A stretch of DNA of 64,000 bases from NCBI RefSeq assembly GCF_001307315.1, contig NZ_LGUC01000001.1, positions 1,054,001-1,118,000 on the forward strand, in the 5' to 3' direction. A program made the position numbers and the translations under genes. Positions 1 through 64,000 of the stretch are shown here, in pieces; position 1 is the stretch's first letter; each line of letters starts with the position of its first letter. The notes under the pieces are model-generated. The model ran no database searches. It saw only the letters and a list, made by a program, of their open reading frames with translations, and had not been told where the DNA came from. The DNA is from Halolamina pelagica (GTDB taxonomy: Archaea; Halobacteriota; Halobacteria; Halobacteriales; Haloferacaceae).

Positions 1-443
1 TCGACACCGCGGACGGCTGGTTCGAGGTGTTCCTCGCGAGCGAGACAGTCGAGAAGACGTACCTGGGCGAGCTGTCGGTGGGGGACCCGGTCAACATCGA
101 GCGCGCGCTCCCGGCCGACGGGCGCTTCGACGGCCACGTCGTGCAGGGGCACGTCGACACCACCGCGACCGTCGAGGCGATCGAGCAGGTGGGCGAGGAC
201 TGGCGCTACACGTTCTCTCTCCCCGCCGAACTGAGTCAGTACGTGGTCGAGAAGGGGTCGATCGCCGTCGACGGCATCAGCCTCACCGTCGCCGCGCGCG
301 ACGAGGATCGCTTCGAGGTCGCGATCATCCCGGCGACCCGCGAGATCACGACGCTGTCGGCGAAAACCGTCGGCGACCCGGTCCACCTGGAGGTAGACGT
401 GATGGCGAAGTACGTCGAGCGGATGACGGACGGCTATCGCTGA
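1..443 (+). CDS. ribE: Riboflavin synthase, alpha-type (5' end outside window)
   Basis: Catalyses dismutation of two 6,7-dimethyl-8-ribityllumazine molecules to riboflavin, the last step of riboflavin synthesis in the cytosol. The reading frame is open from base 3, so the gene begins upstream. The visible part covers the end of the first lumazine-binding barrel and the whole second barrel: the linker 'VGDPVNIERAL', then 'GHVVQGHVDTTA' and 'KGSIAVDGISLTV', which are hallmark motifs of the bacterial-type trimeric enzyme. It ends with 'VDVMAKYVERM', the usual C-terminal helix. This is the bacterial-type alpha subunit, not the lumazine-synthase-like enzyme of methanogens. Family assignment is firm; the missing N-terminus cannot be judged. 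Confidence 0.93.
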   Translation, partial: DTADGWFEVFLASETVEKTYLGELSVGDPVNIERALPADGRFDGHVVQGHVDTTATVEAIEQVGEDWRYTFSLPAELSQYVVEKGSIAVDGISLTVAARDEDRFEVAIIPATREITTLSAKTVGDPVHLEVDVMAKYVERMTDGYR

Positions 444-460
444 GTCGTCGTCGCGTCGAT

Positions 461-748
461 TCAGTCGGCCTGCCCGGAGCAGGCTTCCGCGCCGCCGTCG
501 GCCTGGACGGGCTCGGGCGGGTTCAGCTGGTAGAGATTCTGTCGCGCGTCGGCGAAGTAGACGTCCTCGTCGACGACCCCGATCCCTTCCAGTCGTTCCA
601 GTGCGTAGCGAACCGTCCGTGCAGAGAGCATCGACTCCTCGACGATCCCTTTCTGCGTCAGCGGGCCGTCGTACTCGAGCACTTTGAACACGAGCTTGGC
701 ACTTGGTGGGAGGTCGTCGAGGCCCTCCTCGTCAGTCTCAGTCATCAT
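461..748 (-). CDS. Small MarR-like winged-helix transcriptional regulator
   Basis: A 95-residue protein consisting almost only of a winged helix-turn-helix. 'LPPSAKLVFKVLEYDGPLTQ' begins the domain, the recognition helix is around 'ESMLSARTVRYALERLEGIG', and the wing follows. It resembles the short MarR-type regulators common in haloarchaea that are annotated without known target. The start is placed at one of two adjacent ATG codons (748 or 745); a longer frame to 820 exists but its extension does not look like protein. The tail 'GGAEACSGQAD' is low complexity. Ligand and targets are unknown. It is convergent with riboflavin synthase, 17 bases apart. Confidence 0.75.
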   Translation of the reverse strand: MMTETDEEGLDDLPPSAKLVFKVLEYDGPLTQKGIVEESMLSARTVRYALERLEGIGVVDEDVYFADARQNLYQLNPPEPVQADGGAEACSGQAD

Positions 749-858
749 TTCGGATCGAAACCCTCCACCGGCATAAATCTTCGTGGACTGGTGTCGTGGC
801 CCAACACGTCCGACAGCCAAGCGAACTCCTTTTGTCGGCGCGTCACGGAGTCGTCGGC

Positions 859-1173
859 ATGGCTACGGAGAGTTCTCGCGGGCTGTCGGACCACGTCCGC
901 GGGGTAACCGTCACGACGCTCGCCTGTCTGGCCGGCGTTATCGCGGCCGTCGTGACCGCGATCGTGTTCGGTACCGACCCGTCGGCGGTGTCGACGACGA
1001 CGCCGTTAGCGGTCGTCGCGGCGTTCGTCATCGCTCAGTACCCGATCCTCTATGCCCTCCGCGTCGACGTGTCGGCGTTCGGCATCAAGGACAATCTCTA
1101 CGTCGCGTTCATGACGTTCGCGCTCTGGTTCCTGAGCAACACCATCATGCTCTCGACCGGAGTGAGTTTCTGA
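859..1173 (+). CDS. EMC6-like small membrane protein
   Basis: A 104-residue protein with three predicted transmembrane segments (about residues 14-37, 45-66 and 76-98) and a short polar N-terminus. This matches the archaeal EMC6-like family, related to the eukaryotic ER membrane complex subunit, which is thought to help insert membrane proteins; the role in archaea is inferred, not shown. The start ATG at 859 is chosen because the transmembrane pattern begins shortly after it. Its stop overlaps the start of the Rli1 gene (TGATG), so the two are translationally coupled. Coupling to a ribosome-recycling ATPase fits a co-translational role. Confidence 0.7.
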   Translation: MATESSRGLSDHVRGVTVTTLACLAGVIAAVVTAIVFGTDPSAVSTTTPLAVVAAFVIAQYPILYALRVDVSAFGIKDNLYVAFMTFALWFLSNTIMLSTGVSF

Positions 1174-2987
1174 TGTCCAGCGACAGTATCGCGGTCGTGG
1201 ATCTGGATCGCTGCCAGCCCGACCGATGTAACTACGAGTGCCAGAACTTCTGCCCGCCCAACCGGACGGGCAAGGAGTGCATCACACTCCGCGGTGAGGA
1301 CGCGATGGAGGGCGACCCCGACCAGATCCACATCTCCGAGGAGATCTGTCTGGGCGAGTCCTGCGGCATCTGCGTCGAGAAGTGTCCCTTCGACGCGATC
1401 GAGATCATCAACCTCCCCTCGGAACTCGAGGAGGAGCCCGTCCACCGCTACGGCGACAACGCGTTCGCGCTGTACGGACTGCCGACGCCCGAACCGGGCA
1501 AGGTGACCGGGATCCTCGGCCCCAACGGGATCGGGAAGTCGACCGCCGTTCACGCGCTGGCTGGCGAGACGACGCCCAACCTCGGCGAGTACGAAGGCGA
1601 TTCGGACTGGGAGGCGGTGCTCGACCGCTACCGCGGCACCGAGCTCCAGAACTACCTCGAACAGCTGATCGACGGCGAGATCGAGGTCGCGCGCAAGCCC
1701 CAGTACGTCGACCAGATCCCCAAGCAGTTCGACGGGAAGGTGCGCCAGCTGCTCGAACGGACCGACGAGCGCGGCGAACTCGACTACCTCGTCGACGAGC
1801 TCTCGATCCGGCCGGTGCTGGACCAGGCGATCGACTCCATCTCCGGCGGGGAGCTCCAGCGCGTCGCGCTCGCGGCCACGCTGGCTCGGGACGTGGATTT
1901 CTACTTCCTCGACGAGATCACGCCGTACCTCGACATCAGCCAGCGGATGACTGCCGCCCAGCTGATCCAGGAGCTCTCGGAGGACGGCGACCGCTCGATG
2001 CTGGTCGTCGAGCACGACCTCGCGATCCTCGACCTGCTCGCGGACACGCTGCACATCACCTACGGGGAGCCCGGCGCGTACGGTGTCGTCACCGACCCCA
2101 AATCGGTCCGTAACGGCATCAACGAGTACCTCTCGGGCTACCTCGACAACGAGAACATGCGGATCCGCCCCGAGTCGATCACGTTCGAGGAGCACGCGCC
2201 GCGTGCCGCCACGAAGGGCCAGCCGCTGGTCGAGTACCCCGACCTGCACAAGTCCTACGGCGAGGGCGAGTTCTCCCTCGACGTGGAGGCCGGCACCATC
2301 TACGAGTCGGAAGTGCTGGGCGTCGTCGGCCCCAACGGGATCGGGAAGTCGACACTCGCGAAGATGTTCACTGGCGCGCTCGATCCCGACGAGGGCGAAC
2401 TCGACACGCAACTGGATATCGCGTACAAACCCCAGTACATCGAGATCGACCAGCCAATGCGGGTCGACGCGTTCCTCTCGTCGATCACCGATCAGTTCGG
2501 CTCCTCGTACTGGAACACCGAGATCGCCCAGCCGCTCCAGCTGGAGCGGATCATGGAGCAGAACCTCGACGACCTCTCGGGCGGGGAGCGTCAGCGCGTC
2601 GCGATCGCCGCCTGCCTCTCCGAGGACGCCGACCTCTACCTGCTCGACGAGCCCTCCGCCCACCTCGACGTGGAGCAACGCGTGCAGGCCACCTCCGCGA
2701 TCCGCCGCTACACCGAGAACCACGACGCGACGGCGATGGTGATCGATCACGACATCTACATGATCGACCTGCTGTCCGACCGTCTGATGGTGTTCGACGG
2801 CGAACCCGCCGACCACGGGACCGCCCGCCCGGCCCAGGAGATGCGCGCCGGCATGAACGATTTCCTGGCGGATCTGGACATCACGTTCCGCCGCGACGAG
2901 CGGACGGGCCGCCCCCGGATCAACAAGCCCGGCAGCCAGAAAGACCGCGAGCAGAAGCGCGACGGCGAGTACTACTACGCCAACTAA
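1173..2987 (+). CDS. rli1: Ribosome recycling ATPase ABCE1/Rli1
   Basis: A 604-residue soluble twin-ATPase that splits ribosomes after termination together with aRF1/Pelota. The N-terminus holds two ferredoxin-like 4Fe-4S sites: 'CQPDRCNYECQNFCPP' and 'CLGESCGICVEKCPF'. Two ABC domains follow, each with Walker A 'GPNGIGKST' (residues about 116 and 386). The signatures are 'ISGGELQR' and 'LSGGERQR', and the Walker B/D-loop segments are 'DEITPYLD' and 'DEPSAHLD'. The order FeS-NBD1-NBD2 and the length match the family exactly. The ATG overlaps the stop of the upstream EMC6-like gene. Essential in archaea. Confidence 0.97.
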   Translation: MSSDSIAVVDLDRCQPDRCNYECQNFCPPNRTGKECITLRGEDAMEGDPDQIHISEEICLGESCGICVEKCPFDAIEIINLPSELEEEPVHRYGDNAFALYGLPTPEPGKVTGILGPNGIGKSTAVHALAGETTPNLGEYEGDSDWEAVLDRYRGTELQNYLEQLIDGEIEVARKPQYVDQIPKQFDGKVRQLLERTDERGELDYLVDELSIRPVLDQAIDSISGGELQRVALAATLARDVDFYFLDEITPYLDISQRMTAAQLIQELSEDGDRSMLVVEHDLAILDLLADTLHITYGEPGAYGVVTDPKSVRNGINEYLSGYLDNENMRIRPESITFEEHAPRAATKGQPLVEYPDLHKSYGEGEFSLDVEAGTIYESEVLGVVGPNGIGKSTLAKMFTGALDPDEGELDTQLDIAYKPQYIEIDQPMRVDAFLSSITDQFGSSYWNTEIAQPLQLERIMEQNLDDLSGGERQRVAIAACLSEDADLYLLDEPSAHLDVEQRVQATSAIRRYTENHDATAMVIDHDIYMIDLLSDRLMVFDGEPADHGTARPAQEMRAGMNDFLADLDITFRRDERTGRPRINKPGSQKDREQKRDGEYYYAN

Positions 2988-3045
2988 GCCGCGACCGTTT
3001 TCCGGAACCGCCCGACTATAACTCCGCCCGCCCGTACTCCCGAGT

Positions 3046-3921
3046 ATGCTCCGCCTCGCCGTCGCCACCCAACAGGAGACGTTCGAGCGCATCCGCGACC
3101 CGCTTGCCGACCGCGGGATCGAGGTCGTCGCCGTGCAAGCCAGCGAGCGAACGCTGTCGCTTGCGGATCCGGCCCTGCCGAGCGTCGACGCCGGGCTCGT
3201 GTTCCCTTCCCGGCTGATGGAGGGCGGCGCCGTCGCGGCCGCGCTCGACGTGCCCTGGGTCAACGACCGCGAGGCGATCCTCACCTCCCGCAACAAGGCG
3301 GGGGCGCTCGCCGCCCTCGCCGCCGCCGACCTCCCCGTCCCCGAGACCACGCTCGTCTCCAACCCCGTCGACGACGACGCCGTCACCGCCGCCGCCGAGA
3401 CGCTTCAGGCCCACGCCGGGACCGACTCACTCGTCGTCAAGCCCAACTCGACCACCCGCGGCGTCGGCGTCGCCCGCGTCGAAGATCCGGACTCGCTGCT
3501 GGGCGTGACCGACTACCTCGACCTCGTGCACGACTTCCGAGCCACCGGCGATCGCTCGTACCTGCTCCAGGAGTACCTCCCCGACGCGCGGGACTACCGC
3601 GCGATGATCGTCGACGGCGAGTACGCCGGCGCCGTCGAGCGGCGGCTGCCGGCAGCGGAGACCGAGGCGGGGAAGTGGAAACACAACGTCCACCGCGGTG
3701 CGGTGGCGGAGGGCGTCTCGCTCCCGCCGGCGGCACGGGAACTCGCCGAACGCGCGGCCGACGTGCTGGGTATCGACTACCTCGGCGTCGACCTCCTCGA
3801 GACCGAGGACCGACTGGTCGTCAACGAGACCAACGCGCGCCCGACGGTCGACGACGCGACGAAGTACGAGCCCGGCTTTTACGACCGACTGGCGGCGCTG
3901 ATCCGGAAAACCGCGGAGTAA
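3046..3921 (+). CDS. RimK-family ATP-grasp ligase
   Basis: A 291-residue ATP-grasp enzyme of the RimK/LysX/MptN group, which join an amino acid (often glutamate) to a carboxyl group using ATP. Visible features are an N-terminal pre-ATP-grasp domain ('DAGLVFPSRLMEGG'), the ATP-binding lysine segment 'SLVVKPNSTTRGVGVARV' (glycine-rich loop), 'LLQEYLPDARDYRAMIVDG', and the C-terminal metal site 'YLGVDLLETEDRLVVNETNA', in which the E and N would bind magnesium. The substrate cannot be read from sequence; candidates include ribosomal S6, tetrahydrofolate/F420-type cofactors or LysW-like carriers. None of these partners is adjacent. It starts 58 bases after Rli1. Confidence 0.85.
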   Translation: MLRLAVATQQETFERIRDPLADRGIEVVAVQASERTLSLADPALPSVDAGLVFPSRLMEGGAVAAALDVPWVNDREAILTSRNKAGALAALAAADLPVPETTLVSNPVDDDAVTAAAETLQAHAGTDSLVVKPNSTTRGVGVARVEDPDSLLGVTDYLDLVHDFRATGDRSYLLQEYLPDARDYRAMIVDGEYAGAVERRLPAAETEAGKWKHNVHRGAVAEGVSLPPAARELAERAADVLGIDYLGVDLLETEDRLVVNETNARPTVDDATKYEPGFYDRLAALIRKTAE

Positions 3922-3937
3922 GGGCGCACGGCGCCGA

Positions 3938-4278
3938 TCAGGCGAGGTCGATGTCGGCGGCGTCGTCGGACTTCTCGAAGCTGACCTCGAGCACGCCGTT
4001 GTTGAACGTCGCCTCGGCGCTGTGTTCGTCGACGCGGGTGGGGAGCCGCACCCGTTCACGGTACTCGCCGGCCTCGATCGTCAGCGTCTCCCCGTCGCAC
4101 TGCAGCGAGATCTCCTCCTTGCTCGCGCCGGGAAGGTCCGCGACGAGTCGGAGCTGGTCGCCCTCGTCGAACGCGTCGACGTGGGCGTCGCCGTCGGCCT
4201 CCTCCCGACTCCCCCCATCATCCGCTCGATCTCGTCGAAGATGTCGCCGAACGGGTCTTCGCGGTCATCCCTACGCAT
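3938..4278 (-). CDS. hsp20: Hsp20/alpha-crystallin small heat-shock protein (frameshifted)
   Basis: Small ATP-independent chaperone. The N-terminus 'MRRDDREDPFGDIFDEIERM' lies in one frame and the alpha-crystallin domain in another: 'VADLPGASKEEISLQCDGE', then 'YRERVRLPTRVDEHSAEATF' and 'NNGVLEVSFEK'. The last carries the family's G-x-L motif (here GVL). The frames join if the C6 run at 4211-4216 (G6 on the coding strand) had one more base, giving a protein of about 113 residues, normal for haloarchaeal Hsp20. I therefore read it as one gene with a probable sequencing indel. Divergent from pgk with a 130-base shared upstream region. Confidence 0.8.
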
Positions 4279-4384
4279 GGGAGAGGGTAGACCAGCACCG
4301 CTCAAAAGCCTTCTGTCGGTGGCTATCGTGGTCCCTTCCCCGAATCTCGTCGGTCGACGCCGACGGAACCGGTCGGTTTGAAGT

Positions 4385-4402
4385 GCGATTGGCCCCAATC
4401 GC
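4385..4402. promoter_or_regulatory. 18-bp inverted repeat just before pgk
   Basis: GCGATTGG-CC-CCAATCGC is an interrupted palindrome with perfect 8-base arms, ending 6 bases before the pgk ATG. If pgk is leaderless, this sits over the promoter start region, where a dimeric repressor could act. Alternatively it could be a hairpin at the transcript start. Role inferred from position only. Confidence 0.4.
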
Positions 4403-4408
4403 GGGACG

Positions 4409-5647
4409 ATGGCTTCTTTCGCGACGCTCGATGCGCTGGCCGGGCGGTTCTCGGAAGCCCGGGTGCTCGTTCGCCTCGACCTCAACTCCCCGATCGAGGA
4501 CGGAACCGTCCAGGACAACCGTCGGTTCGAGCGCCACGCCCGCACCGTTTCGGAGCTGGCGGGGGCCGGCCACCGGGTGGTCTGTCTGGCTCACCAGGGC
4601 CGCCCCGGCCGCGACGACTTCACCCACCTCGATCAGCACGCCGGGATCCTGAGCGACTACCTCGACCGCGACGTGCAGTACGTCGACGACATCTGCGGCG
4701 CGACGGCGATCGACGCGATCGCGGACGCCGAGCCGGGCGAGGTGCTGCTGCTGGACAACGTCCGGATGCACGACGACGAACTCGCCGACCGCGACCCCGA
4801 AGCCCACGCCGACGCCGACCTGGTCACGACGCTCGCCGAGGCCGCCGACGCCTACGTCAACGACGCCTACTCGGCTGCCCACCGCGGCCACGCCTCGCTC
4901 GTAGGGTTCCCGCACGTGCTTCCGGCCTACGCCGGCCGCGTGATGGAGACGGAGTACGAGGCCAACTCCGCCATCGCCACCCGAGAGTTCGACGGGCAGG
5001 TGACGATGGTCGTCGGCGGGACGAAAGCGACCGACGTGATTCAGGTGATGGACGCCATCGGCGACAAGGTCGACGCGTTCTGTCTGGGCGGCATCGCGGG
5101 CGAACTGTTCCTCCGGGCGGCAGGCCACCCCGTGGGCCACGACGTGGGCGGCTCGGACCGCTTCGACGAGCAGTGGGAACGAAACGAGGAGACGATCCGG
5201 GCCGTGCTCGACGAGCGCGGCGATCAGATCCACCTGCCGCTGGACCTGGCGTACGCGGACGAGTACGAGCAGCGCGCCGAGATCGCGCTCTGGCAGATCG
5301 ACGAGAAGAGCACGTCGTTCCTCGACGTCGGCTCGGCGTCGATCGACAGCTACCGCGACATCGTCGCCGACAGCGAGGCGGTGTTCGTGAAGGGCGCGCT
5401 GGGCGTCTTCGAGGACGAGCGCTTCGCCGACGGCACGGTGGGCGTGCTCGAGGCGATCGCCGACACCGACTGCTTCTCGGTCGTCGGCGGCGGCGACACC
5501 TCCCGCGCGATCGGGATGTACGGGCTGGACGAAGCCGACTTCTCACACGTCTCGATCGCCGGCGGCGCGTACATCCGTGCGCTCACGGGCGAGCCGCTGG
5601 TCGCCGTCGAGACGCTGGAGAACTGCCGACCGAAAACGGAAGCGTAG
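4409..5647 (+). CDS. pgk: Phosphoglycerate kinase
   Basis: Interconverts 1,3-bisphosphoglycerate and 3-phosphoglycerate with ADP/ATP, in lower glycolysis and gluconeogenesis. The 412-residue protein shows the N-domain substrate site 'VLVRLDLNSPI' and 'LAHQGRPG', 'LLLDNVRM', and 'YVNDAYSAAHRGHASLVGF'. The C-domain carries the nucleotide site 'VVGGTKATDVIQVMD' and the hinge/phosphate loop 'SVVGGGDTSRAI'. The final 'SHVSIAGGAYIRALTG' replaces the commoner STGGGA, a variation seen in archaeal enzymes. Convergent with GAPDH, the preceding enzyme of the pathway, with only three bases between stop codons. Confidence 0.96.
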   Translation: MASFATLDALAGRFSEARVLVRLDLNSPIEDGTVQDNRRFERHARTVSELAGAGHRVVCLAHQGRPGRDDFTHLDQHAGILSDYLDRDVQYVDDICGATAIDAIADAEPGEVLLLDNVRMHDDELADRDPEAHADADLVTTLAEAADAYVNDAYSAAHRGHASLVGFPHVLPAYAGRVMETEYEANSAIATREFDGQVTMVVGGTKATDVIQVMDAIGDKVDAFCLGGIAGELFLRAAGHPVGHDVGGSDRFDEQWERNEETIRAVLDERGDQIHLPLDLAYADEYEQRAEIALWQIDEKSTSFLDVGSASIDSYRDIVADSEAVFVKGALGVFEDERFADGTVGVLEAIADTDCFSVVGGGDTSRAIGMYGLDEADFSHVSIAGGAYIRALTGEPLVAVETLENCRPKTEA

Positions 5648-5650
5648 CCG

Positions 5651-6676
5651 TTACAGGTCCCGACCGAGCCCCATTCCGAGGGTCTCGTTCGTCGTCGCGA
5701 TGCTCTCGGCTTTGCTCGCGCTGTCGGTGATCGCGCGGATCGCGTCGACGTTCTCCGGCACCACGTCGGACTCCTGGTGGATCGCCTGGAACAGGTAGAG
5801 ATCGTTTCCACGGATGGCGATGGAGTCCGCCCAGATGCAGTTCTCCCAGACGTCGCCGCGGGAGCGGCCGCTGTCGAGCGCGAACTCCTTGAGCTTGCCC
5901 GAGCCGTCGATGCCCGCGTAGCCGGGAACCAGGAACGTCCGGGACTCCTCGGCGAGCAGGTCGCGGACCGCCTCGGCGTCGGCGTCGCTCTCGAGGGTGA
6001 CGTTCACCGAGTGCATATGCATCAGCGTCGCCGGCACCTTCAGCCCGAGCGTGTCGATCGAAATATCCGGGAAGATCGTCTTCACGTCCGGGCCGTGGTG
6101 GCTCGGCAGCGAGACGGGATCGGGGAGGATGTCGTCGATGGGGCCGCGGCCGGTCTGGCCGGGGTCGCCGCCGCGGCGCACCAGCGTCACCCGTGCCTTC
6201 TCGACGCCGTACTCCTCACGCAGCGGCGCGAGCAGGCGTGAGAGGCCTGTCGTGTTACAGGAGACGACGCGGACGTGGTCCGCGCCGATCGCGTCCTCGT
6301 AGTTGGCGCGGGCGTTGAACGACGTGTCGGCCACATCGGCGTCCTCGCCGCCCTGGTAGATCGCGGGCGTGTCGTGGGCCTCGTACACGTCGCGGTTCTG
6401 GGCGCCGATGCCGCTGGGGGTGGCGTCGACGATCACGTCCGCGGCCTCGACGAGGTCGTCGAGATCGCCGGCGACGGGGATGCCGGCGTCGTCGAACAGC
6501 TCGCGGCGCTCTTCGACGGCCGCGTGGAGGTTGTACCCCTTCGAGACGGCGGTTTCGGCCTCGAAGTTGGGCGAGGTCTTGGCGACCCCGACGATCTCCA
6601 TGTCGCGCTGTGCGACGACCGCGTCGGCGACGCGTTTCCCGATGGTGCCGTAGCCGACCACACCGACTTGGATCAT
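5651..6676 (-). CDS. gap: Type II glyceraldehyde-3-phosphate dehydrogenase
   Basis: A 341-residue archaeal (type II) GAPDH, NAD(P)-dependent, mostly used in gluconeogenesis in haloarchaea. It has the N-terminal Rossmann motif '[17 protein letters not shown]', '[11 protein letters not shown]', the catalytic cysteine in '[13 protein letters not shown]', and '[16 protein letters not shown]', characteristic of the archaeal enzyme. The start ATG at 6676 is fixed by the Rossmann strand beginning at residue 2. A TATA-like CTTATC lies 23-28 bases upstream. It faces pgk tail to tail. Confidence 0.96.
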
Positions 6677-6698
6677 GCGAGTAGATGGGGCGCTAGCC

Positions 6699-6704
6699 GA
6701 TAAG
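6699..6704 (-). promoter_or_regulatory. Putative TATA box of gap
   Basis: CTTATC on the minus strand, 23-28 bases before the gap start, the spacing expected for a leaderless haloarchaeal transcript. No upstream BRE is obvious. Confidence 0.35.
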
Positions 6705-6761
6705 TAGGCGGCGGTTCGTCGTGCGGCCGTCGACCGCGAACTGCCCCGCACGCGGACGGCC

Positions 6762-7314
6762 TCAGGACGATTCAGCTCGGTCGATCGCACACGTCCGCGG
6801 GTCGCCAGTCCGGCCGAGGAACAACAACAGCAGCGACAGGCCGACGAGGCGCAGCAGGTTCCCGTCGAACGGGAGCGTGGCCATGGCGCCGACGAAGCCG
6901 AGCGCCCCAGTACGCCGGCGCCACAGCCCGCACAGCCTGCCGCGAGAAAGCCCGGGAGCACGCCGAGCAGCGTCGACGCGTTCCGCCGACGTGCGCGTCG
7001 GGAGAGCGTGACCGCGTGCGTGGCTGCGACGCCGGTCAGCAGCGCGTAGGCCACGATCAGCCCCAGCCCGATCCAGCCGACGCTTCCGTACGTCTCTCGC
7101 GTGAGCGTCGCGACGCCGTAGAGCAGATCCCCGGATTTCGAGCCAGCAGCTGGACCGAGAACTCGGGGAACGTACTCAAGATCAGCGCGGCGTAAGTGAG
7201 CGCCGTCGCGCCGCCGGCGACGACGAGTCGTCCGTCCGACGTGAGCGGATGGACGAGCGCGGCCCGAAGCTGGTCCATCCACCCCGGGCGCCCGACCGAT
7301 CGGCCGTCGCTCAT
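6762..7314 (-). CDS. Membrane protein with intramembrane CxxC, linked to DsbA-like gene (frameshifted twice)
   Basis: A reconstructed protein of about 184 residues with four to five hydrophobic segments. The N-terminus '[20 protein letters not shown]' is followed by a membrane helix, '[20 protein letters not shown]', a polar '[10 protein letters not shown]' loop, then '[20 protein letters not shown]' and a last hydrophobic stretch ending '[11 protein letters not shown]'. Two frame breaks, at C4 runs 7129-7132 and 6905-6908, disappear if each run gains one base. The CAGC inside a membrane helix suggests thiol redox chemistry in the bilayer, by analogy with DsbB/VKOR/CcdA, although I recognise no named family. 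Its start overlaps the stop of the DsbA-like gene (ATGA), supporting a joint function. Confidence 0.65.
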
Positions 7315-8048
7315 GCGTTCAGCACCTGCTCGATCGCGTCGGCGAAGTTCTCGTAGGGGTGGGCGCCGACCAGCTTCCCGGCCGTCCCCGTCTCCCGGTT
7401 GTAGAGCACGAACCCGGGTGTCCCCCTGATGCGGGACGACTGCGCGACCGCGACGTTCGGGGCTATCGACTCACGGATCGCCTCGGTTCGGGACTCTCGA
7501 CAGTCGTCGACGGCCGCGGCGGGGACGCCCTCGGTCTCCTCGGTGATCCGGGCGAACGTCTCCTCGTCGGCCCAGTCGGTCCCCGACGCCGGCTGTGCCT
7601 CGAACACCGACGCGTGCCACCGCCAGAACGCCGCCGGGTCGTCGGCGGCGACCTGCGACCAGACACACCGGCTCCAGACCGCTGCGGGCATCGAGTACTC
7701 GCCGATGTTCGGGTAGGAGAGCGCGACCAGCCGCACGTCCCCGGTGTCGACGTGGTTTCGCCCGACCGCCGGGAGCGTCTCCCGATCGAACTGCGCACAG
7801 AACGGACAGAGGTAGTCCGTCCAGTAGTAGAGGTCGACGGGCGCGTCTGGGTTGCCGGCGATCGGGCGCCCGGCGAGTTCGACCCCGAACCCGGTGGTCT
7901 CCTGACTCGTGTGGGAACGCTCGGGGACGTAGACACCAGCATCCGAGCCCGATCGAGTGGCGAGATACGCGACGCTCCCGCCGAGTGCAACGACGCCGAC
8001 GCCGCCAGCGATCGCTCGCCGGCGGGATATCGACCGCCCGTCGCCCAT
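7311..8048 (-). CDS. DsbA-family thiol oxidoreductase, Tat-exported
   Basis: A 245-residue thioredoxin-fold protein. The N-terminus '[20 protein letters not shown]' is a twin-arginine signal without lipobox cysteine, so the product is exported or membrane-anchored. The active site is '[20 protein letters not shown]' (CPFC), followed by the helical insert typical of DsbA/BdbD proteins and the cis-proline region '[12 protein letters not shown]'. It probably introduces or rearranges disulfides in extracytoplasmic proteins. Thioredoxin lies directly upstream (adjacent codons) and the CxxC membrane protein overlaps downstream, forming a thiol-redox operon. Confidence 0.87.
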
Positions 8049-8467
8049 CTACGCGCCGGTGTGTGACGAGACGAGCGTTCGGAGCTTCGACTCGTCCTGC
8101 ATGCCGACGAGGCGCTCGACCGGCTCGCCGTCGGCGAACAGCATCATCGTCGGGACGCCGCGGACGCCGTACTCCGCGGCGAGCTGCTGATTGGCGTCGA
8201 CGTCGACTTTCGCGACCGCGGCCTCGGTGTCTTCGGCGATCGTCTCCACGACCGGTTCCAGCATCTGACACGGCCCACACCAGTCGGCGTAGAAGTCGAC
8301 CAGCACGACGCCGTGCTCGTCGGTCGTCGATTCGAGGTCGGCGGCTCCGGCGACCGGGATCGGCTCCGTCGGCGCGTCGTCCGCGTCGTCCGCGTCGTCG
8401 TCCCCTCGGCTCGCTCTCGAAGCTCTTCGAGCTTCCTCTCACGGATCTCCTCGATGTCTTCGGTCAT
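8049..8467 (-). CDS. trxA: Thioredoxin with charged N-terminal extension (frameshifted)
   Basis: Cytosolic dithiol reductant. The core reads 'GVVLVDFYADWCGPCQMLEP', with the WCGPC active site, then 'VAKVDVDANQQLAAEYGVRG' and the cis-proline 'VPTMMLFADGE'. It is preceded by an extension starting 'MTEDIEEIRERKLEELRERA' and an Asp/Ala-rich linker. The extension and the core are in different frames; one extra base in the C4 run at 8402-8405 restores a single frame of about 139 residues. Such coiled, acidic N-termini are common in haloarchaeal thioredoxins. Adjacent to the DsbA-like gene. Confidence 0.85.
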
Positions 8468-8554
8468 TACCGGCGCTTTCGCGCTCGCTGGGCTTAGGTG
8501 TTTTGCAGTTTCTGTCCAATACCGGCGGGTCGTGGCCGCCCCAGTCGGCGTCGG

Positions 8555-8892
8555 TCAGGCTGTCGCGGCAGTCCCTGTCGTGCTGGCGTCCCAGTTGTTG
8601 ATCCCGCCCCGCATCGCCTTCGCGTCGAAGCCGAGTTCGCGGAGCCGTCCGGCGGCGACGGCGGCGGTCGACCCGCTGAAACAGACGACGGCGATCTCCC
8701 GGTCGTCGGGGAGTTCGGCCGCCGAGACCTCGAGTCCGATGAAGTTCTCCCCTTGAGCTGGTCGTAGATCGGGAGACTGTGACTCCCCGGGATGTGGGCT
8801 TCCTCGTAGCTGTAGGTCGGCCGAATGTCGAGGACGTACAGCTCGTCGCCGCGCTCTCGAACCGTCTCGGCGTCGATTACAGTATTGCTCAT
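8555..8892 (-). CDS. Rhodanese-domain sulfurtransferase (frameshifted)
   Basis: A single-domain rhodanese of about 112 residues. The first half 'VLDIRPTYSYEEAHIPGSHS' and the second 'EIAVVCFSGSTAAVAAGRLR' with 'AMRGGINNWDAS' are in different frames, joined by adding one base to the C4 run at 8749-8752. The catalytic cysteine is in CFSGSTA, where the persulfide would form. It probably moves sulfane sulfur or detoxifies cyanide/sulfide; the exact acceptor is unknown. It is the first gene of the same-strand cluster with thioredoxin and the DsbA-like protein, which could reduce its persulfide. Start chosen at ATG 8892; ATG 8901 is an alternative. Confidence 0.85.
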
Positions 8893-9014
8893 CTGGCCCA
8901 ATATTGGCGCTTCGCGGGTATGAATCCTCCGCGAGTCGAGTTAGCACGCAGCGGTTCCGGCGGTGGTGAGGCGTCGTCGCAAGACCTATTCGGGTCTCCG
9001 CTGAACCGCGAGCC

Positions 9015-9959
9015 ATGGCCGATCTCAGAACTGCCGCGGAGACGGCGATCCACCAGTGTCTCGATCTCGACGCCGAGGAGTCGATCGCGATCGTCACCGA
9101 CGACGAGCGTCGCGCGATCGCGGAAGCGCTCTACGAAGTGGCCGCCGAGACGACCGCCGACACGACGTTCGTCCAGTACCCGCCCGGCGAGCAGCACGGG
9201 CAGGAGCCGCCCGAGCCAGTCGCGGCGGCGATGAAGCACGCCGACGCCTTCCTCGCGCCGACGACGCGCAGCCTCTCGCACACCCGCGCCCGCTCGGCCG
9301 CCTGCGAGGCGGGCGCCCGCGGCGCGACGCTGCCGGGGATCACCGAGCAGGTGATGGTCGCCGGCCTCGATGCGGATTACGAGACGATCGCGAGCCACTG
9401 CGAGGACGTGCTCGACCAACTCGGGGACGCCGACGAGATCCGGGTCACCAACCCGGCCGGCACCGACATCACGTTCGCCGTCAGCGACCGCGAGTGGCAC
9501 GAGGACACGGGGATGATCCGGGAGCCGGGCAGTTTCTCGAACCTCCCTGCCGGCGAGGTGTTCGTCGCGCCCGCCGACGCCAACGGCACGTTCGTCGTCG
9601 ACGGCACGATGATGCCCCACGGGCTGTTGGGCGAGGAGCAGACGCTCAGCTTCGAGGTCGCGGACGGCCACGTGACCGACATCTCCGACGACGCGATCAG
9701 TGAGGACGTCGCGGCAGCCCGCGAGGAGGTCGGCAACGCCGCAACCAATCTCGCGGAACTCGGGATCGGCACCAACGTCGGCGTTGCGGAGCTGGTCGGC
9801 TCGGTTCTGCTCGACGAGAAGGCGGCGGGCACCGTCCACATCGCCATCGGCGACAACGCCTCGATCGGCGGCGACACCGAGGCGCCGATCCACCTCGACG
9901 GCATCCTCCGGTCGCCGACGGTGTACGCCGACGGCGAGGAAATCAGCCTGCCCGAGTGA
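9015..9959 (+). CDS. M29-like aminopeptidase
   Basis: A 314-residue protein resembling the aminopeptidase T (peptidase M29) family, metal-dependent exopeptidases. Recognisable pieces are 'FLAPTTRSLSHTRARSAACE', 'GSFSNLPAGEVFVAPADANG', 'LAELGIGTNVGVAELVG', 'GTVHIAIGDNASIGG' and 'APIHLDGILRSP'. These hold the Glu/His/Asp residues expected to bind the two metals. It is about 80-100 residues shorter than bacterial M29 enzymes, as is usual for the archaeal subgroup. Substrate preference is unknown. Transcribed away from the rhodanese cluster, with a 122-base gap. Confidence 0.8.
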   Translation: MADLRTAAETAIHQCLDLDAEESIAIVTDDERRAIAEALYEVAAETTADTTFVQYPPGEQHGQEPPEPVAAAMKHADAFLAPTTRSLSHTRARSAACEAGARGATLPGITEQVMVAGLDADYETIASHCEDVLDQLGDADEIRVTNPAGTDITFAVSDREWHEDTGMIREPGSFSNLPAGEVFVAPADANGTFVVDGTMMPHGLLGEEQTLSFEVADGHVTDISDDAISEDVAAAREEVGNAATNLAELGIGTNVGVAELVGSVLLDEKAAGTVHIAIGDNASIGGDTEAPIHLDGILRSPTVYADGEEISLPE

Positions 9960-10008
9960 GACCACTCCCGCCCGGATCGGTCGTTCTGCGGCGGTAGTGG
10001 CTCGGTGC

Positions 10009-10173
10009 GACCGACACAGAGGTCGGTCTCGGTCGCTCAGTGGTGCTTACACAGTCGCGGCATTAGCTCCGAGGACCGACACAGAGGTCGGTCTCGGTCG
10101 AGCGCCGCGACTGGTGTTACTCCATACGCGGTCGGCCTACGCTCCCCGACGACGACACGGAGGTCGTCGTCGG
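10009..10173. repeat. Three hairpins with constant loop and covarying stems
   Basis: Three inverted repeats occur at 10009-10028 (GACCGAC-ACAGAG-GTCGGTC), 10074-10093 (same sequence) and 10146-10173 (CCGACGACGAC-ACGGAG-GTCGTCGTCGG). The loop ACRGAG is constant while the stem changes on both sides together, which indicates selection or copying of the hairpin form rather than of the sequence. Two are followed by TCGGTCG. No coding frame is credible here. The whole gap from 9960 to 10262 is made of these and the flanking repeats. Confidence 0.7.
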
Positions 10174-10270
10174 TCGCGTGCCATGGTTGGTTCTACACAG
10201 TCACGGCATGGGCTTTGTGCGAGCGGCCGTCGCCGCTCGCTGGTCACGCGCCGCGACTGGTGTTACTCCA
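10041..10270. repeat. Two ~84-bp modules bounded by imperfect inverted repeats
   Basis: A 23-base sequence at 10102-10124 recurs exactly at 10248-10270, the second copy overlapping the last bases of the HMG-CoA synthase gene. Each copy is matched by a degenerate inverted copy about 60 bases upstream (10041-10061 and 10188-10207), sharing CAGTCGCGGC or CAGTCACGGC. This gives two modules, 10041-10124 and 10188-10270. They look like short non-autonomous elements or duplicated 3'-end structures. No transposase is present. Confidence 0.6.
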
Positions 10271-11598
10271 CGTACTCGTACAGTCGCTCGTTCATCCGGC
10301 CGCGGCCGGCGAACACGAACTCCCCTCGGGGTCGTGAACTCCTCGACGTCGACGGTCATGTCGTGGTTGTGAACGTCGTGGATCTGCTCGTACTCCTCGA
10401 AGTCGAGGTCGTAGCGCTGGTCGAGCTGTTCGTCGATGTTCAGGTTCTCGATCTCCTCGCGCCAGCCGTCGACGACGGTCTCGGCGTGGATCTCTGCCTG
10501 CGCGCCGGAGCCGTAGGAGCCGACGAGGAGCTTCTTGCCGGCGAGGTCGCGGTCCTGCTCGGCGGCGGTTTTGAGCGCGCTCGCCCGGGCGACGTGGACC
10601 GAGCCGGTGTACCAGTTCCCGACCTCCCGGGCGATCGACAGCGTCGGCTCGATGGTGTCGGCGTACCACGACTGGTACGTGTCGGTGCGCTTGAGCTCGT
10701 CCATGTACTCCTGGATCGCGTCCTCGTAGGCGTCCCAGTCCTCGAACTCGCTCTCGCGGGGCTGGCGCCCGATCTCGTCGGCGAGGCCGTCCTCGATCTC
10801 GGTGTCGCGGATCATGTGCCGATAGCCCAGCAGGCCCGCCTTTCGGACCATCCCCGGGAACGGCGTGTGGAACGGGATGTACGCGAAGTCGTCGGGGTGC
10901 ATGTCCCACGCGACGGACTCGAAGTCCTCGACGGCCTCGCGCATCCGGGCGAGGTACACCTGCATCGAGCGCTTGCCGTCGACGCTCGGGAACTGCTGGT
11001 TCGGCTTCAGGAAGTCGGTCTCGTCGGCGCTGCCGTACCCCTGTTCCGTCGACAGTTCGACGAGGCTCGGGTCCTCGGTGATCAGCATCGCAACCGCGCC
11101 CGCGCCCTGGGTCGCCTCACCGCTCGAACCGCGGGCGTACAGCGCGGTATCGGTGGCGATCACGAGCGCGGACCGCCCGCGGTTCCGTCCGGCCTTGATC
11201 CAGTTGTACGCGTCGTCGATCGACTGCGTGCCGGAGATGCAGGCGAACTTCCGCTCGCCCTTGTTGGCGTGGTGGAAGTCGTCGTCGTACACGTCCTCGA
11301 GACAGCCCGCGATGTACGTCGAGACGGGCTTGGAGTTGTCGAACGCGGACTCGGTCGCCACGTCGATGCGCCCGATGTCGTCGGGCGTGAGCCCCTCGCG
11401 GTCCATCAGGCGCTTGGCCGCGTTGGCGCCCATCGTGACGATGTCCTCGTAGACGTCCGGGAACGAGGAGTTCACCAGCCCCAGCCCCTTCCGGTACTTG
11501 TCCGGTTCTTCGTCCTTCTCCGGGGCGAACGTGCCCGGGAGATCGAGTTTGGTCTTGCCCGCCCAGATCTCGACAGCGTCGATGCCCACCGTGGTCAT
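10263..11598 (-). CDS. hmgB: Hydroxymethylglutaryl-CoA synthase (3' frameshift)
   Basis: Condenses acetyl-CoA with acetoacetyl-CoA to HMG-CoA, the committed entry to the mevalonate route for archaeal ether lipids. The thiolase-fold protein starts 'MTTVGIDAVEIWAG' and has the acylated cysteine about residue 120 in 'FACISGTQSIDDAYNW', 'SALVIATDTALYARGSSGEA', and 'AYIPFHTPFPGMVRKAGLLG'. Near the end the frame breaks after 'DVEEFTTP'. Adding one base to each of the adjacent runs C4 (10322-10325) and G4 (10328-10331) restores a normal ending 'EGEFVFAGRGRMNERLYEYV' plus a stop at 10263. Because the enzyme is essential, an error in the sequence is more likely than decay. Confidence 0.93.
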
Positions 11599-11619
11599 GG
11601 TGCCGAATGGGTCGGTTGG

Positions 11620-11626
11620 CTATTTG
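11620..11626 (-). promoter_or_regulatory. Putative TATA box of HMG-CoA synthase
   Basis: CAAATAG on the minus strand, 22-28 bases before the ATG at 11598, consistent with a leaderless transcript. Confidence 0.35.
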
Positions 11627-11656
11627 GGTTTGTCGATGAGGGTTACGTTGTTTGTC

Positions 11657-11671
11657 GAAATAAATAATTAG
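11657..11671 (-). terminator. AT-rich probable terminator of the surface operon
   Basis: An A/T-only stretch (aaataaataatta on the plus strand) begins about 10 bases after the stop of the pilin-like gene. It reads T-rich in the direction of transcription, as archaeal terminators do, and stands out against the GC-rich background. Confidence 0.35.
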
Positions 11672-11680
11672 AGGTGTCGG

Positions 11681-12761
11681 TTATCCTGCTTGGAACTCGA
11701 TCGTCTCACTCGCCGTGTTGCCCGCTTCGTCGGTAACCGTGATCGTGATTCGGTAGGTGTTCCAGCGAGTGTAGTCATCTTGTACAAGAGTGGTTTCCCC
11801 GGCTGTAGATGCACTGTACGAAGCTGCATCGACTTGGCTCCAATAGAACAGCACTCTTTGCTCCATCGTAATGGATACATCCGAAATATTTCGGTTATCG
11901 TACACCTCCCAAGACACTGTAACGTTCGCCTTTGAAGCCGTGTAAGGGCCGAAGAACCCTTGTCTCTGCTCAGTCGTCGTGTTGTCCGCAATTATCTCGA
12001 ATGACTCGATAGTTGGGTCTGTGGTGTCAGGCCCTGACGGGGTTGCGGTGGGAGTAGCGGTGGGTGTCGCGGTTGGTGTTGCGGTGGGAGTAGCGGTGGG
12101 TGTCGCGGTTGGTGTTGCGGTGGGAGTAGCGGTGGGTGTCGCGGTTGGTGTTGCGGTGGGAGTAGCGGTGGGTGTCGCGGTTGGTGTTGCGGTGGGAGTA
12201 GCGGTGGGTGTCGCGGTTGGTGTTGCGGTGGGAGTAGCGGTGGGTGTCGCGGTTGGTGTTGCGGTGGGAGTAGCGGTGGGCGTTACAGTGGGCGTCGCGG
12301 TGGGTGTCGCGGTACTGGTAGGCGTGCTCGCAGTGGACGTCACCGTCCGCGTCCACCCCTCGCCCACTGCCCACTCCTCGCTGTACAGCCGGCTCTCGCT
12401 GGGCAGGTGGTACAGAGTGACGCCGACGATAGACCCGCGGCTGACGTTCGCGTGCTCGGAAACGTTCACTGCCCACGTCTCCCCGGGTGTGAACTCCTCG
12501 CCGAGTGGAGGAGGGTAGGCGACTCGGCTCCCGTTCACCTCCATGGAGAGCCGCAGTTCTCCCGCGCCGACGGAGTCCCCCCGGCGTGAGTGATCGTCAC
12601 GTTCGGGGATCGGTGTTGCCCTCGATAGAGAACAGCGGTCGCTCGCCGCCATCGTCGAGCGTTGGAAGGTAGAACGCGCCGAAAGCACCGACAGAGAGAA
12701 CGATGACTCCCGCGAGGAGGATGACGCCGATGGACTCGGACTGGGCGCGAAGACCCTGCAT
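11681..12761 (-). CDS. Pilin-like secreted protein with Thr-Pro repeat linker (frameshifted twice)
   Basis: The reconstructed product begins '[20 protein letters not shown]', a type IV pilin/archaellin-like class III signal and hydrophobic helix. It continues as '[20 protein letters not shown]', the pilin-domain HxGGD motif of haloarchaeal pilins. A linker of about 75 residues of TPTA repeats follows, then a C-terminal Ig-like domain '[20 protein letters not shown]' ending '[16 protein letters not shown]'. Frame breaks at G4 12605-12608 and C6 12577-12582 vanish if each run gains one base. The Thr-rich linker is a likely O-glycosylation stalk. Start overlaps the stop of the upstream surface gene (TGATG). 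Confidence 0.72.
12045..12260. repeat. Six perfect 36-bp tandem repeats coding for Thr-Pro linker
   Basis: A 36-base unit, itself three 12-base sub-units, is repeated exactly six times in phase (starts 12045, 12081, 12117, 12153, 12189, 12225), with a degenerate seventh copy to about 12310. On the minus strand each unit encodes [12 protein letters not shown]. Perfect identity at third codon positions means recent expansion or ongoing homogenisation, so linker length probably varies between strains. Confidence 0.9.
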
Positions 12762-14953
12762 CAGGTTTTTATCTCTACTTCGCCTGGATCAACGCTACCC
12801 TCTCCTTCGACTTGGCTTGTTTCTCTGACTTCGGCGATCAATTTGGCGTTGCCGCCGGTGATTCCCAATCCGCCGACCCTGATCCTCCCGTCGTCGTCAT
12901 TGTTGATCTTTGCCTTCTTCTCACCCGGCGCACTGACAGTCGCATCTCTGAGATCGATATCGCCAGTCTTCGTGGTCAGAGTAACCTTAGTTGAGGAGTC
13001 GAGCGTTGCGCCGTCCGCGATGATATCATCTCCATCGCCATCGGCGCTAATCGAAATCTCCCCTGGCGTGGAAACATCCGCGTTACTGAGGCCGATGTCG
13101 CCCGAGTTCGAACTCAGTGTGACCTTGGTCTGAGACTCGATCGTCGCACCGTTTGCGATGATATTATCGGCGTTGTTTTCGGCGGTAATCGACACCTCCC
13201 CTGGCGTAGAGATCGTCGCGTCGGTGAGGTCGATATCTCCCGATTTCGCCCTCAGAGTTACTTTTGTCGAGGACTCTATCGTTGCACCGTTCGCAATAAT
13301 GCTGCCATCGTTTTGTACTGAGATTTCGCCATCGGCATCGATGCTCCCTCCGATTACGTTGAGGTCGCCGGACTGCTGGAACTGCATTTGGCCGCTCGAA
13401 CTCACACTCCCCTCGATAGTGACGCTGCCGACGTTGTTTCCCACTTTGAACTGACCGTTCGTGTTCACCGAGGCTCCATCCTCGACGACGAAGGAGTTCG
13501 CTTTGTTGATCTGTATCTTGTTGTTCGACTCGATGGCATCGGCGATCCGGAGGTCCGCGGATTGATCGTCGAAATTTTGCAGTTGAGACGGGGTATACCT
13601 CGTTTCGCCGTCGTCGTATACGCCGTCACCGTCTGCGTCCTTGTAGGCGACGTACTCTTCGCCGTCCTGTGAACCTGGAACGTTGTTGTCGTTGCCATCG
13701 TCGCTGTCACCGTTTCCGCCGCCACCGCCGTCGGTCCCGCTCCTGTCGGTATTCACGACGGTGAGGTTCACCGCCGCACGCTCCGCAGCAGCACTGCCGC
13801 CGCCGAACGTCGCCTCCACTCGAACCGGCTCCGAACTGCCGTCGATGTCGTTCGTCGCCCGGAACTGCACCTCGATCTCGCCGTCGTGGTCGTCGGCGTC
13901 GACCGTGACACTTGACCCACAGTTATCTGGATTCGTCACGTAGATACAGCCCAAACTGGAGTCGTTGATCGACACCGTCACGGCTTCGCCGCCGGTCGGG
14001 TTGTTGAGCTCGTCCCGGAGTTCGAACCGGACGGACTGCTCTGTGTTCTCATTGACAACGGCGTCACCGCTGACTGCGGTCAGGTACGCCGCTTCCGTCC
14101 CTCCCGCGCTGCCGACCGTTCCGACCCCGATCTTCGAGACGCTGAGTCGGTAGCTCCCGGGCTTCAGCACCAGCCTGATGCGGTTGAACTCCTCGTCGAT
14201 TGAGCCGACCGACTCGACAGCCAGCACCGGTTCCTCACTCGTCAGGTCCTCCCACTGCTCGACGCTGAGTCGAGTCGCGAGCGTGATCGTGACGTTCTGA
14301 TCGCTGTCGATCTCGACTGTGTTCTCTGAACTGCTCACCGGGCGGATGTCGAGGGAGGTGGCGTACGAGCCACCCTTACTGAGATTCCCCGCGAGGAGAA
14401 CGAGGTTGATACGGTTCCCCTGAATCAGCTGCTGGTCGGTAGTAGGTATCTTCGCGTCCTGTTGTGCGTTAAAAACCACTCCAGTGCCGATATCGATCCC
14501 CGTATCCGGGGCGTTCTGGTACTGGTTGTAGTCCGGGGAGTAGACGATCGCTCCCGTATTGAACGCCCGGTCGCTCCCGTTCCAGTAGTCACCGACATCG
14601 CCGTCTGCGGTCGCGTTTCCGATCGTGACGTTTACCGCGTCGTCGTTCGTTCCGACGGTTTCAATCGTTCCTGAGGGCGGAGGTGGATTAATAAAGAGCG
14701 CCCGGGCAGGGTACCGGGTGCCCAACTGCACTGTCGTCGCCGTTGTTCTCCCGGTCCGTCCGGCAGTGAGCAGGTCGTTCCGGAGGTCGAGCATGTCCAT
14801 CCCGGCCGCCTGATTGTGGTTGTACTCTATCTCCGCGTTCTGCTGGGGGACGACCGTCGTCTGGTACGTGGTGAGGGCGATAACGAGAAAGCCGAACAGT
14901 AGGACTGCCCCGACCTGTACGGACTGCCCCCGGTCGTCACCCCAGAACTTCAT
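12761..14953 (-). CDS. Large secreted surface protein with Ig-like and beta-repeat domains
   Basis: A 730-residue protein. The N-terminus 'MKFWGDDRGQSVQVGAVLLF' has a pilin-like or signal-anchor hydrophobic helix. A beta-rich domain follows, then an invasin/Big-1-like Ig domain ('VRFELRDELNNPTGGEAVTV'), a Gly/Asn/Asp linker and a calcium-binding-like 'KDADGDGVYDDGE'. The C-terminal third is a beta-solenoid-like region containing three 46-residue repeats (about residues 551, 597 and 643) of the form IIANGATIESSTKVTL...GDIDLTDATISTPGEVSI. Base composition is visibly less GC-rich than the neighbours, hinting at transfer. ATG 14953 is chosen because GGAGGGAG precedes it. Likely adhesin or cell-surface structural role; no named family recognised. 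Confidence 0.75.
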   Translation of the reverse strand: MKFWGDDRGQSVQVGAVLLFGFLVIALTTYQTTVVPQQNAEIEYNHNQAAGMDMLDLRNDLLTAGRTGRTTATTVQLGTRYPARALFINPPPPSGTIETVGTNDDAVNVTIGNATADGDVGDYWNGSDRAFNTGAIVYSPDYNQYQNAPDTGIDIGTGVVFNAQQDAKIPTTDQQLIQGNRINLVLLAGNLSKGGSYATSLDIRPVSSSENTVEIDSDQNVTITLATRLSVEQWEDLTSEEPVLAVESVGSIDEEFNRIRLVLKPGSYRLSVSKIGVGTVGSAGGTEAAYLTAVSGDAVVNENTEQSVRFELRDELNNPTGGEAVTVSINDSSLGCIYVTNPDNCGSSVTVDADDHDGEIEVQFRATNDIDGSSEPVRVEATFGGGSAAAERAAVNLTVVNTDRSGTDGGGGGNGDSDDGNDNNVPGSQDGEEYVAYKDADGDGVYDDGETRYTPSQLQNFDDQSADLRIADAIESNNKIQINKANSFVVEDGASVNTNGQFKVGNNVGSVTIEGSVSSSGQMQFQQSGDLNVIGGSIDADGEISVQNDGSIIANGATIESSTKVTLRAKSGDIDLTDATISTPGEVSITAENNADNIIANGATIESQTKVTLSSNSGDIGLSNADVSTPGEISISADGDGDDIIADGATLDSSTKVTLTTKTGDIDLRDATVSAPGEKKAKINNDDDGRIRVGGLGITGGNAKLIAEVRETSQVEGEGSVDPGEVEIKT

Positions 14954-14992
14954 ACTCCCTCCCACACGCCCGGTGGGGAAAAAGCTGCTCCG

Positions 14993-15576
14993 TCAGTCCT
15001 CTTCTTCGACGGTCTCGGGGAGGCCAGCGCGTTCTGCAGCGACTCCAGCCCGTTGACCCACTCCGCGACGAGCCCGTACTCCATCTCCTCGACCAGCGCC
15101 GGGTCGATCTCCTCGCCGTCGATCACGAGCGTCCCTGCCTGCACGATGTAACCGACCGCCGTGTCGATGTCGTCGCCCGCCTCGGCGTCGGCGGCAGCGT
15201 CGATGTACTCCTCGACGCTCGCCTCCTCTGCGGCGCCGGCGGCGACGAACTCCTGGGCCGCGTAGAAGACGACTTCGAGGCTCATCTGGACGCTCTCGAT
15301 CAGCATCGCCTTCTCCTCGTCCTCCAGGGGCGCCTCCGCGAGCACGATCTCCTGCATCTCCGAGAGCTCCTCGTGGGCGCGCTCCTCGTCGATGCTCCCG
15401 TCCTCGTAGGACTCGAGCACTTTCGCCACCGCGATGGCGGTGTCCTCCTGGAGGTTCATCAGCAGGCGCGCCGAGTCCTCGTCCTCCAGGTCCAGATCCT
15501 CCTCGCGAAGGCGGTCGATCCAGTTCTGCCAGCGCTCTTCGGTGTAGAACGTCTCCACGGGCTCGTCGTCGGTCAT
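14993..15576 (-). CDS. DUF2150 family protein (3' frameshift)
   Basis: An acidic, mostly helical protein of about 194 residues typical of the archaeal DUF2150 family. It starts 'TFYTEERWQNWIDRLREEDL'-like after 'MTDDEPVE' and includes 'EEASVEEYIDAAADAEAGDD' and 'EMEYGLVAEWVNGLESLQNA'. Function is unknown; it is usually a single gene in haloarchaea. The final codons are shifted: one more base in the G4 run 15017-15020 gives the expected acidic ending 'SPETVEEED' and the stop at 14993. About 40 bases separate it from the surface-protein gene downstream, with a T5 run in the gap that may terminate transcription. Confidence 0.85.
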
Positions 15577-15658
15577 ACCCCCATCTCCTCCCCGACGACG
15601 CAAAGGGTTTTCCTATCCGTTTCCGCGAGCGAATCCGCCGAGACCCCGTGCAGGCGGA

Positions 15659-16510
15659 CTATTCGCCGGAATCGAGGGTCCCGACGGTGTCGATCCCGTA
15701 GACGAGTTCGGGCGTCTCGACGTGGGCGCGAGCGACCGCATCGTCGTGGCCCGCTTCTAGCAGCCACCGAACGCGGCGCGGAACGGTCTTCGGACCCAGT
15801 ACGGCGCCCGGGCGATCGGGATCGTCGACGAAGTCCGTCTCCATCAGGAACGGCTCGCCCGACTCGACGGCGACGCGGAGTCGGTCCTTCTCGCTCATGA
15901 CGCTCGGTGTCGGCCCCGCAAGTTCGCCGCCGGCGTAGTGCTTGACCACCTTCTCGGTCGGCAGCCCGCGCGCCTCGGCCCACTCGGCGACCTCGGTCAG
16001 GTCGTCGGTGCCCTCGGTGTGGAGCTGGACCGCGCAGTCGTGTTCGGCGCCGAGCCCGAGCCCGTGTTTGAGCACCGCGTTCGAGGCGTCCCACACCGCG
16101 TCGCTCACCTCGTAGTGGGGACGCCCCGTCTTGAGTCCCAGCGCAGGACCGTCAGCGACGTACTCCGCGGCGAGGTCCAGCCCGGACTGCATCAGGTCCC
16201 GCGCCTCGGCCGGCTCGTACCCCTCGTCGACGAGGTGGCTGATCAGCCCTGGATGCACGCCCAGCACGGGCCACGCCTTCCCGGGGAGGATCTCGTTCGC
16301 GTCGGCGACGGCGTCGATCGTCGCCTCGAACGCGGTCCGGAAGTCGGCTCGCTCGCTCGGTACCGGCCCGAGGTGCCACGAGGGCTTGTTCACGACGAGG
16401 AGGTGGGTGCCGCCGAGGCGCACGAAGTCTCGGACCGCGTCCATCCCGCGCCCGTGCTCGGGATCGAGGTGGAGATGGTTGTCCAGCACCGGCGTGTCGA
16501 GTTCGTCCAT
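15659..16510 (-). CDS. TatD-related metal-dependent hydrolase
   Basis: A 283-residue TIM-barrel hydrolase of the archaeal TatD-related family. Metal ligands are visible in 'LDNHLHLDPEHGRG' (HxH near the N-terminus), 'VLGVHPGLISHL', 'CAVQLHTEGTDDLTEVAEW', 'KVVKHYAGGEL' and 'EPFLMETDFVDDPDRPGAVL' (last Asp/Glu). TatD enzymes are DNases or deacylases; the substrate of this archaeal branch is not established. The start ATG at 16510 is the first methionine before the HxH strand. Convergent with nothing; DUF2150 lies downstream on the same strand. Confidence 0.85.
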   Translation of the reverse strand: MDELDTPVLDNHLHLDPEHGRGMDAVRDFVRLGGTHLLVVNKPSWHLGPVPSERADFRTAFEATIDAVADANEILPGKAWPVLGVHPGLISHLVDEGYEPAEARDLMQSGLDLAAEYVADGPALGLKTGRPHYEVSDAVWDASNAVLKHGLGLGAEHDCAVQLHTEGTDDLTEVAEWAEARGLPTEKVVKHYAGGELAGPTPSVMSEKDRLRVAVESGEPFLMETDFVDDPDRPGAVLGPKTVPRRVRWLLEAGHDDAVARAHVETPELVYGIDTVGTLDSGE

Positions 16511-16619
16511 GTCCGACGTGGGGGCGAGCCGCCCTTGAACGCTGTCCTGTCGCTCGGCGGCGGCGCCCGACACGGTGGCCGGCCGAGAGCACACCGGGGT
16601 GGATCGCCCGGCACAAACG

Positions 16620-16625
16620 CTATAT
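16620..16625 (+). promoter_or_regulatory. Putative TATA box of the YdjM-like gene
   Basis: CTATAT, 24-29 bases before the GTG at 16649; the best match to an archaeal TATA element in this 138-base gap. Confidence 0.4.
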
Positions 16626-16648
16626 CTGTGTGTGGCTCACCCCCACGC

Positions 16649-17283
16649 GTGCCCTCGACGCTGGTCCACGTCGCCGTCGGCGGCCTCGTCGGCGCCGCGC
16701 TGCTGGGCGATCGCTTCACGCCGAAAGCGATCGCCGTCGTGCTCGTCGCCGCCGCTATCCCCGATCTGGACTCCTTCCTCGCGCCGGTGATCGGCGGCGC
16801 ACACCGCTCGGCGCTGCACACGCTGCTCCTGCCGGTGCTCCTCGGAACGGTGCTGTACGTCGATTCGCGCGTGCTCGACCGCTCGCGCATCCGCGAGCGC
16901 TGGGGACGAGTGCGCCCTACGTCGCCGGCGTCGCGATCGCGGCCCTGCTTGCGGGCGGCATCCTCCCCGACCTGGTCACCAACGGCGTGAACGCGCTCTG
17001 GCCGCTGCACGACCAGTTCTACACCGTCGACGGCGAGCTCAAACTCTCGACGACGGAGGGGCTCGTCCAGACGTTCGTCGACCTCTCGCCCGCGGAACCC
17101 TCGCGACCGTCGACTACCGACAACACCCGATACAGTACGGGCGCGGACCCGACACCGTGGCAGGAGCGTGAGGGCCCTGTCGAGCGCGTGTTCCCCGTCG
17201 TGACTGCGGGTTGGCAGCTCATGCTCGTCGGCCTCTCCGCGGCGACGGTGAGCGTTCGCTCGTGGCAGAGCTGGCGGCACTGA
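16649..17283 (+). CDS. YdjM/DUF457-type membrane metal-dependent hydrolase (frameshifted)
   Basis: An integral membrane protein of the LexA-regulated YdjM family, which is annotated as metal-dependent hydrolase. It has 'STLVHVAVGGLVGAALLGDR' with a membrane-embedded His, 'AIPDLDSFLAPVIGGAHRSA' (Asp pair) and 'HRSALHTLLLPVLLGT'. The second half is in another frame, 'VAGVAIAALLAGGILPDLVT' and a C-terminal helix 'QLMLVGLSAATVSV'. One more base in the G4 run 16902-16905 joins them into about 211 residues. The GTG start is chosen because the first membrane helix follows it and a TATA box lies 24-29 bases upstream. Substrate unknown. Confidence 0.78.
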
Positions 17284-17340
17284 GTCGGCGAGGCTTCGGG
17301 GGAGCGACAGCCTCAACAGCGGCCGGGCGTCAGTCGATTC

Positions 17341-17847
17341 ATGGAGATCCGTCCGTACGAACCCGGCGACGCCGACGGGCTGTGGGACTGCAAACGCGCC
17401 TTCGAACTCGGCCTCGGCAGCGGCACCGGCGGCGACAACAAGGCCGAGAAGTACGAGGGGAAACTCGACCGCGAGTACCGCGAGCAGTGGGTCGGGTGGG
17501 TCGAGCGCTGCGTCGACGCGGATCCGCGGTGTGTCACCGTGGCCGTCGACGAAGCAGGAGGCACGGACGAGACCGCCACCCTCGCCGGCTACGTGTTCGT
17601 GCTGCCCGAGAGTCACCGATTCATCTGGGACGCGGCCGTCCTGAACGAGATCTACGTCGCCCCCGACCACCGCGGGACGGGCGTCGCCGACGACTTGATG
17701 GACGCCGCGGTCGCGTTCGCCCGCGATCAGGACCTGCCGCTGGATCGGCTCGTCCTCGACGTGGATCGGGAGAACGACCGGGCGAAGGGGTTCTACGAGC
17801 GCCACGGCTTCGAGCACTGGGGCGAGATGGTCGCCCGCGGGATTTAG
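17341..17847 (+). CDS. GNAT family N-acetyltransferase
   Basis: A 168-residue single-domain GNAT. The N-terminal 'MEIRPYEPGDADGLWDCKRA' is followed by an insert and 'AVLNEIYVAPDHRGTGVADD', which contains the acetyl-CoA pyrophosphate loop (R-G-T-G-V-A). The C-terminal strand/helix is 'LVLDVDRENDRAKGFYERHG' with the conserved Y. The acceptor (protein N-terminus, small amine or antibiotic-like molecule) cannot be inferred. It stands alone, 57 bases after the membrane hydrolase. Confidence 0.85.
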   Translation: MEIRPYEPGDADGLWDCKRAFELGLGSGTGGDNKAEKYEGKLDREYREQWVGWVERCVDADPRCVTVAVDEAGGTDETATLAGYVFVLPESHRFIWDAAVLNEIYVAPDHRGTGVADDLMDAAVAFARDQDLPLDRLVLDVDRENDRAKGFYERHGFEHWGEMVARGI

Positions 17848-17888
17848 GCTCCCAACGGGCTCCGCCGACTCACGTCGCCGCCGACCCG

Positions 17889-18524
17889 TCAGTCGCGGAA
17901 CTCGACGGCGGTCTCGGCACCGTCGGCGGCGGCCCACTCCGACTGGCTCACCGAGTACTCGACGGTGTCGTGTATCGACCCGTCGTCGAAGCTGACGCGG
18001 TTCCGAAACCGCCCCTCGCGGCGACCGCCGTGTCGATCGACGTACTTCGTGATCGCGCGCTCGGAGTTCGTGTTCTCCGGAACGTGCGAAACCCGGACGA
18101 CGTCGAGGTCCAGTCGGTCGAACGCCAGTTCGAACAGGGCGTCGGCGCGTTCGCCGGAGTAGCCCCGCCCCCAGAACGGCTTACGCAGCCACATTCCGAA
18201 CACCGCGAGCCGTTGGTCCCAGCCGGTGAACAGCCCGGTCGTTCCCGCGATCTCGCCCGCTCGATCCTCACCGTCGCGGGGCCGGAGCAGGTACATCGCC
18301 CCGTCACCGCCCTCGACGCGGTCGACCGCTCGCTCCAGCGTCTCGGCCACGCCGTTGGGGTGGTCGTACGGCTCCCACGAGACGTACTCGGTGGACTCCT
18401 CGACGTTCGGCGCCTCCGTGCGCCAGTGTTCGTAGAGGTCGAGCGCGCCGGCGTCGTCGGCGTCGACGCGCTCCAGTCGCAAGCGGTCAGTTTCGACCGA
18501 CTCGGGGAACAGGCTCGCGCTCAC
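17889..18524 (-). CDS. RimJ/RimL-type GNAT acetyltransferase (copy 2)
   Basis: A 211-residue GNAT of the RimJ/RimL class, which acetylate N-termini of proteins such as ribosomal subunits, though many act on other amines. It shows 'ESVETDRLRLERVDADDAGA', 'STEYVSWEPYDHPNGVAETL' and the CoA loop 'WLRKPFWGRGYSGERADALF'. It is a close paralogue of the gene directly upstream (18521-19159), sharing the WLRKPFWGRGYSGERA block. GTG at 18524 is chosen because it overlaps the upstream stop (GTGA), the usual coupling; GTG 18530 is possible. Confidence 0.85.
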   Translation of the reverse strand: MSASLFPESVETDRLRLERVDADDAGALDLYEHWRTEAPNVEESTEYVSWEPYDHPNGVAETLERAVDRVEGGDGAMYLLRPRDGEDRAGEIAGTTGLFTGWDQRLAVFGMWLRKPFWGRGYSGERADALFELAFDRLDLDVVRVSHVPENTNSERAITKYVDRHGGRREGRFRNRVSFDDGSIHDTVEYSVSQSEWAAADGAETAVEFRD

Positions 18525-19159
18525 GGCCACGGCTCCCCATCGCTATCGAGGAACGTCACCTCGTGATCGGGGTCGGCGTCGCGGTACTCCGACTGCGTGA
18601 CGCTGTAGCGGACCGCGTCGACGGGACCGTCGCTGCTGGGGTGGAAGTTCCGCAGCGTGCCCTCGCGGCGGCCGCCCATCCGCTCGATGTACTTCTCGAT
18701 CGCGCGCTTGGACTGCTCGTTGTCGGCGTCGTGGGTCACCGTCACGACCTCGACGTCGAGCCCCTCGAACGCGAGTTCGGCCAGCGCCAGCGCTCGCTCG
18801 CCCGAGTAGCCCCGGCCCCAGAACGGCTTCCGCAGCCAGGTACCGAGTTCGGCGCTGTCGGTGTCCCAGTCGAAGGAGAGGCCGCCGAAGCCGGCGATCT
18901 CGCCGGCTCCCGCTTCGCCCTCCTTCGGTCGGATGACGTAGTCGATGCCCTCGCGCTCGTCGCGGCCCTCGGCGCCGCGTTCGAGGAACTCGGCCGACTC
19001 GTTCGGCGTGCTGTGGGGCTCCCACGGCAGGTACTCGGTAACCTCGTCGATGTGAGGGTGGCCCTCTCGGCAGTGTTCGTACACGGCCAGTGCGTCGACG
19101 TACTCTGGCGTCCGTGGCTCCAACCGGAGTCGCTCGGTCTCGATGATCGCGGGGAACAT
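18521..19159 (-). CDS. RimJ/RimL-type GNAT acetyltransferase (copy 1)
   Basis: A 212-residue GNAT paralogous to the following gene: 'MFPAIIETERLRLEPRTPEY', 'VTEYLPWEPHSTPNESAEFL', 'TWLRKPFWGRGYSGERALAL' and 'EQSKRAIEKYIERMGGRREG'. The GRGYSGERA segment is the acetyl-CoA binding loop. Tandem arrangement with overlapping codons indicates a duplication followed by co-transcription. Differences lie mainly in the N-terminal substrate-binding half, so the two may acetylate different targets. Start ATG 19159 gives the canonical beginning. Confidence 0.86.
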   Translation of the reverse strand: MFPAIIETERLRLEPRTPEYVDALAVYEHCREGHPHIDEVTEYLPWEPHSTPNESAEFLERGAEGRDEREGIDYVIRPKEGEAGAGEIAGFGGLSFDWDTDSAELGTWLRKPFWGRGYSGERALALAELAFEGLDVEVVTVTHDADNEQSKRAIEKYIERMGGRREGTLRNFHPSSDGPVDAVRYSVTQSEYRDADPDHEVTFLDSDGEPWP

Positions 19160-19267
19160 ACTCGGGCTGACGTGACCGGACTGAAAAAGTCTGCCTCGGC
19201 TGTGGGGGGCGCTGGCAAACGACCCACCACCGAACGATTCATTCGTCACCCGCCGAACCCGCCAACG

Positions 19268-20344
19268 ATGGAGACACCCGACGAACTCGATGTCGATGTC
19301 GCGGCGGCGCTGGCCGGGACCGTGACCGACCTCGGCGAGGACGCCCTCCGACGGCTCGCGCACCACCCGCTCGACTCCGTCGGGCAGGCGTACCCCCACC
19401 ACGGCGGCGCCGTCGACGGCCCCGACGACACCGTCCGACCCCGGGAGGACCACCCCGTCTTCTTCGGCTGCTACGACTGGCACTCCGCGGTCCACAGCCA
19501 CTGGGCGCTGGTCCGGCAACTTCGGCTGTTCGACGGCCACCCCGACGAGGACGCCATCGTCGACAGCATCGACGCCCGCCTCACTCCCGAGAACGTGGCC
19601 GGCGAAGTCGCGTACTTCGAGGAGCACCCCGCCTTCGAGAAACCGTACGGCTGGGCCTGGCTGCTGCGGTTCGCCGCGGAACTGCACCGCTGGGACGACC
19701 CGCGCGCCGACCGCTGGGCCGACACGCTCGCGCCGTTGGTTGGACGGATCCGTGACCTGACCGCCGAGGCGTTCCTGACCGACTCTCGGCCGTTCCGGGT
19801 CGGCACCCACGGCAACAGCGCGTTCGCGCTCTCGGCGGTGCTTGACTACGCCGAGGTGGTCGGCGACGACGACCTCGCCGCCGACGCCGCCGAGACCGCG
19901 CGGCGTTTCTACGCCGACGACATCGACGCGCCGGTCGCCTACGAGCCGCTGGGGTGGGACTTCCTCTCGCCCACGTTGGCCGAGGCGAACCTGATGCAGC
20001 GGGTGCTGGAGGCGGCGGAGTACGCGGCGTGGCTCGACGGCTTCCTCCTGGATCTCACGGCGGCGCGCAACGAGGCGTTCCTCGATCCCGTCGACGCGGG
20101 CGCCGACGGCGAGGGCGGCCTCGCGCTCCATCTCGTCGGGCTGAACCTCTCGAAAGCGTGGGGCCTGGCCGAGGTAGCCGACGCTGTCGACGGGGAGACG
20201 GCGACCTTGCTGGAAGCGAGCGCCGAGCGGCACTTCGACGCCGGCCTCGGCGGCGCCTTCACCGACGACTACGCCGGCGCCCACTGGCTCTCCTCGTTCG
20301 TGCTGTACGCGCTGACGCGGAACGTCGACGACGGGGCGGCGTAG
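19268..20344 (+). CDS. DUF2891 family protein
   Basis: A 358-residue, mostly alpha-helical protein of the DUF2891 family, found in bacteria and haloarchaea without an established activity. Conserved blocks include 'HPVFFGCYDWHSAVHSHWAL', 'FEKPYGWAWLLRFAAELHRW', 'TDSRPFRVGTHGNSAFALSA', 'EPLGWDFLSPTLAEANLM' and 'GAHWLSSFVLYAL'. The spaced His/Trp/Asp residues and repeated helix pairs suggest an (alpha/alpha)6 toroid as in glycan-processing enzymes; this is inference from pattern only. It lies 77 bases before rfcL on the same strand. Confidence 0.82.
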   Translation: METPDELDVDVAAALAGTVTDLGEDALRRLAHHPLDSVGQAYPHHGGAVDGPDDTVRPREDHPVFFGCYDWHSAVHSHWALVRQLRLFDGHPDEDAIVDSIDARLTPENVAGEVAYFEEHPAFEKPYGWAWLLRFAAELHRWDDPRADRWADTLAPLVGRIRDLTAEAFLTDSRPFRVGTHGNSAFALSAVLDYAEVVGDDDLAADAAETARRFYADDIDAPVAYEPLGWDFLSPTLAEANLMQRVLEAAEYAAWLDGFLLDLTAARNEAFLDPVDAGADGEGGLALHLVGLNLSKAWGLAEVADAVDGETATLLEASAERHFDAGLGGAFTDDYAGAHWLSSFVLYALTRNVDDGAA

Positions 20345-20390
20345 CGCGTGTCGGCGACGCGCGGACGCGGCGCTCGCCCGCTCCGGAACC

Positions 20391-20397
20391 ACTAAAC
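20391..20397 (+). promoter_or_regulatory. Putative TATA-like element of rfcL
   Basis: ACTAAAC, 24-30 bases before the rfcL ATG, in an otherwise GC-rich gap. Confidence 0.3.
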
Positions 20398-20420
20398 GCG
20401 AAAGCGCCCTGATGCCGGTA

Positions 20421-21883
20421 ATGGCTGATTGGACGGAGTCCTACCGGCCCGACACGCTCTCGGCGGTCCGGGGGAACAACAAAGCCCGCGACGCCTTCGA
20501 GGAGTGGGGGCGGACGTGGGACGACCACCGGGAGGCGGTCATCCTCTACGGCAGCCCCGGGGTCGGCAAGACCTCCGCGGCCCACGCACTCGCCGCGGAC
20601 ATGGGCTGGGAGACGGTCGAACTCAACGCCTCCGACCAGCGCACGGCCGACGCCATCGAGCGCTTCGCCGGCCGCGCGGCCCGCAACGAGACGCTCGGCG
20701 GCGACTCGACCGACGAGGGCGGCCGCCAGCTCATCATCGTCGACGAGGCCGACAACATCCACGGCAACTACGACCGCGGCGGCGCCCAGGCGATCACCAA
20801 ACTGGTGAAGGAGGCGAACCAGCCGATCGTCCTCATCGCCAACGAGTTCTACGACATGAGCCGCGGACTCCGGAACGCCTGCCAGGACATCGAGTTCCGG
20901 GACGTGTCCGCGCGCTCGATCGTCCCCGTCCTGCGGGACATCTGCCGGAAGGAGGGGATCGAGTTCGACTCGGACGCGCTCCAGCGGATCGCCGACGCCA
21001 ACAGCGGCGACCTCCGGGGCGCCGTGAAGGACCTCCAGGCCACCGCCGAGGGGAAACAGCACCTCACCGTCGAGGACGTGGTCACCGGCGACCGCGACAC
21101 GACGGCGGGCATCTTCACCGTTCTCGACGCCATCCTGAAAGAGGAAGCGAGCGCACAGGACGCGCTCCACGTCGCCTACGACGCCGACGAGACGCCCGAC
21201 GATCTCACGGCGTGGGTCGAGGACAAGGTGATGAAGGTGTACGACCCCCAGGAGACCGTCCGGGCCTACGAGTTCATCGCGAACGCCGACCGCTGGCTCG
21301 GCCGCGTGCAGGCAACCCAGGAGTACGGCTACTGGCGCTACGTCACCGACAACGTCGCCGCCGGCGTCGCCGCCTCCCGCGACGGCACCTCCGGCGGCTG
21401 GACCCAGTACGGCGGCCGCCCGCAGATGTGGCCCTCCTCGGACGCCACGATCGACGAGATCTGCCGGAAGATCGCGGTCTCCGGCGGCCTGAGCATCGAG
21501 ACCGCCCGCCGGGAGGTGCTGCCGTTCCTCTCGGCGATGATCCACCACTGCAAGCCCCGCGAGCTCACCGTCGCTGTGACGGCGTACTTCGAGTTCGACG
21601 AGGAGGACCTCGCGGCGGTCTCGGGCAGCGGCGAGTCCACCAACAAGGTGCAGGGGATCGTCGAGGACGCCCAGGAGCTCCGGGAGGAGGCGCTGGAGGA
21701 GCACGCCGCCGGCGCCTTCGCCGGCGACCTCCCCGAGCGCGACGACGACGCGCCGGCGGGCGACGACGACGCCGGCGCGACGGACGCGGAAGCGGGCGCC
21801 GATGCTGACGCCGCCGAGGGGCAGCGCCCGAGGAGGAGGAAGACGCCGACGACTCCCAGGCCGGGCTCTCGGACTTCGTGTAG
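20421..21883 (+). CDS. rfcL: Replication factor C large subunit (3' frameshift)
   Basis: Large subunit of the clamp loader that opens and loads PCNA onto primed DNA with ATP. The AAA+ core has Walker A 'ILYGSPGVGKTSAAHALA', Walker B 'LIIVDEADNIHGNYDRGGAQ' and sensor 1 'PIVLIANEFYDMSRGLRNAC'. Then come the RFC collar and an acidic tail (residues about 440-485) that normally ends in a PCNA-binding box. The tail is shifted after 'ADAAEG'; one more base in G4 21818-21821 restores 'APEEEEDADDSQAGLSDFV' and the stop at 21883. The ending resembles a degenerate PIP motif. No intein is present. Confidence 0.95.
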
Positions 21884-21896
21884 CGCCCGACTCGCC

Positions 21897-22339
21897 TCAG
21901 TCGACGGTCGTCGCCCGCGCGGTCACGCCCCGTTCCCGCACGGTGACGAGCATCGTGTCCGCACCCGTGGGTCCGGGGAGTGCGGCGTGGAGTTCGATCC
22001 GACTGCGGTCCCCGTCGTCGTCGACGACCGCCTCGAACGCCCACCGACCGGCCGAGGGGAAGAACGCGCCGACTGCTCGCTCACTGCGGGGTCGGAGCCG
22101 GAACTCCCCGGTCACGTCGGGATCCGCGAGCGATCGGTCGTCGGGGTGCCGGGTGTCGCGGTGGCCGCCCCGGGACCCGGCTCTGGCAGGACTGCGGCCC
22201 GGATCGAGACCGTGACTGGCTCGCCACGGCGGTTCCGGAGGTGGAGCCCGCCCGGGACGGTGTTCTCGCGGAACGATCGGCCACAGCCGGCCAGCGCGAC
22301 CGGGATGCTGGCGAGGACGGCGCGGCGGGACCGATGCAT
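21897..22339 (-). CDS. Tat-exported lipoprotein of unknown function (frameshifted)
   Basis: The N-terminus 'HRSRRAVLASIPVALAGCGR' combines a twin-arginine motif with a lipobox (LAGC), so the mature protein would be lipid-anchored outside. The rest is a single beta-rich domain of about 120 residues: 'GGLHLRNRRGEPVTVSIRAA', then, after a frame break, 'DVTGEFRLRPRSERAVGAFF' and 'ADTMLVTVRERGVTARATTV'. Adding one base to G4 22143-22146 gives one reading frame of about 147 residues. The domain resembles small haloarchaeal lipoproteins with an Ig-like fold; no specific role can be given. Convergent with rfcL. Confidence 0.7.
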
Positions 22340-22390
22340 AGGCGAAAGCTACGGGGGCGGGGAGAAGAGCGTTGTGACGGCCCGGCCGCC

Positions 22391-23233
22391 TTACGCCAGC
22401 GAGGGCCGCTCCTCGTTCGAGCCACCACGGGCCGCGTAGGCGACGACCGCCGCGGCGGCGAAGCCGACGAGGTAGAGCAGGCCGTTGGCGAGGCGGGCTT
22501 CGGCGGTGTAGACGACCAAGTCACGGCCGAGCAGCGTCACGAGGAACATGGCGGCGCCGGCGACGAACACGCCGGGACGGTAGCGTGCCAGCTCGGTGCC
22601 CGGCAGCCAGACCGCGGCAGCGACCAGCATCGCGAACGCCGCGAGCGCCGTCAGCGCGAACGTGCCCTGGGCGGCCGGGCCGTAGTCGATCAGCGGGCTG
22701 ACGCGGCTGACGAGGAAGTTCGCAACGATCAGCACCAGCGCCGCGCCGACGGCCAGTCGGCTCCGTTCGTGGGCCGAGCGGCGGTAGTGGCCACGCATCG
22801 CCGAGATGGTCGTCAGCGTCAGCGCGGTGAAGATCGAGAGCGCGAACAGGAGGTGGGCGGCGTGGGTCGGCACCGAGTACCCCCACGGGATCGTGCCGTT
22901 GAGCGTCACCGTGATCGCGCCCACGGAGATCTGGAACGGCAGCAGGACGAGCGCCGCCGTGGCGAACAGCGCGGTCCGGCGGTCCTGATCGCCCCGCCAG
23001 GCGGCGCCGACGACGCCCATGATCGCGAACCCGGTGATCATCGCCACGAGGCGGTGGAACCACTCGATGAAGCTCGGGATCGACTGTGGCAACACGCCGC
23101 CGTCACACAGCGGCCACTGCTGGGAACAGGCCAGCCCCGCCCCCGTCGCCGCCGTGTACACGCCGAGTGCGACGAGGACGCCGGTCAGAGCCGTAGTGAA
23201 CAGGGCGAACCGCCGGTAGCTAGGGCGCTTCAT
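22391..23233 (-). CDS. ctaA: Heme A synthase (COX15/CtaA)
   Basis: Oxidises the C8 methyl of heme O to the formyl group of heme A for cytochrome c oxidase. The 280-residue protein has eight hydrophobic segments in two four-helix halves. Histidine ligands are visible in 'SFIEWFHRLVAMITGFAIMG' and 'SVPTHAAHLLFALSIFTALT', and a loop cysteine pair in 'GLACSQQWPLCDGG', as in the B-type CtaA. No CtaB or oxidase genes are adjacent. The start ATG at 23233 is followed by a basic 'KRPSYRRF' that orients the first helix. Confidence 0.92.
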   Translation of the reverse strand: MKRPSYRRFALFTTALTGVLVALGVYTAATGAGLACSQQWPLCDGGVLPQSIPSFIEWFHRLVAMITGFAIMGVVGAAWRGDQDRRTALFATAALVLLPFQISVGAITVTLNGTIPWGYSVPTHAAHLLFALSIFTALTLTTISAMRGHYRRSAHERSRLAVGAALVLIVANFLVSRVSPLIDYGPAAQGTFALTALAAFAMLVAAAVWLPGTELARYRPGVFVAGAAMFLVTLLGRDLVVYTAEARLANGLLYLVGFAAAAVVAYAARGGSNEERPSLA

Positions 23234-23338
23234 TGGTCGGAATTGGGGCGCGAATCCACTTGGGGTTTCCGTTACGAGCGCGCTCGCGCGCGAGGCACGG
23301 AGCGGCGCGTTGAAGTCGGCGGCGGCGCCAGCGCGGGT

Positions 23339-24442
23339 ATGGTCGATCTCGATGCCCGCGCCGAGCGCCTCGACGCCTCGCTGGCGGCGACGGGCGCCGA
23401 CGCCGTCTGGTTCGCTCGCCCGAACGCCTTCGCGTGGCTCACCGGCGGTGACAACGCCCGCAGCGCGACTGACGATATCGGCGTCGCCGCGGCGGGCTAC
23501 GTGCCCGAGCGCACGCCCTCGTTCCGCGCCGTCGCCCTCGCGGGCGAAGCCGACCGCATCGCCGCCGAGGAGCTCCCCGACGCGTTCGCCGTCGAGACCG
23601 TTCCGTGGCACGAGTCGCTGGGCGAGGCCGTCGCCGCCGAGACGGTCGGGGCGGGCGTGGCCGACTTCGACGCACCGGGACTGGAGCGCATCGATGCCAG
23701 CCCTCTCAGGCAGCCACTCGCCGGTGACGACGTGGAGCGCTACCGGGCGCTCGCCGAGGAGACGGCCGCGGCCGTCGAGCGTGTCTGCCGGGAACTCGAC
23801 GCCGACGACGCGGAGTACGAGGCCGCGTCGGCGCTGCGGATCGCGCTCTCCTCCGGCGAGATGTCGGCGCCGGTCGTCCGGGTCGCCGGCAGCGAGCGCG
23901 CCGAAACGTACCGCACGCCGCCGGCCGGCGCCGCCGAACTCGGTGACTACGCGGTGATCACCGTCACGAGCGAGCGTCGGGGGCTCCACGCGTCGCTCAC
24001 CCGGACCGTCGCGTTCGACCCGCCCGAGCGCTTCGAGACCCAGTTCCGGGCCGCGGCGCGGGTCGAGGCGACCGCGCTGGCGGCGACCCGCGAGGCCGTC
24101 GCGGCCGGCGGCGACGCTGGCGACGTGTTCGACGCGATCCGGACGGCCTACGACGAGGTCGGGTTCCCCGACGCGTGGGAAGCAGGCGAACAGGGCGGCG
24201 CTGCGGGCTTCGCCCGTCGGGAGTGGCTAGCGGCGCCGGCGGCGACCGGAACCGTGTCGGCGCCGATGGGATACGCGTACAACCCCGTCGTCGGCGGCGC
24301 GCGGAGCGAGGACACGTACCTCGTCGAGGCCGGCGACGAGCCGTTCGAGTGTCTGACCGCGACGCCCAACTGGCCGACGTTCGACGTGGCGGCCGTGGGC
24401 TACGACCTGACCCTCGAACGACACGCGCCGTACGCGCCCTAA
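23339..24442 (+). CDS. M24-fold protein lacking most metal ligands (pseudopeptidase)
   Basis: A 367-residue protein with the creatinase-like N-domain and pita-bread C-domain of Xaa-Pro peptidases. The expected first metal Asp reads T in 'YAVITVTSERRGLHASLTRT' and the SDLTRT aspartate is replaced (ASLTRT). The GHGIG-type histidine region is 'GEQGGAAGFARREWLAAP', without the histidine, while a late 'ARSEDTYLVEAGDEPF' keeps an acidic residue. So it folds like M24 but probably does not hydrolyse peptides with two metals; a binding or different chemistry is likely. The intact M24 enzyme at 41658-42827 is a useful contrast. ATG 23339 is chosen. Confidence 0.78.
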   Translation: MVDLDARAERLDASLAATGADAVWFARPNAFAWLTGGDNARSATDDIGVAAAGYVPERTPSFRAVALAGEADRIAAEELPDAFAVETVPWHESLGEAVAAETVGAGVADFDAPGLERIDASPLRQPLAGDDVERYRALAEETAAAVERVCRELDADDAEYEAASALRIALSSGEMSAPVVRVAGSERAETYRTPPAGAAELGDYAVITVTSERRGLHASLTRTVAFDPPERFETQFRAAARVEATALAATREAVAAGGDAGDVFDAIRTAYDEVGFPDAWEAGEQGGAAGFARREWLAAPAATGTVSAPMGYAYNPVVGGARSEDTYLVEAGDEPFECLTATPNWPTFDVAAVGYDLTLERHAPYAP

Positions 24443-24534
24443 ACCGGGTCTCAGCAGCGGAAGCGCGTTCGACCCCGTACGTCGCACGAACCGGCATCTC
24501 CCGGACGACGCCGTCGGCGATCGTTCCGCGAGCT

Positions 24535-24552
24535 GTTCGACACGTGTCGAAC
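24535..24552. promoter_or_regulatory. 18-bp perfect palindrome upstream of malic enzyme
   Basis: GTTCGACACGTGTCGAAC is a perfect palindrome ending 54 bases before the malic-enzyme ATG. This is the position of an activator or repressor site just upstream of an archaeal core promoter. It lies outside genes. The binding protein is unknown. Confidence 0.5.
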
Positions 24553-24606
24553 TAAGTTACGACGCAGGTGGATAGATTTTTGGCCACGCCGAGTGACCCC
24601 GCTCGT

Positions 24607-26862
24607 ATGGGACTCGACGACGACGCCCGGGAGTATCACCGGTCCGATCCGCCCGGCAAGATCGAGATTTCGACGACGAAGCCGACGAACACACAGCGTG
24701 ACCTCTCGCTGGCGTACTCGCCCGGCGTCGCGGCGCCGTGTCGGGACATCGACGCCGACGAGGAGCGCGCCTACGAGTACACCGCGAAGGGGAACATGGT
24801 GGGGGTCGTCTCCAACGGGACGGCGGTCCTCGGCCTCGGCGACATCGGCGCGCAGGCCTCGAAGCCCGTGATGGAGGGGAAGGGCGTGCTGTTCAAGCGC
24901 TTCGCCGACATCGACGTGTTCGACATCGAACTCGACGAGACCGACGTGGACGCGTTCTGCCAGTCGGTGGAGGCGATGGAGCCGACGTTCGGCGGGATCA
25001 ACCTCGAGGACATCGCCGGGCCGGAGTGCTTCGAGATCGAGGAGCGACTCCGCGAGTCGATGGATATCCCCGTGTTCCACGACGACCAGCACGGGACGGC
25101 GATCATCAGCGGCGCGGGCCTGCTGAACGCGGTCGACGTGCTCGACAAGGACATCTCCGAGATGGAGATCACCTTCTCCGGCGCGGGCGCGTCGGCGATC
25201 GCGACCGCGAAGTTCTACGTCGAACTCGGCGCCGACCCCGACAACATCACGATGTGTGACTCCTCGGGGATCATCACGGAGCAGCGCGCCGAGAACGGCG
25301 ACGTGAACGAGTACAAACAGGAGTTCGCCCGCGACCTCCCCGAGGGCGACCTCGCGGACGCGATGGACGGCGCCGACATGTTCGTCGGCCTCTCCGTCGG
25401 CGGCATCGTCTCGCCGGACATGGTGGCGTCGATGGCCGAGGACCCCATCATCTTCGCGATGGCCAACCCCGAACCCGAGATCGGCTACGAGGAGGCCCGC
25501 GCGGCCCGCGACGACACCGTGATCATGGCCACGGGACGCTCGGACTACCCGAACCAGGTCAACAACGTGCTCGGGTTCCCGTTCCTGTTCCGCGGCGCGC
25601 TCGACGTGCGCGCGACGAGCATCACCGAGAACATGAAGATGGCCGCCGCGGAGGCGCTGGCGGAACTCGCCCGGAAGGACGTGCCCGACGCCGTCGTGAA
25701 AGCCTACGGCGACCAGCCGCTCCAGTACGGCCCGGAGTACGTCATCCCGAAGCCGGTGGACCCGCGCGTGCTGTTCGAGGTCGCCCCCGCCGTCGCCGAG
25801 GCGGCGATGGAGGAGGGCGTCGCCCGCACCGAGATCGACACCGACGCCTACTCCGAGAAGCTGGAGGCCCGACTCGGCAAGTCCCGCGAGATGATGCGGG
25901 TCGTGCTCAACAAGGCCAAGAACACCGACCAGCGCATCGCGCTGGCGGAGGGGACCGACGAGAAGATGGTCCGCGCCGCCGCCCAGATCCAAGAGCAGGG
26001 GATCGGCGACCCCGTGCTGCTGGGCAACAGCGACGAGATCGAGGGAATCGCCGCGGATCTCGGCCTCGACTTCACGCCGGAGATCGTCGACCCGCGCGTC
26101 GACGATACCGAGGCCTACGCCGAGCGACTGTACGAGCTCCGACAGCGAAAGGGCGTCACCCGGAGCGAGGCGACCGAACTCGTCAAGCGTGACACCAACT
26201 ACCTGGGGAGCGCGATGGTCGAGACCGGCGACGCCGACGCGCTGCTGACGGGGCTGACCCACCACTACCCGTCGGCGCTCCGCCCGCCGCTCGAGGTGAT
26301 CGGCACCGCCGACGACGCCGAGTACGCTGCCGGCGTCTACATGCTGACGTTCAAGAACCGCGTGGTGTTCGTCGCGGACGCGACGGTGAACCAGGACCCC
26401 AGCGAGGCGGTGCTCGAGGAGATCACCAAACACACCGCCGAACTCGCCCGGCGGTTCAACGTCGAACCGCGTGCGGCGCTGCTTTCGTACTCCAACTTCG
26501 GCTCGGTGGAGAACGAGGGCACGGCCAAACCCCGCGACGCCGCCGCGGCCCTGCGTGCGGACCCCGAGGCCGACTTCCCCGTCGACGGGGAGATGCAGGC
26601 CGACACCGCGGTCGTCGAGGACATCCTGACTGACACCTACGAGTTCTCTGAACTGGACGAGCCGGCGAACGTGCTCGTCTTCCCGAACCTGGAGGCCGGC
26701 AACATCGCGTACAAGCTGCTCCAGCGTCTCGGCGGCGCCGAGGCGATCGGCCCGATGCTCGTGGGGATGGACAAGCCGGTCCACGTGATGCAGCGCGGCG
26801 ACGAGGTCAAGGACATCGTCAACCTCGCGGGCGTCGCGGCAGTCGACGCCCAGGGGGAGTAA
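24607..26862 (+). CDS. maeB: NADP-dependent malic enzyme fused to phosphotransacetylase-like domain
   Basis: A 751-residue MaeB-type protein. The N-terminal 430 residues are malic enzyme, decarboxylating malate to pyruvate: '[20 protein letters not shown]', '[20 protein letters not shown]', the metal site '[13 protein letters not shown]' with '[20 protein letters not shown]', and NADP loop '[20 protein letters not shown]'. The C-terminal 320 residues are a phosphate acetyltransferase-like domain ('[20 protein letters not shown]', '[14 protein letters not shown]'). In homologues this domain is regulatory (acetyl-CoA sensing) rather than catalytic. The start ATG at 24607 aligns with the family; a longer frame exists upstream. 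A palindrome lies 55 bases upstream. Confidence 0.95.
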
Positions 26863-27005
26863 GCCGCGGCCCGGGGAACCGGCAATCCCGGCCACTGACG
26901 CATCTTTTAGGTTGAATTACGTCGTTATTCGGTGTTAGCATCGGTTTTCATATCTGAGGTATTTCCCCGACGGCGACCGGGGACCAGTGTGCGGATGGGC
27001 GTAGG

Positions 27006-27012
27006 CTATAAG
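27006..27012 (+). promoter_or_regulatory. Putative TATA box of the dpp operon
   Basis: CTATAAG, 25-31 bases before the ATG of the binding-protein gene, typical for a leaderless haloarchaeal promoter. The rest of the 174-base gap (26863-27036) holds only an AT-richer stretch around 26905-26960 and no gene. Confidence 0.55.
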
Positions 27013-27036
27013 TTAGTCCGCCACATCCGCCTGCCT

Positions 27037-28688
27037 ATGTCTGACAAAGACAGTCCGGACGTGAGTCAACGGAAGTTCCTCGGCTTCGCGGGCGCAGCGA
27101 CCGCGACTGCCGTCGCCGGCTGTGGCGGCAACGGCGGGACGGACACTGCGACCGACCAGCCCGGCGGCGATACCGACGAGCCGACGGACACGCCGACCGG
27201 CGACGACACGCCGACGGAGCGGCCGGAGCCCGAGACGCGCGACGGCTACCTCCAGCGGGCGAACCGCGTCGCTCACGAGCAGGCACCGTGGGTGTTCCTC
27301 AACCGCCAGTACTCCGTCTACGGCAAGAGCGCCGACATCGAGTGGCAGGCTCGCGCCGACGAGTTCATCGACGCCTACGCCATCTCCCCCGCGACCGACA
27401 GCGGGGACGACGTGGTGATCAACCAGTCCCAGATGGACAGCGGGCTGGACCCCCAGGACCACCGCGCGACGCCGACGGACAACATCGTGATGCAGGCGTA
27501 CGAAAAGCTGCTCGACCGCGACCGTGAGGGCGCTATCCTCACCTCGCTGGCCGAGGACTACAGCCGACAGGAGGACGGCGTGGTGCGGTTCCACATCCGC
27601 GATGGCGTCTCCTTCCACTCCGGGGACAACCTCACCCCCGAAGACGTGGCGTACTCGATCAACCGGATCGTCGACCCCGACACGGGGATCGCCAGCCCGC
27701 AGCAGGACCAGCTCGCGGGCGTGACCGGCGCCGAAGTGGTCGACGGCGAGCGCGCCGTCGACGTGATGAGCGACGGGCTCAACCCCATCGTGTTCTCGCT
27801 GTTCGCGAGCTACGGCCCGATCGTGAACAAGTCGTGGATTCAGGCCAACGAGAACGCCTACATCAACCAGAACATCGACGGCACCGGGCCGTTCGTGCTG
27901 GAGACGTACGAGCAGGGCGTCGAAGTGGTGTTCAACCGCAACGACAACTACTGGAAGGAGGCCGCGGACATCAGCAGCCTGACGATCACCTCCGCCAGCG
28001 AGTCGAGCACGCGAGTGAACTCGCTGCTCTCCGACGAGGCGGACATCATCGTCAACGTGCCGCCCCAGGAGGTCAGCCGGGTCGAGGAGAACGACGGCAG
28101 CAGCATCGCCGCGACCCCGTCGACGCGTGTCATCTTCAACGCGATGCGCTACGACGTGGAGCCGTTCGACTCCCCCGAGTTCCGTCAGGCCGTCAACTAC
28201 GCGATCGACCTCGAGAGCATCGTCCAGAACGTGCTGAGCACGTTCGGCGACCAGACCGCCCAGCCCACGCTCGACGGCTTCTTCGGGTTCAACGGGGATC
28301 TCGACCCGTACCCGTACGACCCCGAGCAGGCCGAGGCGCTGGTCGAGGAGTCCGGCTACGCGGGCGTGGAGGTCGAACTCCACACCCCGGTCGGTCGCTA
28401 CCTCAACGACGTGGAGATCGCCCAGGCGGTCGCGGGCTACCTCGACGATCTCGAGAACGTCACTGCGAGCGTCAACCAGCGTGACTTCCAGGCACTCGCC
28501 GGCGAGGTCACCGACGGCGACATCGAGACCAGTCCGCACTGGTACCTGCTCGGTTGGGGAACGCGACCTTCGACGCGAGTCAGACCCTGATTCCGCTGCT
28601 GAAAAGCGACGGGGTCCTCACCAGCTGGTCCAACGACGAGTTCGACCGCGTGATAGAGGAAGCACAGAGCCTGCCCAGCGAACAGTAG
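27037..28688 (+). CDS. dppA: Peptide/solute-binding lipoprotein, circularly permuted (frameshifted near 3' end)
   Basis: Binding protein (SBP family 5) of the ABC importer encoded downstream. It has a Tat/lipobox signal 'QRKFLGFAGAATATAVAGC' and a Thr/Asp/Pro linker. Residues about 67-117 ('RDGYLQRANRVAHEQAPWVF' ... 'DEFIDAYAIS') match what is normally the C-terminal tail of this family. Only then does the usual N-terminus begin ('VVINQSQMDSGLDPQDHRAT', 'LTPEDVAYSINRIVDPDTGI'). The end stops at 'DEFDRVIEEAQSLPSEQ', exactly where the tail would follow. One more base in G4 28556-28559 restores the last 43 residues (about 550 total). Stop and the permease start are adjacent. Confidence 0.85.
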
Positions 28689-29687
28689 ATGTCGTACGGA
28701 CGGTTCCTGCTGAAGCGGGGCCTGCAGGGCGTCGTGGTCGTCTGGGGCGTCGTCAGCATCGTCTTCGTGCTGCGGTTCATCACGCCGGGGAACGCGGTCG
28801 ACGCTGTCGCGCCGCTGGACGCGAGCCCCGAGCTTCGCGAACGCATCGCGGCGGAGTTGGGGCTCGACCAGCCGCTGTACGTCCAGTATCTCGACTACCT
28901 CTGGGAGCTGCTCAACGGCGACATGGGCTACTCCTACATCTCCGGGATCGAAGCCAGCCAGATGGTGTTCTCGAAGCTGCCGGCGACGATCGAACTGGCC
29001 GTCGCCAGCAGCATCATCGCCATCGGGCTGTCGATCCCGCTGGGCGTGATCAGCGCGACGCGGCGCCACGAGCCGGCGGACTACGCGGCGACGACGTTCT
29101 CGCTGGTGGGGATCTCGACGCCGAACTTCTGGCTGGGGATCATGCTGATCCTCCTGCTCTCGGTGCAGTTCGGGATCTTTCCCACCAGCGGCCGAGCGTT
29201 CGGCTTCATCGAGGCGTTCCGGATCGCAGCGAACCAGGGCGTCGGCGCCGGTGTCGACGCGTTCTACCAGTGGCTCCGGTTCATCACGCTCCCCGCGGTG
29301 ACGCTGGGGACGTACTTCACGGCGCTGATCACCCGGCTCACCCGGTCGGGGATGCTCGAGGAGTTGGGGCAGTCCTACGTGCGGGCGACCCGTGCGAAGG
29401 GGCTACCCGAGTCGCTGATCCGCTACAAGCACGCGCTGCGGAACACCCTGATCCCCGTGATCACCGTCCTCGGCCTGCAGCTGGGGACGCTGATCGGCGG
29501 CGCGGTCATCACCGAATCGGTGTTCTCGTGGCCGGGCCTCGGGACGACGCTGATCAACGCCATCAACACCCGTGACTGGCCGATCCTGCAGGCGACGCTG
29601 GTCGTGATCGGCACGGGGTTCGTGATCGTGAATCTGGTCGTCGACGCCGTCTATGCGTATCTCGACCCACAGGTGGTCGCTGAATGA
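28689..29687 (+). CDS. dppB: ABC transporter permease DppB-type
   Basis: A 332-residue inner-membrane permease with six predicted helices, first permease of a peptide/nickel/oligosaccharide importer. It begins 'MSYGRFLLKRGLQGVVVVWG', typical of DppB/OppB. The coupling-helix EAA motif is 'YVRATRAKGLPESLIRYKHA', contacting the ATPases. 'ITESVFSWPGLGTTLINAIN' is also characteristic. It starts right after the binding-protein stop and overlaps the next gene by four bases (ATGA), so the genes are one operon. Confidence 0.94.
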   Translation: MSYGRFLLKRGLQGVVVVWGVVSIVFVLRFITPGNAVDAVAPLDASPELRERIAAELGLDQPLYVQYLDYLWELLNGDMGYSYISGIEASQMVFSKLPATIELAVASSIIAIGLSIPLGVISATRRHEPADYAATTFSLVGISTPNFWLGIMLILLLSVQFGIFPTSGRAFGFIEAFRIAANQGVGAGVDAFYQWLRFITLPAVTLGTYFTALITRLTRSGMLEELGQSYVRATRAKGLPESLIRYKHALRNTLIPVITVLGLQLGTLIGGAVITESVFSWPGLGTTLINAINTRDWPILQATLVVIGTGFVIVNLVVDAVYAYLDPQVVAE

Positions 29688-31906
29688 TCTCTCCACGTAC
29701 GCTCCGAAACCTCCGGAAAGAACTCCGCTCCAGCGCACTCGCGAAGATCGGTATCGTGCTCGTGCTGGCGATGATCCTGATCGCGGCGTTCGCGCCGTTC
29801 ATCGCGCTGCACAACCCGACCAACCAGAACCTCGACGAGAACAATCTCCCGCCGATGGGGTTCAGCCGGACCACCGAGGAGACGACCTCGGAGATGGTCA
29901 ACGGCTCGCTCGAGCTCACGAACGAGACGGTGTACGTCAACGCCAGCGCGAGCCACCCGATGGGGACGAACTCGCTCGGCCAGGACGTGTACTCCCGGGC
30001 GGTGTACGGCGCCCGCACGTCGATGATGGTCGGCGTGTTGGGCACGCTGCTCGCCGCCGTGCTGGGGGTGAGCGTCGGTCTCGTCGCGGGGTTCTACCGC
30101 GGCCGCGTCGACGACGCGCTGATGCGCTTTGCCGACGTGTCGCTGGCGTTCCCCTCGCTCGTGTTAGCCATCGCGCTAATCGGGCTCTGGGGCCGGGCGG
30201 CCGTCGACGTGCCCGACCCGTTCGTGGTGTTGGGGCTCGTCGACCCGGTGCGATCGGCGCTCGGCTTACCGACCGGGATGCCTGATTCCTTCGTGTTGCC
30301 GGGGACGGTGATCGTCGTCGTCGGGCTCGTGAACTGGGTCTGGTTCGCCCGGATCGCCCGCGGCGAGGCGCTCTCGATCCGCGAGGAGGAGTACGTCAAG
30401 GCCGCCCGCGCACTGGGCGCCAGCGACGCCCGGATCATCGGGCGGCACGTGCTCCCCAACGCGACGACGCCGATCCTCGTGCTCGCGACGATCCAGGTCG
30501 CCGCGATCATCCTGCTCGAGTCCTCGCTGTCGTTCCTGGGGTTCTCCGGGACGACGCTCTCGTGGGGCTTCGACATCTCGCAGGGCCGCGCCTATCTCTC
30601 GACGGCGTGGTGGATCGCCACCGTCCCCGGGCTCGCGATCGTGCTGGCAGTGATCGGCGTCAACCTCGTCGGCGACTGGCTGCGTGACGCGCTCGACCCC
30701 GGCATCGAAGGGGAGGGGGTGTCTGAGATGGCCGACGAGATCCTCAAGGTGCGGAACCTGACGACCCGCTTCTTCACGGAGGAGGGGCAGGTCAACGCGG
30801 TCGAGCACGTCGACTTCGACGTGCGCGACGGCGAGGTGTTCGGCATCGTCGGCGAGTCCGGCTCCGGGAAGTCCGTCACCGCGCTCTCGCTGATCGACCT
30901 GGTGGAGACGCCGGGCCGCATCACCGAGGGCGAGGTGTGGTACCGCGACGCCGACCTCGCCGAGGAGCACCGGGACTCCCACCCCGAGGCGGTCGACGGC
31001 GACTACGTCGACGTGCGCCAACTGCCCGAGGCCACCCGCCGGTGGCTCCGCGGGCCGGCGTTCGCGACCATCTTCCAGGACCCGATGAGCAGCCTCAACC
31101 CCTCGATCACGGTCGGCGAGCAGATCGCCGAGGCCGTCGAGGTGCAGCGCCGTGCCCGCGCGAACCCGCGGCGCACGCGATCGCGGACCCAGGGGTACGG
31201 GCTCGGTCGACTCATCGCCGGCGCCGTGCTCCCTTCACAGAGCTACGTCTCCGAGGAGAGCGAGGAGCGGGCGGTCGAACTGCTCGAACGGGTCGGGATT
31301 CCCGATCCCGAACAGCGCGCCGAGGAGTACCCCCACGAGTTCTCCGGCGGGATGCTCCAGCGCGCGATGGTCGCTCAGGCGCTCGCCGGCGAGCCCGACG
31401 TGCTGATCGCCGACGAGCCGACGACGGCGCTGGACGTGACGATCCAGGCCCAGATCCTGAACCTGCTGACCGAGCTGCAGGAAGAAGAGGACATGAGCGT
31501 CGTCCTGATCACCCACAACCTCGGCGTCATCGCGCGGATGTGCCAGCGCGTCGGCGTGATGTACGCCGGCGAGGTCGTCGAGCGCGGCTCGCTCGAGGAC
31601 GTGTTCGAGAACCCGGTCCACCCCTACACCGAGGGACTGCTGGGCTCGATTCCGGACATCGAGGATCCGGCACCACGGCTCTCACCCATCGAGGGGAACG
31701 TCCCCAGCCTGCTGGACGCGGAGATGGGCGAGAAGTGCTACTTCGCGGACCGCTGCCCGAAAGCGATGACGTCCTGTCTCACGGACATCGAGGAGCACGA
31801 GGCGCCGGCGGCGACCGACGACACCGATCACCTGGTCCGGTGTATCCTCGCCGACCGCGAGTACGACGAGTCCGAAGCGCTCGGCAGCGCGGCGAAACAG
31901 GGGTGA
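29684..31906 (+). CDS. dppC: DppC permease and DppD ATPase in one continuous frame
   Basis: A 740-codon frame. Residues 1-348 form a DppC-type permease (about six helices, EAA motif '[20 protein letters not shown]', large periplasmic loop after helix 1). From residue 349 ('[20 protein letters not shown]') follows a complete DppD-type ATPase with Walker A '[18 protein letters not shown]', signature '[15 protein letters not shown]', Walker B '[20 protein letters not shown]' and a C-terminal Cys cluster '[16 protein letters not shown]'. The ATPase has its own ATG at 30728. One more base in the G5 run 30715-30719 would end the permease with TGA just before that ATG. So this is either a real fusion or, more likely, two genes joined by an indel. 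Confidence 0.85.
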
Positions 31907-31912
31907 TCTCGG

Positions 31913-33436
31913 ATGACTGAGACCGCTCCGGAGCGCGAGTCGACCGGCGACGACGCGCTCGTGGAGGTGCGGAACCTCCGGAAGTACTACCAGGACGGTG
32001 GCGGCCTGCTCGACCGCGTGCTGGGTCGGGAGGCGACCAGCGTCAAAGCCGTCGACGGCGTCAGCTTCGACGTGCGCGAGGGCGAAACCCTCGGGCTCGT
32101 CGGCGAGTCCGGCTGTGGGAAGTCGACGACCGGCGAGACGCTCCTGCGGCTGCGGGAGGCGACCGACGGCACGGTGGCGTTCGACGGCGAGAACGTGTTC
32201 GACCTCGACGACGAGTCGATGTCCTCGTTCCGTCGCCGCGCCCAGATCGTGTTTCAGGACCCGTTCTCCAGCCTCGACCCGCGGATGACCGTCGGCGCCA
32301 TCGTCGCCGAGGGGATGCGGATCCACGGGCTACCCGAGTCCGATCCGACGGTCGCGACCGCCGCGGAGCTTACCGTCGGCGACGGGATCGACCGGACCGT
32401 CGAGGTGTCCGTCGCCGAGGACCTCGACCGCGTCGTCGAGGCCGAGGAGGGCGTCGCCCGCGTGTCGGTGAGCGTTCGAAAGCACGAGGGCGACGACGAG
32501 ACGCGGTACGAAGCGAGCGTCGACAGCCACGCGGACCTGCTGGGCGCCACCGTCGAGGACCGCGACACCGACCTCCACGTCGAAGTCACCGTGACCGGGA
32601 GCGCAAACGCGATCCGGAAGAAGCGAGCGGGCGACCTGCTCGAACGCGTGGGGCTCTCGGCCGATCAGGTCGACCGCTACCCCCACGAGTTCTCCGGCGG
32701 GCAGCGCCAGCGCGTCGGGATCGCCCGGGCGCTCGCGCTCGACCCCGAGTTCATCGTGCTCGACGAGCCCGTCTCCGCACTCGACGTGAGCGTGCAGGCA
32801 CAGGTGCTGAACCTGCTCGACGAACTGCAGGACGAGTTCGGGCTGACCTACCTGTTCATCGCCCACGACCTGAGTGTCGTCCGGCACATCTGCGACCGCG
32901 TCGCGGTGATGTACCTCGGCAGAGTCGCCGAGCTGGGGCCGACCGACGAGATCTTCGAGAACCCCGACCACCCCTACACCGAGGCGCTGCTGGAGAGCGT
33001 CCCGCGTGCGGAGGTCGCCGAGCAGGGTCGCCGCGTGGCGACGCTGGCCGGCGACGTGCCGTCACCGCGCAACCCGCCCTCCGGCTGCCGGTTCCGGACG
33101 CGCTGTCCGAAGGTGATCCCGCCCGACGACATCGAGATCGAGCAGGACGCGTTCCGTGCGGTGATGAACCTCCGTGAAGAGATCGAGGCCGAGAACCTCG
33201 ATCCCGACGAGGTTCGGACGGCCGACCCGGCGGCGTACCGCAAGGAGGAAGTGCCGGGCATCGCCGGCGAGAACGCCGGCATCGTCGACGAGGCGCTCGA
33301 AGCCGTCGCCGACGGCGACTTCGACACTGCGGCCGAGACGCTGCGGGACCGCTTCGAGACGGTGTGTGAGACCACGCCGCCGGACGACTCGCCCGGCGGC
33401 GACGGGACAGTCGTCGCCTGTCACCTCCACGACTGA
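31913..33436 (+). CDS. dppF: ABC transporter ATPase DppF-type with inserted domain
   Basis: A 507-residue ATPase, about 170 longer than bacterial DppF. Walker A '[20 protein letters not shown]' (residues 63-82), Q-loop '[20 protein letters not shown]', signature '[20 protein letters not shown]' (about 256-275) and Walker B '[20 protein letters not shown]' are all present. Between Q-loop and signature lies an insert of about 90 residues (145-232) rich in Val/Asp/Glu. The oligopeptide-type C-terminus has '[16 protein letters not shown]' and a long acidic extension up to a last Cys near 'VCETTPPDD' and 'VVACHLHD'. Six bases after the DppC-D stop; last gene of the operon. Confidence 0.93.
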
Positions 33437-33448
33437 CCCGGCACTCCC

Positions 33449-33453
33449 TTTTT
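33449..33453 (+). terminator. T5 run after the dpp operon
   Basis: TTTTT starts 13 bases after the dppF stop, in a gap of 96 bases that holds nothing else I recognise. T runs like this end transcription in archaea. Confidence 0.4.
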
Positions 33454-33532
33454 GCCAGCGTCGGACGGCTGCTGGCCGCCGCCTTCCAGTTCATCAGCAA
33501 CGTTGACGTAGCTCCCGCCCAACAGTTCGAGC

Positions 33533-34024
33533 ATGAACGCATCCGACGTGATGACCGCCGACGTGGAGACCGTGACACCCGACGACGAGGTGGGCGAGGT
33601 GCTGGCTCGTCTCGCCGACGTGAACTTCAGCGGCTTCCCCGTCGTCGACGAGGACGACCACGTCGTGGGCGTCGTCACCGAGGGCGACCTCGTCGACCTG
33701 TTCGAGGTCGACGACCGCGTGCTCTGGATCCCGATCGGCATCCCGCCGATCGTCGACACGCTCACCTACGCGTTCGACCTGCCGGGCGACGACGTGGATA
33801 TCGCCGCCCACGCCGACGACCCGATCAGTTCGGTGATGACGACGGAGCCGGTGACCGTCGACGCCGACGCGAGCGTCGACGAACTGCTCGATCTGCTGGC
33901 CAACCCCGAGCAGGACATCAACCGCCTCCCCGTACTCGAGGCGGGGAAACTCGTCGGCATCATCACCCGTCAGGACCTGCTGCGCGGGCTCAAAGCGGAG
34001 CGTGGCGCCGCGGGCGCGGCCTGA
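33533..34024 (+). CDS. Two-CBS-domain protein
   Basis: A 163-residue soluble protein made of a CBS pair, a module that binds adenine nucleotides or S-adenosylmethionine and regulates partners. CBS1 is 'ASDVMTADVETVTPDDEVGE' with 'FSGFPVVDEDDHVVGVVTEG'. CBS2 is 'ISSVMTTEPVTVDADASVDE' with 'NRLPVLEAGKLVGIITRQDL'. Between them 'VLWIPIGIPPIVDTLTYAFD' is a hydrophobic insert seen in related archaeal proteins. The target protein is not evident from neighbours. Confidence 0.9.
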   Translation: MNASDVMTADVETVTPDDEVGEVLARLADVNFSGFPVVDEDDHVVGVVTEGDLVDLFEVDDRVLWIPIGIPPIVDTLTYAFDLPGDDVDIAAHADDPISSVMTTEPVTVDADASVDELLDLLANPEQDINRLPVLEAGKLVGIITRQDLLRGLKAERGAAGAA

Positions 34025-34102
34025 CTGGAGTCGGCCGGCGCAGTCTGCAGGTGCCGTCGGCGAACGATGGGCCTAAGCGGACCCCACCGCTGAGTCAGCA
34101 TC

Positions 34103-35026
34103 GTGACTCGCTACCGGAATCTCGCACTCTTTCTCGTTCTCGCAGCCGTTTGGGGCTCGGCGTTCATGGCGATCAAGGCCGGCCTCGACGCCGGGTTCCC
34201 GCCGGTGCTGTTCGCCGCGGTGCGGTACGAGATCGCCGGCGTACTGATGCTCGGCTACGCGTGGTGGGTGCTCGACGACCCGCTCCCGCGCGGCCGCACG
34301 CAGTGGGCGGAAGTCGCGGTCGGCGCGGTGCTGATGATCGCTGCCTACCACGCGTTCCTGTTCGTCGGCGAGGCCGACGACGCCGTGACCAGCGCCTCGG
34401 CGTCGGTGCTCGTCAGTCTGAGCCCGATCCTGACGACCGGGTTCGCGCGGGTGTTCGTTCCCCAGGAGCGCCTCGAACCCGTCGGCCTCGCGGGGCTGTT
34501 CCTCGGCCTCGCCGGCGCCGTCGTGATCGCGAACCCCGACCCCGCGAACCTCCTCGCTGGCGGGATGAGCGCGAAACTGCTCATCGTCGCCGCCGCGACG
34601 GCGTTCGCCCTGGGGAGCGTGCTCACACGGTGGATCGACAGCGACCTCTCCATCGAGGGGATGGAGGCCTGGTCGATGCTGCTCGGCGGTCTGCTGATGC
34701 ACGTCGTCAGTCTCGGGCTGGGCGAGGCGTTCGGCGCCGTGGCGTGGAACCTCACCACCGTCGCGAGCCTGGGCTACCTCTCGGTGTTCGCCAGCGCGGT
34801 CGGTTTCCTGATCTACTTCGACCTGCTGGACAAACTGGGCGCCATCGAGATCAACCTCGTCTCCTACGTCGCGCCGGTGTTCGCGGCGCTGTCGGGGTGG
34901 CTAGTGCTCTCGGAGGTCGTCACCGTCGAAACCGTCGCCGGCTTCCTGTTGATTCTCGCGGGCTTTTCGCTGCTGAAACGGCGGGAGATCGCTCACGAAC
35001 TGGACCGGACGGGCGTTCTCGGGTAG
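34103..35026 (+). CDS. EamA/DMT-family transporter
   Basis: A 307-residue integral membrane protein with ten predicted helices in two EamA halves (each about 140 residues), as in drug/metabolite exporters of the RhaT/YdcZ type. The N-terminus 'NLALFLVLAAVWGSAFMAIK' carries the usual W-G-S-x-F motif. The second half ends 'LVSYVAPVFAALSGWLVLSE'. The GTG start at 34103 is chosen since the first helix begins within ten residues. The substrate is unknown; amino acids or metabolites are typical. Confidence 0.88.
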   Translation: MTRYRNLALFLVLAAVWGSAFMAIKAGLDAGFPPVLFAAVRYEIAGVLMLGYAWWVLDDPLPRGRTQWAEVAVGAVLMIAAYHAFLFVGEADDAVTSASASVLVSLSPILTTGFARVFVPQERLEPVGLAGLFLGLAGAVVIANPDPANLLAGGMSAKLLIVAAATAFALGSVLTRWIDSDLSIEGMEAWSMLLGGLLMHVVSLGLGEAFGAVAWNLTTVASLGYLSVFASAVGFLIYFDLLDKLGAIEINLVSYVAPVFAALSGWLVLSEVVTVETVAGFLLILAGFSLLKRREIAHELDRTGVLG

Positions 35027-35037
35027 CGACCGGGGGT

Positions 35038-36252
35038 TCAGACCCGTTCGCCGCTCTTGTACACCGCGGCGGGCTCGTAGAGGTTCGTGATGTCCGACAG
35101 CGGCGACTCCTCGAAGGCGACCACGTCGGCGTGGTTGCCGACCGTGAGCGTCCCGATGTCGTCTGCAGGGACCGTCTCCGCGGCCGTGCCGGTGCCGGCG
35201 ACGATGGCCTCGTGTTCGCTCATGCCGACCTCGTCGACGAACAGCTCCGCCTCCAGCGCGTTCTCGCCGTGGCCCATCGGCTCCGGCCCGAGGAAGTCCG
35301 TCCCGAGCGCGATGGGGATGCCCGCCTCGTAGGCGCGCCGGGTGGCCTCGAAGTGGGCTTCGCTGGCGTTGCGGGCCTTCCGGAGGCCGTACTCGGGCAC
35401 GCCGAACTCGTCGCCGCGCTCGATGAGTCGGTGCATGATCGCGAGCGTCGGCACGAACGTCGCGCCCGTCTCCTCGAACAGGTCGAGACACTCCTGATCG
35501 ATGTAGAAGCCGTGCTCGATCGTGTCGACGCCGTTACGGAGCGCGGATTTGATCCCCGGCGCCCCTTGCGCGTGGGACGCCACCGGGATCCCGACGCGGT
35601 GGGCCTCCTCGGTGAACGCCCTGATCTCCTCGTCGGTGAACTGGCTCTGGCTCGGGGCGTCCTTCTCGCTCAGCACGCCGCCGGTGGTCATGATCTTGAT
35701 GAGGTCGGCGCCCTCGCGGATCCGTCTGCGCGCGCCCTTCCGGCACTCGTCGGCGCCGTCGACGATGCCGTCGCCACTGGCGTCCCGGCTGGTGGCCCAC
35801 TCGTAGGGCAGGTAGTGGGCGTCGCCGTGACCTGCCGTCTGAGAGAAGGACTGCCCGCTGGTGAACACCCGCGGGCCGGGGATCGTGCCGTCGTCGATGG
35901 CATCCCGGACCGGGATGCCGGCGTCGCTGCCCACGTCGCGGATGGCCGTAAAGCCCGACTCGAGGAGCGTCCGCGCGTCGGCGGTCGCCCGCGCGGTGTT
36001 GAGTTCGCTCGACTCCCGGATCCAGTCGAACGGCTCCATCGATCGCGTTCCCTTCAGGTGGAGGTGGGCGTCGATGAGTCCCGGGATCACGGTCTCGCCC
36101 GAGTGGTCGATCCGTTCGGCCTCGTCGGGCACGTCAACCGACTCCGCGGGCCCGACCTCGGTGATGCGGCCGTCCTCGACGAGGATTCGGGCGTCGTTGA
36201 TCGGGTCCTTGCCGGTGCCGTCGACGAGCGTGCCACAGTCGATAGCCTTCAT
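35038..36252 (-). CDS. Amidohydrolase-family metal-dependent hydrolase
   Basis: A 404-residue TIM-barrel amidohydrolase similar to Xaa-Pro/Xaa-Arg dipeptidases and imidazolonepropionase-like enzymes. It shows the N-terminal beta sandwich ('DCGTLVDGTGKDPINDARIL'), the metal HxH in 'VIPGLIDAHLHLKGTRSMEP', the bridging lysine in 'GADLIKIMTTGGVLSEKDA', His ligands 'IPVASHAQGAPGIKSAL' and 'GVDTIEHGFYI', and Asp in 'GIPIALGTDFLGPEPMGHGE'. It probably cleaves a dipeptide or cyclic amide in the cytosol; the substrate is not predictable. Convergent with the EamA gene (11 bases). Confidence 0.88.
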   Translation of the reverse strand: MKAIDCGTLVDGTGKDPINDARILVEDGRITEVGPAESVDVPDEAERIDHSGETVIPGLIDAHLHLKGTRSMEPFDWIRESSELNTARATADARTLLESGFTAIRDVGSDAGIPVRDAIDDGTIPGPRVFTSGQSFSQTAGHGDAHYLPYEWATSRDASGDGIVDGADECRKGARRRIREGADLIKIMTTGGVLSEKDAPSQSQFTDEEIRAFTEEAHRVGIPVASHAQGAPGIKSALRNGVDTIEHGFYIDQECLDLFEETGATFVPTLAIMHRLIERGDEFGVPEYGLRKARNASEAHFEATRRAYEAGIPIALGTDFLGPEPMGHGENALEAELFVDEVGMSEHEAIVAGTGTAAETVPADDIGTLTVGNHADVVAFEESPLSDITNLYEPAAVYKSGERV

Positions 36253-36378
36253 CGGGTCGTGCTAACGAGTGGCGTCTGATAGTGGTTCGCTTCGCGGCAG
36301 GGGAGGGGAGCGAATCGACGGCTGACAGCCGGCTCCCGGGAGCGCCGGACTCATGCCGTCGCGCACCGAACCGGACAC

Positions 36379-36932
36379 ATGAGCGATCCCGAGTCGTCGG
36401 AGTGGGAAGCAGCACTCAGACGGAACCGCGAGGAGAAAGACCAGTTCTTCGACGAGCACCCGCAGTCGCCGATCCCGCCCGCGGAGCGCGACGAGTTCGA
36501 CGGGCTCGACTACTTCGAGCCCGACCCCGACTTCCGGGTCGCGGCCGAGGTGACCGTCCACGACGACCCCGAACCGGTCGAGATGGAGACCACCAACGGC
36601 CCGCCGGCGCGGTACCTCCGGGTCGCGACGTTCGCGTTCGAACTCCGGGGAGAGGACTGCGAACTCCACGCCTACCGCCAGGAGACCGCCGAGGACGACC
36701 CGCTGTTCGTCCCGTTCCGGGACAAGACCACGGGCCAGCAGAGCTACGCCGGGGGACGGTACATGGAACTGGAGCCCGAGGAGGAACTCGAAACGGGCGA
36801 CACAGTCACGCTCGACTTCAACCTCGCGTACTCGCCGTTCTGTGCGTTCAGCGAGACGTTCGCCTGCCCCTCCCGCCCGAGGAGAACTGGCTGGATGTCG
36901 TCGTGCCGGCCGGCGAAAAATCCCCCAACTGA
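36379..36932 (+). CDS. DUF1684 family protein (3' frameshift)
   Basis: A protein of about 184 residues of the DUF1684 family. It has 'EALRRNREEKDQFFDEHPQS'-like N-terminal helix, 'AERDEFDGLDYFEPDPDFRV', 'YRQETAEDDPLFVPFRDKTT' and 'DFNLAYSPFCAFSETFACPL', the conserved N-x-x-Y-x-P-x-C signature. The final part 'PPEENWLDVVVPAGEKSPN' is reached only if the C4 run 36867-36870 gains one base, ending at 36932. The family is often annotated as unknown; some members sit with metabolic enzymes. No function is assigned here. Convergent with the zinc-ribbon regulator. Confidence 0.85.
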
Positions 36933-36939
36933 TCGGTTT

Positions 36940-37866
36940 TTAGCCGCGGGAGTGGGGGGCACCCTCGGCCGGTTCCGTTCGACTCTCGACCACCTCGAGG
37001 TGGTGGTCGAGTTCCGCGACCAGCGCCGCGCCGTCCAACGGGACGCGCACCCGGAACCGCCAGGGGTCCGTGCTGAGCATCTCGGTCGTCCGGTCGGTGA
37101 CCGCCCACTCGAGTTCCCACTTCGGCACCGCCGTCAGGTCCCGACCGTGGGCGTGGTAGAACGCGATGGCGGCCGGGTGGTAGAGCAGGACCTGTGAGAC
37201 CGGGAGGTAGTGGAACCCGGTACAGTTCGTACACCGGTAGACGGCGTACGCGTCGAGGTCCCGGGTGTCGTGCAGCGACGGGAGCGAGCCGTCGCCCGCG
37301 CGAACTTCCAGCGCGACCTCGTCGGCACACCACGGACACTGCCCCGAGGTCATCGCGTCGAGGACGGTTCGGCTCCGTCGGTGGACCGTCTCGAGCATCG
37401 CCTCGGGCGCTTTCCCGACCAGTCCCCGTGTCGGCACGTAGATGTCCGCGTAGTTGGCGTCGCAGGCCGAACACCGGACCCGGAACAGCGTTTCGTACAG
37501 GTCCCCTTCGACCGGTTCGCCACAGCGGTAACAGTCGACGCCGACCGGCACGGGGCCGATGTCGTGGTCGGTCTCGCCGGTGAGCAGGCCGGCGACCAGC
37601 GCGCGGTAGAGCACCATCCCCGGCCACCGGAGCCGGTAGCCGGCCTCGCCTTTCGCGACGTAGTTGCCGAGGAGCTTCGTCAGGTGGTAGTTGAACCGCC
37701 CGGAGTCCCGGATGCCGACGCGGGACTTCAGTTCCGCGTAGGGGACGGAGGGGATGCCCGTGTCGGGGGAGACGGTCGCGTCGCCGAGCTCCTCGATGAT
37801 GCGGACGCGGTTCTCGTCGGCCAGCAGCGACAGCGCCGTCTCCCGATCGAACCCCTCCCCGCTCAT
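36940..37866 (-). CDS. Winged-helix regulator with C-terminal zinc-ribbon domain
   Basis: A 308-residue haloarchaeal protein. Residues about 8-80 form an ArsR-like winged helix ('ALSLLADENRVRIIEELGDA', 'GRFNYHLTKLLGNYVAKGEA'). Residues about 105-205 carry paired cysteines: 'VDCYRCGEPVEG', 'RVRCSACDANY', 'GQCPWCADEV' and 'YRCTNCTGFHY', two probable zinc ribbons. The C-terminal portion is mixed alpha/beta. The architecture is that of DUF7351-type haloarchaeal regulators; the inducer is unknown, and the zinc sites may be structural or sense redox/metal state. It lies 52 bases before purA in the opposite-to-gene order on the same strand. Confidence 0.75.
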   Translation of the reverse strand: MSGEGFDRETALSLLADENRVRIIEELGDATVSPDTGIPSVPYAELKSRVGIRDSGRFNYHLTKLLGNYVAKGEAGYRLRWPGMVLYRALVAGLLTGETDHDIGPVPVGVDCYRCGEPVEGDLYETLFRVRCSACDANYADIYVPTRGLVGKAPEAMLETVHRRSRTVLDAMTSGQCPWCADEVALEVRAGDGSLPSLHDTRDLDAYAVYRCTNCTGFHYLPVSQVLLYHPAAIAFYHAHGRDLTAVPKWELEWAVTDRTTEMLSTDPWRFRVRVPLDGAALVAELDHHLEVVESRTEPAEGAPHSRG

Positions 37867-37918
37867 CCTCGTGGCTCCGTGGTGGTCACGCTCTCGGGGC
37901 CGACGACGCCTCGAATCC

Positions 37919-39253
37919 TCATCGTTTCGATGTCGGGGCCGTGGTGGCCTCGACGATCGGGTTCTCGCACACGATGGTCGCCTCCCGGTCCGGGCCGACC
38001 CCGATCGCGTAGACGGGGACGCCGAGATCGTCGCTCACGAACTCCGTGTACGCCTTGGCGGTCTCCGGGAGCGCCTCGTAGCCGCGGTCGGCCACCGCCT
38101 GCCAGTCCTGGTCGGCCCAGGAGTCGAAGCGCTCGTACTGGGGGACACACCGCGCCCACGCCTCGGCCGAGGGCGGCGGCGTCTCGATGCGCTCGCCGTC
38201 GAGTTCGTACGCCGTACACACCTGCAGGTCGTCGAGGGCCGCGAGCGCGTCAAGGTGACCCAGCGTGATGCCGGTGTAGCCGTTGACGCGGGTCGCGTGG
38301 CGAAGCATCGGGAGGTCCAGCCAGCCGACGCGTCGCGGGCGTCCGGTGACGGTGCCGAACTCGCCGGCGGCCTCACGCAGGGTCGTCGCCGTCTCCCCCT
38401 CGAACTCGGTCGGCATCGGGCCGGCCCCTACCCGGGAGAGGTACGCCTTGACCACGCCGACGGTCTCCCCCGCCGCGACCGTCGCCGGGGGACGCCGGTG
38501 CCGACGACGGCGCCGCCGGCGGTCGGGTTCGAGGACGTGACGAACGGGTAGCTCCCGTGGTCGAGATCGAGCTGGGTGCCCTGGGCGCTCTCGAACAGCA
38601 CGTCGCCGTCGTGGGCCGCGAGGAACGATCCGGTGTCGACGACCATCCCGTCGTGATCCAGCCGGCGGCCGTACGCCCGGAGCTGCTCGAACAGCGCGTC
38701 GGCGTCGAACGCCTCGCCCGGCTCGATGCCGTACACTGACTCGGCGAGCGCGCGCTTCTGTGGCACGACGTGTTCCAGCCGTTCCCGGAGCGTTTCCGGG
38801 TCGAGCAGTTCGCCCACCCTGATCGCGCGCCGACCCGTGGCGTCCTCGTAGGCCGGGCCGATCCCGTTTCCGGTGGTTCCGACGGCCGTCGCGGTCTCCT
38901 CGCGCGCTTCCTCCTCCGCTTCGTCGAGCACGCGGTGGTACGGGAGGACGACGGTCGCTCGGCTGGAGACGTACACCTCGGGATCGAGTCCTCGTTCCCG
39001 TAGGCGATCGAGCTCCTCGAACAGCGTCCCGAAGTTCACCACGCAGCCGTTGCCGAGCACGCCCGTCTTCCCCCGAACCACGCCGCTGGGGAGGAGCCGG
39101 AGTGCGTACTCCTCGCCGTCGGCTGCGACCGTGTGGCCCGCGTTGTCGCCACCTTGAAACCGGACGACGAGCTCCGCGTTCTCGCTGAAAATATCGGTCA
39201 TCCGCCCTTTTTCCTTCGTCACCGAACTGCGAGCCGACGAGCGTCGTGTTCAC
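37919..39253 (-). CDS. purA: Adenylosuccinate synthetase (two frame breaks)
   Basis: First step from IMP to AMP: joins aspartate to IMP using GTP. The N-terminus 'TTLVGSQFGDEGK' is the GTP/IMP loop. The next part, in a second frame, is 'LVVRFQGGDNAGHTVAADGE' and 'TTGNGIGPAYEDATGRRAIR' with 'VLFESAQGTQLDLDHGSYPF'. The C-terminal third, back in the first frame, is 'GVVKAYLSRVGAGPMPTEFE' and 'RPRRVGWLDLPMLRHATRVN'. One base too many in the T5 run 39208-39212 and one too few in the G5 run 38487-38491 explain both breaks. The gene is single-copy essential in most prototrophs, so error is favoured. GTG start; an 18-base palindrome lies 36 bases upstream. Confidence 0.92.
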   Translation of the reverse strand: MNTTLVGSQFGDEGKRADDRYFQRERGARRPVSRWRQRGPHGRSRRRGVRTPAPPQRRGSGEDGRARQRLRGELRDAVRGARSPTGTRTRSRGVRLQPSDRRPPVPPRARRSGGGSARGDRDGRRNHRKRDRPGLRGRHGSARDQGGRTARPGNAPGTAGTRRATEARARRVSVRHRAGRGVRRRRAVRAAPGVRPPAGSRRDGRRHRIVPRGPRRRRAVRERPGHPARSRPRELPVRHVLEPDRRRRRRRHRRPPATVAAGETVGVVKAYLSRVGAGPMPTEFEGETATTLREAAGEFGTVTGRPRRVGWLDLPMLRHATRVNGYTGITLGHLDALAALDDLQVCTAYELDGERIETPPPSAEAWARCVPQYERFDSWADQDWQAVADRGYEALPETAKAYTEFVSDDLGVPVYAIGVGPDREATIVCENPIVEATTAPTSKR

Positions 39254-39288
39254 AGGAGAGGGATGGACAGGCTGTTCATTAACGGTTC

Positions 39289-39306
39289 TGTGAATCGCGA
39301 TTCACA
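39289..39306. promoter_or_regulatory. 18-bp perfect palindrome upstream of purA
   Basis: TGTGAATCGCGATTCACA is perfectly symmetric and begins 36 bases upstream of the purA GTG, within the promoter zone. It is a candidate operator for a dimeric regulator, possibly purine-responsive. It could also act as a terminator hairpin for the same-strand Rsm22-like gene ending at 39347, but no T run follows. Confidence 0.5.
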
Positions 39307-39346
39307 CCGGCCAGCGGTGGCGCTCCGACCGCGTTCGCAGCCGGGG

Positions 39347-40825
39347 TCAGGGCACGACCAAGTCGACGACCGTCTCGCCGTCGACGACGAGGTTGTACGC
39401 CTCCTCGTCGTCGTTCCAGAGCGCGAGCGCGTTCTCCATCGAGAGGACGGCGCCGTAGGGCGCGTCCCCCAGCGCCCGATTCAGCTCCGTGTGCTGTGTG
39501 AGCACCGCGTACTGCTCGACCTGCTCGCTCCCGTCGCCGATCTTGAAGACGGGGTTGGGGTCGCTCCCGTACTCACGCTGGCGCTCGCCCTGCCGGCTCA
39601 GGTCGGGGCTGAGCTTCACCGTCAGCAGGTCGATCCGGTTGCTCACGTGGCGCTCCATCTCCGCGGCCTTCGCGTGGTGGTCCGCCGACGCCCGCACGTC
39701 GGCGCGGCGCTTCCCGTCGGGGCGCAGCAGCGCGTACGCGAACTGCACCGTGGTTTTCAGGAACGTGCCGGGGTCGTCCGTCCCGTCGCCCTGTGTCCCG
39801 CGCTCGCCCTCGTCCAACTGGCGCTGCATCCGCGGCGCCTCGATCTCCGGGCGAACGTCGAACGACCAGCCACGATCCGCGGGCGACTCGCCGGGCCAGA
39901 GCCGCAGTGTCGGCGAGTACACCGACGGCCCGGCGCCCGGGCGAGCGAGCGCCCGTTCGACCTCGCGGAGCCCCGTCGCCGTCTCCAGATCCGCCGGCGC
40001 CATCGCGAGCATCGTGCCGTCACCCGCGACGGCGTCGAGGTAGCGCTCGGCGGTCGCCGCGGGGTCGTCCAGTTCGGAGAGCACGTTACAGAACGAGAGC
40101 AGATCGACCTCCCCGAGCGAGTCGGGGTCGAACGCCTCGGCCGTCTCGCGGTGGACCGTCGTGTGAACGTTCCGGGGGGTTTCGGCGAGCAGGGCTTCGA
40201 GGAGGTCCGCGGCGGGCGAGGGCTCCAGTGCGTGGTACTCGATCAACGGCGGGCTCTCGTCGTCGGTAGCGTCGTGCAGGTAGTCGATCAGCGCCAGCGC
40301 CGGGCCGCCGACGCCCGCACCCACGTCGAGCACGCGGAGCGTGCGTGGAAGGTCGCGGTTCGTCGCGAGATCGTCGAGCACGTACCCCATCGCGGCGTAG
40401 TAGTCCGGCAGGTGGTAGATCGCGTACCCGAGCGCCGCGGTCGCGTCGTACTCGACGGGGTTGCCGTGGTAGTAGTCGGCTTTGAGCCGGCGAACCGCAT
40501 CCCGGAGCCGGTCGCCGGAGTCGCCGTCCTGCCAGTCGAGGCCGAACCGTTCGACCAGTCGATCGACGACGACGCGCTCGTACCGGTCCGGCAGCGACTC
40601 CGGCGCCCAGCCCGGCGGGTCGACGGGCGCGCCGCTCGCCGGGACGAACGTGCCGTCGTCGCGCTCGACGAGGTCGAGATCGAACGCCGCCGTCCGGAGC
40701 GCCTGTTTGACGACCGCGGGGTGGGGAGCGTCGTCGAAGTACTCCTGGATCTCGCTGGGGTCGATCGGCCGGACCTCCCGGAGGTAGTTCACCGTGTCCC
40801 GGAGTCGGTCGCGATCGACGCTCAT
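39347..40825 (-). CDS. Rsm22-like SAM-dependent methyltransferase
   Basis: A 492-residue protein of the small-ribosomal-subunit Rsm22 family, which in mitochondria associates with the small subunit and is related to rRNA methyltransferases. The N-terminal third is helical ('TVNYLREVRPIDPSEIQEYF'). The SAM site is 'RTLRVLDVGAGVGGPALALI' with 'LIEYHALEPSPAADLLEALL' and 'VDLLSFCNVLSELDDPAATA'. The C-terminal part has 'DVRPEIEAPRMQRQL' and 'VSNRIDLLTVKLSPDLS'. Cysteines for an iron-sulfur cluster, present in many Rsm22 proteins, are not obvious here. Its ATG overlaps the stop of the prephenate dehydrogenase gene (ATGA). Confidence 0.78.
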   Translation of the reverse strand: MSVDRDRLRDTVNYLREVRPIDPSEIQEYFDDAPHPAVVKQALRTAAFDLDLVERDDGTFVPASGAPVDPPGWAPESLPDRYERVVVDRLVERFGLDWQDGDSGDRLRDAVRRLKADYYHGNPVEYDATAALGYAIYHLPDYYAAMGYVLDDLATNRDLPRTLRVLDVGAGVGGPALALIDYLHDATDDESPPLIEYHALEPSPAADLLEALLAETPRNVHTTVHRETAEAFDPDSLGEVDLLSFCNVLSELDDPAATAERYLDAVAGDGTMLAMAPADLETATGLREVERALARPGAGPSVYSPTLRLWPGESPADRGWSFDVRPEIEAPRMQRQLDEGERGTQGDGTDDPGTFLKTTVQFAYALLRPDGKRRADVRASADHHAKAAEMERHVSNRIDLLTVKLSPDLSRQGERQREYGSDPNPVFKIGDGSEQVEQYAVLTQHTELNRALGDAPYGAVLSMENALALWNDDEEAYNLVVDGETVVDLVVP

Positions 40826-41613
40826 CGCTCACCCTCCGTCGAGCGCGCGTCGGCGATCGCGCCGGCCTCGGCGTAGAGCTCGGCGAACGTCTCGCCGTCG
40901 GCCTCGGCGACCGCCCGGGCGGCGTCGGCGACGGCGTCGGCGCCGCCGAAGGCGTCCTGGATGTCGGCGTACACCCGCGCGTCGCCCTCCGTGACGGTCG
41001 CGGCGATGTCGGCCAGCCCCGCGGAGACCGGCGTGTGGAACTCCTCGCGAACGTCCTCGCCCGCCAGCGCCCACGCGAGCACGGCGGCGTGGCTCTTGGC
41101 CTGAACCGTCTGCATGGCGTCGTCGTGCTCCGCGGGGGTCGTCTCGAACAACTCGTTGCCGGCGTCCCGGAGCGCGTCGAGCAGCGGTTCGACCGTCGGG
41201 CCGACGGCGTCCTCGACCACGGCGACGTTGCCCGGCGCCCGCGCGGGAGCGAACAGCGGGTGGAGGCTCGCGCGCTCGCGGTCGGGCAGGTGCTCGCGCA
41301 TGGCCTCGACGGGCGCGGCCATCACGCCCGAGAGATCCAGCATCGCCGACTCGGCGTGGGGCGCCCAGTCGGCCACGGCCTCCTCGACGGCCGGGATCGG
41401 GACCGCGAGGCAGACTGTCTCGAACGTGCGGTCGTCCTCGGGGGTGCCGTCGGCGAGCGGGACGGTCGCGGCGTCGTCGAACGCGGCGGCGGCGGCCTCG
41501 GCGGCCGCGGTGTCGGTGTCGGCGAAGGCGAGCTCGAACGCCGACGGGGCGGCGGCGAGCGTCTCGGCCAGCCAGCGTCCCATCGCGCCGGCGCCGACGA
41601 TACAGAGCGTCAT
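40822..41613 (-). CDS. tyrA: Prephenate dehydrogenase
   Basis: Oxidatively decarboxylates prephenate to 4-hydroxyphenylpyruvate in tyrosine synthesis. The 263-residue protein starts with the NAD(P) loop 'LCIVGAGAMGRWLAETLAAA'. It continues with 'FETVCLAVPIPAVEEAVADW', 'ESAMLDLSGVMAAPVEAM' and the substrate-site histidine in 'RASLHPLFAPARAPGNVAVV', and has a helical C-terminal domain with 'DDAMQTVQAKSHAAVLAWAL'. There is no fused chorismate mutase or ACT domain. It overlaps the Rsm22-like gene, probably only a transcriptional neighbour. Confidence 0.88.
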   Translation of the reverse strand: MTLCIVGAGAMGRWLAETLAAAPSAFELAFADTDTAAAEAAAAAFDDAATVPLADGTPEDDRTFETVCLAVPIPAVEEAVADWAPHAESAMLDLSGVMAAPVEAMREHLPDRERASLHPLFAPARAPGNVAVVEDAVGPTVEPLLDALRDAGNELFETTPAEHDDAMQTVQAKSHAAVLAWALAGEDVREEFHTPVSAGLADIAATVTEGDARVYADIQDAFGGADAVADAARAVAEADGETFAELYAEAGAIADARSTEGER

Positions 41614-41657
41614 TACCGGTTCGAGGGCGTCGTCGGGTGAAAAGGGGTCGGTTCTCG

Positions 41658-42827
41658 CTACAGTTCGAGCGTTTCGGGGTAGTCAGTGAAGTTCTCGTAG
41701 CCGTCCTCGGTGACGACCGCGATGTCCTCGATCCGCACGCCGCCGTGCTCGGGGTCGTACAGTCCGGGCTCGATCGTCACGATCTGGCCGGCTTCGAGTT
41801 CCTCGCCGCGGGGCGACAGCGACGGCGCCTCGTGCACGTCGAGCCCGATCCCGTGGCCCGTGCTGTGGATGAACCCCGTCTCCGTCGAGGGGTCCTGCCG
41901 GAGCGTCGGGTAGCCGGCGTCCTCGTACACCTCGCAGGCGGCGGCGTGAACCTCGGCGCCCGTCGCGCCGGGCTCCAGCGCGGCGAAGGCCGCCTCCTTC
42001 GCCGCCTGGGTGAGCTCGTACCACTCCCGAACCGTCTCGCTGGCCTCGCCCTTGAGGAACGTCCGGGTCATGTCGGAGTGGTAGCCCGTCTCCTTGTCCC
42101 GCGGGAAGATGTCGACGATGATGGGCTGGCCGGCTTCGAGCGGGCCGCTCCCGCGGTCGTGGGGATCCGCGGCGTCGACGCCGCAGGCGACGATCGTCTC
42201 GTCCAGCGCGCAGCCGTGCTCCAGGAGGGTGACCTCGATCTCGGTCGCGACGCGCTCGCTCGTCAGGGGTTCGTCCTCGTAGTACAGCGTGCCGTTGCGC
42301 ACCTCCGCGGCGTCGAGGAGGTCCTCGCAGGCCTGCATCGACGCCTCGTTCGCGACGGTTGCCTCGCGGACGTGCTCGATCTCCGCGTCGGTTTTCACCG
42401 CGCGGATGTCGTCGACGACGCCGTCGGTGTCGATCGCCAGCGCGATCCCCTCCTCGCGCAGGCCGTCCGCCGCGCCGACCGGGAACGTCTCCGGCACCGC
42501 CACCGCGTCGACGCCGTGGGCGTCGAGGAACGCGGCCTGCAGCTTCGCCCGGGCCACTCTGGACTCGTACTGCTCGCGGAGCGACTGGTAGTCGTAGTCG
42601 GAGGTGCGGTCGACCGTACCTCGGGCCTCCTTCGAGGCGCGGCCGTACTCCAGCCCGGAGGTCAGAAGCGCCGTCTGCTCGGGCGTGTAGACGGTGAAGA
42701 AGGGATCGGGCGCGTCGAAGCCGGAGAGGTAGCGCTGCGTGGAGTCGTCGCCGTCGGCGAAAACTGCGTAGCCGTCGAGCCCCTCGTCGTCGAGGTACTC
42801 GTCGAGGGAACTGGTGTCGATGTCCAT
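41658..42827 (-). CDS. pepQ: Xaa-Pro peptidase, M24 family
   Basis: A 389-residue dinuclear metallopeptidase removing residues in front of proline. The N-terminal creatinase-like domain is followed by the catalytic domain with all five ligands: Asp in 'AGQPIIVDIFPRD', Asp in 'TGYHSDMTRTFLKG', His in 'FIHSTGHGIGLDVHEAPSLS', Glu in 'IVTIEPGLYDPEHGG' and Glu in 'GVRIEDIAVVTEDG'. ATG 42827 is chosen; upstream residues (PPPAAIPA) are not family-like. It is the intact counterpart of the degenerate M24 protein at 23339. Confidence 0.9.
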   Translation of the reverse strand: MDIDTSSLDEYLDDEGLDGYAVFADGDDSTQRYLSGFDAPDPFFTVYTPEQTALLTSGLEYGRASKEARGTVDRTSDYDYQSLREQYESRVARAKLQAAFLDAHGVDAVAVPETFPVGAADGLREEGIALAIDTDGVVDDIRAVKTDAEIEHVREATVANEASMQACEDLLDAAEVRNGTLYYEDEPLTSERVATEIEVTLLEHGCALDETIVACGVDAADPHDRGSGPLEAGQPIIVDIFPRDKETGYHSDMTRTFLKGEASETVREWYELTQAAKEAAFAALEPGATGAEVHAAACEVYEDAGYPTLRQDPSTETGFIHSTGHGIGLDVHEAPSLSPRGEELEAGQIVTIEPGLYDPEHGGVRIEDIAVVTEDGYENFTDYPETLEL

Positions 42828-42901
42828 GGCCGGGATGGCGGCCGGCGGAGGCAAAGGCGTTACCGTCGCGGTGAGTCTCGTGACGTGTCAGCCCCGGCGG
42901 C

Positions 42902-43948
42902 TCACCAGGTGCCGTGGAACGTGTCGAAGGAGAGCTCGTCCAGCGGCTTGTTGCCGACGGCGATCTCGTACTCGCCGGGGGTCAGCATCGGCTTGTGGAA
43001 CTGCGGGCCGTCGTCGGTGGTGATCCGGGGACAGCCCGTGTTGACGAACGCGTCCATGTCGAAGTTGCGCAGGCGGTCCGGGGTGACCTCGTCCATCGTG
43101 ATCAGGTAGGCGTTCTCGTTCTCGTCGACGATCTTCTCGGCCATCTCCCAGCGCCCCTGGCCGATCTTGGTACAGAAGATGACGCCCCACTTCTCGGCGT
43201 CCATCGCGCGGTGGACGGCGCCGTAGCGCTGCTTCATGAACTTCTCCGTGTCGGCGACGGTGACGACGTTGTTCACGGGGTCGGCGATGACGACCTTCTT
43301 GTCGGGGTGCTCCATCGCGAGGCCGAGGGGGTGGAACTTCCCGCCGCCGACGTACAGCACCTGATCGGCGTCGATGTCCGCGGAGGCGTAGTTGCAGCCG
43401 AGCACCTGCCCCTCGTGGGTCAGGCGGTCGTCGCCTTTCCGGGTGTGGACCTCGTACCCCTCCTCCTCCAGCCACTCCTTCATCTCGCCGAAGAGGTTCA
43501 TGTGCTGGGCCGTCGTGACCAGCCCCACGTCGCCCTCGGGGAGCTCTTCGAGCGCCTCCTCCATCATCGGGAACGGGTCGACGTTGGAGAACAGCGGCAC
43601 GTAGATGATCTTCTCGGAGTTCTTCATCGGCGAGTGGCCGAAGTGGACGAACACGTCCGTCCGGCGCATCAGGTACGTGTCGAGGTCACAGGCGCCGTAG
43701 CAGGGCTGGCCCGACAGCATGAACGTCACGTCGTCGGGCGCCAGCTCCCGCAGGTCGTCGGCGACCGCGGGGCCGCGGCGCTTGAGCCCTTCGGGGAACT
43801 GCAGGCCGACTTTCTTGGCGTCCCGGTCCTCGATCTCCTCGATGATTCGATCCAGTTCGTAGTCCCACTCCCGGTCGTGTTTCAGGGACATGCCCGTGTT
43901 CCGGAGGTCCCCCTCGGTCGTGGCGTCGCCGGCGGCGTCCTGACTCAT
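42902..43948 (-). CDS. dph2: Diphthamide synthesis enzyme Dph2
   Basis: Radical enzyme that transfers the 3-amino-3-carboxypropyl group of S-adenosylmethionine to a histidine of elongation factor 2, the first step to diphthamide. The 348-residue protein has the three cysteines that hold the unusual 4Fe-4S cluster: 'MLSGQPCYGACDLDTYL', 'GQVLGCNYASADIDADQ' and 'DAFVNTGCPRITTDDGP'. It also has 'KKVGLQFPEGLKRRGPAVAD' and 'VLYVGGGKFHPLGLAMEHPD'. Archaea use a homodimer, consistent with the single gene here. An additional methionine at residue 20 is a possible alternative start. Confidence 0.94.
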   Translation of the reverse strand: MSQDAAGDATTEGDLRNTGMSLKHDREWDYELDRIIEEIEDRDAKKVGLQFPEGLKRRGPAVADDLRELAPDDVTFMLSGQPCYGACDLDTYLMRRTDVFVHFGHSPMKNSEKIIYVPLFSNVDPFPMMEEALEELPEGDVGLVTTAQHMNLFGEMKEWLEEEGYEVHTRKGDDRLTHEGQVLGCNYASADIDADQVLYVGGGKFHPLGLAMEHPDKKVVIADPVNNVVTVADTEKFMKQRYGAVHRAMDAEKWGVIFCTKIGQGRWEMAEKIVDENENAYLITMDEVTPDRLRNFDMDAFVNTGCPRITTDDGPQFHKPMLTPGEYEIAVGNKPLDELSFDTFHGTW

Positions 43949-44063
43949 TAGCGTTGCTACCCGGCCGGGACGGATAATCCCGGCGTTTCCGTCAGTCGCG
44001 TGCGCCCGCGGCGCACGGCAGCCCGGCGCCCGACCGAGTCGGCGACGCCGTGGGCGGTGCCGA

Positions 44064-44752
44064 CTACTGGTCGAACACCAGCGAGAGCAGTTTGCGCTCG
44101 GCGGTCGTCAGATGCTCCGAGAGCGTCGGCTGGCTGATCCCCAGCTCGTCTGCCAACGCCGCGCCGCTGATCTCGCGGGGCCAGTCGTAGTAGCCCGCCT
44201 CGAAGGCGGTTTCGAGCACTTCACGCTGGCGGTCAGTCAGGAACTGATCGAGCGCCTGCTCGAGTTCACGCTGGCTGAACAGCGGCGTGAACGAGTCCCG
44301 CTCCCGTTTGGCGCGCAGTTCGCCCCCATACTCCGACAGGAACGTCGATACGACCTCGGTGGCGTCGTACGACGCCGGCAGCTCCGCGACGATCGTGCCG
44401 TCGCCGTGGTCGCCGACGACCGACCGGGGGAGTGCGCCCAACTCCGCCAGGCCGACCGCGGGGCAGTTCCCCCGACCTCGAACTCCATCAGCCCCCCGTC
44501 GTCGTAGCGCTCGAGCATCGTCGCCGACACCGAGGGATGGTCCTTCGCCATCGTCTCGACTGTCGACGGTGCGGCGCCGCGAACGCTGTAGAACTCGGCG
44601 TACGTCCCGTCCCCGCGGGGAACCATCTCCTCCAGTTCCACCCGGCACCCGGCCGCAGCCGAGGCGCCCACGAACGGGTACTCGGGGTCCTCGAACCCGA
44701 ACTCGAGTTCGACGACCGGCCCGGAGTCCGCGTTGGACGGTCGGTGTGACAT
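44064..44752 (-). CDS. Bat-type helix-turn-helix regulator (frameshifted)
   Basis: A haloarchaeal regulator of the bacterio-opsin-activator (HTH-10) family, about 229 residues. The N-terminal sensor-like domain 'SGPVVELEFGFEDPEYPFVG' and 'VPRGDGTYAEFYSVRGAAPS' is in one frame. The rest, 'VVGDHGDGTIVAELPASYDA' and the HTH 'LTDRQREVLETAFEAGYYDW' with 'LADELGISQPTLSEHLTTAE', is in another. One more base in C5 44469-44473 joins them. Such proteins often regulate neighbours or pigment/energy genes; here the target is unknown. A T5A stretch about 25-30 bases upstream of the ATG may be its TATA region. Confidence 0.85.
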
Positions 44753-44829
44753 ACCCGACAGTACTGGTTACTCTGTAAAAACGTTCTCGGCCGTCAGCGG
44801 GACGCTTTCGCCGGGGCCCCTTCCGTTTT

Positions 44830-44981
44830 AGCGGTCGGGCCGTCCCGAACCGCTTGACCCCGGTAAGGCCGGTGCCGGTCGTGGCTGGGCGGGCCACGAC
44901 CGAACGGTGGTCGCTTCGGGTGAACCGGTCACGGTAACACGGTGTCGCTCGGAGGTGATGACCTCCAACCGTAGGTTACGG
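44830..44981. ncRNA. Candidate structured RNA: cluster of four hairpins
   Basis: The 307-base gap 44753-45059 has no credible gene but holds four inverted repeats in a row: 44830-44854 (10-bp stem with one bulge, CCGT loop), 44876-44902 (perfect 10-bp stem, 7-base loop TGGGCGG), 44951-44966 (GGAGGT-GATG-ACCTCC) and 44969-44981 (CCGTA-GGT-TACGG). Both flanking genes seem to have promoters close to their starts, so this is unlikely to be a leader. It does not match SRP, RNase P or tRNA features I know. Strand and transcription are unproven. Confidence 0.3.
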
Positions 44982-45030
44982 GACTGGCCACCTCAACTCA
45001 CCGCCTAAGCTGTTAGGGACCACCCAGCCA

Positions 45031-45036
45031 TTTATT
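45031..45036 (+). promoter_or_regulatory. Putative TATA box of the HtrA-like gene
   Basis: TTTATT, 24-29 bases before the ATG at 45060; leaderless spacing. Confidence 0.5.
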
Positions 45037-45059
45037 CGCGGCAGTACCCAACACGCTGC

Positions 45060-46096
45060 ATGGACCACACTCGGCGCCGGTTTCTGGCCGCGGCCGGGGC
45101 GGGCATCGCCTCGCTCGCGGGCTGTACCGCGCCCCAGAGCGGCCCGGCTGGCACCGGCGACGAACCGTTCGTCGATCTCTACGAATCGGTCTCACCAGCT
45201 GTCGTCCGGCTGCGGGTGTACGACAGCATCGGCGTGCTCGCGGAGGGTTCCGGGTGGCTCTACGACGACGGCGTGTTGGTCACCAACGACCACGTCGTCG
45301 CCGGCGCGGAGACGGTGCGCGCCCAGTTCGCCAGCGGCGACTGGGTCGAGGTCGAGATGCTGGGAACCGACCCCTACAGCGACCTCGCGGCGCTGTCGGT
45401 CGAGCCGCCGAACGACGCCGGCGGGCTCCCGCTGCTCGACGAACAGCCGGAAGTCGGCACCCAGGTCGCCGCCGTCGGCGCGCCGCTGGGGCTCGAGGGA
45501 TCGCTCACCTCCGGGGTGGTGTCGGGGTGAACCGGACGATCTCTTCGGTCCGGAACTTCACCATCTCCGGCGCGGTCCAGACCGACGCCGCAGTCAATCC
45601 GGGTAACAGCGGCGGCCCCCTGCTGACGCTCGACGGCGACGTGGCGGGCGTGATCACGCAGGCCGGCGCCGAGAACATCGGCTTCGCCATCAGCGCCGCG
45701 CTGACCGACCGCGTGATCCCCGCCCTCGTCGAGACGGGGACGTTCGAGCACTCCTACCTCGGGGTGCGCATCCTCCCGGTGACGCCGCTGCTCGCGGAAG
45801 CGAACGATCTCGAGTCGGCCCGCGGCGTCTACGTCGCGGCGGTTCCGTCCGGCAGCCCCGCCGACGGTCGTCTGCAGGGCGGCACCGAGTCGGTGACTGT
45901 CGAGGGTTCGCCCCAACCCACCGGCGGCGACGTGATCGTCGCCCTCGACGGCCAGCGAGTCGACACGACCGGCCAGCTCGGGACGTATCTCGCGCTCGAA
46001 ACCAGCCCGGGCGACAGCGTGTCGGTGACGGTGATCCGCGACGGCGAGCGCCAGACCGTTGACGTGACCCTCGGGACGCGGCCCGACCCGCGGTAG
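45060..46096 (+). CDS. HtrA/DegP-like serine protease, Tat lipoprotein (frameshifted)
   Basis: An extracytoplasmic trypsin-fold protease with a PDZ domain, about 345 residues. The N-terminus 'RRRFLAAAGAGIASLAGC' gives a Tat signal plus lipobox. The triad is His in 'GVLVTNDHVVAGAETV', Asp in 'DPYSDLAALSVEPP' and Ser in 'AAVNPGNSGGPLLTLDG'. The PDZ region is 'HSYLGVRILPVTPLLAEAND' to 'GDVIVALDGQRVDTTGQLGT'. The frame breaks at 'SGVVSG', where a stop appears; one more base in G4 45524-45527 gives 'SGVVSGVNRTISS', as in homologues. It likely degrades misfolded exported proteins. Confidence 0.92.
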
Positions 46097-46100
46097 CCGC

Positions 46101-46582
46101 TCAGTCCTCCATCCGGTCGACGAGGTCCTCGAACTGCTGTTTCCGGCCCTCGACGGCCTCCTCGCGCAGCGCGACCTCCTCCTCGGTCGGACATTCGAGA
46201 TCGGGCACCTCGGTCGGCGTCCCCTCCTCGTCGAGCGCGACGAACGTGAAGAAGGAGGCCGTCGTCTTGCGCTCCTCGCCCTTGCGGGGATCCTCGGCAC
46301 GCACGTCGACTTTCACGTCGACGCTCGTCCGCCCGGTGTTGAACACGTACGCCTGCACCACCGCGACCTCCCCAGGTCGATCGGCGAGATGAAGTCGACG
46401 TGGTCCATCGACGCCGTCACCACCTGCGTGTTCGCGAACCGCATCCCCGCGATGGCGCCGGCGATGTCCATCCAGTGGAGGACGGCGCCCCCCAACGCCC
46501 GGCCGAGGTTGTTGGTGTCGTTCGGCAGCAGGAGCTCGGTCATCTCGGTGTAGGACTCCGCGAGCGTGCCCGTCTCGGTCAT
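46101..46582 (-). CDS. Hotdog-fold acyl-CoA thioesterase (frameshifted)
   Basis: A BFIT/YciA-type thioesterase of about 160 residues that hydrolyses acyl-CoA. The N-terminal part 'ETGTLAESYTEMTELLLPND' continues to 'NNLGRALGGAVLHWMDIAGA', with the central hotdog helix, and 'NTQVVTASMDHVDFISPIDL'. The second part, 'EVAVVQAYVFNTGRTSVDVK', is in another frame and is joined by one extra base in C4 46370-46373. The last 30 residues are charged and helical. Substrate chain length unknown. Convergent with the protease gene (4 bases apart). Confidence 0.87.
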
Positions 46583-46654
46583 GCCCCACGCTCGGACGGG
46601 CGGCCACTCAAAGCCGCCGGTCGCTTGGCTCTCCGGCGTGAGTGAACACCCACC

Positions 46655-47263
46655 TCAGTCCGGGACGGGTACGCGATACGTGATTTCCCGGTCATCCTCG
46701 GTTCGAACGCTGGTGCTGAAGAACCAGACGAACGTCACCGTCGACGCGTCCGCCGGGATCTGGGCGTAGCACCACCCCTCGTTGGTCACGTCCGGCCAGT
46801 AGATATCCCACCTCCCGTACAGTTTCCGCTCGGACGAGAGGATTCGCTCTCGGGTGTCCGCCTCGTACTGCTCCCGGATCTCCGTCTCGCCGTTTTCCGT
46901 GCGGATCGCGAACGACGACGGTACGTTCATCGACTGGTCGCCGACGTTCGTCGTCGACAGTTTCAGGAGGAGGTACACGGTCCCCTCCGCGGCCGTCTCG
47001 GTCCCGTTGTCGAACTCCAAGGTCCGTCTGGTCTCCGGGGCCGAGACGGTAAGCGACTTCCCGCCGTACGTCTGCGTCTCCGCATAGCCCGGAGACGGTG
47101 TCGGCGTCGCCGTCGCGGTCGGCGTGGGAGTGTCGGCCGCCGGCCGTTCGGAGGGTTCGGGAGACTGTTCCGACGCCGTGGGTGATCTGTCGGTCGTTGC
47201 CCACACCCCGCCGGCACCGAGTCCGAGCACCGCCAGCAGCACCAGTTGTCGGCGTCGGCGCAC
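46655..47263 (-). CDS. Secreted Ig-like domain protein with Thr-Pro linker
   Basis: A 202-residue protein. 'MRRRRQLVLLAVLGLGAGGV' is a signal or anchor helix, followed by a Ser/Thr/Pro-rich linker (residues about 27-57) and a beta-sandwich like that in DUF4352 proteins. The latter reads 'TVYLLLKLSTTNVGDQSMNV', 'SSFAIRTENGETEIREQYEA' and 'GWCYAQIPADASTVTFVWFF'. It would face the outside. Function unknown; it follows the PQQ-repeat lipoprotein gene by only two bases, suggesting a shared envelope role. GTG start. Confidence 0.65.
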   Translation of the reverse strand: MRRRRQLVLLAVLGLGAGGVWATTDRSPTASEQSPEPSERPAADTPTPTATATPTPSPGYAETQTYGGKSLTVSAPETRRTLEFDNGTETAAEGTVYLLLKLSTTNVGDQSMNVPSSFAIRTENGETEIREQYEADTRERILSSERKLYGRWDIYWPDVTNEGWCYAQIPADASTVTFVWFFSTSVRTEDDREITYRVPVPD

Positions 47264-47265
47264 GG

Positions 47266-48627
47266 TTACGCCTCGGTCTCGACCGGTTCGAGGTGCCTGA
47301 GTTGGGTCCCGCGGACGTAGATCCCCTCGCTGGCTGGCCGCAGGCGAACCTTCGGCTGGTCGTAGAGGCCGCCCTCACCCTCGCTCTCGTACATCGACAC
47401 CCGGTCGGCGTCGCCGTTGGCGGGGTCGATGCGGTGGATTCTGATCTCACCGCTCTGGTAGCGGTCCGGCACGAGAAGCGCCTCGTCGGTGACCATCGAC
47501 CCCGGGGAGAACGCGCCGGTGGTCTCGTACTGCCACTGCTGATCGCCGGACTCCCGATCCAGCGCCAGCACGGTATCGGCCGCGATCAGATAGACGTTGT
47601 CCTCGTCCAGAAGCGGCGGGGAGACGCCCTTGTTGACGAACAGGTCGGGCTGCCGCCAGTGTAGGCTGCCGTCGGTGTCGTAGGCGAACATGCCGTTGCG
47701 TGCGTCGTCGTACTGCATCCCGCTGCGGTCCGTGACGGAGAACACCGTGCTCCCGTCGACGGTCGACCAGTCGGCCCACCCCATCTCCTCCTCGCGGAGC
47801 CACGTGCGCTCGAACGAGCCCAGCACGTCGCCCGTTTCGAGGTCGCGGCGCTGGACCATCATAGGGTTGTCCTGCCACGTCGACTCGACGGGCGCCGCGC
47901 CGATCAGGATGATCTCGCCGTCGCTGATCAGCGTCTCGTAGACGCCGGCCATGCTCTCGACGGTGCTCTGGTGGACGATCTCGCCGGCCGTGAGGTCGAC
48001 GATGGCCAACTCGGATGGATCGTACGACTCGCTGCTCACCGTCACGAACAGCCCCGACTCGCTCGCTTGATTCAACGACACGTCGGGTTCGGTCTCGACA
48101 TCGGTGACGAGCGCCGTCCGCTCACCCGTTTTGGGGTCCAAGACGAGTACGTCGCCGTCCCGCGTGAGGCCGGCGACGGCGCCGTCGGCGTACACTGTCC
48201 CGCCGATCTCCCCGGCGTCCCACGTCCAGCGAACCTCGCCGTCGGGGTCGATCGCGCTCAGGGAGCTCGCGACGTGATCGCGGTCCGATTGAACGAACAG
48301 CGTCTCGTCGCCGGCGATCACCCGACTGGTGCTGGACACGTCGGCCGCCCAGTTGACCTCGTACTCGCCGGCGATATCCGGCTGGTCGGCGACGTATCTC
48401 GCGTTGGTCGCGTCCCGGGCGTACGTTCGCCAGTCGAGGGGGACCGCCGGCGGCTCCGTCGGCGTCGCCGTCCGGGTCGCCGTTTCCGTGTCCGTCTCTT
48501 CGGCCTCGTCCCTCGCCTGCTGTACCGTCTCGGGGAGCGTCGCCGTACCCTCGCTGTCGCCGCCACAGCCCGCCAACCCAGCCGTACCGGCCACCGCGAG
48601 CGCCTTGAGGTAGTTGCGTCGGTGCAC
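47266..48627 (-). CDS. PQQ-repeat beta-propeller lipoprotein
   Basis: A 453-residue Tat lipoprotein: 'HRRNYLKALAVAGTAGLAGC' signal with lipobox, a Thr/Glu linker, then a beta-propeller of PQQ-like repeats. Repeats include 'AIDPDGEVRWTWDAGEIGGT', 'RRDLETGDVLGSFERTWL', 'AYDTDGSLHWRQPDLF' and 'ALDRESGDQQWQYETTGAF'. In bacteria such propellers are BamB-like scaffolds or dehydrogenases; no catalytic PQQ ligands stand out, so a scaffold or binding role outside the cell is more likely. Operon with the gene downstream (two-base gap). Confidence 0.82.
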   Translation of the reverse strand: MHRRNYLKALAVAGTAGLAGCGGDSEGTATLPETVQQARDEAEETDTETATRTATPTEPPAVPLDWRTYARDATNARYVADQPDIAGEYEVNWAADVSSTSRVIAGDETLFVQSDRDHVASSLSAIDPDGEVRWTWDAGEIGGTVYADGAVAGLTRDGDVLVLDPKTGERTALVTDVETEPDVSLNQASESGLFVTVSSESYDPSELAIVDLTAGEIVHQSTVESMAGVYETLISDGEIILIGAAPVESTWQDNPMMVQRRDLETGDVLGSFERTWLREEEMGWADWSTVDGSTVFSVTDRSGMQYDDARNGMFAYDTDGSLHWRQPDLFVNKGVSPPLLDEDNVYLIAADTVLALDRESGDQQWQYETTGAFSPGSMVTDEALLVPDRYQSGEIRIHRIDPANGDADRVSMYESEGEGGLYDQPKVRLRPASEGIYVRGTQLRHLEPVETEA

Positions 48628-48704
48628 ACCGACTCCAGACCGTCGCCGGACAACGGTTCACCGGGTGAGGATGTTCGCCGAACCCCGGCGAACTGCGGCG
48701 CGGC

Positions 48705-51700
48705 TCAGTGGTCGGCGGCGACAACGTCGGCCTCGCACGTCTCCCGACCGTGGGTGCTCCGGGCGAGCGTCTGTGCGGCCTCGGTGTCGCCTACTTCCAG
48801 ATACAGCCCGACGAGCTCCGCGGTGAGCGCGTCGGCCTGCGGTTCGGCGCCGCAGTCGCGGAGTTCGTCGATCCCGGTTTCGAGCTGTTCGATGGCGTCG
48901 TCGTACTCCCCGCGTTCGACCAGCACGTCCGCGAGCAGCGAGCGCGTGACGCCAACCGAGCGCTGGTTCCCGGCCGCCGAGAGGTGGACCATCGACTCGC
49001 GGGCCAGGGTCTCGGCCCGCTCGATCTCGCCGCGCTTGAGCGCACAGACGGCCAGGTTGTGCTCGCTCATCCCGATCTCGTGGGGGTTCCCGATCGCCTC
49101 GCGGATCGCCAGCGCCTCACGGTGGCTGTCGACGGCGGCCGCCAACTCCCCGAGGTCCTTGCGGACGATGCCGACGTTGTTGAGACAGATCGCCAGCCGG
49201 TGGTCGTCGCCGATCCGGCGGAACAGCGACTCGGCGCGTTCGAGGTACGACAGCGCCCGCTCGTCGTTCCCACGGCGGCGTTCGAGGTCGCCGAGACTGG
49301 TGAGCGTGCCCGCGGCGCCGTGGTCGTCGCCCCGTTCGGACTGGATGTCGACGGCGCGCTCGTACCGGCCGGCAGCCGCCTCGTACTGCCCCAGATTCAC
49401 CATCGCGTTGGCGGCGTTGGCGAGGCAGTTGGCGACCCGGAGTGGCTCGTCGGCGGCCTCGAACGTCTCTCGGGCGGCCCGGGCGTGGGCGACCGCCGCC
49501 TCGTAGTCGGCCCGTTCGGCCGCCGCCGTGCCGAGGTTCTGTCGACTGACCGCGAGTAGCACCGCGTCGCCGAGCGCGGTCGCCTGCCGGTGGGCGGCGT
49601 CGTAGCGACTCGCCGCCGTCTCGTGGTCGCCGCGGCGCTGTGCCGCGGTCCCAAGATCGATCAGCGCGCGGACGGCCGTCTCCCGGTCGTCGAGTCGGAG
49701 TCCCAGCCCCAGCGCGGCCGCGAGGTCCTCGACGGCGTCCTCGTAGGCCGACTGCTGGAGCGCGGCGCTCCCGAGCCCGCGCCGAGCGCGCGCTTTCGCG
49801 TGCGGGTTCCCGGCCGCCTCTGCCGCCTCCAGCAGGCGGTCGAACGCGGCGGCCGCATCCTCCGGACTCCCGGCGTTCAGCGCCAGCCGACCGTGCCAGC
49901 GGTGGCGCCGGAGCGTGGCAACGGAAGCCGGAATCTGGCTCCGGAGCTGCTCACCGACCAGCCCGGCGAGACGGGGACGGGTCCGCAGCGCGTCGAACAG
50001 CGCCGCGACGAACGGCTCTGCCCAGTCGTCGGTGTGTGGGAGGGGCGACTCCTCACCGGCGGTCTGTGCCCCACCGTCGAGTACTGCCGTGAGCGACCGG
50101 CCGAGCGCCTCCTGTGCCCCGCGCTCACCGAGTCGGTCGACGGCGTGGGCGAGAAACGCGGTCGACCAGGCGTCGTGGACCGTCCCACCGACCCGGAGCG
50201 GGTCAGCGCGCCGGCCGAACAGCACCTCGCCGTCGAGCACGCCAAGCGCGTCTTCGAGGAACGTCGAATCGCCCAGCGGCTCGACGGTGCCGGGTCGGAT
50301 CGGGAGGGCCGCGAGGTTCAGCAGATTGATCCAGATGCCCAGATCCACGGCGAGTCGCCCGCGGGACTGGAGGCGGTCGAACGCATCGGTGGCCGCCGCC
50401 GAGAGGCTGGTCGGGGTGTCGCCGGCCGCGACGGCCAGCGGATCGGCCAGCCGTGCGACGCGGTGGGCTGCGACGACGAAACCCCCGGCAGGGTCGTCGG
50501 CGGTGACCGCCTCATGGAGTTCGGCGGCCGAGAGCGGGAGCGCCGACTCGCGATCCTCGGCGGCCCGGTCGAGCAACGCCTCGCAGTCGGCGACCGACAA
50601 GCCGGGCATCGACAGTTCGGTCGGGCCACCCGCGGCGGGCGTGTCGGCCCGCTGCCACGCCGCCGTCCGTGCGTCGAACAGGAAGCTCACGTCCGACCGC
50701 CCGGCGAACTCCGCCCGGAGATCCAGCGCGCGCCGTGCGCTTGGGTCGGCAACGTCCTCGACGACCACTAGTGTGTGCCCCGAGGCGGCGTCGACGGCCC
50801 GGCGCAGCGCCGGGACCGACTGGAGCGACCGCTCGCCGTCCGGCTGTCGGTAGAGCACCGCCCCGCGGTCGTTCCGGTGCCACGTGACGGCGAGGCGTTT
50901 ACAGACCGTACTCTTCCCCGACCCCGGCGGCCCGGTCAGGACCACGTCCTCGCCGGCCAGCAGACGTTCTCGGGCCTCGAGCGCCACCGACTGCTCGCCG
51001 TCGGCCGGGGGACGGTCCACGAGGTGGCCGCTGTCGGCGTCTGCGAGAGAGATTCCGGTGCGCCACGCTTGCAGCAGGGAGGCCGTTCCTCGGCGTGCGA
51101 GCAGTTCGTCGGTGACTCGGACGACTCCCTCCCGTTCCAGGCCTACCGGGAGCGTGTCGTCGTTCGCTGACTGGGTCGCTGGCTCGGTCGCCTCTGGAGT
51201 GGTCTCGACAGACGCAAGTTCGTCGGTCCACTCGGTCGCGGCCGCGATGCGCTCCGCGACGCGGTCGGCGAGTCGGTCGACGGCGGCGGGATCGGTCAGT
51301 TCCAGCACGCCAGCGACGCCGCCGAACCCGGTGTAGGCGATCACCAGCGCCCGGTCGGTCTCACCTCGGCAGACGACGATCCCCACGTCGGCGACGGCGC
51401 CGCGGAACACTCGTACGTCGGCGGTGGCGAGGCGGCGAGACTGGGTCGGGAGTCGGTCCAACAGCGCGTCCGCGAGCGAGGGTGAGAACACGAGTCGCGT
51501 TCTCGTCTCCGGGTCGGCGTGCTTTCGGTAGGTGTCGAGCACGACCGAGTCCGAGAGCCGCGGGAGCGCGGCGACGACGCTGGTTGCGCCGGTCAACGCC
51601 TCCCGCACGAGGTCGGGAACGTCGTGTGGGTCGACGCGGTGGGTCGTCGACTTGGCAACCGTCAGCGCCGAGAGCGTCACGTCCGCCGGGACGGCGTCGA

Positions 51701-51983
51701 CGACCGGGCTGGCGTCGAGGACGTTCTGTACGTCCGAGCGAAGCGTCTCGTAGCGAGTGAGGGCGAGCCGGCCCGTTCTCGTCGTCCGGTAGCCGCCGTC
51801 GACGTGTGCGACGAGGCCCGCGTCGACGAGCGCGTCGATGGCGCGGTCGACTGTCGAGCGGGAGGTGTCGAGTCGGTCGATGATGTCCCGTTTGAACAGC
51901 GGCCCGTCACGGAGCACCCGGAGGAACTCCGTACGGTCGCCGACGAGGCCGAGCAGTTCGTCGATCGGGGCGTCGAACGACAT
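48705..51983 (-). CDS. wHTH-FilR1-NTPase-TPR signalling protein
   Basis: A 1092-residue multi-domain protein. Residues about 10-80 form a winged helix ('RDGPLFKRDIIDRLDTSRST'). Residues about 100-250 are a FilR1-type sensor domain ('DTYRKHADPETRTRLVFSPS', 'ADVRVFRGAVADVGIVVCRG'). Then comes a P-loop NTPase with Walker A 'DVVLTGPPGSGKSTVCKRLA' and Walker B-like 'GHTLVVVEDVADPSARRALD'. The last 400 residues hold about ten TPRs ('ALIDLGTAAQRRGDHETAAS', 'LTSLGDLERRRGNDERALSY'). The order sensor/DNA-binding - NTPase - repeats is that of STAND regulators such as MalT. ATG 51983 is chosen; a longer upstream frame covers the next gene in a wrong frame. Targets unknown. Confidence 0.82.
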   Translation of the reverse strand: MSFDAPIDELLGLVGDRTEFLRVLRDGPLFKRDIIDRLDTSRSTVDRAIDALVDAGLVAHVDGGYRTTRTGRLALTRYETLRSDVQNVLDASPVVDAVPADVTLSALTVAKSTTHRVDPHDVPDLVREALTGATSVVAALPRLSDSVVLDTYRKHADPETRTRLVFSPSLADALLDRLPTQSRRLATADVRVFRGAVADVGIVVCRGETDRALVIAYTGFGGVAGVLELTDPAAVDRLADRVAERIAAATEWTDELASVETTPEATEPATQSANDDTLPVGLEREGVVRVTDELLARRGTASLLQAWRTGISLADADSGHLVDRPPADGEQSVALEARERLLAGEDVVLTGPPGSGKSTVCKRLAVTWHRNDRGAVLYRQPDGERSLQSVPALRRAVDAASGHTLVVVEDVADPSARRALDLRAEFAGRSDVSFLFDARTAAWQRADTPAAGGPTELSMPGLSVADCEALLDRAAEDRESALPLSAAELHEAVTADDPAGGFVVAAHRVARLADPLAVAAGDTPTSLSAAATDAFDRLQSRGRLAVDLGIWINLLNLAALPIRPGTVEPLGDSTFLEDALGVLDGEVLFGRRADPLRVGGTVHDAWSTAFLAHAVDRLGERGAQEALGRSLTAVLDGGAQTAGEESPLPHTDDWAEPFVAALFDALRTRPRLAGLVGEQLRSQIPASVATLRRHRWHGRLALNAGSPEDAAAAFDRLLEAAEAAGNPHAKARARRGLGSAALQQSAYEDAVEDLAAALGLGLRLDDRETAVRALIDLGTAAQRRGDHETAASRYDAAHRQATALGDAVLLAVSRQNLGTAAAERADYEAAVAHARAARETFEAADEPLRVANCLANAANAMVNLGQYEAAAGRYERAVDIQSERGDDHGAAGTLTSLGDLERRRGNDERALSYLERAESLFRRIGDDHRLAICLNNVGIVRKDLGELAAAVDSHREALAIREAIGNPHEIGMSEHNLAVCALKRGEIERAETLARESMVHLSAAGNQRSVGVTRSLLADVLVERGEYDDAIEQLETGIDELRDCGAEPQADALTAELVGLYLEVGDTEAAQTLARSTHGRETCEADVVAADH

Positions 51984-52050
51984 CGTGACTGGATGCGTGG
52001 GGGCCCGGTAAAAACTTTCACCGGACGGGAGCCGGCGACTCGGGGACGGC

Positions 52051-52503
52051 TCAGTCGCCGTCGCCGACGCCGTCGACGCCGAGCTCCTCGCCGCTGCGCC
52101 CCGCGGCGTCGAGCACGGCGTCGGCCACCTCGATCGGGCAGTCCGCCCGGACCGCGATGGCGACGGCGTCGCTGGGGCGAGCGTCGAACGTGAGCGGTTC
52201 GGGCTCGCCGTCCACGTAGCGCTGGGCGTCGATCTTGGCGTAGAACGTCCCCTCGCGCAGGTCGTCGATCCGCACACGGTCGAAGGCGCCGCCGAACTCC
52301 GCCACCATATCGACGAACAGGTCGTGGGTCAGCGGCCGCTCGAAGGAGTCGCCAGCGAGACCGCGCCTGATCGCGTCGGCCTGATCGTCGGTGACGAAGA
52401 CCGGGAGGTACTCGCCCCGAGCGCGCAGGAGGGCGGCCGGCACCTCCTCGCCCGACGGCGTATCACCCGTCGCGATTCCTGTGAGTTCGGCGACGTGACT
52501 CAT
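52051..52503 (-). CDS. Bifunctional nuclease (DUF151) domain protein
   Basis: A 150-residue protein of the DUF151/BFN family: 'GEYLPVFVTDDQADAIRRGL', 'RPLTHDLFVDMVAEFGGAFD', 'VRIDDLREGTFYAKIDAQRY' and 'TFDARPSDAVAIAVRADCPI'. Family members have been reported with DNase and RNase activity in plants, and the domain is widespread in bacteria and archaea; activity here is unproven. The conserved DARPSDA and LREGTFYA segments are intact. It is the gene upstream of the large NTPase-TPR gene on the same strand, 67 bases away. Confidence 0.88.
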   Translation of the reverse strand: MSHVAELTGIATGDTPSGEEVPAALLRARGEYLPVFVTDDQADAIRRGLAGDSFERPLTHDLFVDMVAEFGGAFDRVRIDDLREGTFYAKIDAQRYVDGEPEPLTFDARPSDAVAIAVRADCPIEVADAVLDAAGRSGEELGVDGVGDGD

Positions 52504-52582
52504 ACTGAGTGGATTCGTTCGAACCGGCAAATAGCTGTCGCGGGGGCGAACGTTCATGCCGCCGGGCCGTCAACTATCGGTG

Positions 52583-53038
52583 ATGGACTGTCGAGTGGTG
52601 CTCGAGGCTGCGGTCCCCGTCTACGACGTGGCGACGCCCGAGGCGGCCGTCGGCGCGGCGATCTCGAAGATCGGGAAGGCGCTCAATCCGGAGCTCTCCT
52701 ACGTCGACATCGAACCGCGAAGCCGTCGATCGCCCCGCGGCGCCGAGCTCCCGCCGGCGACCGTCGCCGCCGGCGAGGGGCTGGTCGCGCTCGAACTCGG
52801 GATGACGGTGTACGACGTCGAGGGGGCCGATCACGCCGTCACGATCGCTCGTTCCGAGATCGGCCGCCGACTGGAGGAGATCCCGCTCGAACGCGTCTCG
52901 TGTTCGCCCGTCGACGCGGACGATTCCGACGCTGCGGAGCCCGAGACCGTCGAGGAGGGAGCGGAGAGAGAGGACGACGACGGGGAGGAGACACTCCTCC
53001 CGGAGTTTGAGGAGATGGTCGAACGGCATCGAGAGTAA
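52583..53038 (+). CDS. UPF0212 (DUF555) family protein
   Basis: A 151-residue archaeal protein of DUF555: 'MDCRVVLEAAVPVYDVATPE', 'AISKIGKALNPELSYVDIEP', 'LVALELGMTVYDVEGADHAV' and 'ARSEIGRRLEEIPLERVSCS'. The C-terminal 45 residues are a very acidic, probably disordered tail. Some homologues have a C-terminal zinc-binding CxxC, absent here. Function is unknown. Divergent from the bifunctional-nuclease gene with 79 bases between starts. ATG 52583 is set by the conserved beginning. Confidence 0.85.
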   Translation: MDCRVVLEAAVPVYDVATPEAAVGAAISKIGKALNPELSYVDIEPRSRRSPRGAELPPATVAAGEGLVALELGMTVYDVEGADHAVTIARSEIGRRLEEIPLERVSCSPVDADDSDAAEPETVEEGAEREDDDGEETLLPEFEEMVERHRE

Positions 53039-53044
53039 CCGACC

Positions 53045-53220
53045 ACGGCGACCGCCCGGTCGTGGCCTCCGTGCCACGACGCCGGCGGCGGATGCCGTGG
53101 TCGTGTGGAAGCGGATTACGGCGACCGCCCGGTCGTGGCCTCCGTGCCACGACGCCGGCGGCGGATGCCGTGGTCGTGTGGAAGCGGATTACGGCGACCG
53201 CCCGGTCGGGGCCTCCGTGT
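53045..53220. repeat. 73-bp tandem repeat with internal hairpin
   Basis: Copies start at 53045, 53118 and 53191; the first two are identical over 73 bases and the third is cut after about 30. Each full unit has the hairpin GTCGTGGC-CTCCGT-GCCACGAC. Read on the minus strand its loop is ACGGAG, the same loop as the hairpins at 10009-10173. The remainder of the 268-base gap (53039-53306) shows no gene. Confidence 0.85.
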
Positions 53221-53306
53221 CGCGACGGTGACGTACATAGCGTCGTCTGTCTGACCAGTGCTGCCGCTCCGGGGGTGGTTGATCGCGGCGGGATCGCGTC
53301 TACAGA

Positions 53307-53537
53307 TCAGTCGGCCGTCGGCGTGACCGGCTCCTCGGTGTCGATAGAGTCGGTCAGGCCGTGAACGAGTTCGAAGACGGCGCGTTTGTGGTCCGTTTTC
53401 GAACGGTGAATCGAGGTCGGCTGCACGCCGAACTCTCGGTAGTCGCTCAGGTCGAGTTCCGGAGTCTCCGCGCCCTCGTACTCGGCTCGTACTTCCGAGA
53501 GAAGGCCGTGGAGATGGATGAGCTCCTGCTTCTTCAT
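53307..53537 (-). CDS. UPF0058 family small protein
   Basis: A 76-residue haloarchaeal protein: 'MKKQELIHLHGLLSEVRAEY', 'LDLSDYREFGVQPTSIHRSK' and 'TDHKRAVFELVHGLTDSI'. Conserved histidines (HLH, SIH, DH) suggest metal binding, and the family is annotated as UPF0058; its role is unknown. ATG 53537 matches family starts better than the methionine four codons earlier. A CTATAA element 28-33 bases upstream fits a leaderless transcript. Confidence 0.85.
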   Translation of the reverse strand: MKKQELIHLHGLLSEVRAEYEGAETPELDLSDYREFGVQPTSIHRSKTDHKRAVFELVHGLTDSIDTEEPVTPTAD

Positions 53538-53564
53538 GTCTATGCACATCTACCGGCTGGAGGG

Positions 53565-53570
53565 TTATAG
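53565..53570 (-). promoter_or_regulatory. Putative TATA box of the UPF0058 gene
   Basis: CTATAA on the minus strand, 28-33 bases before ATG 53537. The rest of the 239-base gap 53538-53776 (upstream of cdd on the other strand) is less GC-rich and has no gene I can support. Confidence 0.5.
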
Positions 53571-53776
53571 GATTACTTTGTGTATTGTTAACACGGAATG
53601 GCTGTAGACAGGCTGGATTGGCCGAAATCGCCGTAATTGCTAAACTCGGCGACACGAATCAGTTCCATCGCCCGCGGCTGGGAAACGATGGCGATGCCTT
53701 CCTGCGAGTCGCCCCAACGCGGCTGTCCGACGAGCCGTTCCAGTCGTTTCAAGTCCGTGCACTCGGAGCAACGCGT

Positions 53777-54199
53777 ATGGAGCCTACCGATGCCGCGGCG
53801 TTGATCGAGCGGGCTCGCGAGGCCCTCGACGCCGCCTACGTCCCCTACTCCGAGTATCAGGTCGGCGCCGCCGTGCTGACCGCCGACGGCGAGGTGTTCA
53901 CCGGCTGCAACGTCGAGAACGCCAACTACAGCAACGCGCTCCACGCCGAGGAGGTCGCGGTCGGGAGCGCGGTTCGGGCGGGTCACCGCTCGATCACCGC
54001 GGTCGCGGTCACCTCCGGGGAGCGGGACGGCGTCACGCCGTGTGGGATGTGCCGACAGACGCTCGCGGAGTTCGGCGACGACGACGTGCCGGTGTACTGC
54101 GACACCGGCGACGGCGAGTGGAACGAGTACACGCTCGGCGAACTCATCCCCGACACGATCACGCCGGGGATGCTGGGTATCGACCCCGACGCGGCGTAA
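53777..54199 (+). CDS. cdd: Cytidine deaminase
   Basis: Deaminates cytidine and deoxycytidine to uridine forms in pyrimidine salvage. The 140-residue protein has 'AAYVPYSEYQVGAAVLTADG', the catalytic 'NYSNALHAEEVAVGSAVRAG' (HAE, zinc His and proton-shuttle Glu) and 'VTPCGMCRQTLAEFG' (two zinc cysteines), as in the tetrameric class. The frame is open upstream, but ATG 53777 gives the standard beginning. The downstream gene is an acetyltransferase, probably unrelated. Confidence 0.95.
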   Translation: MEPTDAAALIERAREALDAAYVPYSEYQVGAAVLTADGEVFTGCNVENANYSNALHAEEVAVGSAVRAGHRSITAVAVTSGERDGVTPCGMCRQTLAEFGDDDVPVYCDTGDGEWNEYTLGELIPDTITPGMLGIDPDAA

Positions 54200-54246
54200 C
54201 CCACGGGCGCGACAGTCCTTTGCCCCCTGGGGTCATACGATCGGGC

Positions 54247-54831
54247 ATGTACGTCCGCGATGCCCGGAACCGGGACGAGGCGTGGTTACTCGACCGGATC
54301 GAGGAGATGGGGCTCGACAGCGTGGCCTTCCGTTCGCGGGACTACGTGATCGCGGTCGACGAGAGCACGAACGAGCGCGCCGGCTTCGGCCGCTACCGCA
54401 TCCACAAGACCGACGAGGGCGAGTTCTGCGAACTCACTGGTATCGGCGTCGTCGACGGCTGGCGCGGCCAGGGCGTCGGCGCCCACGTCGTCGAACGACT
54501 GGTCGACCTCGCGGCCGACGAAGGGTTCGAGACGGTGTACTCGATCACCGACAGCGACGACTACCTCCGACAGTTCGGCTTCGATTCGGTCGACCCGGAC
54601 GACCGGCCGCCGGTGATCGCGGACCGCCTCGAACAGAAGCGCGAAACCGTCGGCGAGGACGTGGCCGTCGTCGCCGTCGACACCGACGCCTTCGAGATGC
54701 CCGCGGCGCTCCGTCAGCGGTTCAAAGCGGCGGAGAAGGGCGGCTCCGACACCACCGAACCCGAGGAGACCGCGGAGGACTTCGGCATCGACGCCGACGA
54801 GGCGACGTACAAGTACGACACCGGCAACTGA
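54247..54831 (+). CDS. GNAT family acetyltransferase with acidic C-terminal tail
   Basis: A 194-residue protein. The GNAT core is 'MYVRDARNRDEAWLLDRIEE', 'RYRIHKTDEGEFCELTGIGV' and the CoA loop 'VVDGWRGQGVGAHVVERLVD', then 'TVYSITDSDDYLRQFGFDSV'. After the core, residues about 140-194 are acidic and helical, ending 'DEATYKYDTGN', a tail shared by haloarchaeal members of this group. Acceptor unknown. Lies 47 bases after cdd. Confidence 0.85.
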   Translation: MYVRDARNRDEAWLLDRIEEMGLDSVAFRSRDYVIAVDESTNERAGFGRYRIHKTDEGEFCELTGIGVVDGWRGQGVGAHVVERLVDLAADEGFETVYSITDSDDYLRQFGFDSVDPDDRPPVIADRLEQKRETVGEDVAVVAVDTDAFEMPAALRQRFKAAEKGGSDTTEPEETAEDFGIDADEATYKYDTGN

Positions 54832-54867
54832 CGGAAAGCCTATACCGGTGGCAGTTGATCGCCGAAC

Positions 54868-55365
54868 GTGTCCCTGAAACGATACCTCGGTGCCCTCCGC
54901 TTCTCACTGGTCGGTGTCGGCCTCCTCATCGTCGCCTACGGCGTCTACTTCGGCGCGAACATCCCCGAGCCGCCGCCGAACAGCGACGGCGTCCCGACGG
55001 GGTTCGCCGTCGTCTACGTCATGCTCGTCCAGGCTGCCGGCGCGCTGCTCGCCCAGATCGGCTACGCGCTGCCGGCCGGAACCGGCCGACTCCGGTTCGG
55101 CCCGCTCGCGGATCGCTCCCCGCCCGTCCGGGCGGCTGTGGCGACCGGCGTGTTCGCGGGGTCGTGGGTCCTGCTGACCGTCCTCGGGATGCTGCTGCCC
55201 GGCTCACTCCCCGACCTCGTCGCAGGGACACACGCCTTCCTGTGGTTCGCTAGCGTCGCCGGGGCGGTCGTTGGCGTCGTGTTCACCGCGGTGGTCGGCC
55301 TCGGCACGGCGCTTTGGCGGCTCGTCCGCGACGAACCGGTCCTCGGCGGCGCCGTCGGCGGTTAG
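54868..55365 (+). CDS. Four-helix hypothetical membrane protein
   Basis: A 165-residue protein with four predicted transmembrane helices (about residues 10-29, 44-65, 88-107 and 122-147) and short loops. No catalytic motif is visible and I do not recognise a characterised family; similar small membrane proteins are common in haloarchaea. The GTG start at 54868 is chosen because CTATAC lies 22-29 bases upstream and the basic 'SLKRYLG' precedes helix 1. Confidence 0.65.
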   Translation: MSLKRYLGALRFSLVGVGLLIVAYGVYFGANIPEPPPNSDGVPTGFAVVYVMLVQAAGALLAQIGYALPAGTGRLRFGPLADRSPPVRAAVATGVFAGSWVLLTVLGMLLPGSLPDLVAGTHAFLWFASVAGAVVGVVFTAVVGLGTALWRLVRDEPVLGGAVGG

Positions 55366-55407
55366 GCCGCTCCGAAACCGACAAGCGCCGCGGCCGACCA
55401 TCCCGGT

Positions 55408-56346
55408 ATGAACCCGCTCGATCGCTACGAGCGCCTCGTCGACGACCCCGAGGCGTTCCGTGGCGCCTGCGACCGACGGCTCCCCTCGGTGGTTCGGGTC
55501 AACGAACTCCGGGCCACGCCCGAGCGCACCCGTCGCGCCCTCGACGAGGAGGGCGTCACCTACGAGTCGGTGGACTGGAACGACCGGCTGCTCCGCCTGC
55601 CCGACGGCTCGCCGGGGACGACGTGGCCGTACGTCCACGGCTGGCTCCACGGGCAGGAAGAGGTGTCCGCGCTGCCGGCGCTCGCGCTCGATCCCGACCC
55701 CGGCGACCGAGTCTGGGACGCCTGTGCCGCGCCGGGGAGTAAGACCTGCCACCTCGCGGACGTGATGGACGACTCCGGCGTGCTGATCGGCAACGACAAC
55801 AACCTCGGCCGGCTCTCGGCGCTGCGGCACAACGCGGAGCGACTCGGGGTGAGCAACCTGGTCGTGACCAACGACGACGCGCGGAACTTCTCGCTCGACT
55901 CGCTGGGGATCGACGCCCTGGACGGCGCGGTCGCGGACGTTCCCTGCTCGTGTGAGGGCACCTGCCGGAAGAACCCCGACGTGCTGGAGAAGTGGTCGAT
56001 GGGGCACGTCGAGGGGCTCGTCGGCATCCAGAAGGGGATCCTCCGGCGCGCGATCGAACTCACCCGCCCGGGCGGCGAGGTCGTCTACTCGACCTGCACG
56101 TTCGCCCCCGAGGAGAACGAGGCTGTCGTCGACCACGTGCTCGCCGAGACCGACGCCGAGATGGTGCCGTGGGACGCGCCGCTGGAAACGTCGCCGGGGA
56201 TCACCGAGTGGGAGGACGAGCAGTTCGACGCGTCGCTGGCGAAGGCCCACCGCGTCTACCCCCACCAGAACGACACGGGCGGCTTCTTCGTCGCGAAACT
56301 GCGGGTCGGCGGCGCCGACGACGCTGGCGAGGTGGTGGGCGCATGA
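55408..56346 (+). CDS. NOP2/Sun (RsmB-like) RNA cytosine-5 methyltransferase
   Basis: A 312-residue SAM-dependent enzyme that makes m5C in rRNA or tRNA. The SAM loop is 'RVWDACAAPGSKTCHLADVM', then 'GVLIGNDNNLGRLSALRHNA' and 'LVVTNDDARNF'. The two cysteines of the mechanism are in 'AVADVPCSCEGTCRKNPDVL' (motif IV) and 'GEVVYSTCTFAPEENEAVVD' (motif VI, catalytic TC). The N-terminal 80 residues form the PUA-less RNA-binding domain. It overlaps the next gene by ATGA, which may supply the missing RNA-binding C-terminal module. Confidence 0.92.
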   Translation: MNPLDRYERLVDDPEAFRGACDRRLPSVVRVNELRATPERTRRALDEEGVTYESVDWNDRLLRLPDGSPGTTWPYVHGWLHGQEEVSALPALALDPDPGDRVWDACAAPGSKTCHLADVMDDSGVLIGNDNNLGRLSALRHNAERLGVSNLVVTNDDARNFSLDSLGIDALDGAVADVPCSCEGTCRKNPDVLEKWSMGHVEGLVGIQKGILRRAIELTRPGGEVVYSTCTFAPEENEAVVDHVLAETDAEMVPWDAPLETSPGITEWEDEQFDASLAKAHRVYPHQNDTGGFFVAKLRVGGADDAGEVVGA

Positions 56347-56876
56347 CCGACTCCGAGCTCGCCCGGAACGACGGCCAGCAGTTCGACCGGCTGCCCGCCA
56401 CGCCCGCCGATCGCGAGGTGGAGGGGCGTGCCTCCCGCGAGGAGGTCGTCGACTGGTGGCAGGAGCGCTTCGGCGTCGCCCCCGAAACGTTCGAGAACGT
56501 CACGTTCTGGGAGAAAGGATCGGGAAAGATCTGGGCGTTCAACGCCGACCTCCCGTCGCCGGTACGGGTCGAGGGGCTGGGGATCACCGTCCTCCGGACC
56601 CGCCAGGAGCACTGGAAGCCCACTACGACCGGCGTGAAGCGGTTCGGTCGCGAGGCGACCGCGAACGTGATCGAGCTGGAACCGGCCGAGGCCGCGGCGT
56701 TTGCGGCCGGCCACGACCAGCAGCTCGACCGCTGGGACGGCGACTGGGGCTACCTGATCGCCGCCCACGAACTCGCCGGGGAGCGCGAACCGATCGGCGT
56801 CGGCCTCTACCTCCACGGCGAACTCCGCTCCCGGGTGCCGAAAGGCTACCAGGAGGAGCTCGCGGTGCTAGAGTAG
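56343..56876 (+). CDS. DUF7122-like partner of the RNA methyltransferase
   Basis: A 177-residue haloarchaeal protein translated in overlap with the NOP2/Sun methyltransferase. It has a helical start, 'EEVVDWWQERFGVAPETFEN', then a PUA-like beta region 'KIWAFNADLPSPVRVEGLGI', 'TVLRTRQEHWKPTTTGVKRF' and 'IGVGLYLHGELRSRVPKGY'. The 'G-x-x-L/V-R' and final 'P-K' pattern resembles the C-terminal RNA-binding domain fused to NOP2/Sun enzymes in other organisms. I infer that the two act together as a split enzyme; this is not proven. Confidence 0.68.
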   Translation: MTDSELARNDGQQFDRLPATPADREVEGRASREEVVDWWQERFGVAPETFENVTFWEKGSGKIWAFNADLPSPVRVEGLGITVLRTRQEHWKPTTTGVKRFGREATANVIELEPAEAAAFAAGHDQQLDRWDGDWGYLIAAHELAGEREPIGVGLYLHGELRSRVPKGYQEELAVLE

Positions 56877-58401
56877 CTACTTCTCCCGAACCGTTCCGCC
56901 GCTCAACCCTTCCCACTCGACGCGGTAGCCAAGCGCCGACAGCGCCGCGGAGGCGTCGGTGAGCCCCTGTTCCGCCAGCACCGCTTCGGCCTCAGCGAGG
57001 GCCATTCCGTCGTCGATCCCGTCCCTTGCGGCGTCGAGCACCGCGGGCCGGACGAGCGTTCGCCCGACGAGTCGGTGGTCGGGGAACGATTTCCCTTCGA
57101 CGGCGTCGACGCTCACGCCGTACTCGGCGGCCAGATCGGCCAGCCCCACAGTGTCGGCTTCGGGGACGATCTCGTCGGGGAGGGAGTCGGCGGCGTCGGC
57201 GACCAGCTCCTCCTCGAACGCCCGGAGCGCGTCGACGACGTCTTTCACTCGGACCGATCCGGAGTAGGGGATCGCGCGGTGGTCGCGGGCCTCGATCGCC
57301 TCGCTCGCGGCCAGGGACTCGTCGACGGCGACCAGGAGCGCCACGTCCTCGACGGTCGCCAACTGCGAGAGCTTCTTCTCGACGTACTCCGGCGTCCAGA
57401 AGCCCATGATCTCGAAGTAGACGCGGAACCGGTCGGCGACGGACCCGACGTCGGCGCCGGCGGGCGCGTAGTCGAACGCGAAGTCGGGGATCATCACGCG
57501 GCTCCCCGTCGCCAGGGGTTCGGGCTCGCGAACGAGCTCCCAGTCCGTCTCGAGACTCTCGAAGGCAGCCGCGAACTCCGCCTCAACCGTGGAGTCGTAC
57601 GTCGGTTCCGCGACGGGATCGACGCCAGGCACGGACACGTCGGCGTCGGTCAGCGTCATCGTCCGCTCGCGGCCGCGGTCGTCGATGGTGGCCGAGAGCC
57701 GCCAGTCGTCGGTATTCGCGACCGACCGGAGCAGGCGGGCGAAGGAACTGCCGTAGCGTCTCGTCGCGCGGAACAGCGAGTCCGGGCCGGTGACGACGAG
57801 CGCCCGCCCCTCGTCGGTCTGCCGGACCTCGTACATCAGGCCGAGTCGCTTCACCGCACTGACGAGCCCTGCGGGGTCCGCGGAGCGCACTCGAACCTCG
57901 GTCGCGTCGAACAGCGCGGTTTGGGCCAAGGAGAGATCGTACTGCGTCAGCAGCGTCTCGGGGTCCCAGCGCGGCTCGAACGACGCCAGCACCTGATTCT
58001 CCTCGCGGTCGGCGTACAGCGACTGCTCGACGACGGCGGCGTCGACACCCAGTCGATCCGCTGCCGCTTCGAGGGCGTCAGCGCGCTCGCGGTCGCTGGC
58101 GACACCGATCGACTCCGCGCGCTCGAACACGACCCGGCGGGTTCGACGCGGGGGCACTTCGGCACGGGTCTCGAACGTCGCGTCGCGCTCTAGAAGCGCC
58201 GCCAGCCCGCGGACCAGTTTGAACGAGTCGGCCCCCCGTTCGGCCTCCTCGAGTGCCTCCCGTAGCCGCGCCCGGCGTTCGCCGACGTGGCCCTGAAACG
58301 TCCCGAGGAGGCTCGCCGCCAGCGCGCGGTCGCCCTCGTCGGTGAACTGGGGGTGGTACCCCCCCCGCTCGCGACACCCGGAGGTGTTCCTTCCGCAGCA
58401 C
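56877..58401 (-). CDS. bax1: Bax1 (DUF790) nuclease partner of XPB (5' frameshift)
   Basis: Structure-specific DNA endonuclease that binds archaeal XPB, giving a helicase-nuclease pair that resembles nucleotide-excision repair. About 508 residues: 'VLRKEHLRVSRAGGG' at the start, then in a second frame 'FTDEGDRALAASLLGTFQGH' and 'ADSFKLVRGLAALLERDATF'. The nuclease core includes 'SRVMIPDFAFDYA' and 'VYFEIMGFWTPEYVEKKLSQ' (PD..E..K-type D, E, K). The break is at the C8 run 58359-58366. The GTG at 58401 matches family starts. XPB is encoded 674 bases upstream on the same strand, with a small opposite-strand gene between. Confidence 0.88.
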
Positions 58402-58500
58402 GGGCGGAGTTGACCGGGCGGGCGTAAAACCCCGCCGGAGCAGTGTGTCCCCGAGTTCAAGTAGGGAGCCGGGACCAGCACGCCCATTCGCTGAGTCCGG

Positions 58501-58640
58501 CCGCGGGGTGGCCGAGGCGGGAGCGCGGCGACCCCCGCGGTAGCGATACCGCCGCCTGTTCGCACGCTACCGGGAGACCCCCCCTGTCGTCGACGCCCCT
58601 CGGCCGGTCGTCGCGGTCGCGGCGTCCGTTCCCACAGGGG
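58501..58640. other. Nested inverted repeats between bax1 and a lipoprotein gene
   Basis: The gap 58402-58668 contains three long inverted repeats: 58501-58508 with 58533-58540 (CCGCGGGG/CCCCGCGG), 58538-58545 with 58565-58572 (CGGTAGCG/CGCTACCG) and 58581-58587 with 58634-58640 (CCCCTGT/ACAGGGG). The first two share three bases, so they would compete. A small structured RNA or a divergent control region is possible. A tRNA-like 5' half was considered and dropped. Confidence 0.3.
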
Positions 58641-58668
58641 AACGCTGATTGTCTCCCCCGCCACAGAC

Positions 58669-59079
58669 GTGAGCGTGCAGCGACGGCAGTTCCTCTCGCT
58701 GACTGCGGTCGGGCTCGGGGGTTGTGTGAGCGCTAGCGACGGCTCCGGGCCGCGTAACCCGCCGACGACGCCGGAGGATGGCGAGCCGGTTCAGGACACA
58801 CGCAGTCTCCGGATCGTCGACGCCGTGCCACGCGAGGGCGGGGACGGGGCGCTCGTCCTCGTGGTCACGGTCGAGAACACCGCGTCGGGAACGCGCAGCG
58901 ATCAGCTCGTCGCGAAAGCGACGGTCGAAACTGACGACGGGACGACCGAGTACGAGACCAGCCGGGAGGTCTCTCTCGACGCCGGCGTCGAGGCCGAGGT
59001 CGAACTGTCCTTCGACATTACCTACGAGGCGTGGACGAGCGGCGGCGGGCTCTCCTACGGCTGGGACGATCAGCTCTAG
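58669..59079 (+). CDS. Small Tat lipoprotein with FxLYD-like domain
   Basis: A 136-residue secreted lipoprotein: 'QRRQFLSLTAVGLGGC' signal and lipobox, a short linker, and a single beta-sandwich 'ALVLVVTVENTASGTRSDQL', 'AKATVETDDGTTEYETSREV' and 'EVELSFDITYEAWTS', of the kind called FxLYD/Ig-like in haloarchaea. Function unknown. The GTG start places the twin arginines at residues 5-6. Its stop codon and that of the XPB gene overlap on opposite strands in the palindrome CTAG (59076-59079). Confidence 0.75.
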   Translation: MSVQRRQFLSLTAVGLGGCVSASDGSGPRNPPTTPEDGEPVQDTRSLRIVDAVPREGGDGALVLVVTVENTASGTRSDQLVAKATVETDDGTTEYETSREVSLDAGVEAEVELSFDITYEAWTSGGGLSYGWDDQL

Positions 59080-60431
59080 CGGCGGCGCTCGGCAACCCGC
59101 TCCTCGGCCGTCTCCTCGCTGACGAGCTCGTACAGCAGCGCCCGCGAGCCGTCCTCGTTCGGTCGGAGGATCCGCCCCAGCCGCTGCGTGAACTCCCGCT
59201 CGCTTCCCGAGCCGGCTAGGAGGACCGCGACGTTGGCATCCGGCACGTCGACGCCTTCATCGAGTACGTTCGCGGTGACGACTCGGGAGTACTCGCCCGA
59301 GCGGAAGCGCTCGAGGACCTCTCGGCGCTCGGCGGCGCCGGTCTCGTTGGTGACCGCCGGTAGGAGGTAGCGCTCGGAGAGCCGATACACCAGGTCCGTA
59401 CTCGCGGTGAACACGATCACCCGGTCGCCGCGGTGCCGGTCCAGCAGCCCGCCGAGCTCCGCGACTTTTCGATCGGCCTCGCGGACGATCCGTCGGGCTC
59501 GCTGTTTGGCCAGGAGCGCTTCCCGCGCGTCGGGATCGCGTCCCGACCGCTTCACGAGCTCCTGATAGTCGCTGCCGCGGTTCATCGAGATGCCCGACCG
59601 CTTGAGGTAGTCGACGAACGTCTCCTGAGCGGTGTCGTAGGCCGCGCGCTCCTCGTCCGTCAGGCCGACCTCGACCCGGCGGATCTCGTACTCTGCGAGG
59701 TGTTGACCGGCGAGGTCGTCGGGATCGAGGCTGTACACTCGCGCCCCGACGAGATCGACGACCGCCTCGTGGGCGCCGTCGGCGCGCTCGAACGTCGCAG
59801 TCAGGCCGAGCCGCGCGGGCGCCGCAAGCAGCCGCGCGATCTCGCGGTACCCCTCGCCGCCGAGGTGGTGGACTTCGTCGAACACGACGAACCCGAACTC
59901 CCCGCCCACGTCGTCGGCTTTCAGGTACGCCGAGTCGTAAGTGGCGACGGTGATCGCTTCCCGGCTTTGCTCGCCGCCGCCGAACTGGCCGATCGGCACG
60001 TCGAACTCCGCCTCGAGTTCGCGGCGCCATTGCTCCAACAGATCGATCGTCGGGACGACCACCAGCGTCGGAACACCCAGCTTCGCTATCGCGGCGATGG
60101 CGAGCACGGTCTTCCCCGCGCCCGTGGGGAGTTCGACGACGCCGCGGTCCCCGGCGTCGCGCCACGCGTCCAGCGCCTCCTGCTGGTACTCTCGGAGCTG
60201 GTAGCGCGTCGAGAGCTCGAGCGCATCGGTGTCGAGCACGCGGTCGCGATACGCGACCCCGCGGCCGTCGAGCGCTTTCAGGAGGTCCGCGTAGCGGTAC
60301 GCCGGCGTGCGGTACCCGCCGCTTCTGTCGTCGCGCTCGAGGAACCCGCAGTCGTCGGCGAGCGTCGACGCCCCGCCGCCGTCGCTCACGACCCTGACCG
60401 TGCCGTCTTCGAACCGGAGCGTGAGCGTCAT
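59076..60431 (-). CDS. rad25: XPB/Rad25-type DNA repair helicase
   Basis: A 451-residue SF2 DNA translocase of the archaeal XPB family, opening DNA for the Bax1 nuclease. N-terminal damage-recognition-like domain, then motif Q region 'LREYQQEALDAWRDAGDRGV', Walker A 'VELPTGAGKTVLAIAAIAKL', 'FVVFDEVHHLGGEGYREIAR' (DEVH box), 'ARLGLTATFERADGAHEAVV' (motif III), 'DRVIVFTASTDLVYRLSERY' and 'LLAGSGSEREFTQRLGRILR' (motif VI). A helical thumb lies between the two RecA lobes. The start ATG at 60431 is the first in frame. Bax1 lies downstream. Confidence 0.94.
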   Translation of the reverse strand: MTLTLRFEDGTVRVVSDGGGASTLADDCGFLERDDRSGGYRTPAYRYADLLKALDGRGVAYRDRVLDTDALELSTRYQLREYQQEALDAWRDAGDRGVVELPTGAGKTVLAIAAIAKLGVPTLVVVPTIDLLEQWRRELEAEFDVPIGQFGGGEQSREAITVATYDSAYLKADDVGGEFGFVVFDEVHHLGGEGYREIARLLAAPARLGLTATFERADGAHEAVVDLVGARVYSLDPDDLAGQHLAEYEIRRVEVGLTDEERAAYDTAQETFVDYLKRSGISMNRGSDYQELVKRSGRDPDAREALLAKQRARRIVREADRKVAELGGLLDRHRGDRVIVFTASTDLVYRLSERYLLPAVTNETGAAERREVLERFRSGEYSRVVTANVLDEGVDVPDANVAVLLAGSGSEREFTQRLGRILRPNEDGSRALLYELVSEETAEERVAERRR

Positions 60432-60512
60432 ACCCCGGTTTGGCCGGCGCGGCGTTTGTGGATTTCGGGGCATCCCGAACAGCTTACCCGCTCGCGGGGG
60501 TTATCGGGGTTC

Positions 60513-60665
60513 ATGAGCGAGGAACCCGAGGACGCCGTCGCGGCGTTCCTCGACGCCGCCGACAAGGTGTACAGCGAGTACGACCAGGGCTACATGAACG
60601 CCGACGTGGCGCTCTCCCAGCTGGAGACGCGGATCGAGACGCTGCGCGAATCGGTCGAGGAGTAG
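60513..60665 (+). CDS. Small acidic helical protein (50 residues)
   Basis: A 50-residue protein, 'MSEEPEDAVAAFLDAADKVY' onward, predicted as two helices with a net negative charge, ending 'ETRIETLRESVEE'. Codon use and acidity match the neighbours, and similar mini-proteins are annotated in haloarchaea, so I accept it as real. Function unknown. It is divergent from XPB (81 bases) and convergent with the ABC ATPase remnant (one base apart). Confidence 0.65.
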   Translation: MSEEPEDAVAAFLDAADKVYSEYDQGYMNADVALSQLETRIETLRESVEE

Positions 60666-60666
60666 A

Positions 60667-60993
60667 TTACTCGCTGATGCGGCCGCGCACGTACTCGACG
60701 TGCTCGGCGAATGCCTCCTCCGTCCGTTCCCGTGGGCGATCGAGGTCCACATCGACGATCTCCTGCACTCGGCTGGGGCTGGGGGCCATCACGACGATCC
60801 GATCGGCCAGCGTCACGGCCTCGTCCACATCGTGCGTGACGAACAGCACTGTTTTGCCCGTCTCTTCCCAGACTGACAGTCGTTCCTCGTGTAGCATCGA
60901 GCATGTCCGGGCGTCGACGCTGCCGGAGGGCTCGTCCATCAACCGGGTTTCGGGATCGACCGCGAGTGCGCGGACGCCCCGGCGCTCGCGTCG
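60667..60993 (-). pseudogene. Remnant of an SsuB/TauB-type ABC ATPase
   Basis: Only the C-terminal 109 codons survive. 'ALAVDPETRLMDEPSGSVDA' (Walker B and D-loop, with altered residues against the usual DEPFGALDA) and 'VWEETGKTVLFVTHDVDEAV' (H-loop) are clear. The Walker A, Q-loop and signature regions are missing and the sequence upstream does not continue the family. This is typical of a nitrate/sulfonate/taurine importer ATPase. No permease or binding protein is nearby, so it is a decayed leftover of a lost or rearranged operon. Confidence 0.75.
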
Positions 60994-61073
60994 GAGGAAC
61001 CAGCAGTTTCTGCTGCTTCCGCGCCCGCACCGGAGAGGGAACCATTAACGCGGTGCCGGCCAACGTCGGGGGT

Positions 61074-62192
61074 ATGCCCCAGTTCTCAGACCGCGTGGAG
61101 CGTATCAGCATCTCCGGGATCCGCGAAGTGTTCGAAGCCGCGGGCGAGGACGCGATCAACCTCGGCCTCGGCCAGCCGGACTTCCCGACGCCCGAACACG
61201 CTCGCCAGGGTGCCGTCGACGCCATCGAGGCCGGCAAGGCCGACGCCTACACCGGGAACAAGGGAATCCCGGAACTCCGCGAGGGGATCGTCGACAAGCA
61301 CGAGCGCGATCTCGGCCTCGACTACGACCCCGAGCAGGTGATCGCCACCGCCGGCGGGAGCGAGGCGCTGCACATCGCGCTGGAGGCCCACGTCGGCCCG
61401 GGTGACGAAGTGATCATCCCGGACCCAGGGTTCGTCGCCTACGACGCCCTGACGAAGCTGACCGGCGCCGAGCCGGTGCCGGTGCCCGTTCGGGACGATC
61501 TCACCATCGACCCCGCCGCCATCGAGGCCGCGATCACCGAGGACACCGCGGCCTTCGTCGTCAACAGTCCCGGCAACCCCACCGGCGCGGTCTCGCCCGC
61601 CGCGGACGTGAAGGAGTTCGCCCGGATCGCCCGGGAACACGACCTGCTCTGTCTCTCCGACGAGGTGTACGGTCGGATCGTCTTCGAGGGCGACCACCGA
61701 TCGCCCGCGGAGTTCGCGCCCGAGCAGACTGTCGTCGTCGACGCCTGCTCGAAGACGTACTCGATGACCGGCTGGCGGCTGGGCTGGGTCGCGGCCGCCC
61801 CCGAGCGCGTCGAGCGCATGCTGCGCGTCCACCAGTACGTCCAGGCGTGCGCGTCGGCGCCGGCACAGTACGCCGCCGCCGCCGCGCTCTCGGGGCCACA
61901 GGACGTGGTCGAGGAGATGGTCGACACGTTCGAACAGCGGCGTGACCTGGTCGTCGACGGCCTGCGGGAGATCGGCCTCGACGTGCCCACGCCGGAGGGC
62001 GCGTTCTACGTGATGCCGGAAGTCCCCGAGGGGTTCGTCGACGAGTGTATCGCCCGCGGGGTCGTCATCGTGCCGGGCGAGGCGTTCGGCGACGCCGGCG
62101 AGGGGTACGCACGCATCTCCTACGCGACGAGCACCGAGGAACTCGAGGAGGCGCTCGCGATCATGGAGGCGGCGTACGAGGCGGTCCGCTGA
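61074..62192 (+). CDS. Class I/II pyridoxal-phosphate aminotransferase
   Basis: A 372-residue fold-type I aminotransferase, similar to archaeal aspartate or broad-specificity aminotransferases. It has 'GIREVFEAAGEDAINLGLGQ', 'DAYTGNKGIPELREGIVDKH', the PLP phosphate/asn region 'TAAFVVNSPGNPTGAVSPAA', 'LLCLSDEVYGRIVFEGDHRS' and the PLP lysine in 'VDACSKTYSMTGWRLGWVAA'. The C-terminal arginine is in 'EGYARISYATSTEELEEAL'. Substrate is not certain. ATG 61074 fits the family. Confidence 0.92.
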   Translation: MPQFSDRVERISISGIREVFEAAGEDAINLGLGQPDFPTPEHARQGAVDAIEAGKADAYTGNKGIPELREGIVDKHERDLGLDYDPEQVIATAGGSEALHIALEAHVGPGDEVIIPDPGFVAYDALTKLTGAEPVPVPVRDDLTIDPAAIEAAITEDTAAFVVNSPGNPTGAVSPAADVKEFARIAREHDLLCLSDEVYGRIVFEGDHRSPAEFAPEQTVVVDACSKTYSMTGWRLGWVAAAPERVERMLRVHQYVQACASAPAQYAAAAALSGPQDVVEEMVDTFEQRRDLVVDGLREIGLDVPTPEGAFYVMPEVPEGFVDECIARGVVIVPGEAFGDAGEGYARISYATSTEELEEALAIMEAAYEAVR

Positions 62193-62938
62193 CTACTGGT
62201 ACATCCCGGTCCGGGACACCTGCGAGGACTCGTGGCGGTCAGCCTGCCGCATCTGCTTTGCCAGTTCTTTGCGGCGCTCCATGATCTCCTCGGCCTGTTC
62301 GAGCAGTCGCTCCGTCTCGATCCCGGCGCCGGCGACGGGGTTGATCCCCTGCTTGATCAGCGCGTGGGCACCCTGTGGGTCCGGGAACCGCGGGTCGGTG
62401 CCGACCATCAGTCCGACGGCGTCGACGCCCTCGGCGGCGGCTTCCGAGAGCAGCGCGCCCGGCGGCCCGGAGATCATCCCGCCGCTGTCGGGCGGTGCTA
62501 CCGCGGCCTCGTCAAGCCGGGCCTGCCCGTCGCCGACGCCGATCCCCTCGATCGACGGCACCTCGTCGGCGCCGCGTTCGGCGGGTACCCCACCGAGGTA
62601 GATGGGGAGCACCTCGTGGTCGACGATCCACTCGGTGAGGTGCTCGGCGAACAGCGGCGCGTCCATCACGTGGACCGGCACGTCGCTGCGGAGCGCGATC
62701 AGCTCCTCGTCGTCGTCGATGTAGAGTCGGATGGGGGTGTTGACATCGCGTTCGGCCTCGTCGAACACCGTCACCGGGGGACGCCGTCGCCACGGACGCT
62801 GGCGAACTCCGTCAGCCCCCGGCTCTTGATGACGTGATCAGTCGCGATTTTGCCGACCAGGCCGACGCCAGGCATCCCCTCGATCAGCGTCGCGCCCGTC
62901 GGATCGACCGAGTCGTCGGTCACGCGGATTTCGACCAT
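62193..62938 (-). CDS. PAC2 family (proteasome assembly chaperone-like) protein (frameshifted)
   Basis: A protein of about 248 residues related to archaeal PbaB/PAC2 chaperones that help assemble proteasome-like complexes. The N-terminal part 'GATLIEGMPGVGLVGKIATD' with 'HVIKSRGLTEFASVRGDGVP' and the rest 'DVNTPIRLYIDDDEELIALR', 'LPIYLGGVPAERGADEVPSI' and 'EGVDAVGLMVGTDPRFPDPQ' are in two frames, joined by one extra base in the G5 run 62776-62780. The C-terminal helix 'TERLLEQAEEIMERRKELAK' is typical. ATG 62938 is chosen. Convergent with the aminotransferase (stops touch). Confidence 0.87.
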
Positions 62939-62992
62939 GGCTGCACAGTCGGGCGCCGCGAGCAAGTGCGTTGTGGCGATGGGGACAGCGAA

Positions 62993-63000
62993 GTATTATT
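62993..63000 (+). promoter_or_regulatory. Putative TATA box of the PRC-barrel gene
   Basis: GTATTATT, 25-32 bases before ATG 63025; leaderless spacing. Confidence 0.4.
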
Positions 63001-63024
63001 GTCCGCCGGTTCATCGGCCCGGGT

Positions 63025-63315
63025 ATGAACGTGGATTCCCAAGAGATCACCGCGCTCGTGGGTCGGGAGGTCTACTCCAACAACGGGGTCTTCGTCGGCG
63101 AAGTCGAGGACGTCCGACTCGACCTCGGCGCCGAGCAGGTGACGGGGCTGGCGCTCGCGGATCTGAACACCGAACTGTTCCAGGGCAACATCGAACGCGG
63201 GAAGGGCGTGATGATCCCGTACCGCTGGGTCCGCGCTGTCGGTGACGTGGTCCTGATCAACGACATCATCGAGCGGCTCAAGGGCCCCGAGGAAGCCGAA
63301 GAGCCCCTCGCGTAG
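63025..63315 (+). CDS. PRC-barrel domain protein
   Basis: A 96-residue single PRC-barrel: 'VDSQEITALVGREVYSNNGV', 'FVGEVEDVRLDLGAEQVTGL' and 'GVMIPYRWVRAVGDVVLIND'. This is a small beta-barrel found in photosynthetic reaction-centre H subunit, RimM and, in archaea, as free-standing proteins (CdpB-type in cell division, or RNA metabolism). Which applies here is not clear; the cell-division role of CdpB-like PRC proteins in haloarchaea is the most interesting option. The following gap 63316-63475 shows only short repeats of TCGTCGC type and no gene. Confidence 0.88.
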   Translation: MNVDSQEITALVGREVYSNNGVFVGEVEDVRLDLGAEQVTGLALADLNTELFQGNIERGKGVMIPYRWVRAVGDVVLINDIIERLKGPEEAEEPLA

Positions 63316-63475
63316 CTCTTCTGCGGCGTAGCGATACTGAAAGGATATATCGTCGCGGCTGATTGCTTCCGCGTCGTCGCTGTACCGTCGCGGTGACCGA
63401 CGCTGTACTACCGCCGCTCACCGTCGCCGCGTCGTCAGTTCACTCCCCAGTGGGCCGTTTCGACAGGGCGCAGTT

Positions 63476-64000
63476 TTAGGACCCGTTCCCCGTCTCGCCT
63501 TCCACGCCCATCGCCTCGAACAGCTTCCGGCGAACCGCTTCCTCGGCGAGCGTGAGTAGCGTATCGCGGTTCTCCTCGGTTGTCTCGATACCGCCGAAGA
63601 CGCCGAGCGGGATCTCGACGCTCGCCTGCGTCGAGTGGCCCGCGGCTTCGCCGATCTCGCCGAAGGCGTCGTGCAGCACTTTGCCGATGTTGAGCCGGAT
63701 GTCCTTCGAGCGTGCCGAGAGGTAGATGGTGTCCTCGGCGATCCCGAACACCGCGGTGGTGGTGATGCCTTCCAGGTTCAGCAGGTGGGAGGCCGCCTGC
63801 GTGAGCGCGTCGCGATCCCGGATGAACCCCGCGTTAGAGACCAGATGACTCCCCTGCACGTCGCGGTTCTGGATCGCTTCGGCGAGCACGTCGAGCGTCT
63901 CCGGCGACATCGACGGCGACTCGACCTGTTCCAGCGTCTCGTGGTCCGCGAAGGGGTAGAGGTAGGCGGCGGCGGTGAGGTCGGCGGGCGTCGTGTCCCG
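63476..64000 (-). CDS. DHH-family phosphoesterase, C-terminal part (5' end outside window)
   Basis: The open frame continues to the window edge, so the N-terminal DHH domain is not visible. The visible 174 residues form the end of the linker ('DLTAAAYLYPFADHETLEQV') and the DHHA1 domain: 'GFIRDRDALTQAASHLLNLE', 'TAVFGIAEDTIYLSARSKDI' and 'FGEIGEAAGHSTQASVEIPL' (GHS-type signature). Family members include RecJ-like nucleases and nanoRNases that degrade DNA ends or short RNA. The tail 'GVEGETGNGS' follows. Which activity applies cannot be decided without the DHH part. Confidence 0.85.
   Translation of the reverse strand, partial: RDTTPADLTAAAYLYPFADHETLEQVESPSMSPETLDVLAEAIQNRDVQGSHLVSNAGFIRDRDALTQAASHLLNLEGITTTAVFGIAEDTIYLSARSKDIRLNIGKVLHDAFGEIGEAAGHSTQASVEIPLGVFGGIETTEENRDTLLTLAEEAVRRKLFEAMGVEGETGNGS

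Follow-up and report, generated by a model that had tools for sequence, protein, structure and literature searches.

A probable natural circular permutation of a family-5 solute-binding lipoprotein in haloarchaea

The gene at positions 27037 to 28688 of a 64,000-nucleotide stretch of Halolamina pelagica DNA (the window) raises the question of whether a solute-binding protein can carry its C-terminal end at the front. In its translation from 27037, a Tat-like signal is followed by an AGC lipobox (Cys29), a Thr/Asp/Glu-rich linker and then the conserved end block of SBP_bac_5 proteins, which is present but lies ahead of the core. The original prediction had placed this block, as residues 67-117, between the lipobox linker and the normal N-terminal strand; the window translation bears out the position but not the limits, which are residues 62-119 (RPEPETRDGYLQRANRVAHEQAPWVFLNRQYSVYG...DEFIDAYAISPA, with TDSGDDVVINQSQMDSGLDPQDHRAT next). 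The parts of the gene are as follows:

27037..28688, + strand: gene for the permuted-order family-5 solute-binding protein, frame-broken in the window copy at the G run 28556-28559
27037..27123, + strand: putative Tat-like signal peptide and lipobox, residues 1-29 with Cys29
27124..27219, + strand: low-complexity linker, residues 30-61
27220..27393, + strand: moved C-terminal block, residues 62-119, homologous by profile match; on the basis of the AccA mapping it would comprise the last helix of lobe 2, the hinge crossing near Tyr92 and the end of lobe 1
27385..27411, + strand: short loop linking the old C-terminus to the old N-terminus, residues 117-125
27412..28685, + strand: core, from the old N-terminal strand to the new C-terminus, its last part in another frame in the window

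The motifs at the start of the window protein are ones that we take to be a Tat-like signal and a lipobox. The lipobox Cys lies at residues 27-29 in the other permuted proteins listed, and the twin-arginine site (window 27067-27081) reads SQRKF in the window and contains RR in six congeners (L003-L008). In a Pfam scan up to E 1, nothing besides SBP_bac_5 (PF00496) was found. This match scored 223.6 bits against a cut-off of 32.4 and ran over model positions 5-348 of 368, covering only residues 170-509 of the window protein. No NCBIfam equivalog reached its cut-off.

The block's reading frame in the window DNA stops at 28590 (517 amino acids), and 'EEAQSLPSEQ' with the stop codon 28686-28688 is found in a different frame, past the G run 28556-28559. 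This run is one base shorter in the window than in all eight relatives inspected. In intact Halolamina relatives the frame continues to ...SLPSE(Q/E) or ...SMPSEQ, and the stop adjoins the permease start. The predicted protein end at 'EEAQSLPSEQ' is therefore correct for these relatives and not for the block frame of the window copy, while the claim that the permease starts on the next base holds for both, its ATG lying at 28689 in the window. Since the operon shows three unbalanced one-base losses (28560, 30720, 31902) relative to the 92%-identical L033, which encodes an intact Halolamina pelagica protein at L033:5001-6650, and the source genome (3 contigs) is rated 79.9% complete, the frame break in the window copy is probably a sequencing error. 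The three losses resemble long-read indel errors, and that at 30720 makes DppC and DppD read as a single 740-amino-acid frame. Outside the window, another family-5 gene (G000:C1:1858950-1859877) lies in short pieces (frames of 206 and 90 amino acids), which is likewise consistent with indel errors. The one-base losses and the incomplete assembly could also cast doubt on the order of the parts itself. The probability that this order is an assembly or annotation artefact is, however, practically nil, and this reading is refuted because independent genomes from at least six families share the order. The permuted order is real and no assembly accident.

The 12 loci obtained in one scan of named genomes align collinearly with both block and core of the window protein, their identities ranging from 58 to 94% (three Halolamina, three Halobaculum, Candidatus Halobonum tyrrellensis, four Halorubrum and one MAG). 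Ten normal-order relatives (L012-L021; 51-63% identity) matched it in a single piece from residue 125-128 to 508; the block was a separate downstream match in 8 of the 10 in a first search and was C-terminal in all 10 in a later one. A scoring profile of 482 positions was built from 26 normal-order relatives, and the 50 distinct permuted cores were scored with the exception of L002, L044 and L103, whose frames are broken or run on. All of the 47 remaining permuted proteins matched the normal-order profile as two swapped pieces, the core at about positions 4-426 and the block at about 427-481. Returning the block to the end gained at least 62 bits in 43 of the 47. In the other four (L067-L070) the gain was only 0-0.1 bits because a long low-complexity tail splits the match. 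Shuffled blocks gave a median gain of 1.1 bits, and putting the last 56 residues of normal-order proteins in front cost a median of 97 bits. Curated models point the same way, as they extend about 50-120 positions further in two normal relatives than in the permuted L033: the DppA model stops at 386 of 535 in L033 versus 504-505, and the GsiB model at 429 of 512 versus 481-482. The nickel-binding model NF045468 does not discriminate between the orders, since its match stops at 320 in either case.

The new end of the protein shows some variation. L067-L070 (family f4) have long Gly/Ser/Asn-rich tails beyond the new C-terminus, which thus tolerates additions, and the open frames of L044 and L103 extend past the usual end to 714 and 811 amino acids, either by assembly errors or as true fusions.

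The block is distinct from the core and sits behind a flexible linker, as might be expected of an added domain with its own task in a protein that simply lost its C-terminus. Several results make this explanation extremely unlikely. No two-block protein was found at E 1e-4 in 94 loci (74 permuted and 20 normal, many of them one gene fetched more than once), and no remnant of a lost C-terminal block was detected in the 420 bases past the stop (best E 3.7). The block also carries the hinge crossing and, at Glu109, a residue aligned with the AccA ligand contact Glu510. Moreover, it is under constraint like that of the core: dN/dS values of block and core were 0.15 and 0.22 in six Halolamina sequences and 0.23 and 0.20 in eight Halorubrum sequences, and those of signal plus linker were 0.42 and 0.25, respectively. 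Homologues with an additional true C-terminal tail were looked for and none was found. The median linker length was 36 residues in the 74 permuted loci and 35 in 19 normal loci (repeats counted; the normal L114 was unmatched by the pattern). The order of the parts is rotated, each part is present once and the proteins are otherwise collinear. Taken together, the swapped-order match, the lack of a second block in these loci, the persistence of the order across genera and families, and the normal-order relatives in the same operon uphold the proposed circular permutation. The window protein is very probably a natural circular permutation of a family-5 (cluster C) solute-binding lipoprotein.

The position of the cut was analyzed by mapping onto solved structures. 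The clearest match was AccA (4ra1), in which the core aligns with chain positions 20-348 and the block, in a weak second stretch (E 0.44), with 430-485. In a search of the PDB with the block alone, 8 of the 12 sequences listed were binding proteins (seven AccA-type and one heme-binding) matched near their C-termini; these matches were weak (best E 0.03) and the other four sequences listed were unrelated. In AccA, lobe 1 consists of residues 29-280 and 494-521 and lobe 2 of residues 285-489 (PMC4526662), which agrees with the earlier claim that the two old termini share a lobe; the lobes of a pneumococcal relative are arranged in the same way (PMC11192437). With an offset of 28, which fits the hinge Tyr493 and the ligand contact Glu510 but not Glu504, residues 62-88 of the block map to lobe 2, the hinge lies near Tyr92 and the remainder maps to lobe 1. 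This mapping predicts lobe 1 for both old ends and lobe 2 for the new ones, with lobe 1 made continuous. The lipid anchor would therefore change lobes, and the permuted protein is probably tethered to the membrane through the opposite half.

In the permuted chain, the ~55 residues that close the normal protein come after signal and linker, a short loop connects the old termini, and the new C-terminus falls within the loop ahead of the last helix, with no second block found. Homology suggests the usual family-5 fold, and we likewise infer export, lipidation, ligand and cis folding of the permuted protein. Two AlphaFold2 predictions (12 permuted proteins) were of too low confidence to place the block (mean pLDDT 45.7 and 47.1, pTM 0.31 and 0.34). 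This leaves room for a domain swap, in which the N-terminal block would fill the empty C-terminal place of a second molecule to give an obligate swapped dimer or chain, and a swapped dimer is described for the family-5 relative AliC (PMC11192437). The short joining loop and the location of both old ends in one AccA lobe would suit folding in cis, and we consider the swap very unlikely. In the circular permutation that we favor, the chain would adopt the ordinary two-lobed fold, its block taking up the usual position in cis. Its path would run lobe 2 - lobe 1 - lobe 2 in place of lobe 1 - lobe 2 - lobe 1, which would make lobe 1 continuous and put the lipid tether on lobe 2. Substrate would be captured by ordinary lobe closure (Venus-flytrap) for a Dpp-type importer.

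The genes around the window protein gene are:

24568..26862, + strand: malic enzyme / phosphate acetyltransferase gene, upstream, marker of the shared locus
28689..29687, + strand: DppB-type permease
29684..31906, + strand: DppC-type permease and DppD-type ATPase, one frame in the window assembly
31913..33436, + strand: DppF-type ATPase

Matches to BPD_transp_1, OppC_N, ABC_tran and oligo_HPY identify the operon as that of a Dpp-type importer, encoding a pair of permeases and a pair of oligopeptide-type ATPases. DppB, DppC and DppD lie downstream in all 32 loci inspected, permuted or normal. The malic-enzyme gene is directly upstream of four permuted genes (L022, L023, L025, L033) and two normal ones (L110, L111), and it is found at greater distance in four more loci. 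Since this gene precedes both kinds, both orders occupy the same locus. L110 (G053) and L111 (G123), from genera g4 and g16, have the normal order behind the malic-enzyme gene, and the other matched genomes of these two genera are permuted. This pattern suggests operon replacement at one locus.

A special permease for the permuted proteins was considered and rejected. In a DppB+DppC tree of 30 of the 32 loci plus the window (L022 and L103 were too short), the two orders are mixed with weak support; five changes of order are needed, of which the well supported branches force only one. The permuted protein would dock on the same DppBC permease as its normal-order relatives. In models of a pneumococcal system (PMC11192437), one permease chain touches lobe 1 and the other chain lobe 2, and therefore the tether would pass to the opposite side of the complex on docking. 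Since the linker measures ~36 residues whichever lobe it is attached to, the effect on transport is probably mild.

A search of haloarchaeal genomes for the same order had been proposed, and the order recurs in many species. In the family, 106 of 170 genomes matched a junction query and the junction was spanned in 31, with E values of 6e-57 or better (the next best match was 1e-33). Among genomes with a match, the junction was spanned in 7 of 7 in the genus of the window (g1), 10 of 11 in g4 and 2 of 3 in g16; ten further genomes belong to g13 and one each to g6 and g35. In the order, 43 of 392 genomes had a match at E 1e-35; in 40 the match crossed the junction, and these 40 belong to six families. 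The class sample gave 52 matches in 391 genomes (44 across the junction) and the phylum sample 29 in 392 (8 across the junction, all within the same order); these samples overlap with each other and with those of the family and order, and the counts do not establish absence beyond the order. None of 20 pattern matches in viral contigs was a relative. Ten of 72,556 plasmid records matched, none over 80% of the junction query, and no permuted form was seen among them. Three genomes (G000, G005, G011) contain 30 PF00496 matches, three of which are the known permuted genes. Among their paralogues, the block is C-terminal in L120, L124 (weak, E 0.65) and L141, a weak match to it (E 0.18) lies inside L144/L149 (one gene, ambiguous frame), and no block was detectable in the rest.

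In a tree of the cores alone, the permuted proteins require three changes of order and split into 45 rows around the window protein and five (L100-L104) that sit with the normal-order L150-L153. L100-L104 constitute a second permuted group with 42-47% core identity to the window protein, and their normal-order partners L150-L153 are long-branched. A single clade of all 50 permuted cores was rejected when L120 and L156 were left out (log-likelihood 92.7 lower, p 4e-6), and again when L150-L155 were also dropped and 12 near-copies thinned (53.7 lower, p 0.004); in these core-tree tests the groups had been defined with the tree already in view, and long branches were present. One clade for the group of 45 was not rejected (p 0.42; p 0.29 for its 33 thinned rows). 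The block-only tree (61 columns) did not reject one clade for all permuted proteins (1.8 higher, p 0.53), and with regard to block exchange between the groups it rejects neither grouping. We regard normal order as ancestral, since it is the order of the solved and curated members compared. The trees thus suggest that the permutation arose two or more times, or arose once and was later reversed; a single origin without reversal appears unlikely, though it is compatible with the block. A tentative reading, to which we give slightly less than even credence, is that two or more independent events placed the cut at this point, once around Halolamina/Halobaculum/Halorubrum and once in the ~42-47%-identity group of other families, because the cells benefit from an anchor on lobe 2 in place of lobe 1 or from a continuous lobe 1.

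These proteins offer a natural experiment, as permuted and normal forms work with orthologous permeases and in some cases share a locus. Permuted and normal pairs allow us to ask whether the tethered lobe matters and how a permutation is kept, lost or repeated. Because the moved end escapes the family models, databases may contain further permuted members that have gone unrecognized. A literature search on permutation, binding proteins and haloarchaea returned no family-5 permutant among the matches listed; it covered few subscription papers and lends weak support to novelty.

The nearest known systems are the normal-order haloarchaeal proteins of the same operon, L012-L021 and L110-L119, with core identities of 51-63% and 56-65%, respectively. 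Like the window protein, they have a lipobox and a linker of similar length, and L110-L119 are followed by DppB, DppC and DppD as the permuted loci are; unlike it, they carry the last ~55 residues at the C-terminus and not behind the linker. DppA, GsiB, AccA and other cluster C binding proteins likewise match the window protein in the core and differ in the order of these residues. Glycine-betaine- and molybdate-binding proteins and CysB have been grouped as a circular permutation family (PMC2395249); they are also ligand-binding, but belong to far more distant families and were found by structure. A natural circular permutant among binding lipoproteins is MglB-2 (Tp0684) of Treponema pallidum, termed 'Type Ic / Cluster Bc', for which the authors raise membrane tethering as a possible reason for the permutation (PMC4990184). 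The Pfam result, SBP_bac_5 only, places the window protein outside this type I sugar-binding family. In contrast to the window protein, MglB-2 has a cluster B sugar-binding fold and comes from another lineage, and its last three N-lobe strands have moved the opposite way, to the C-terminus (PMC4990184).
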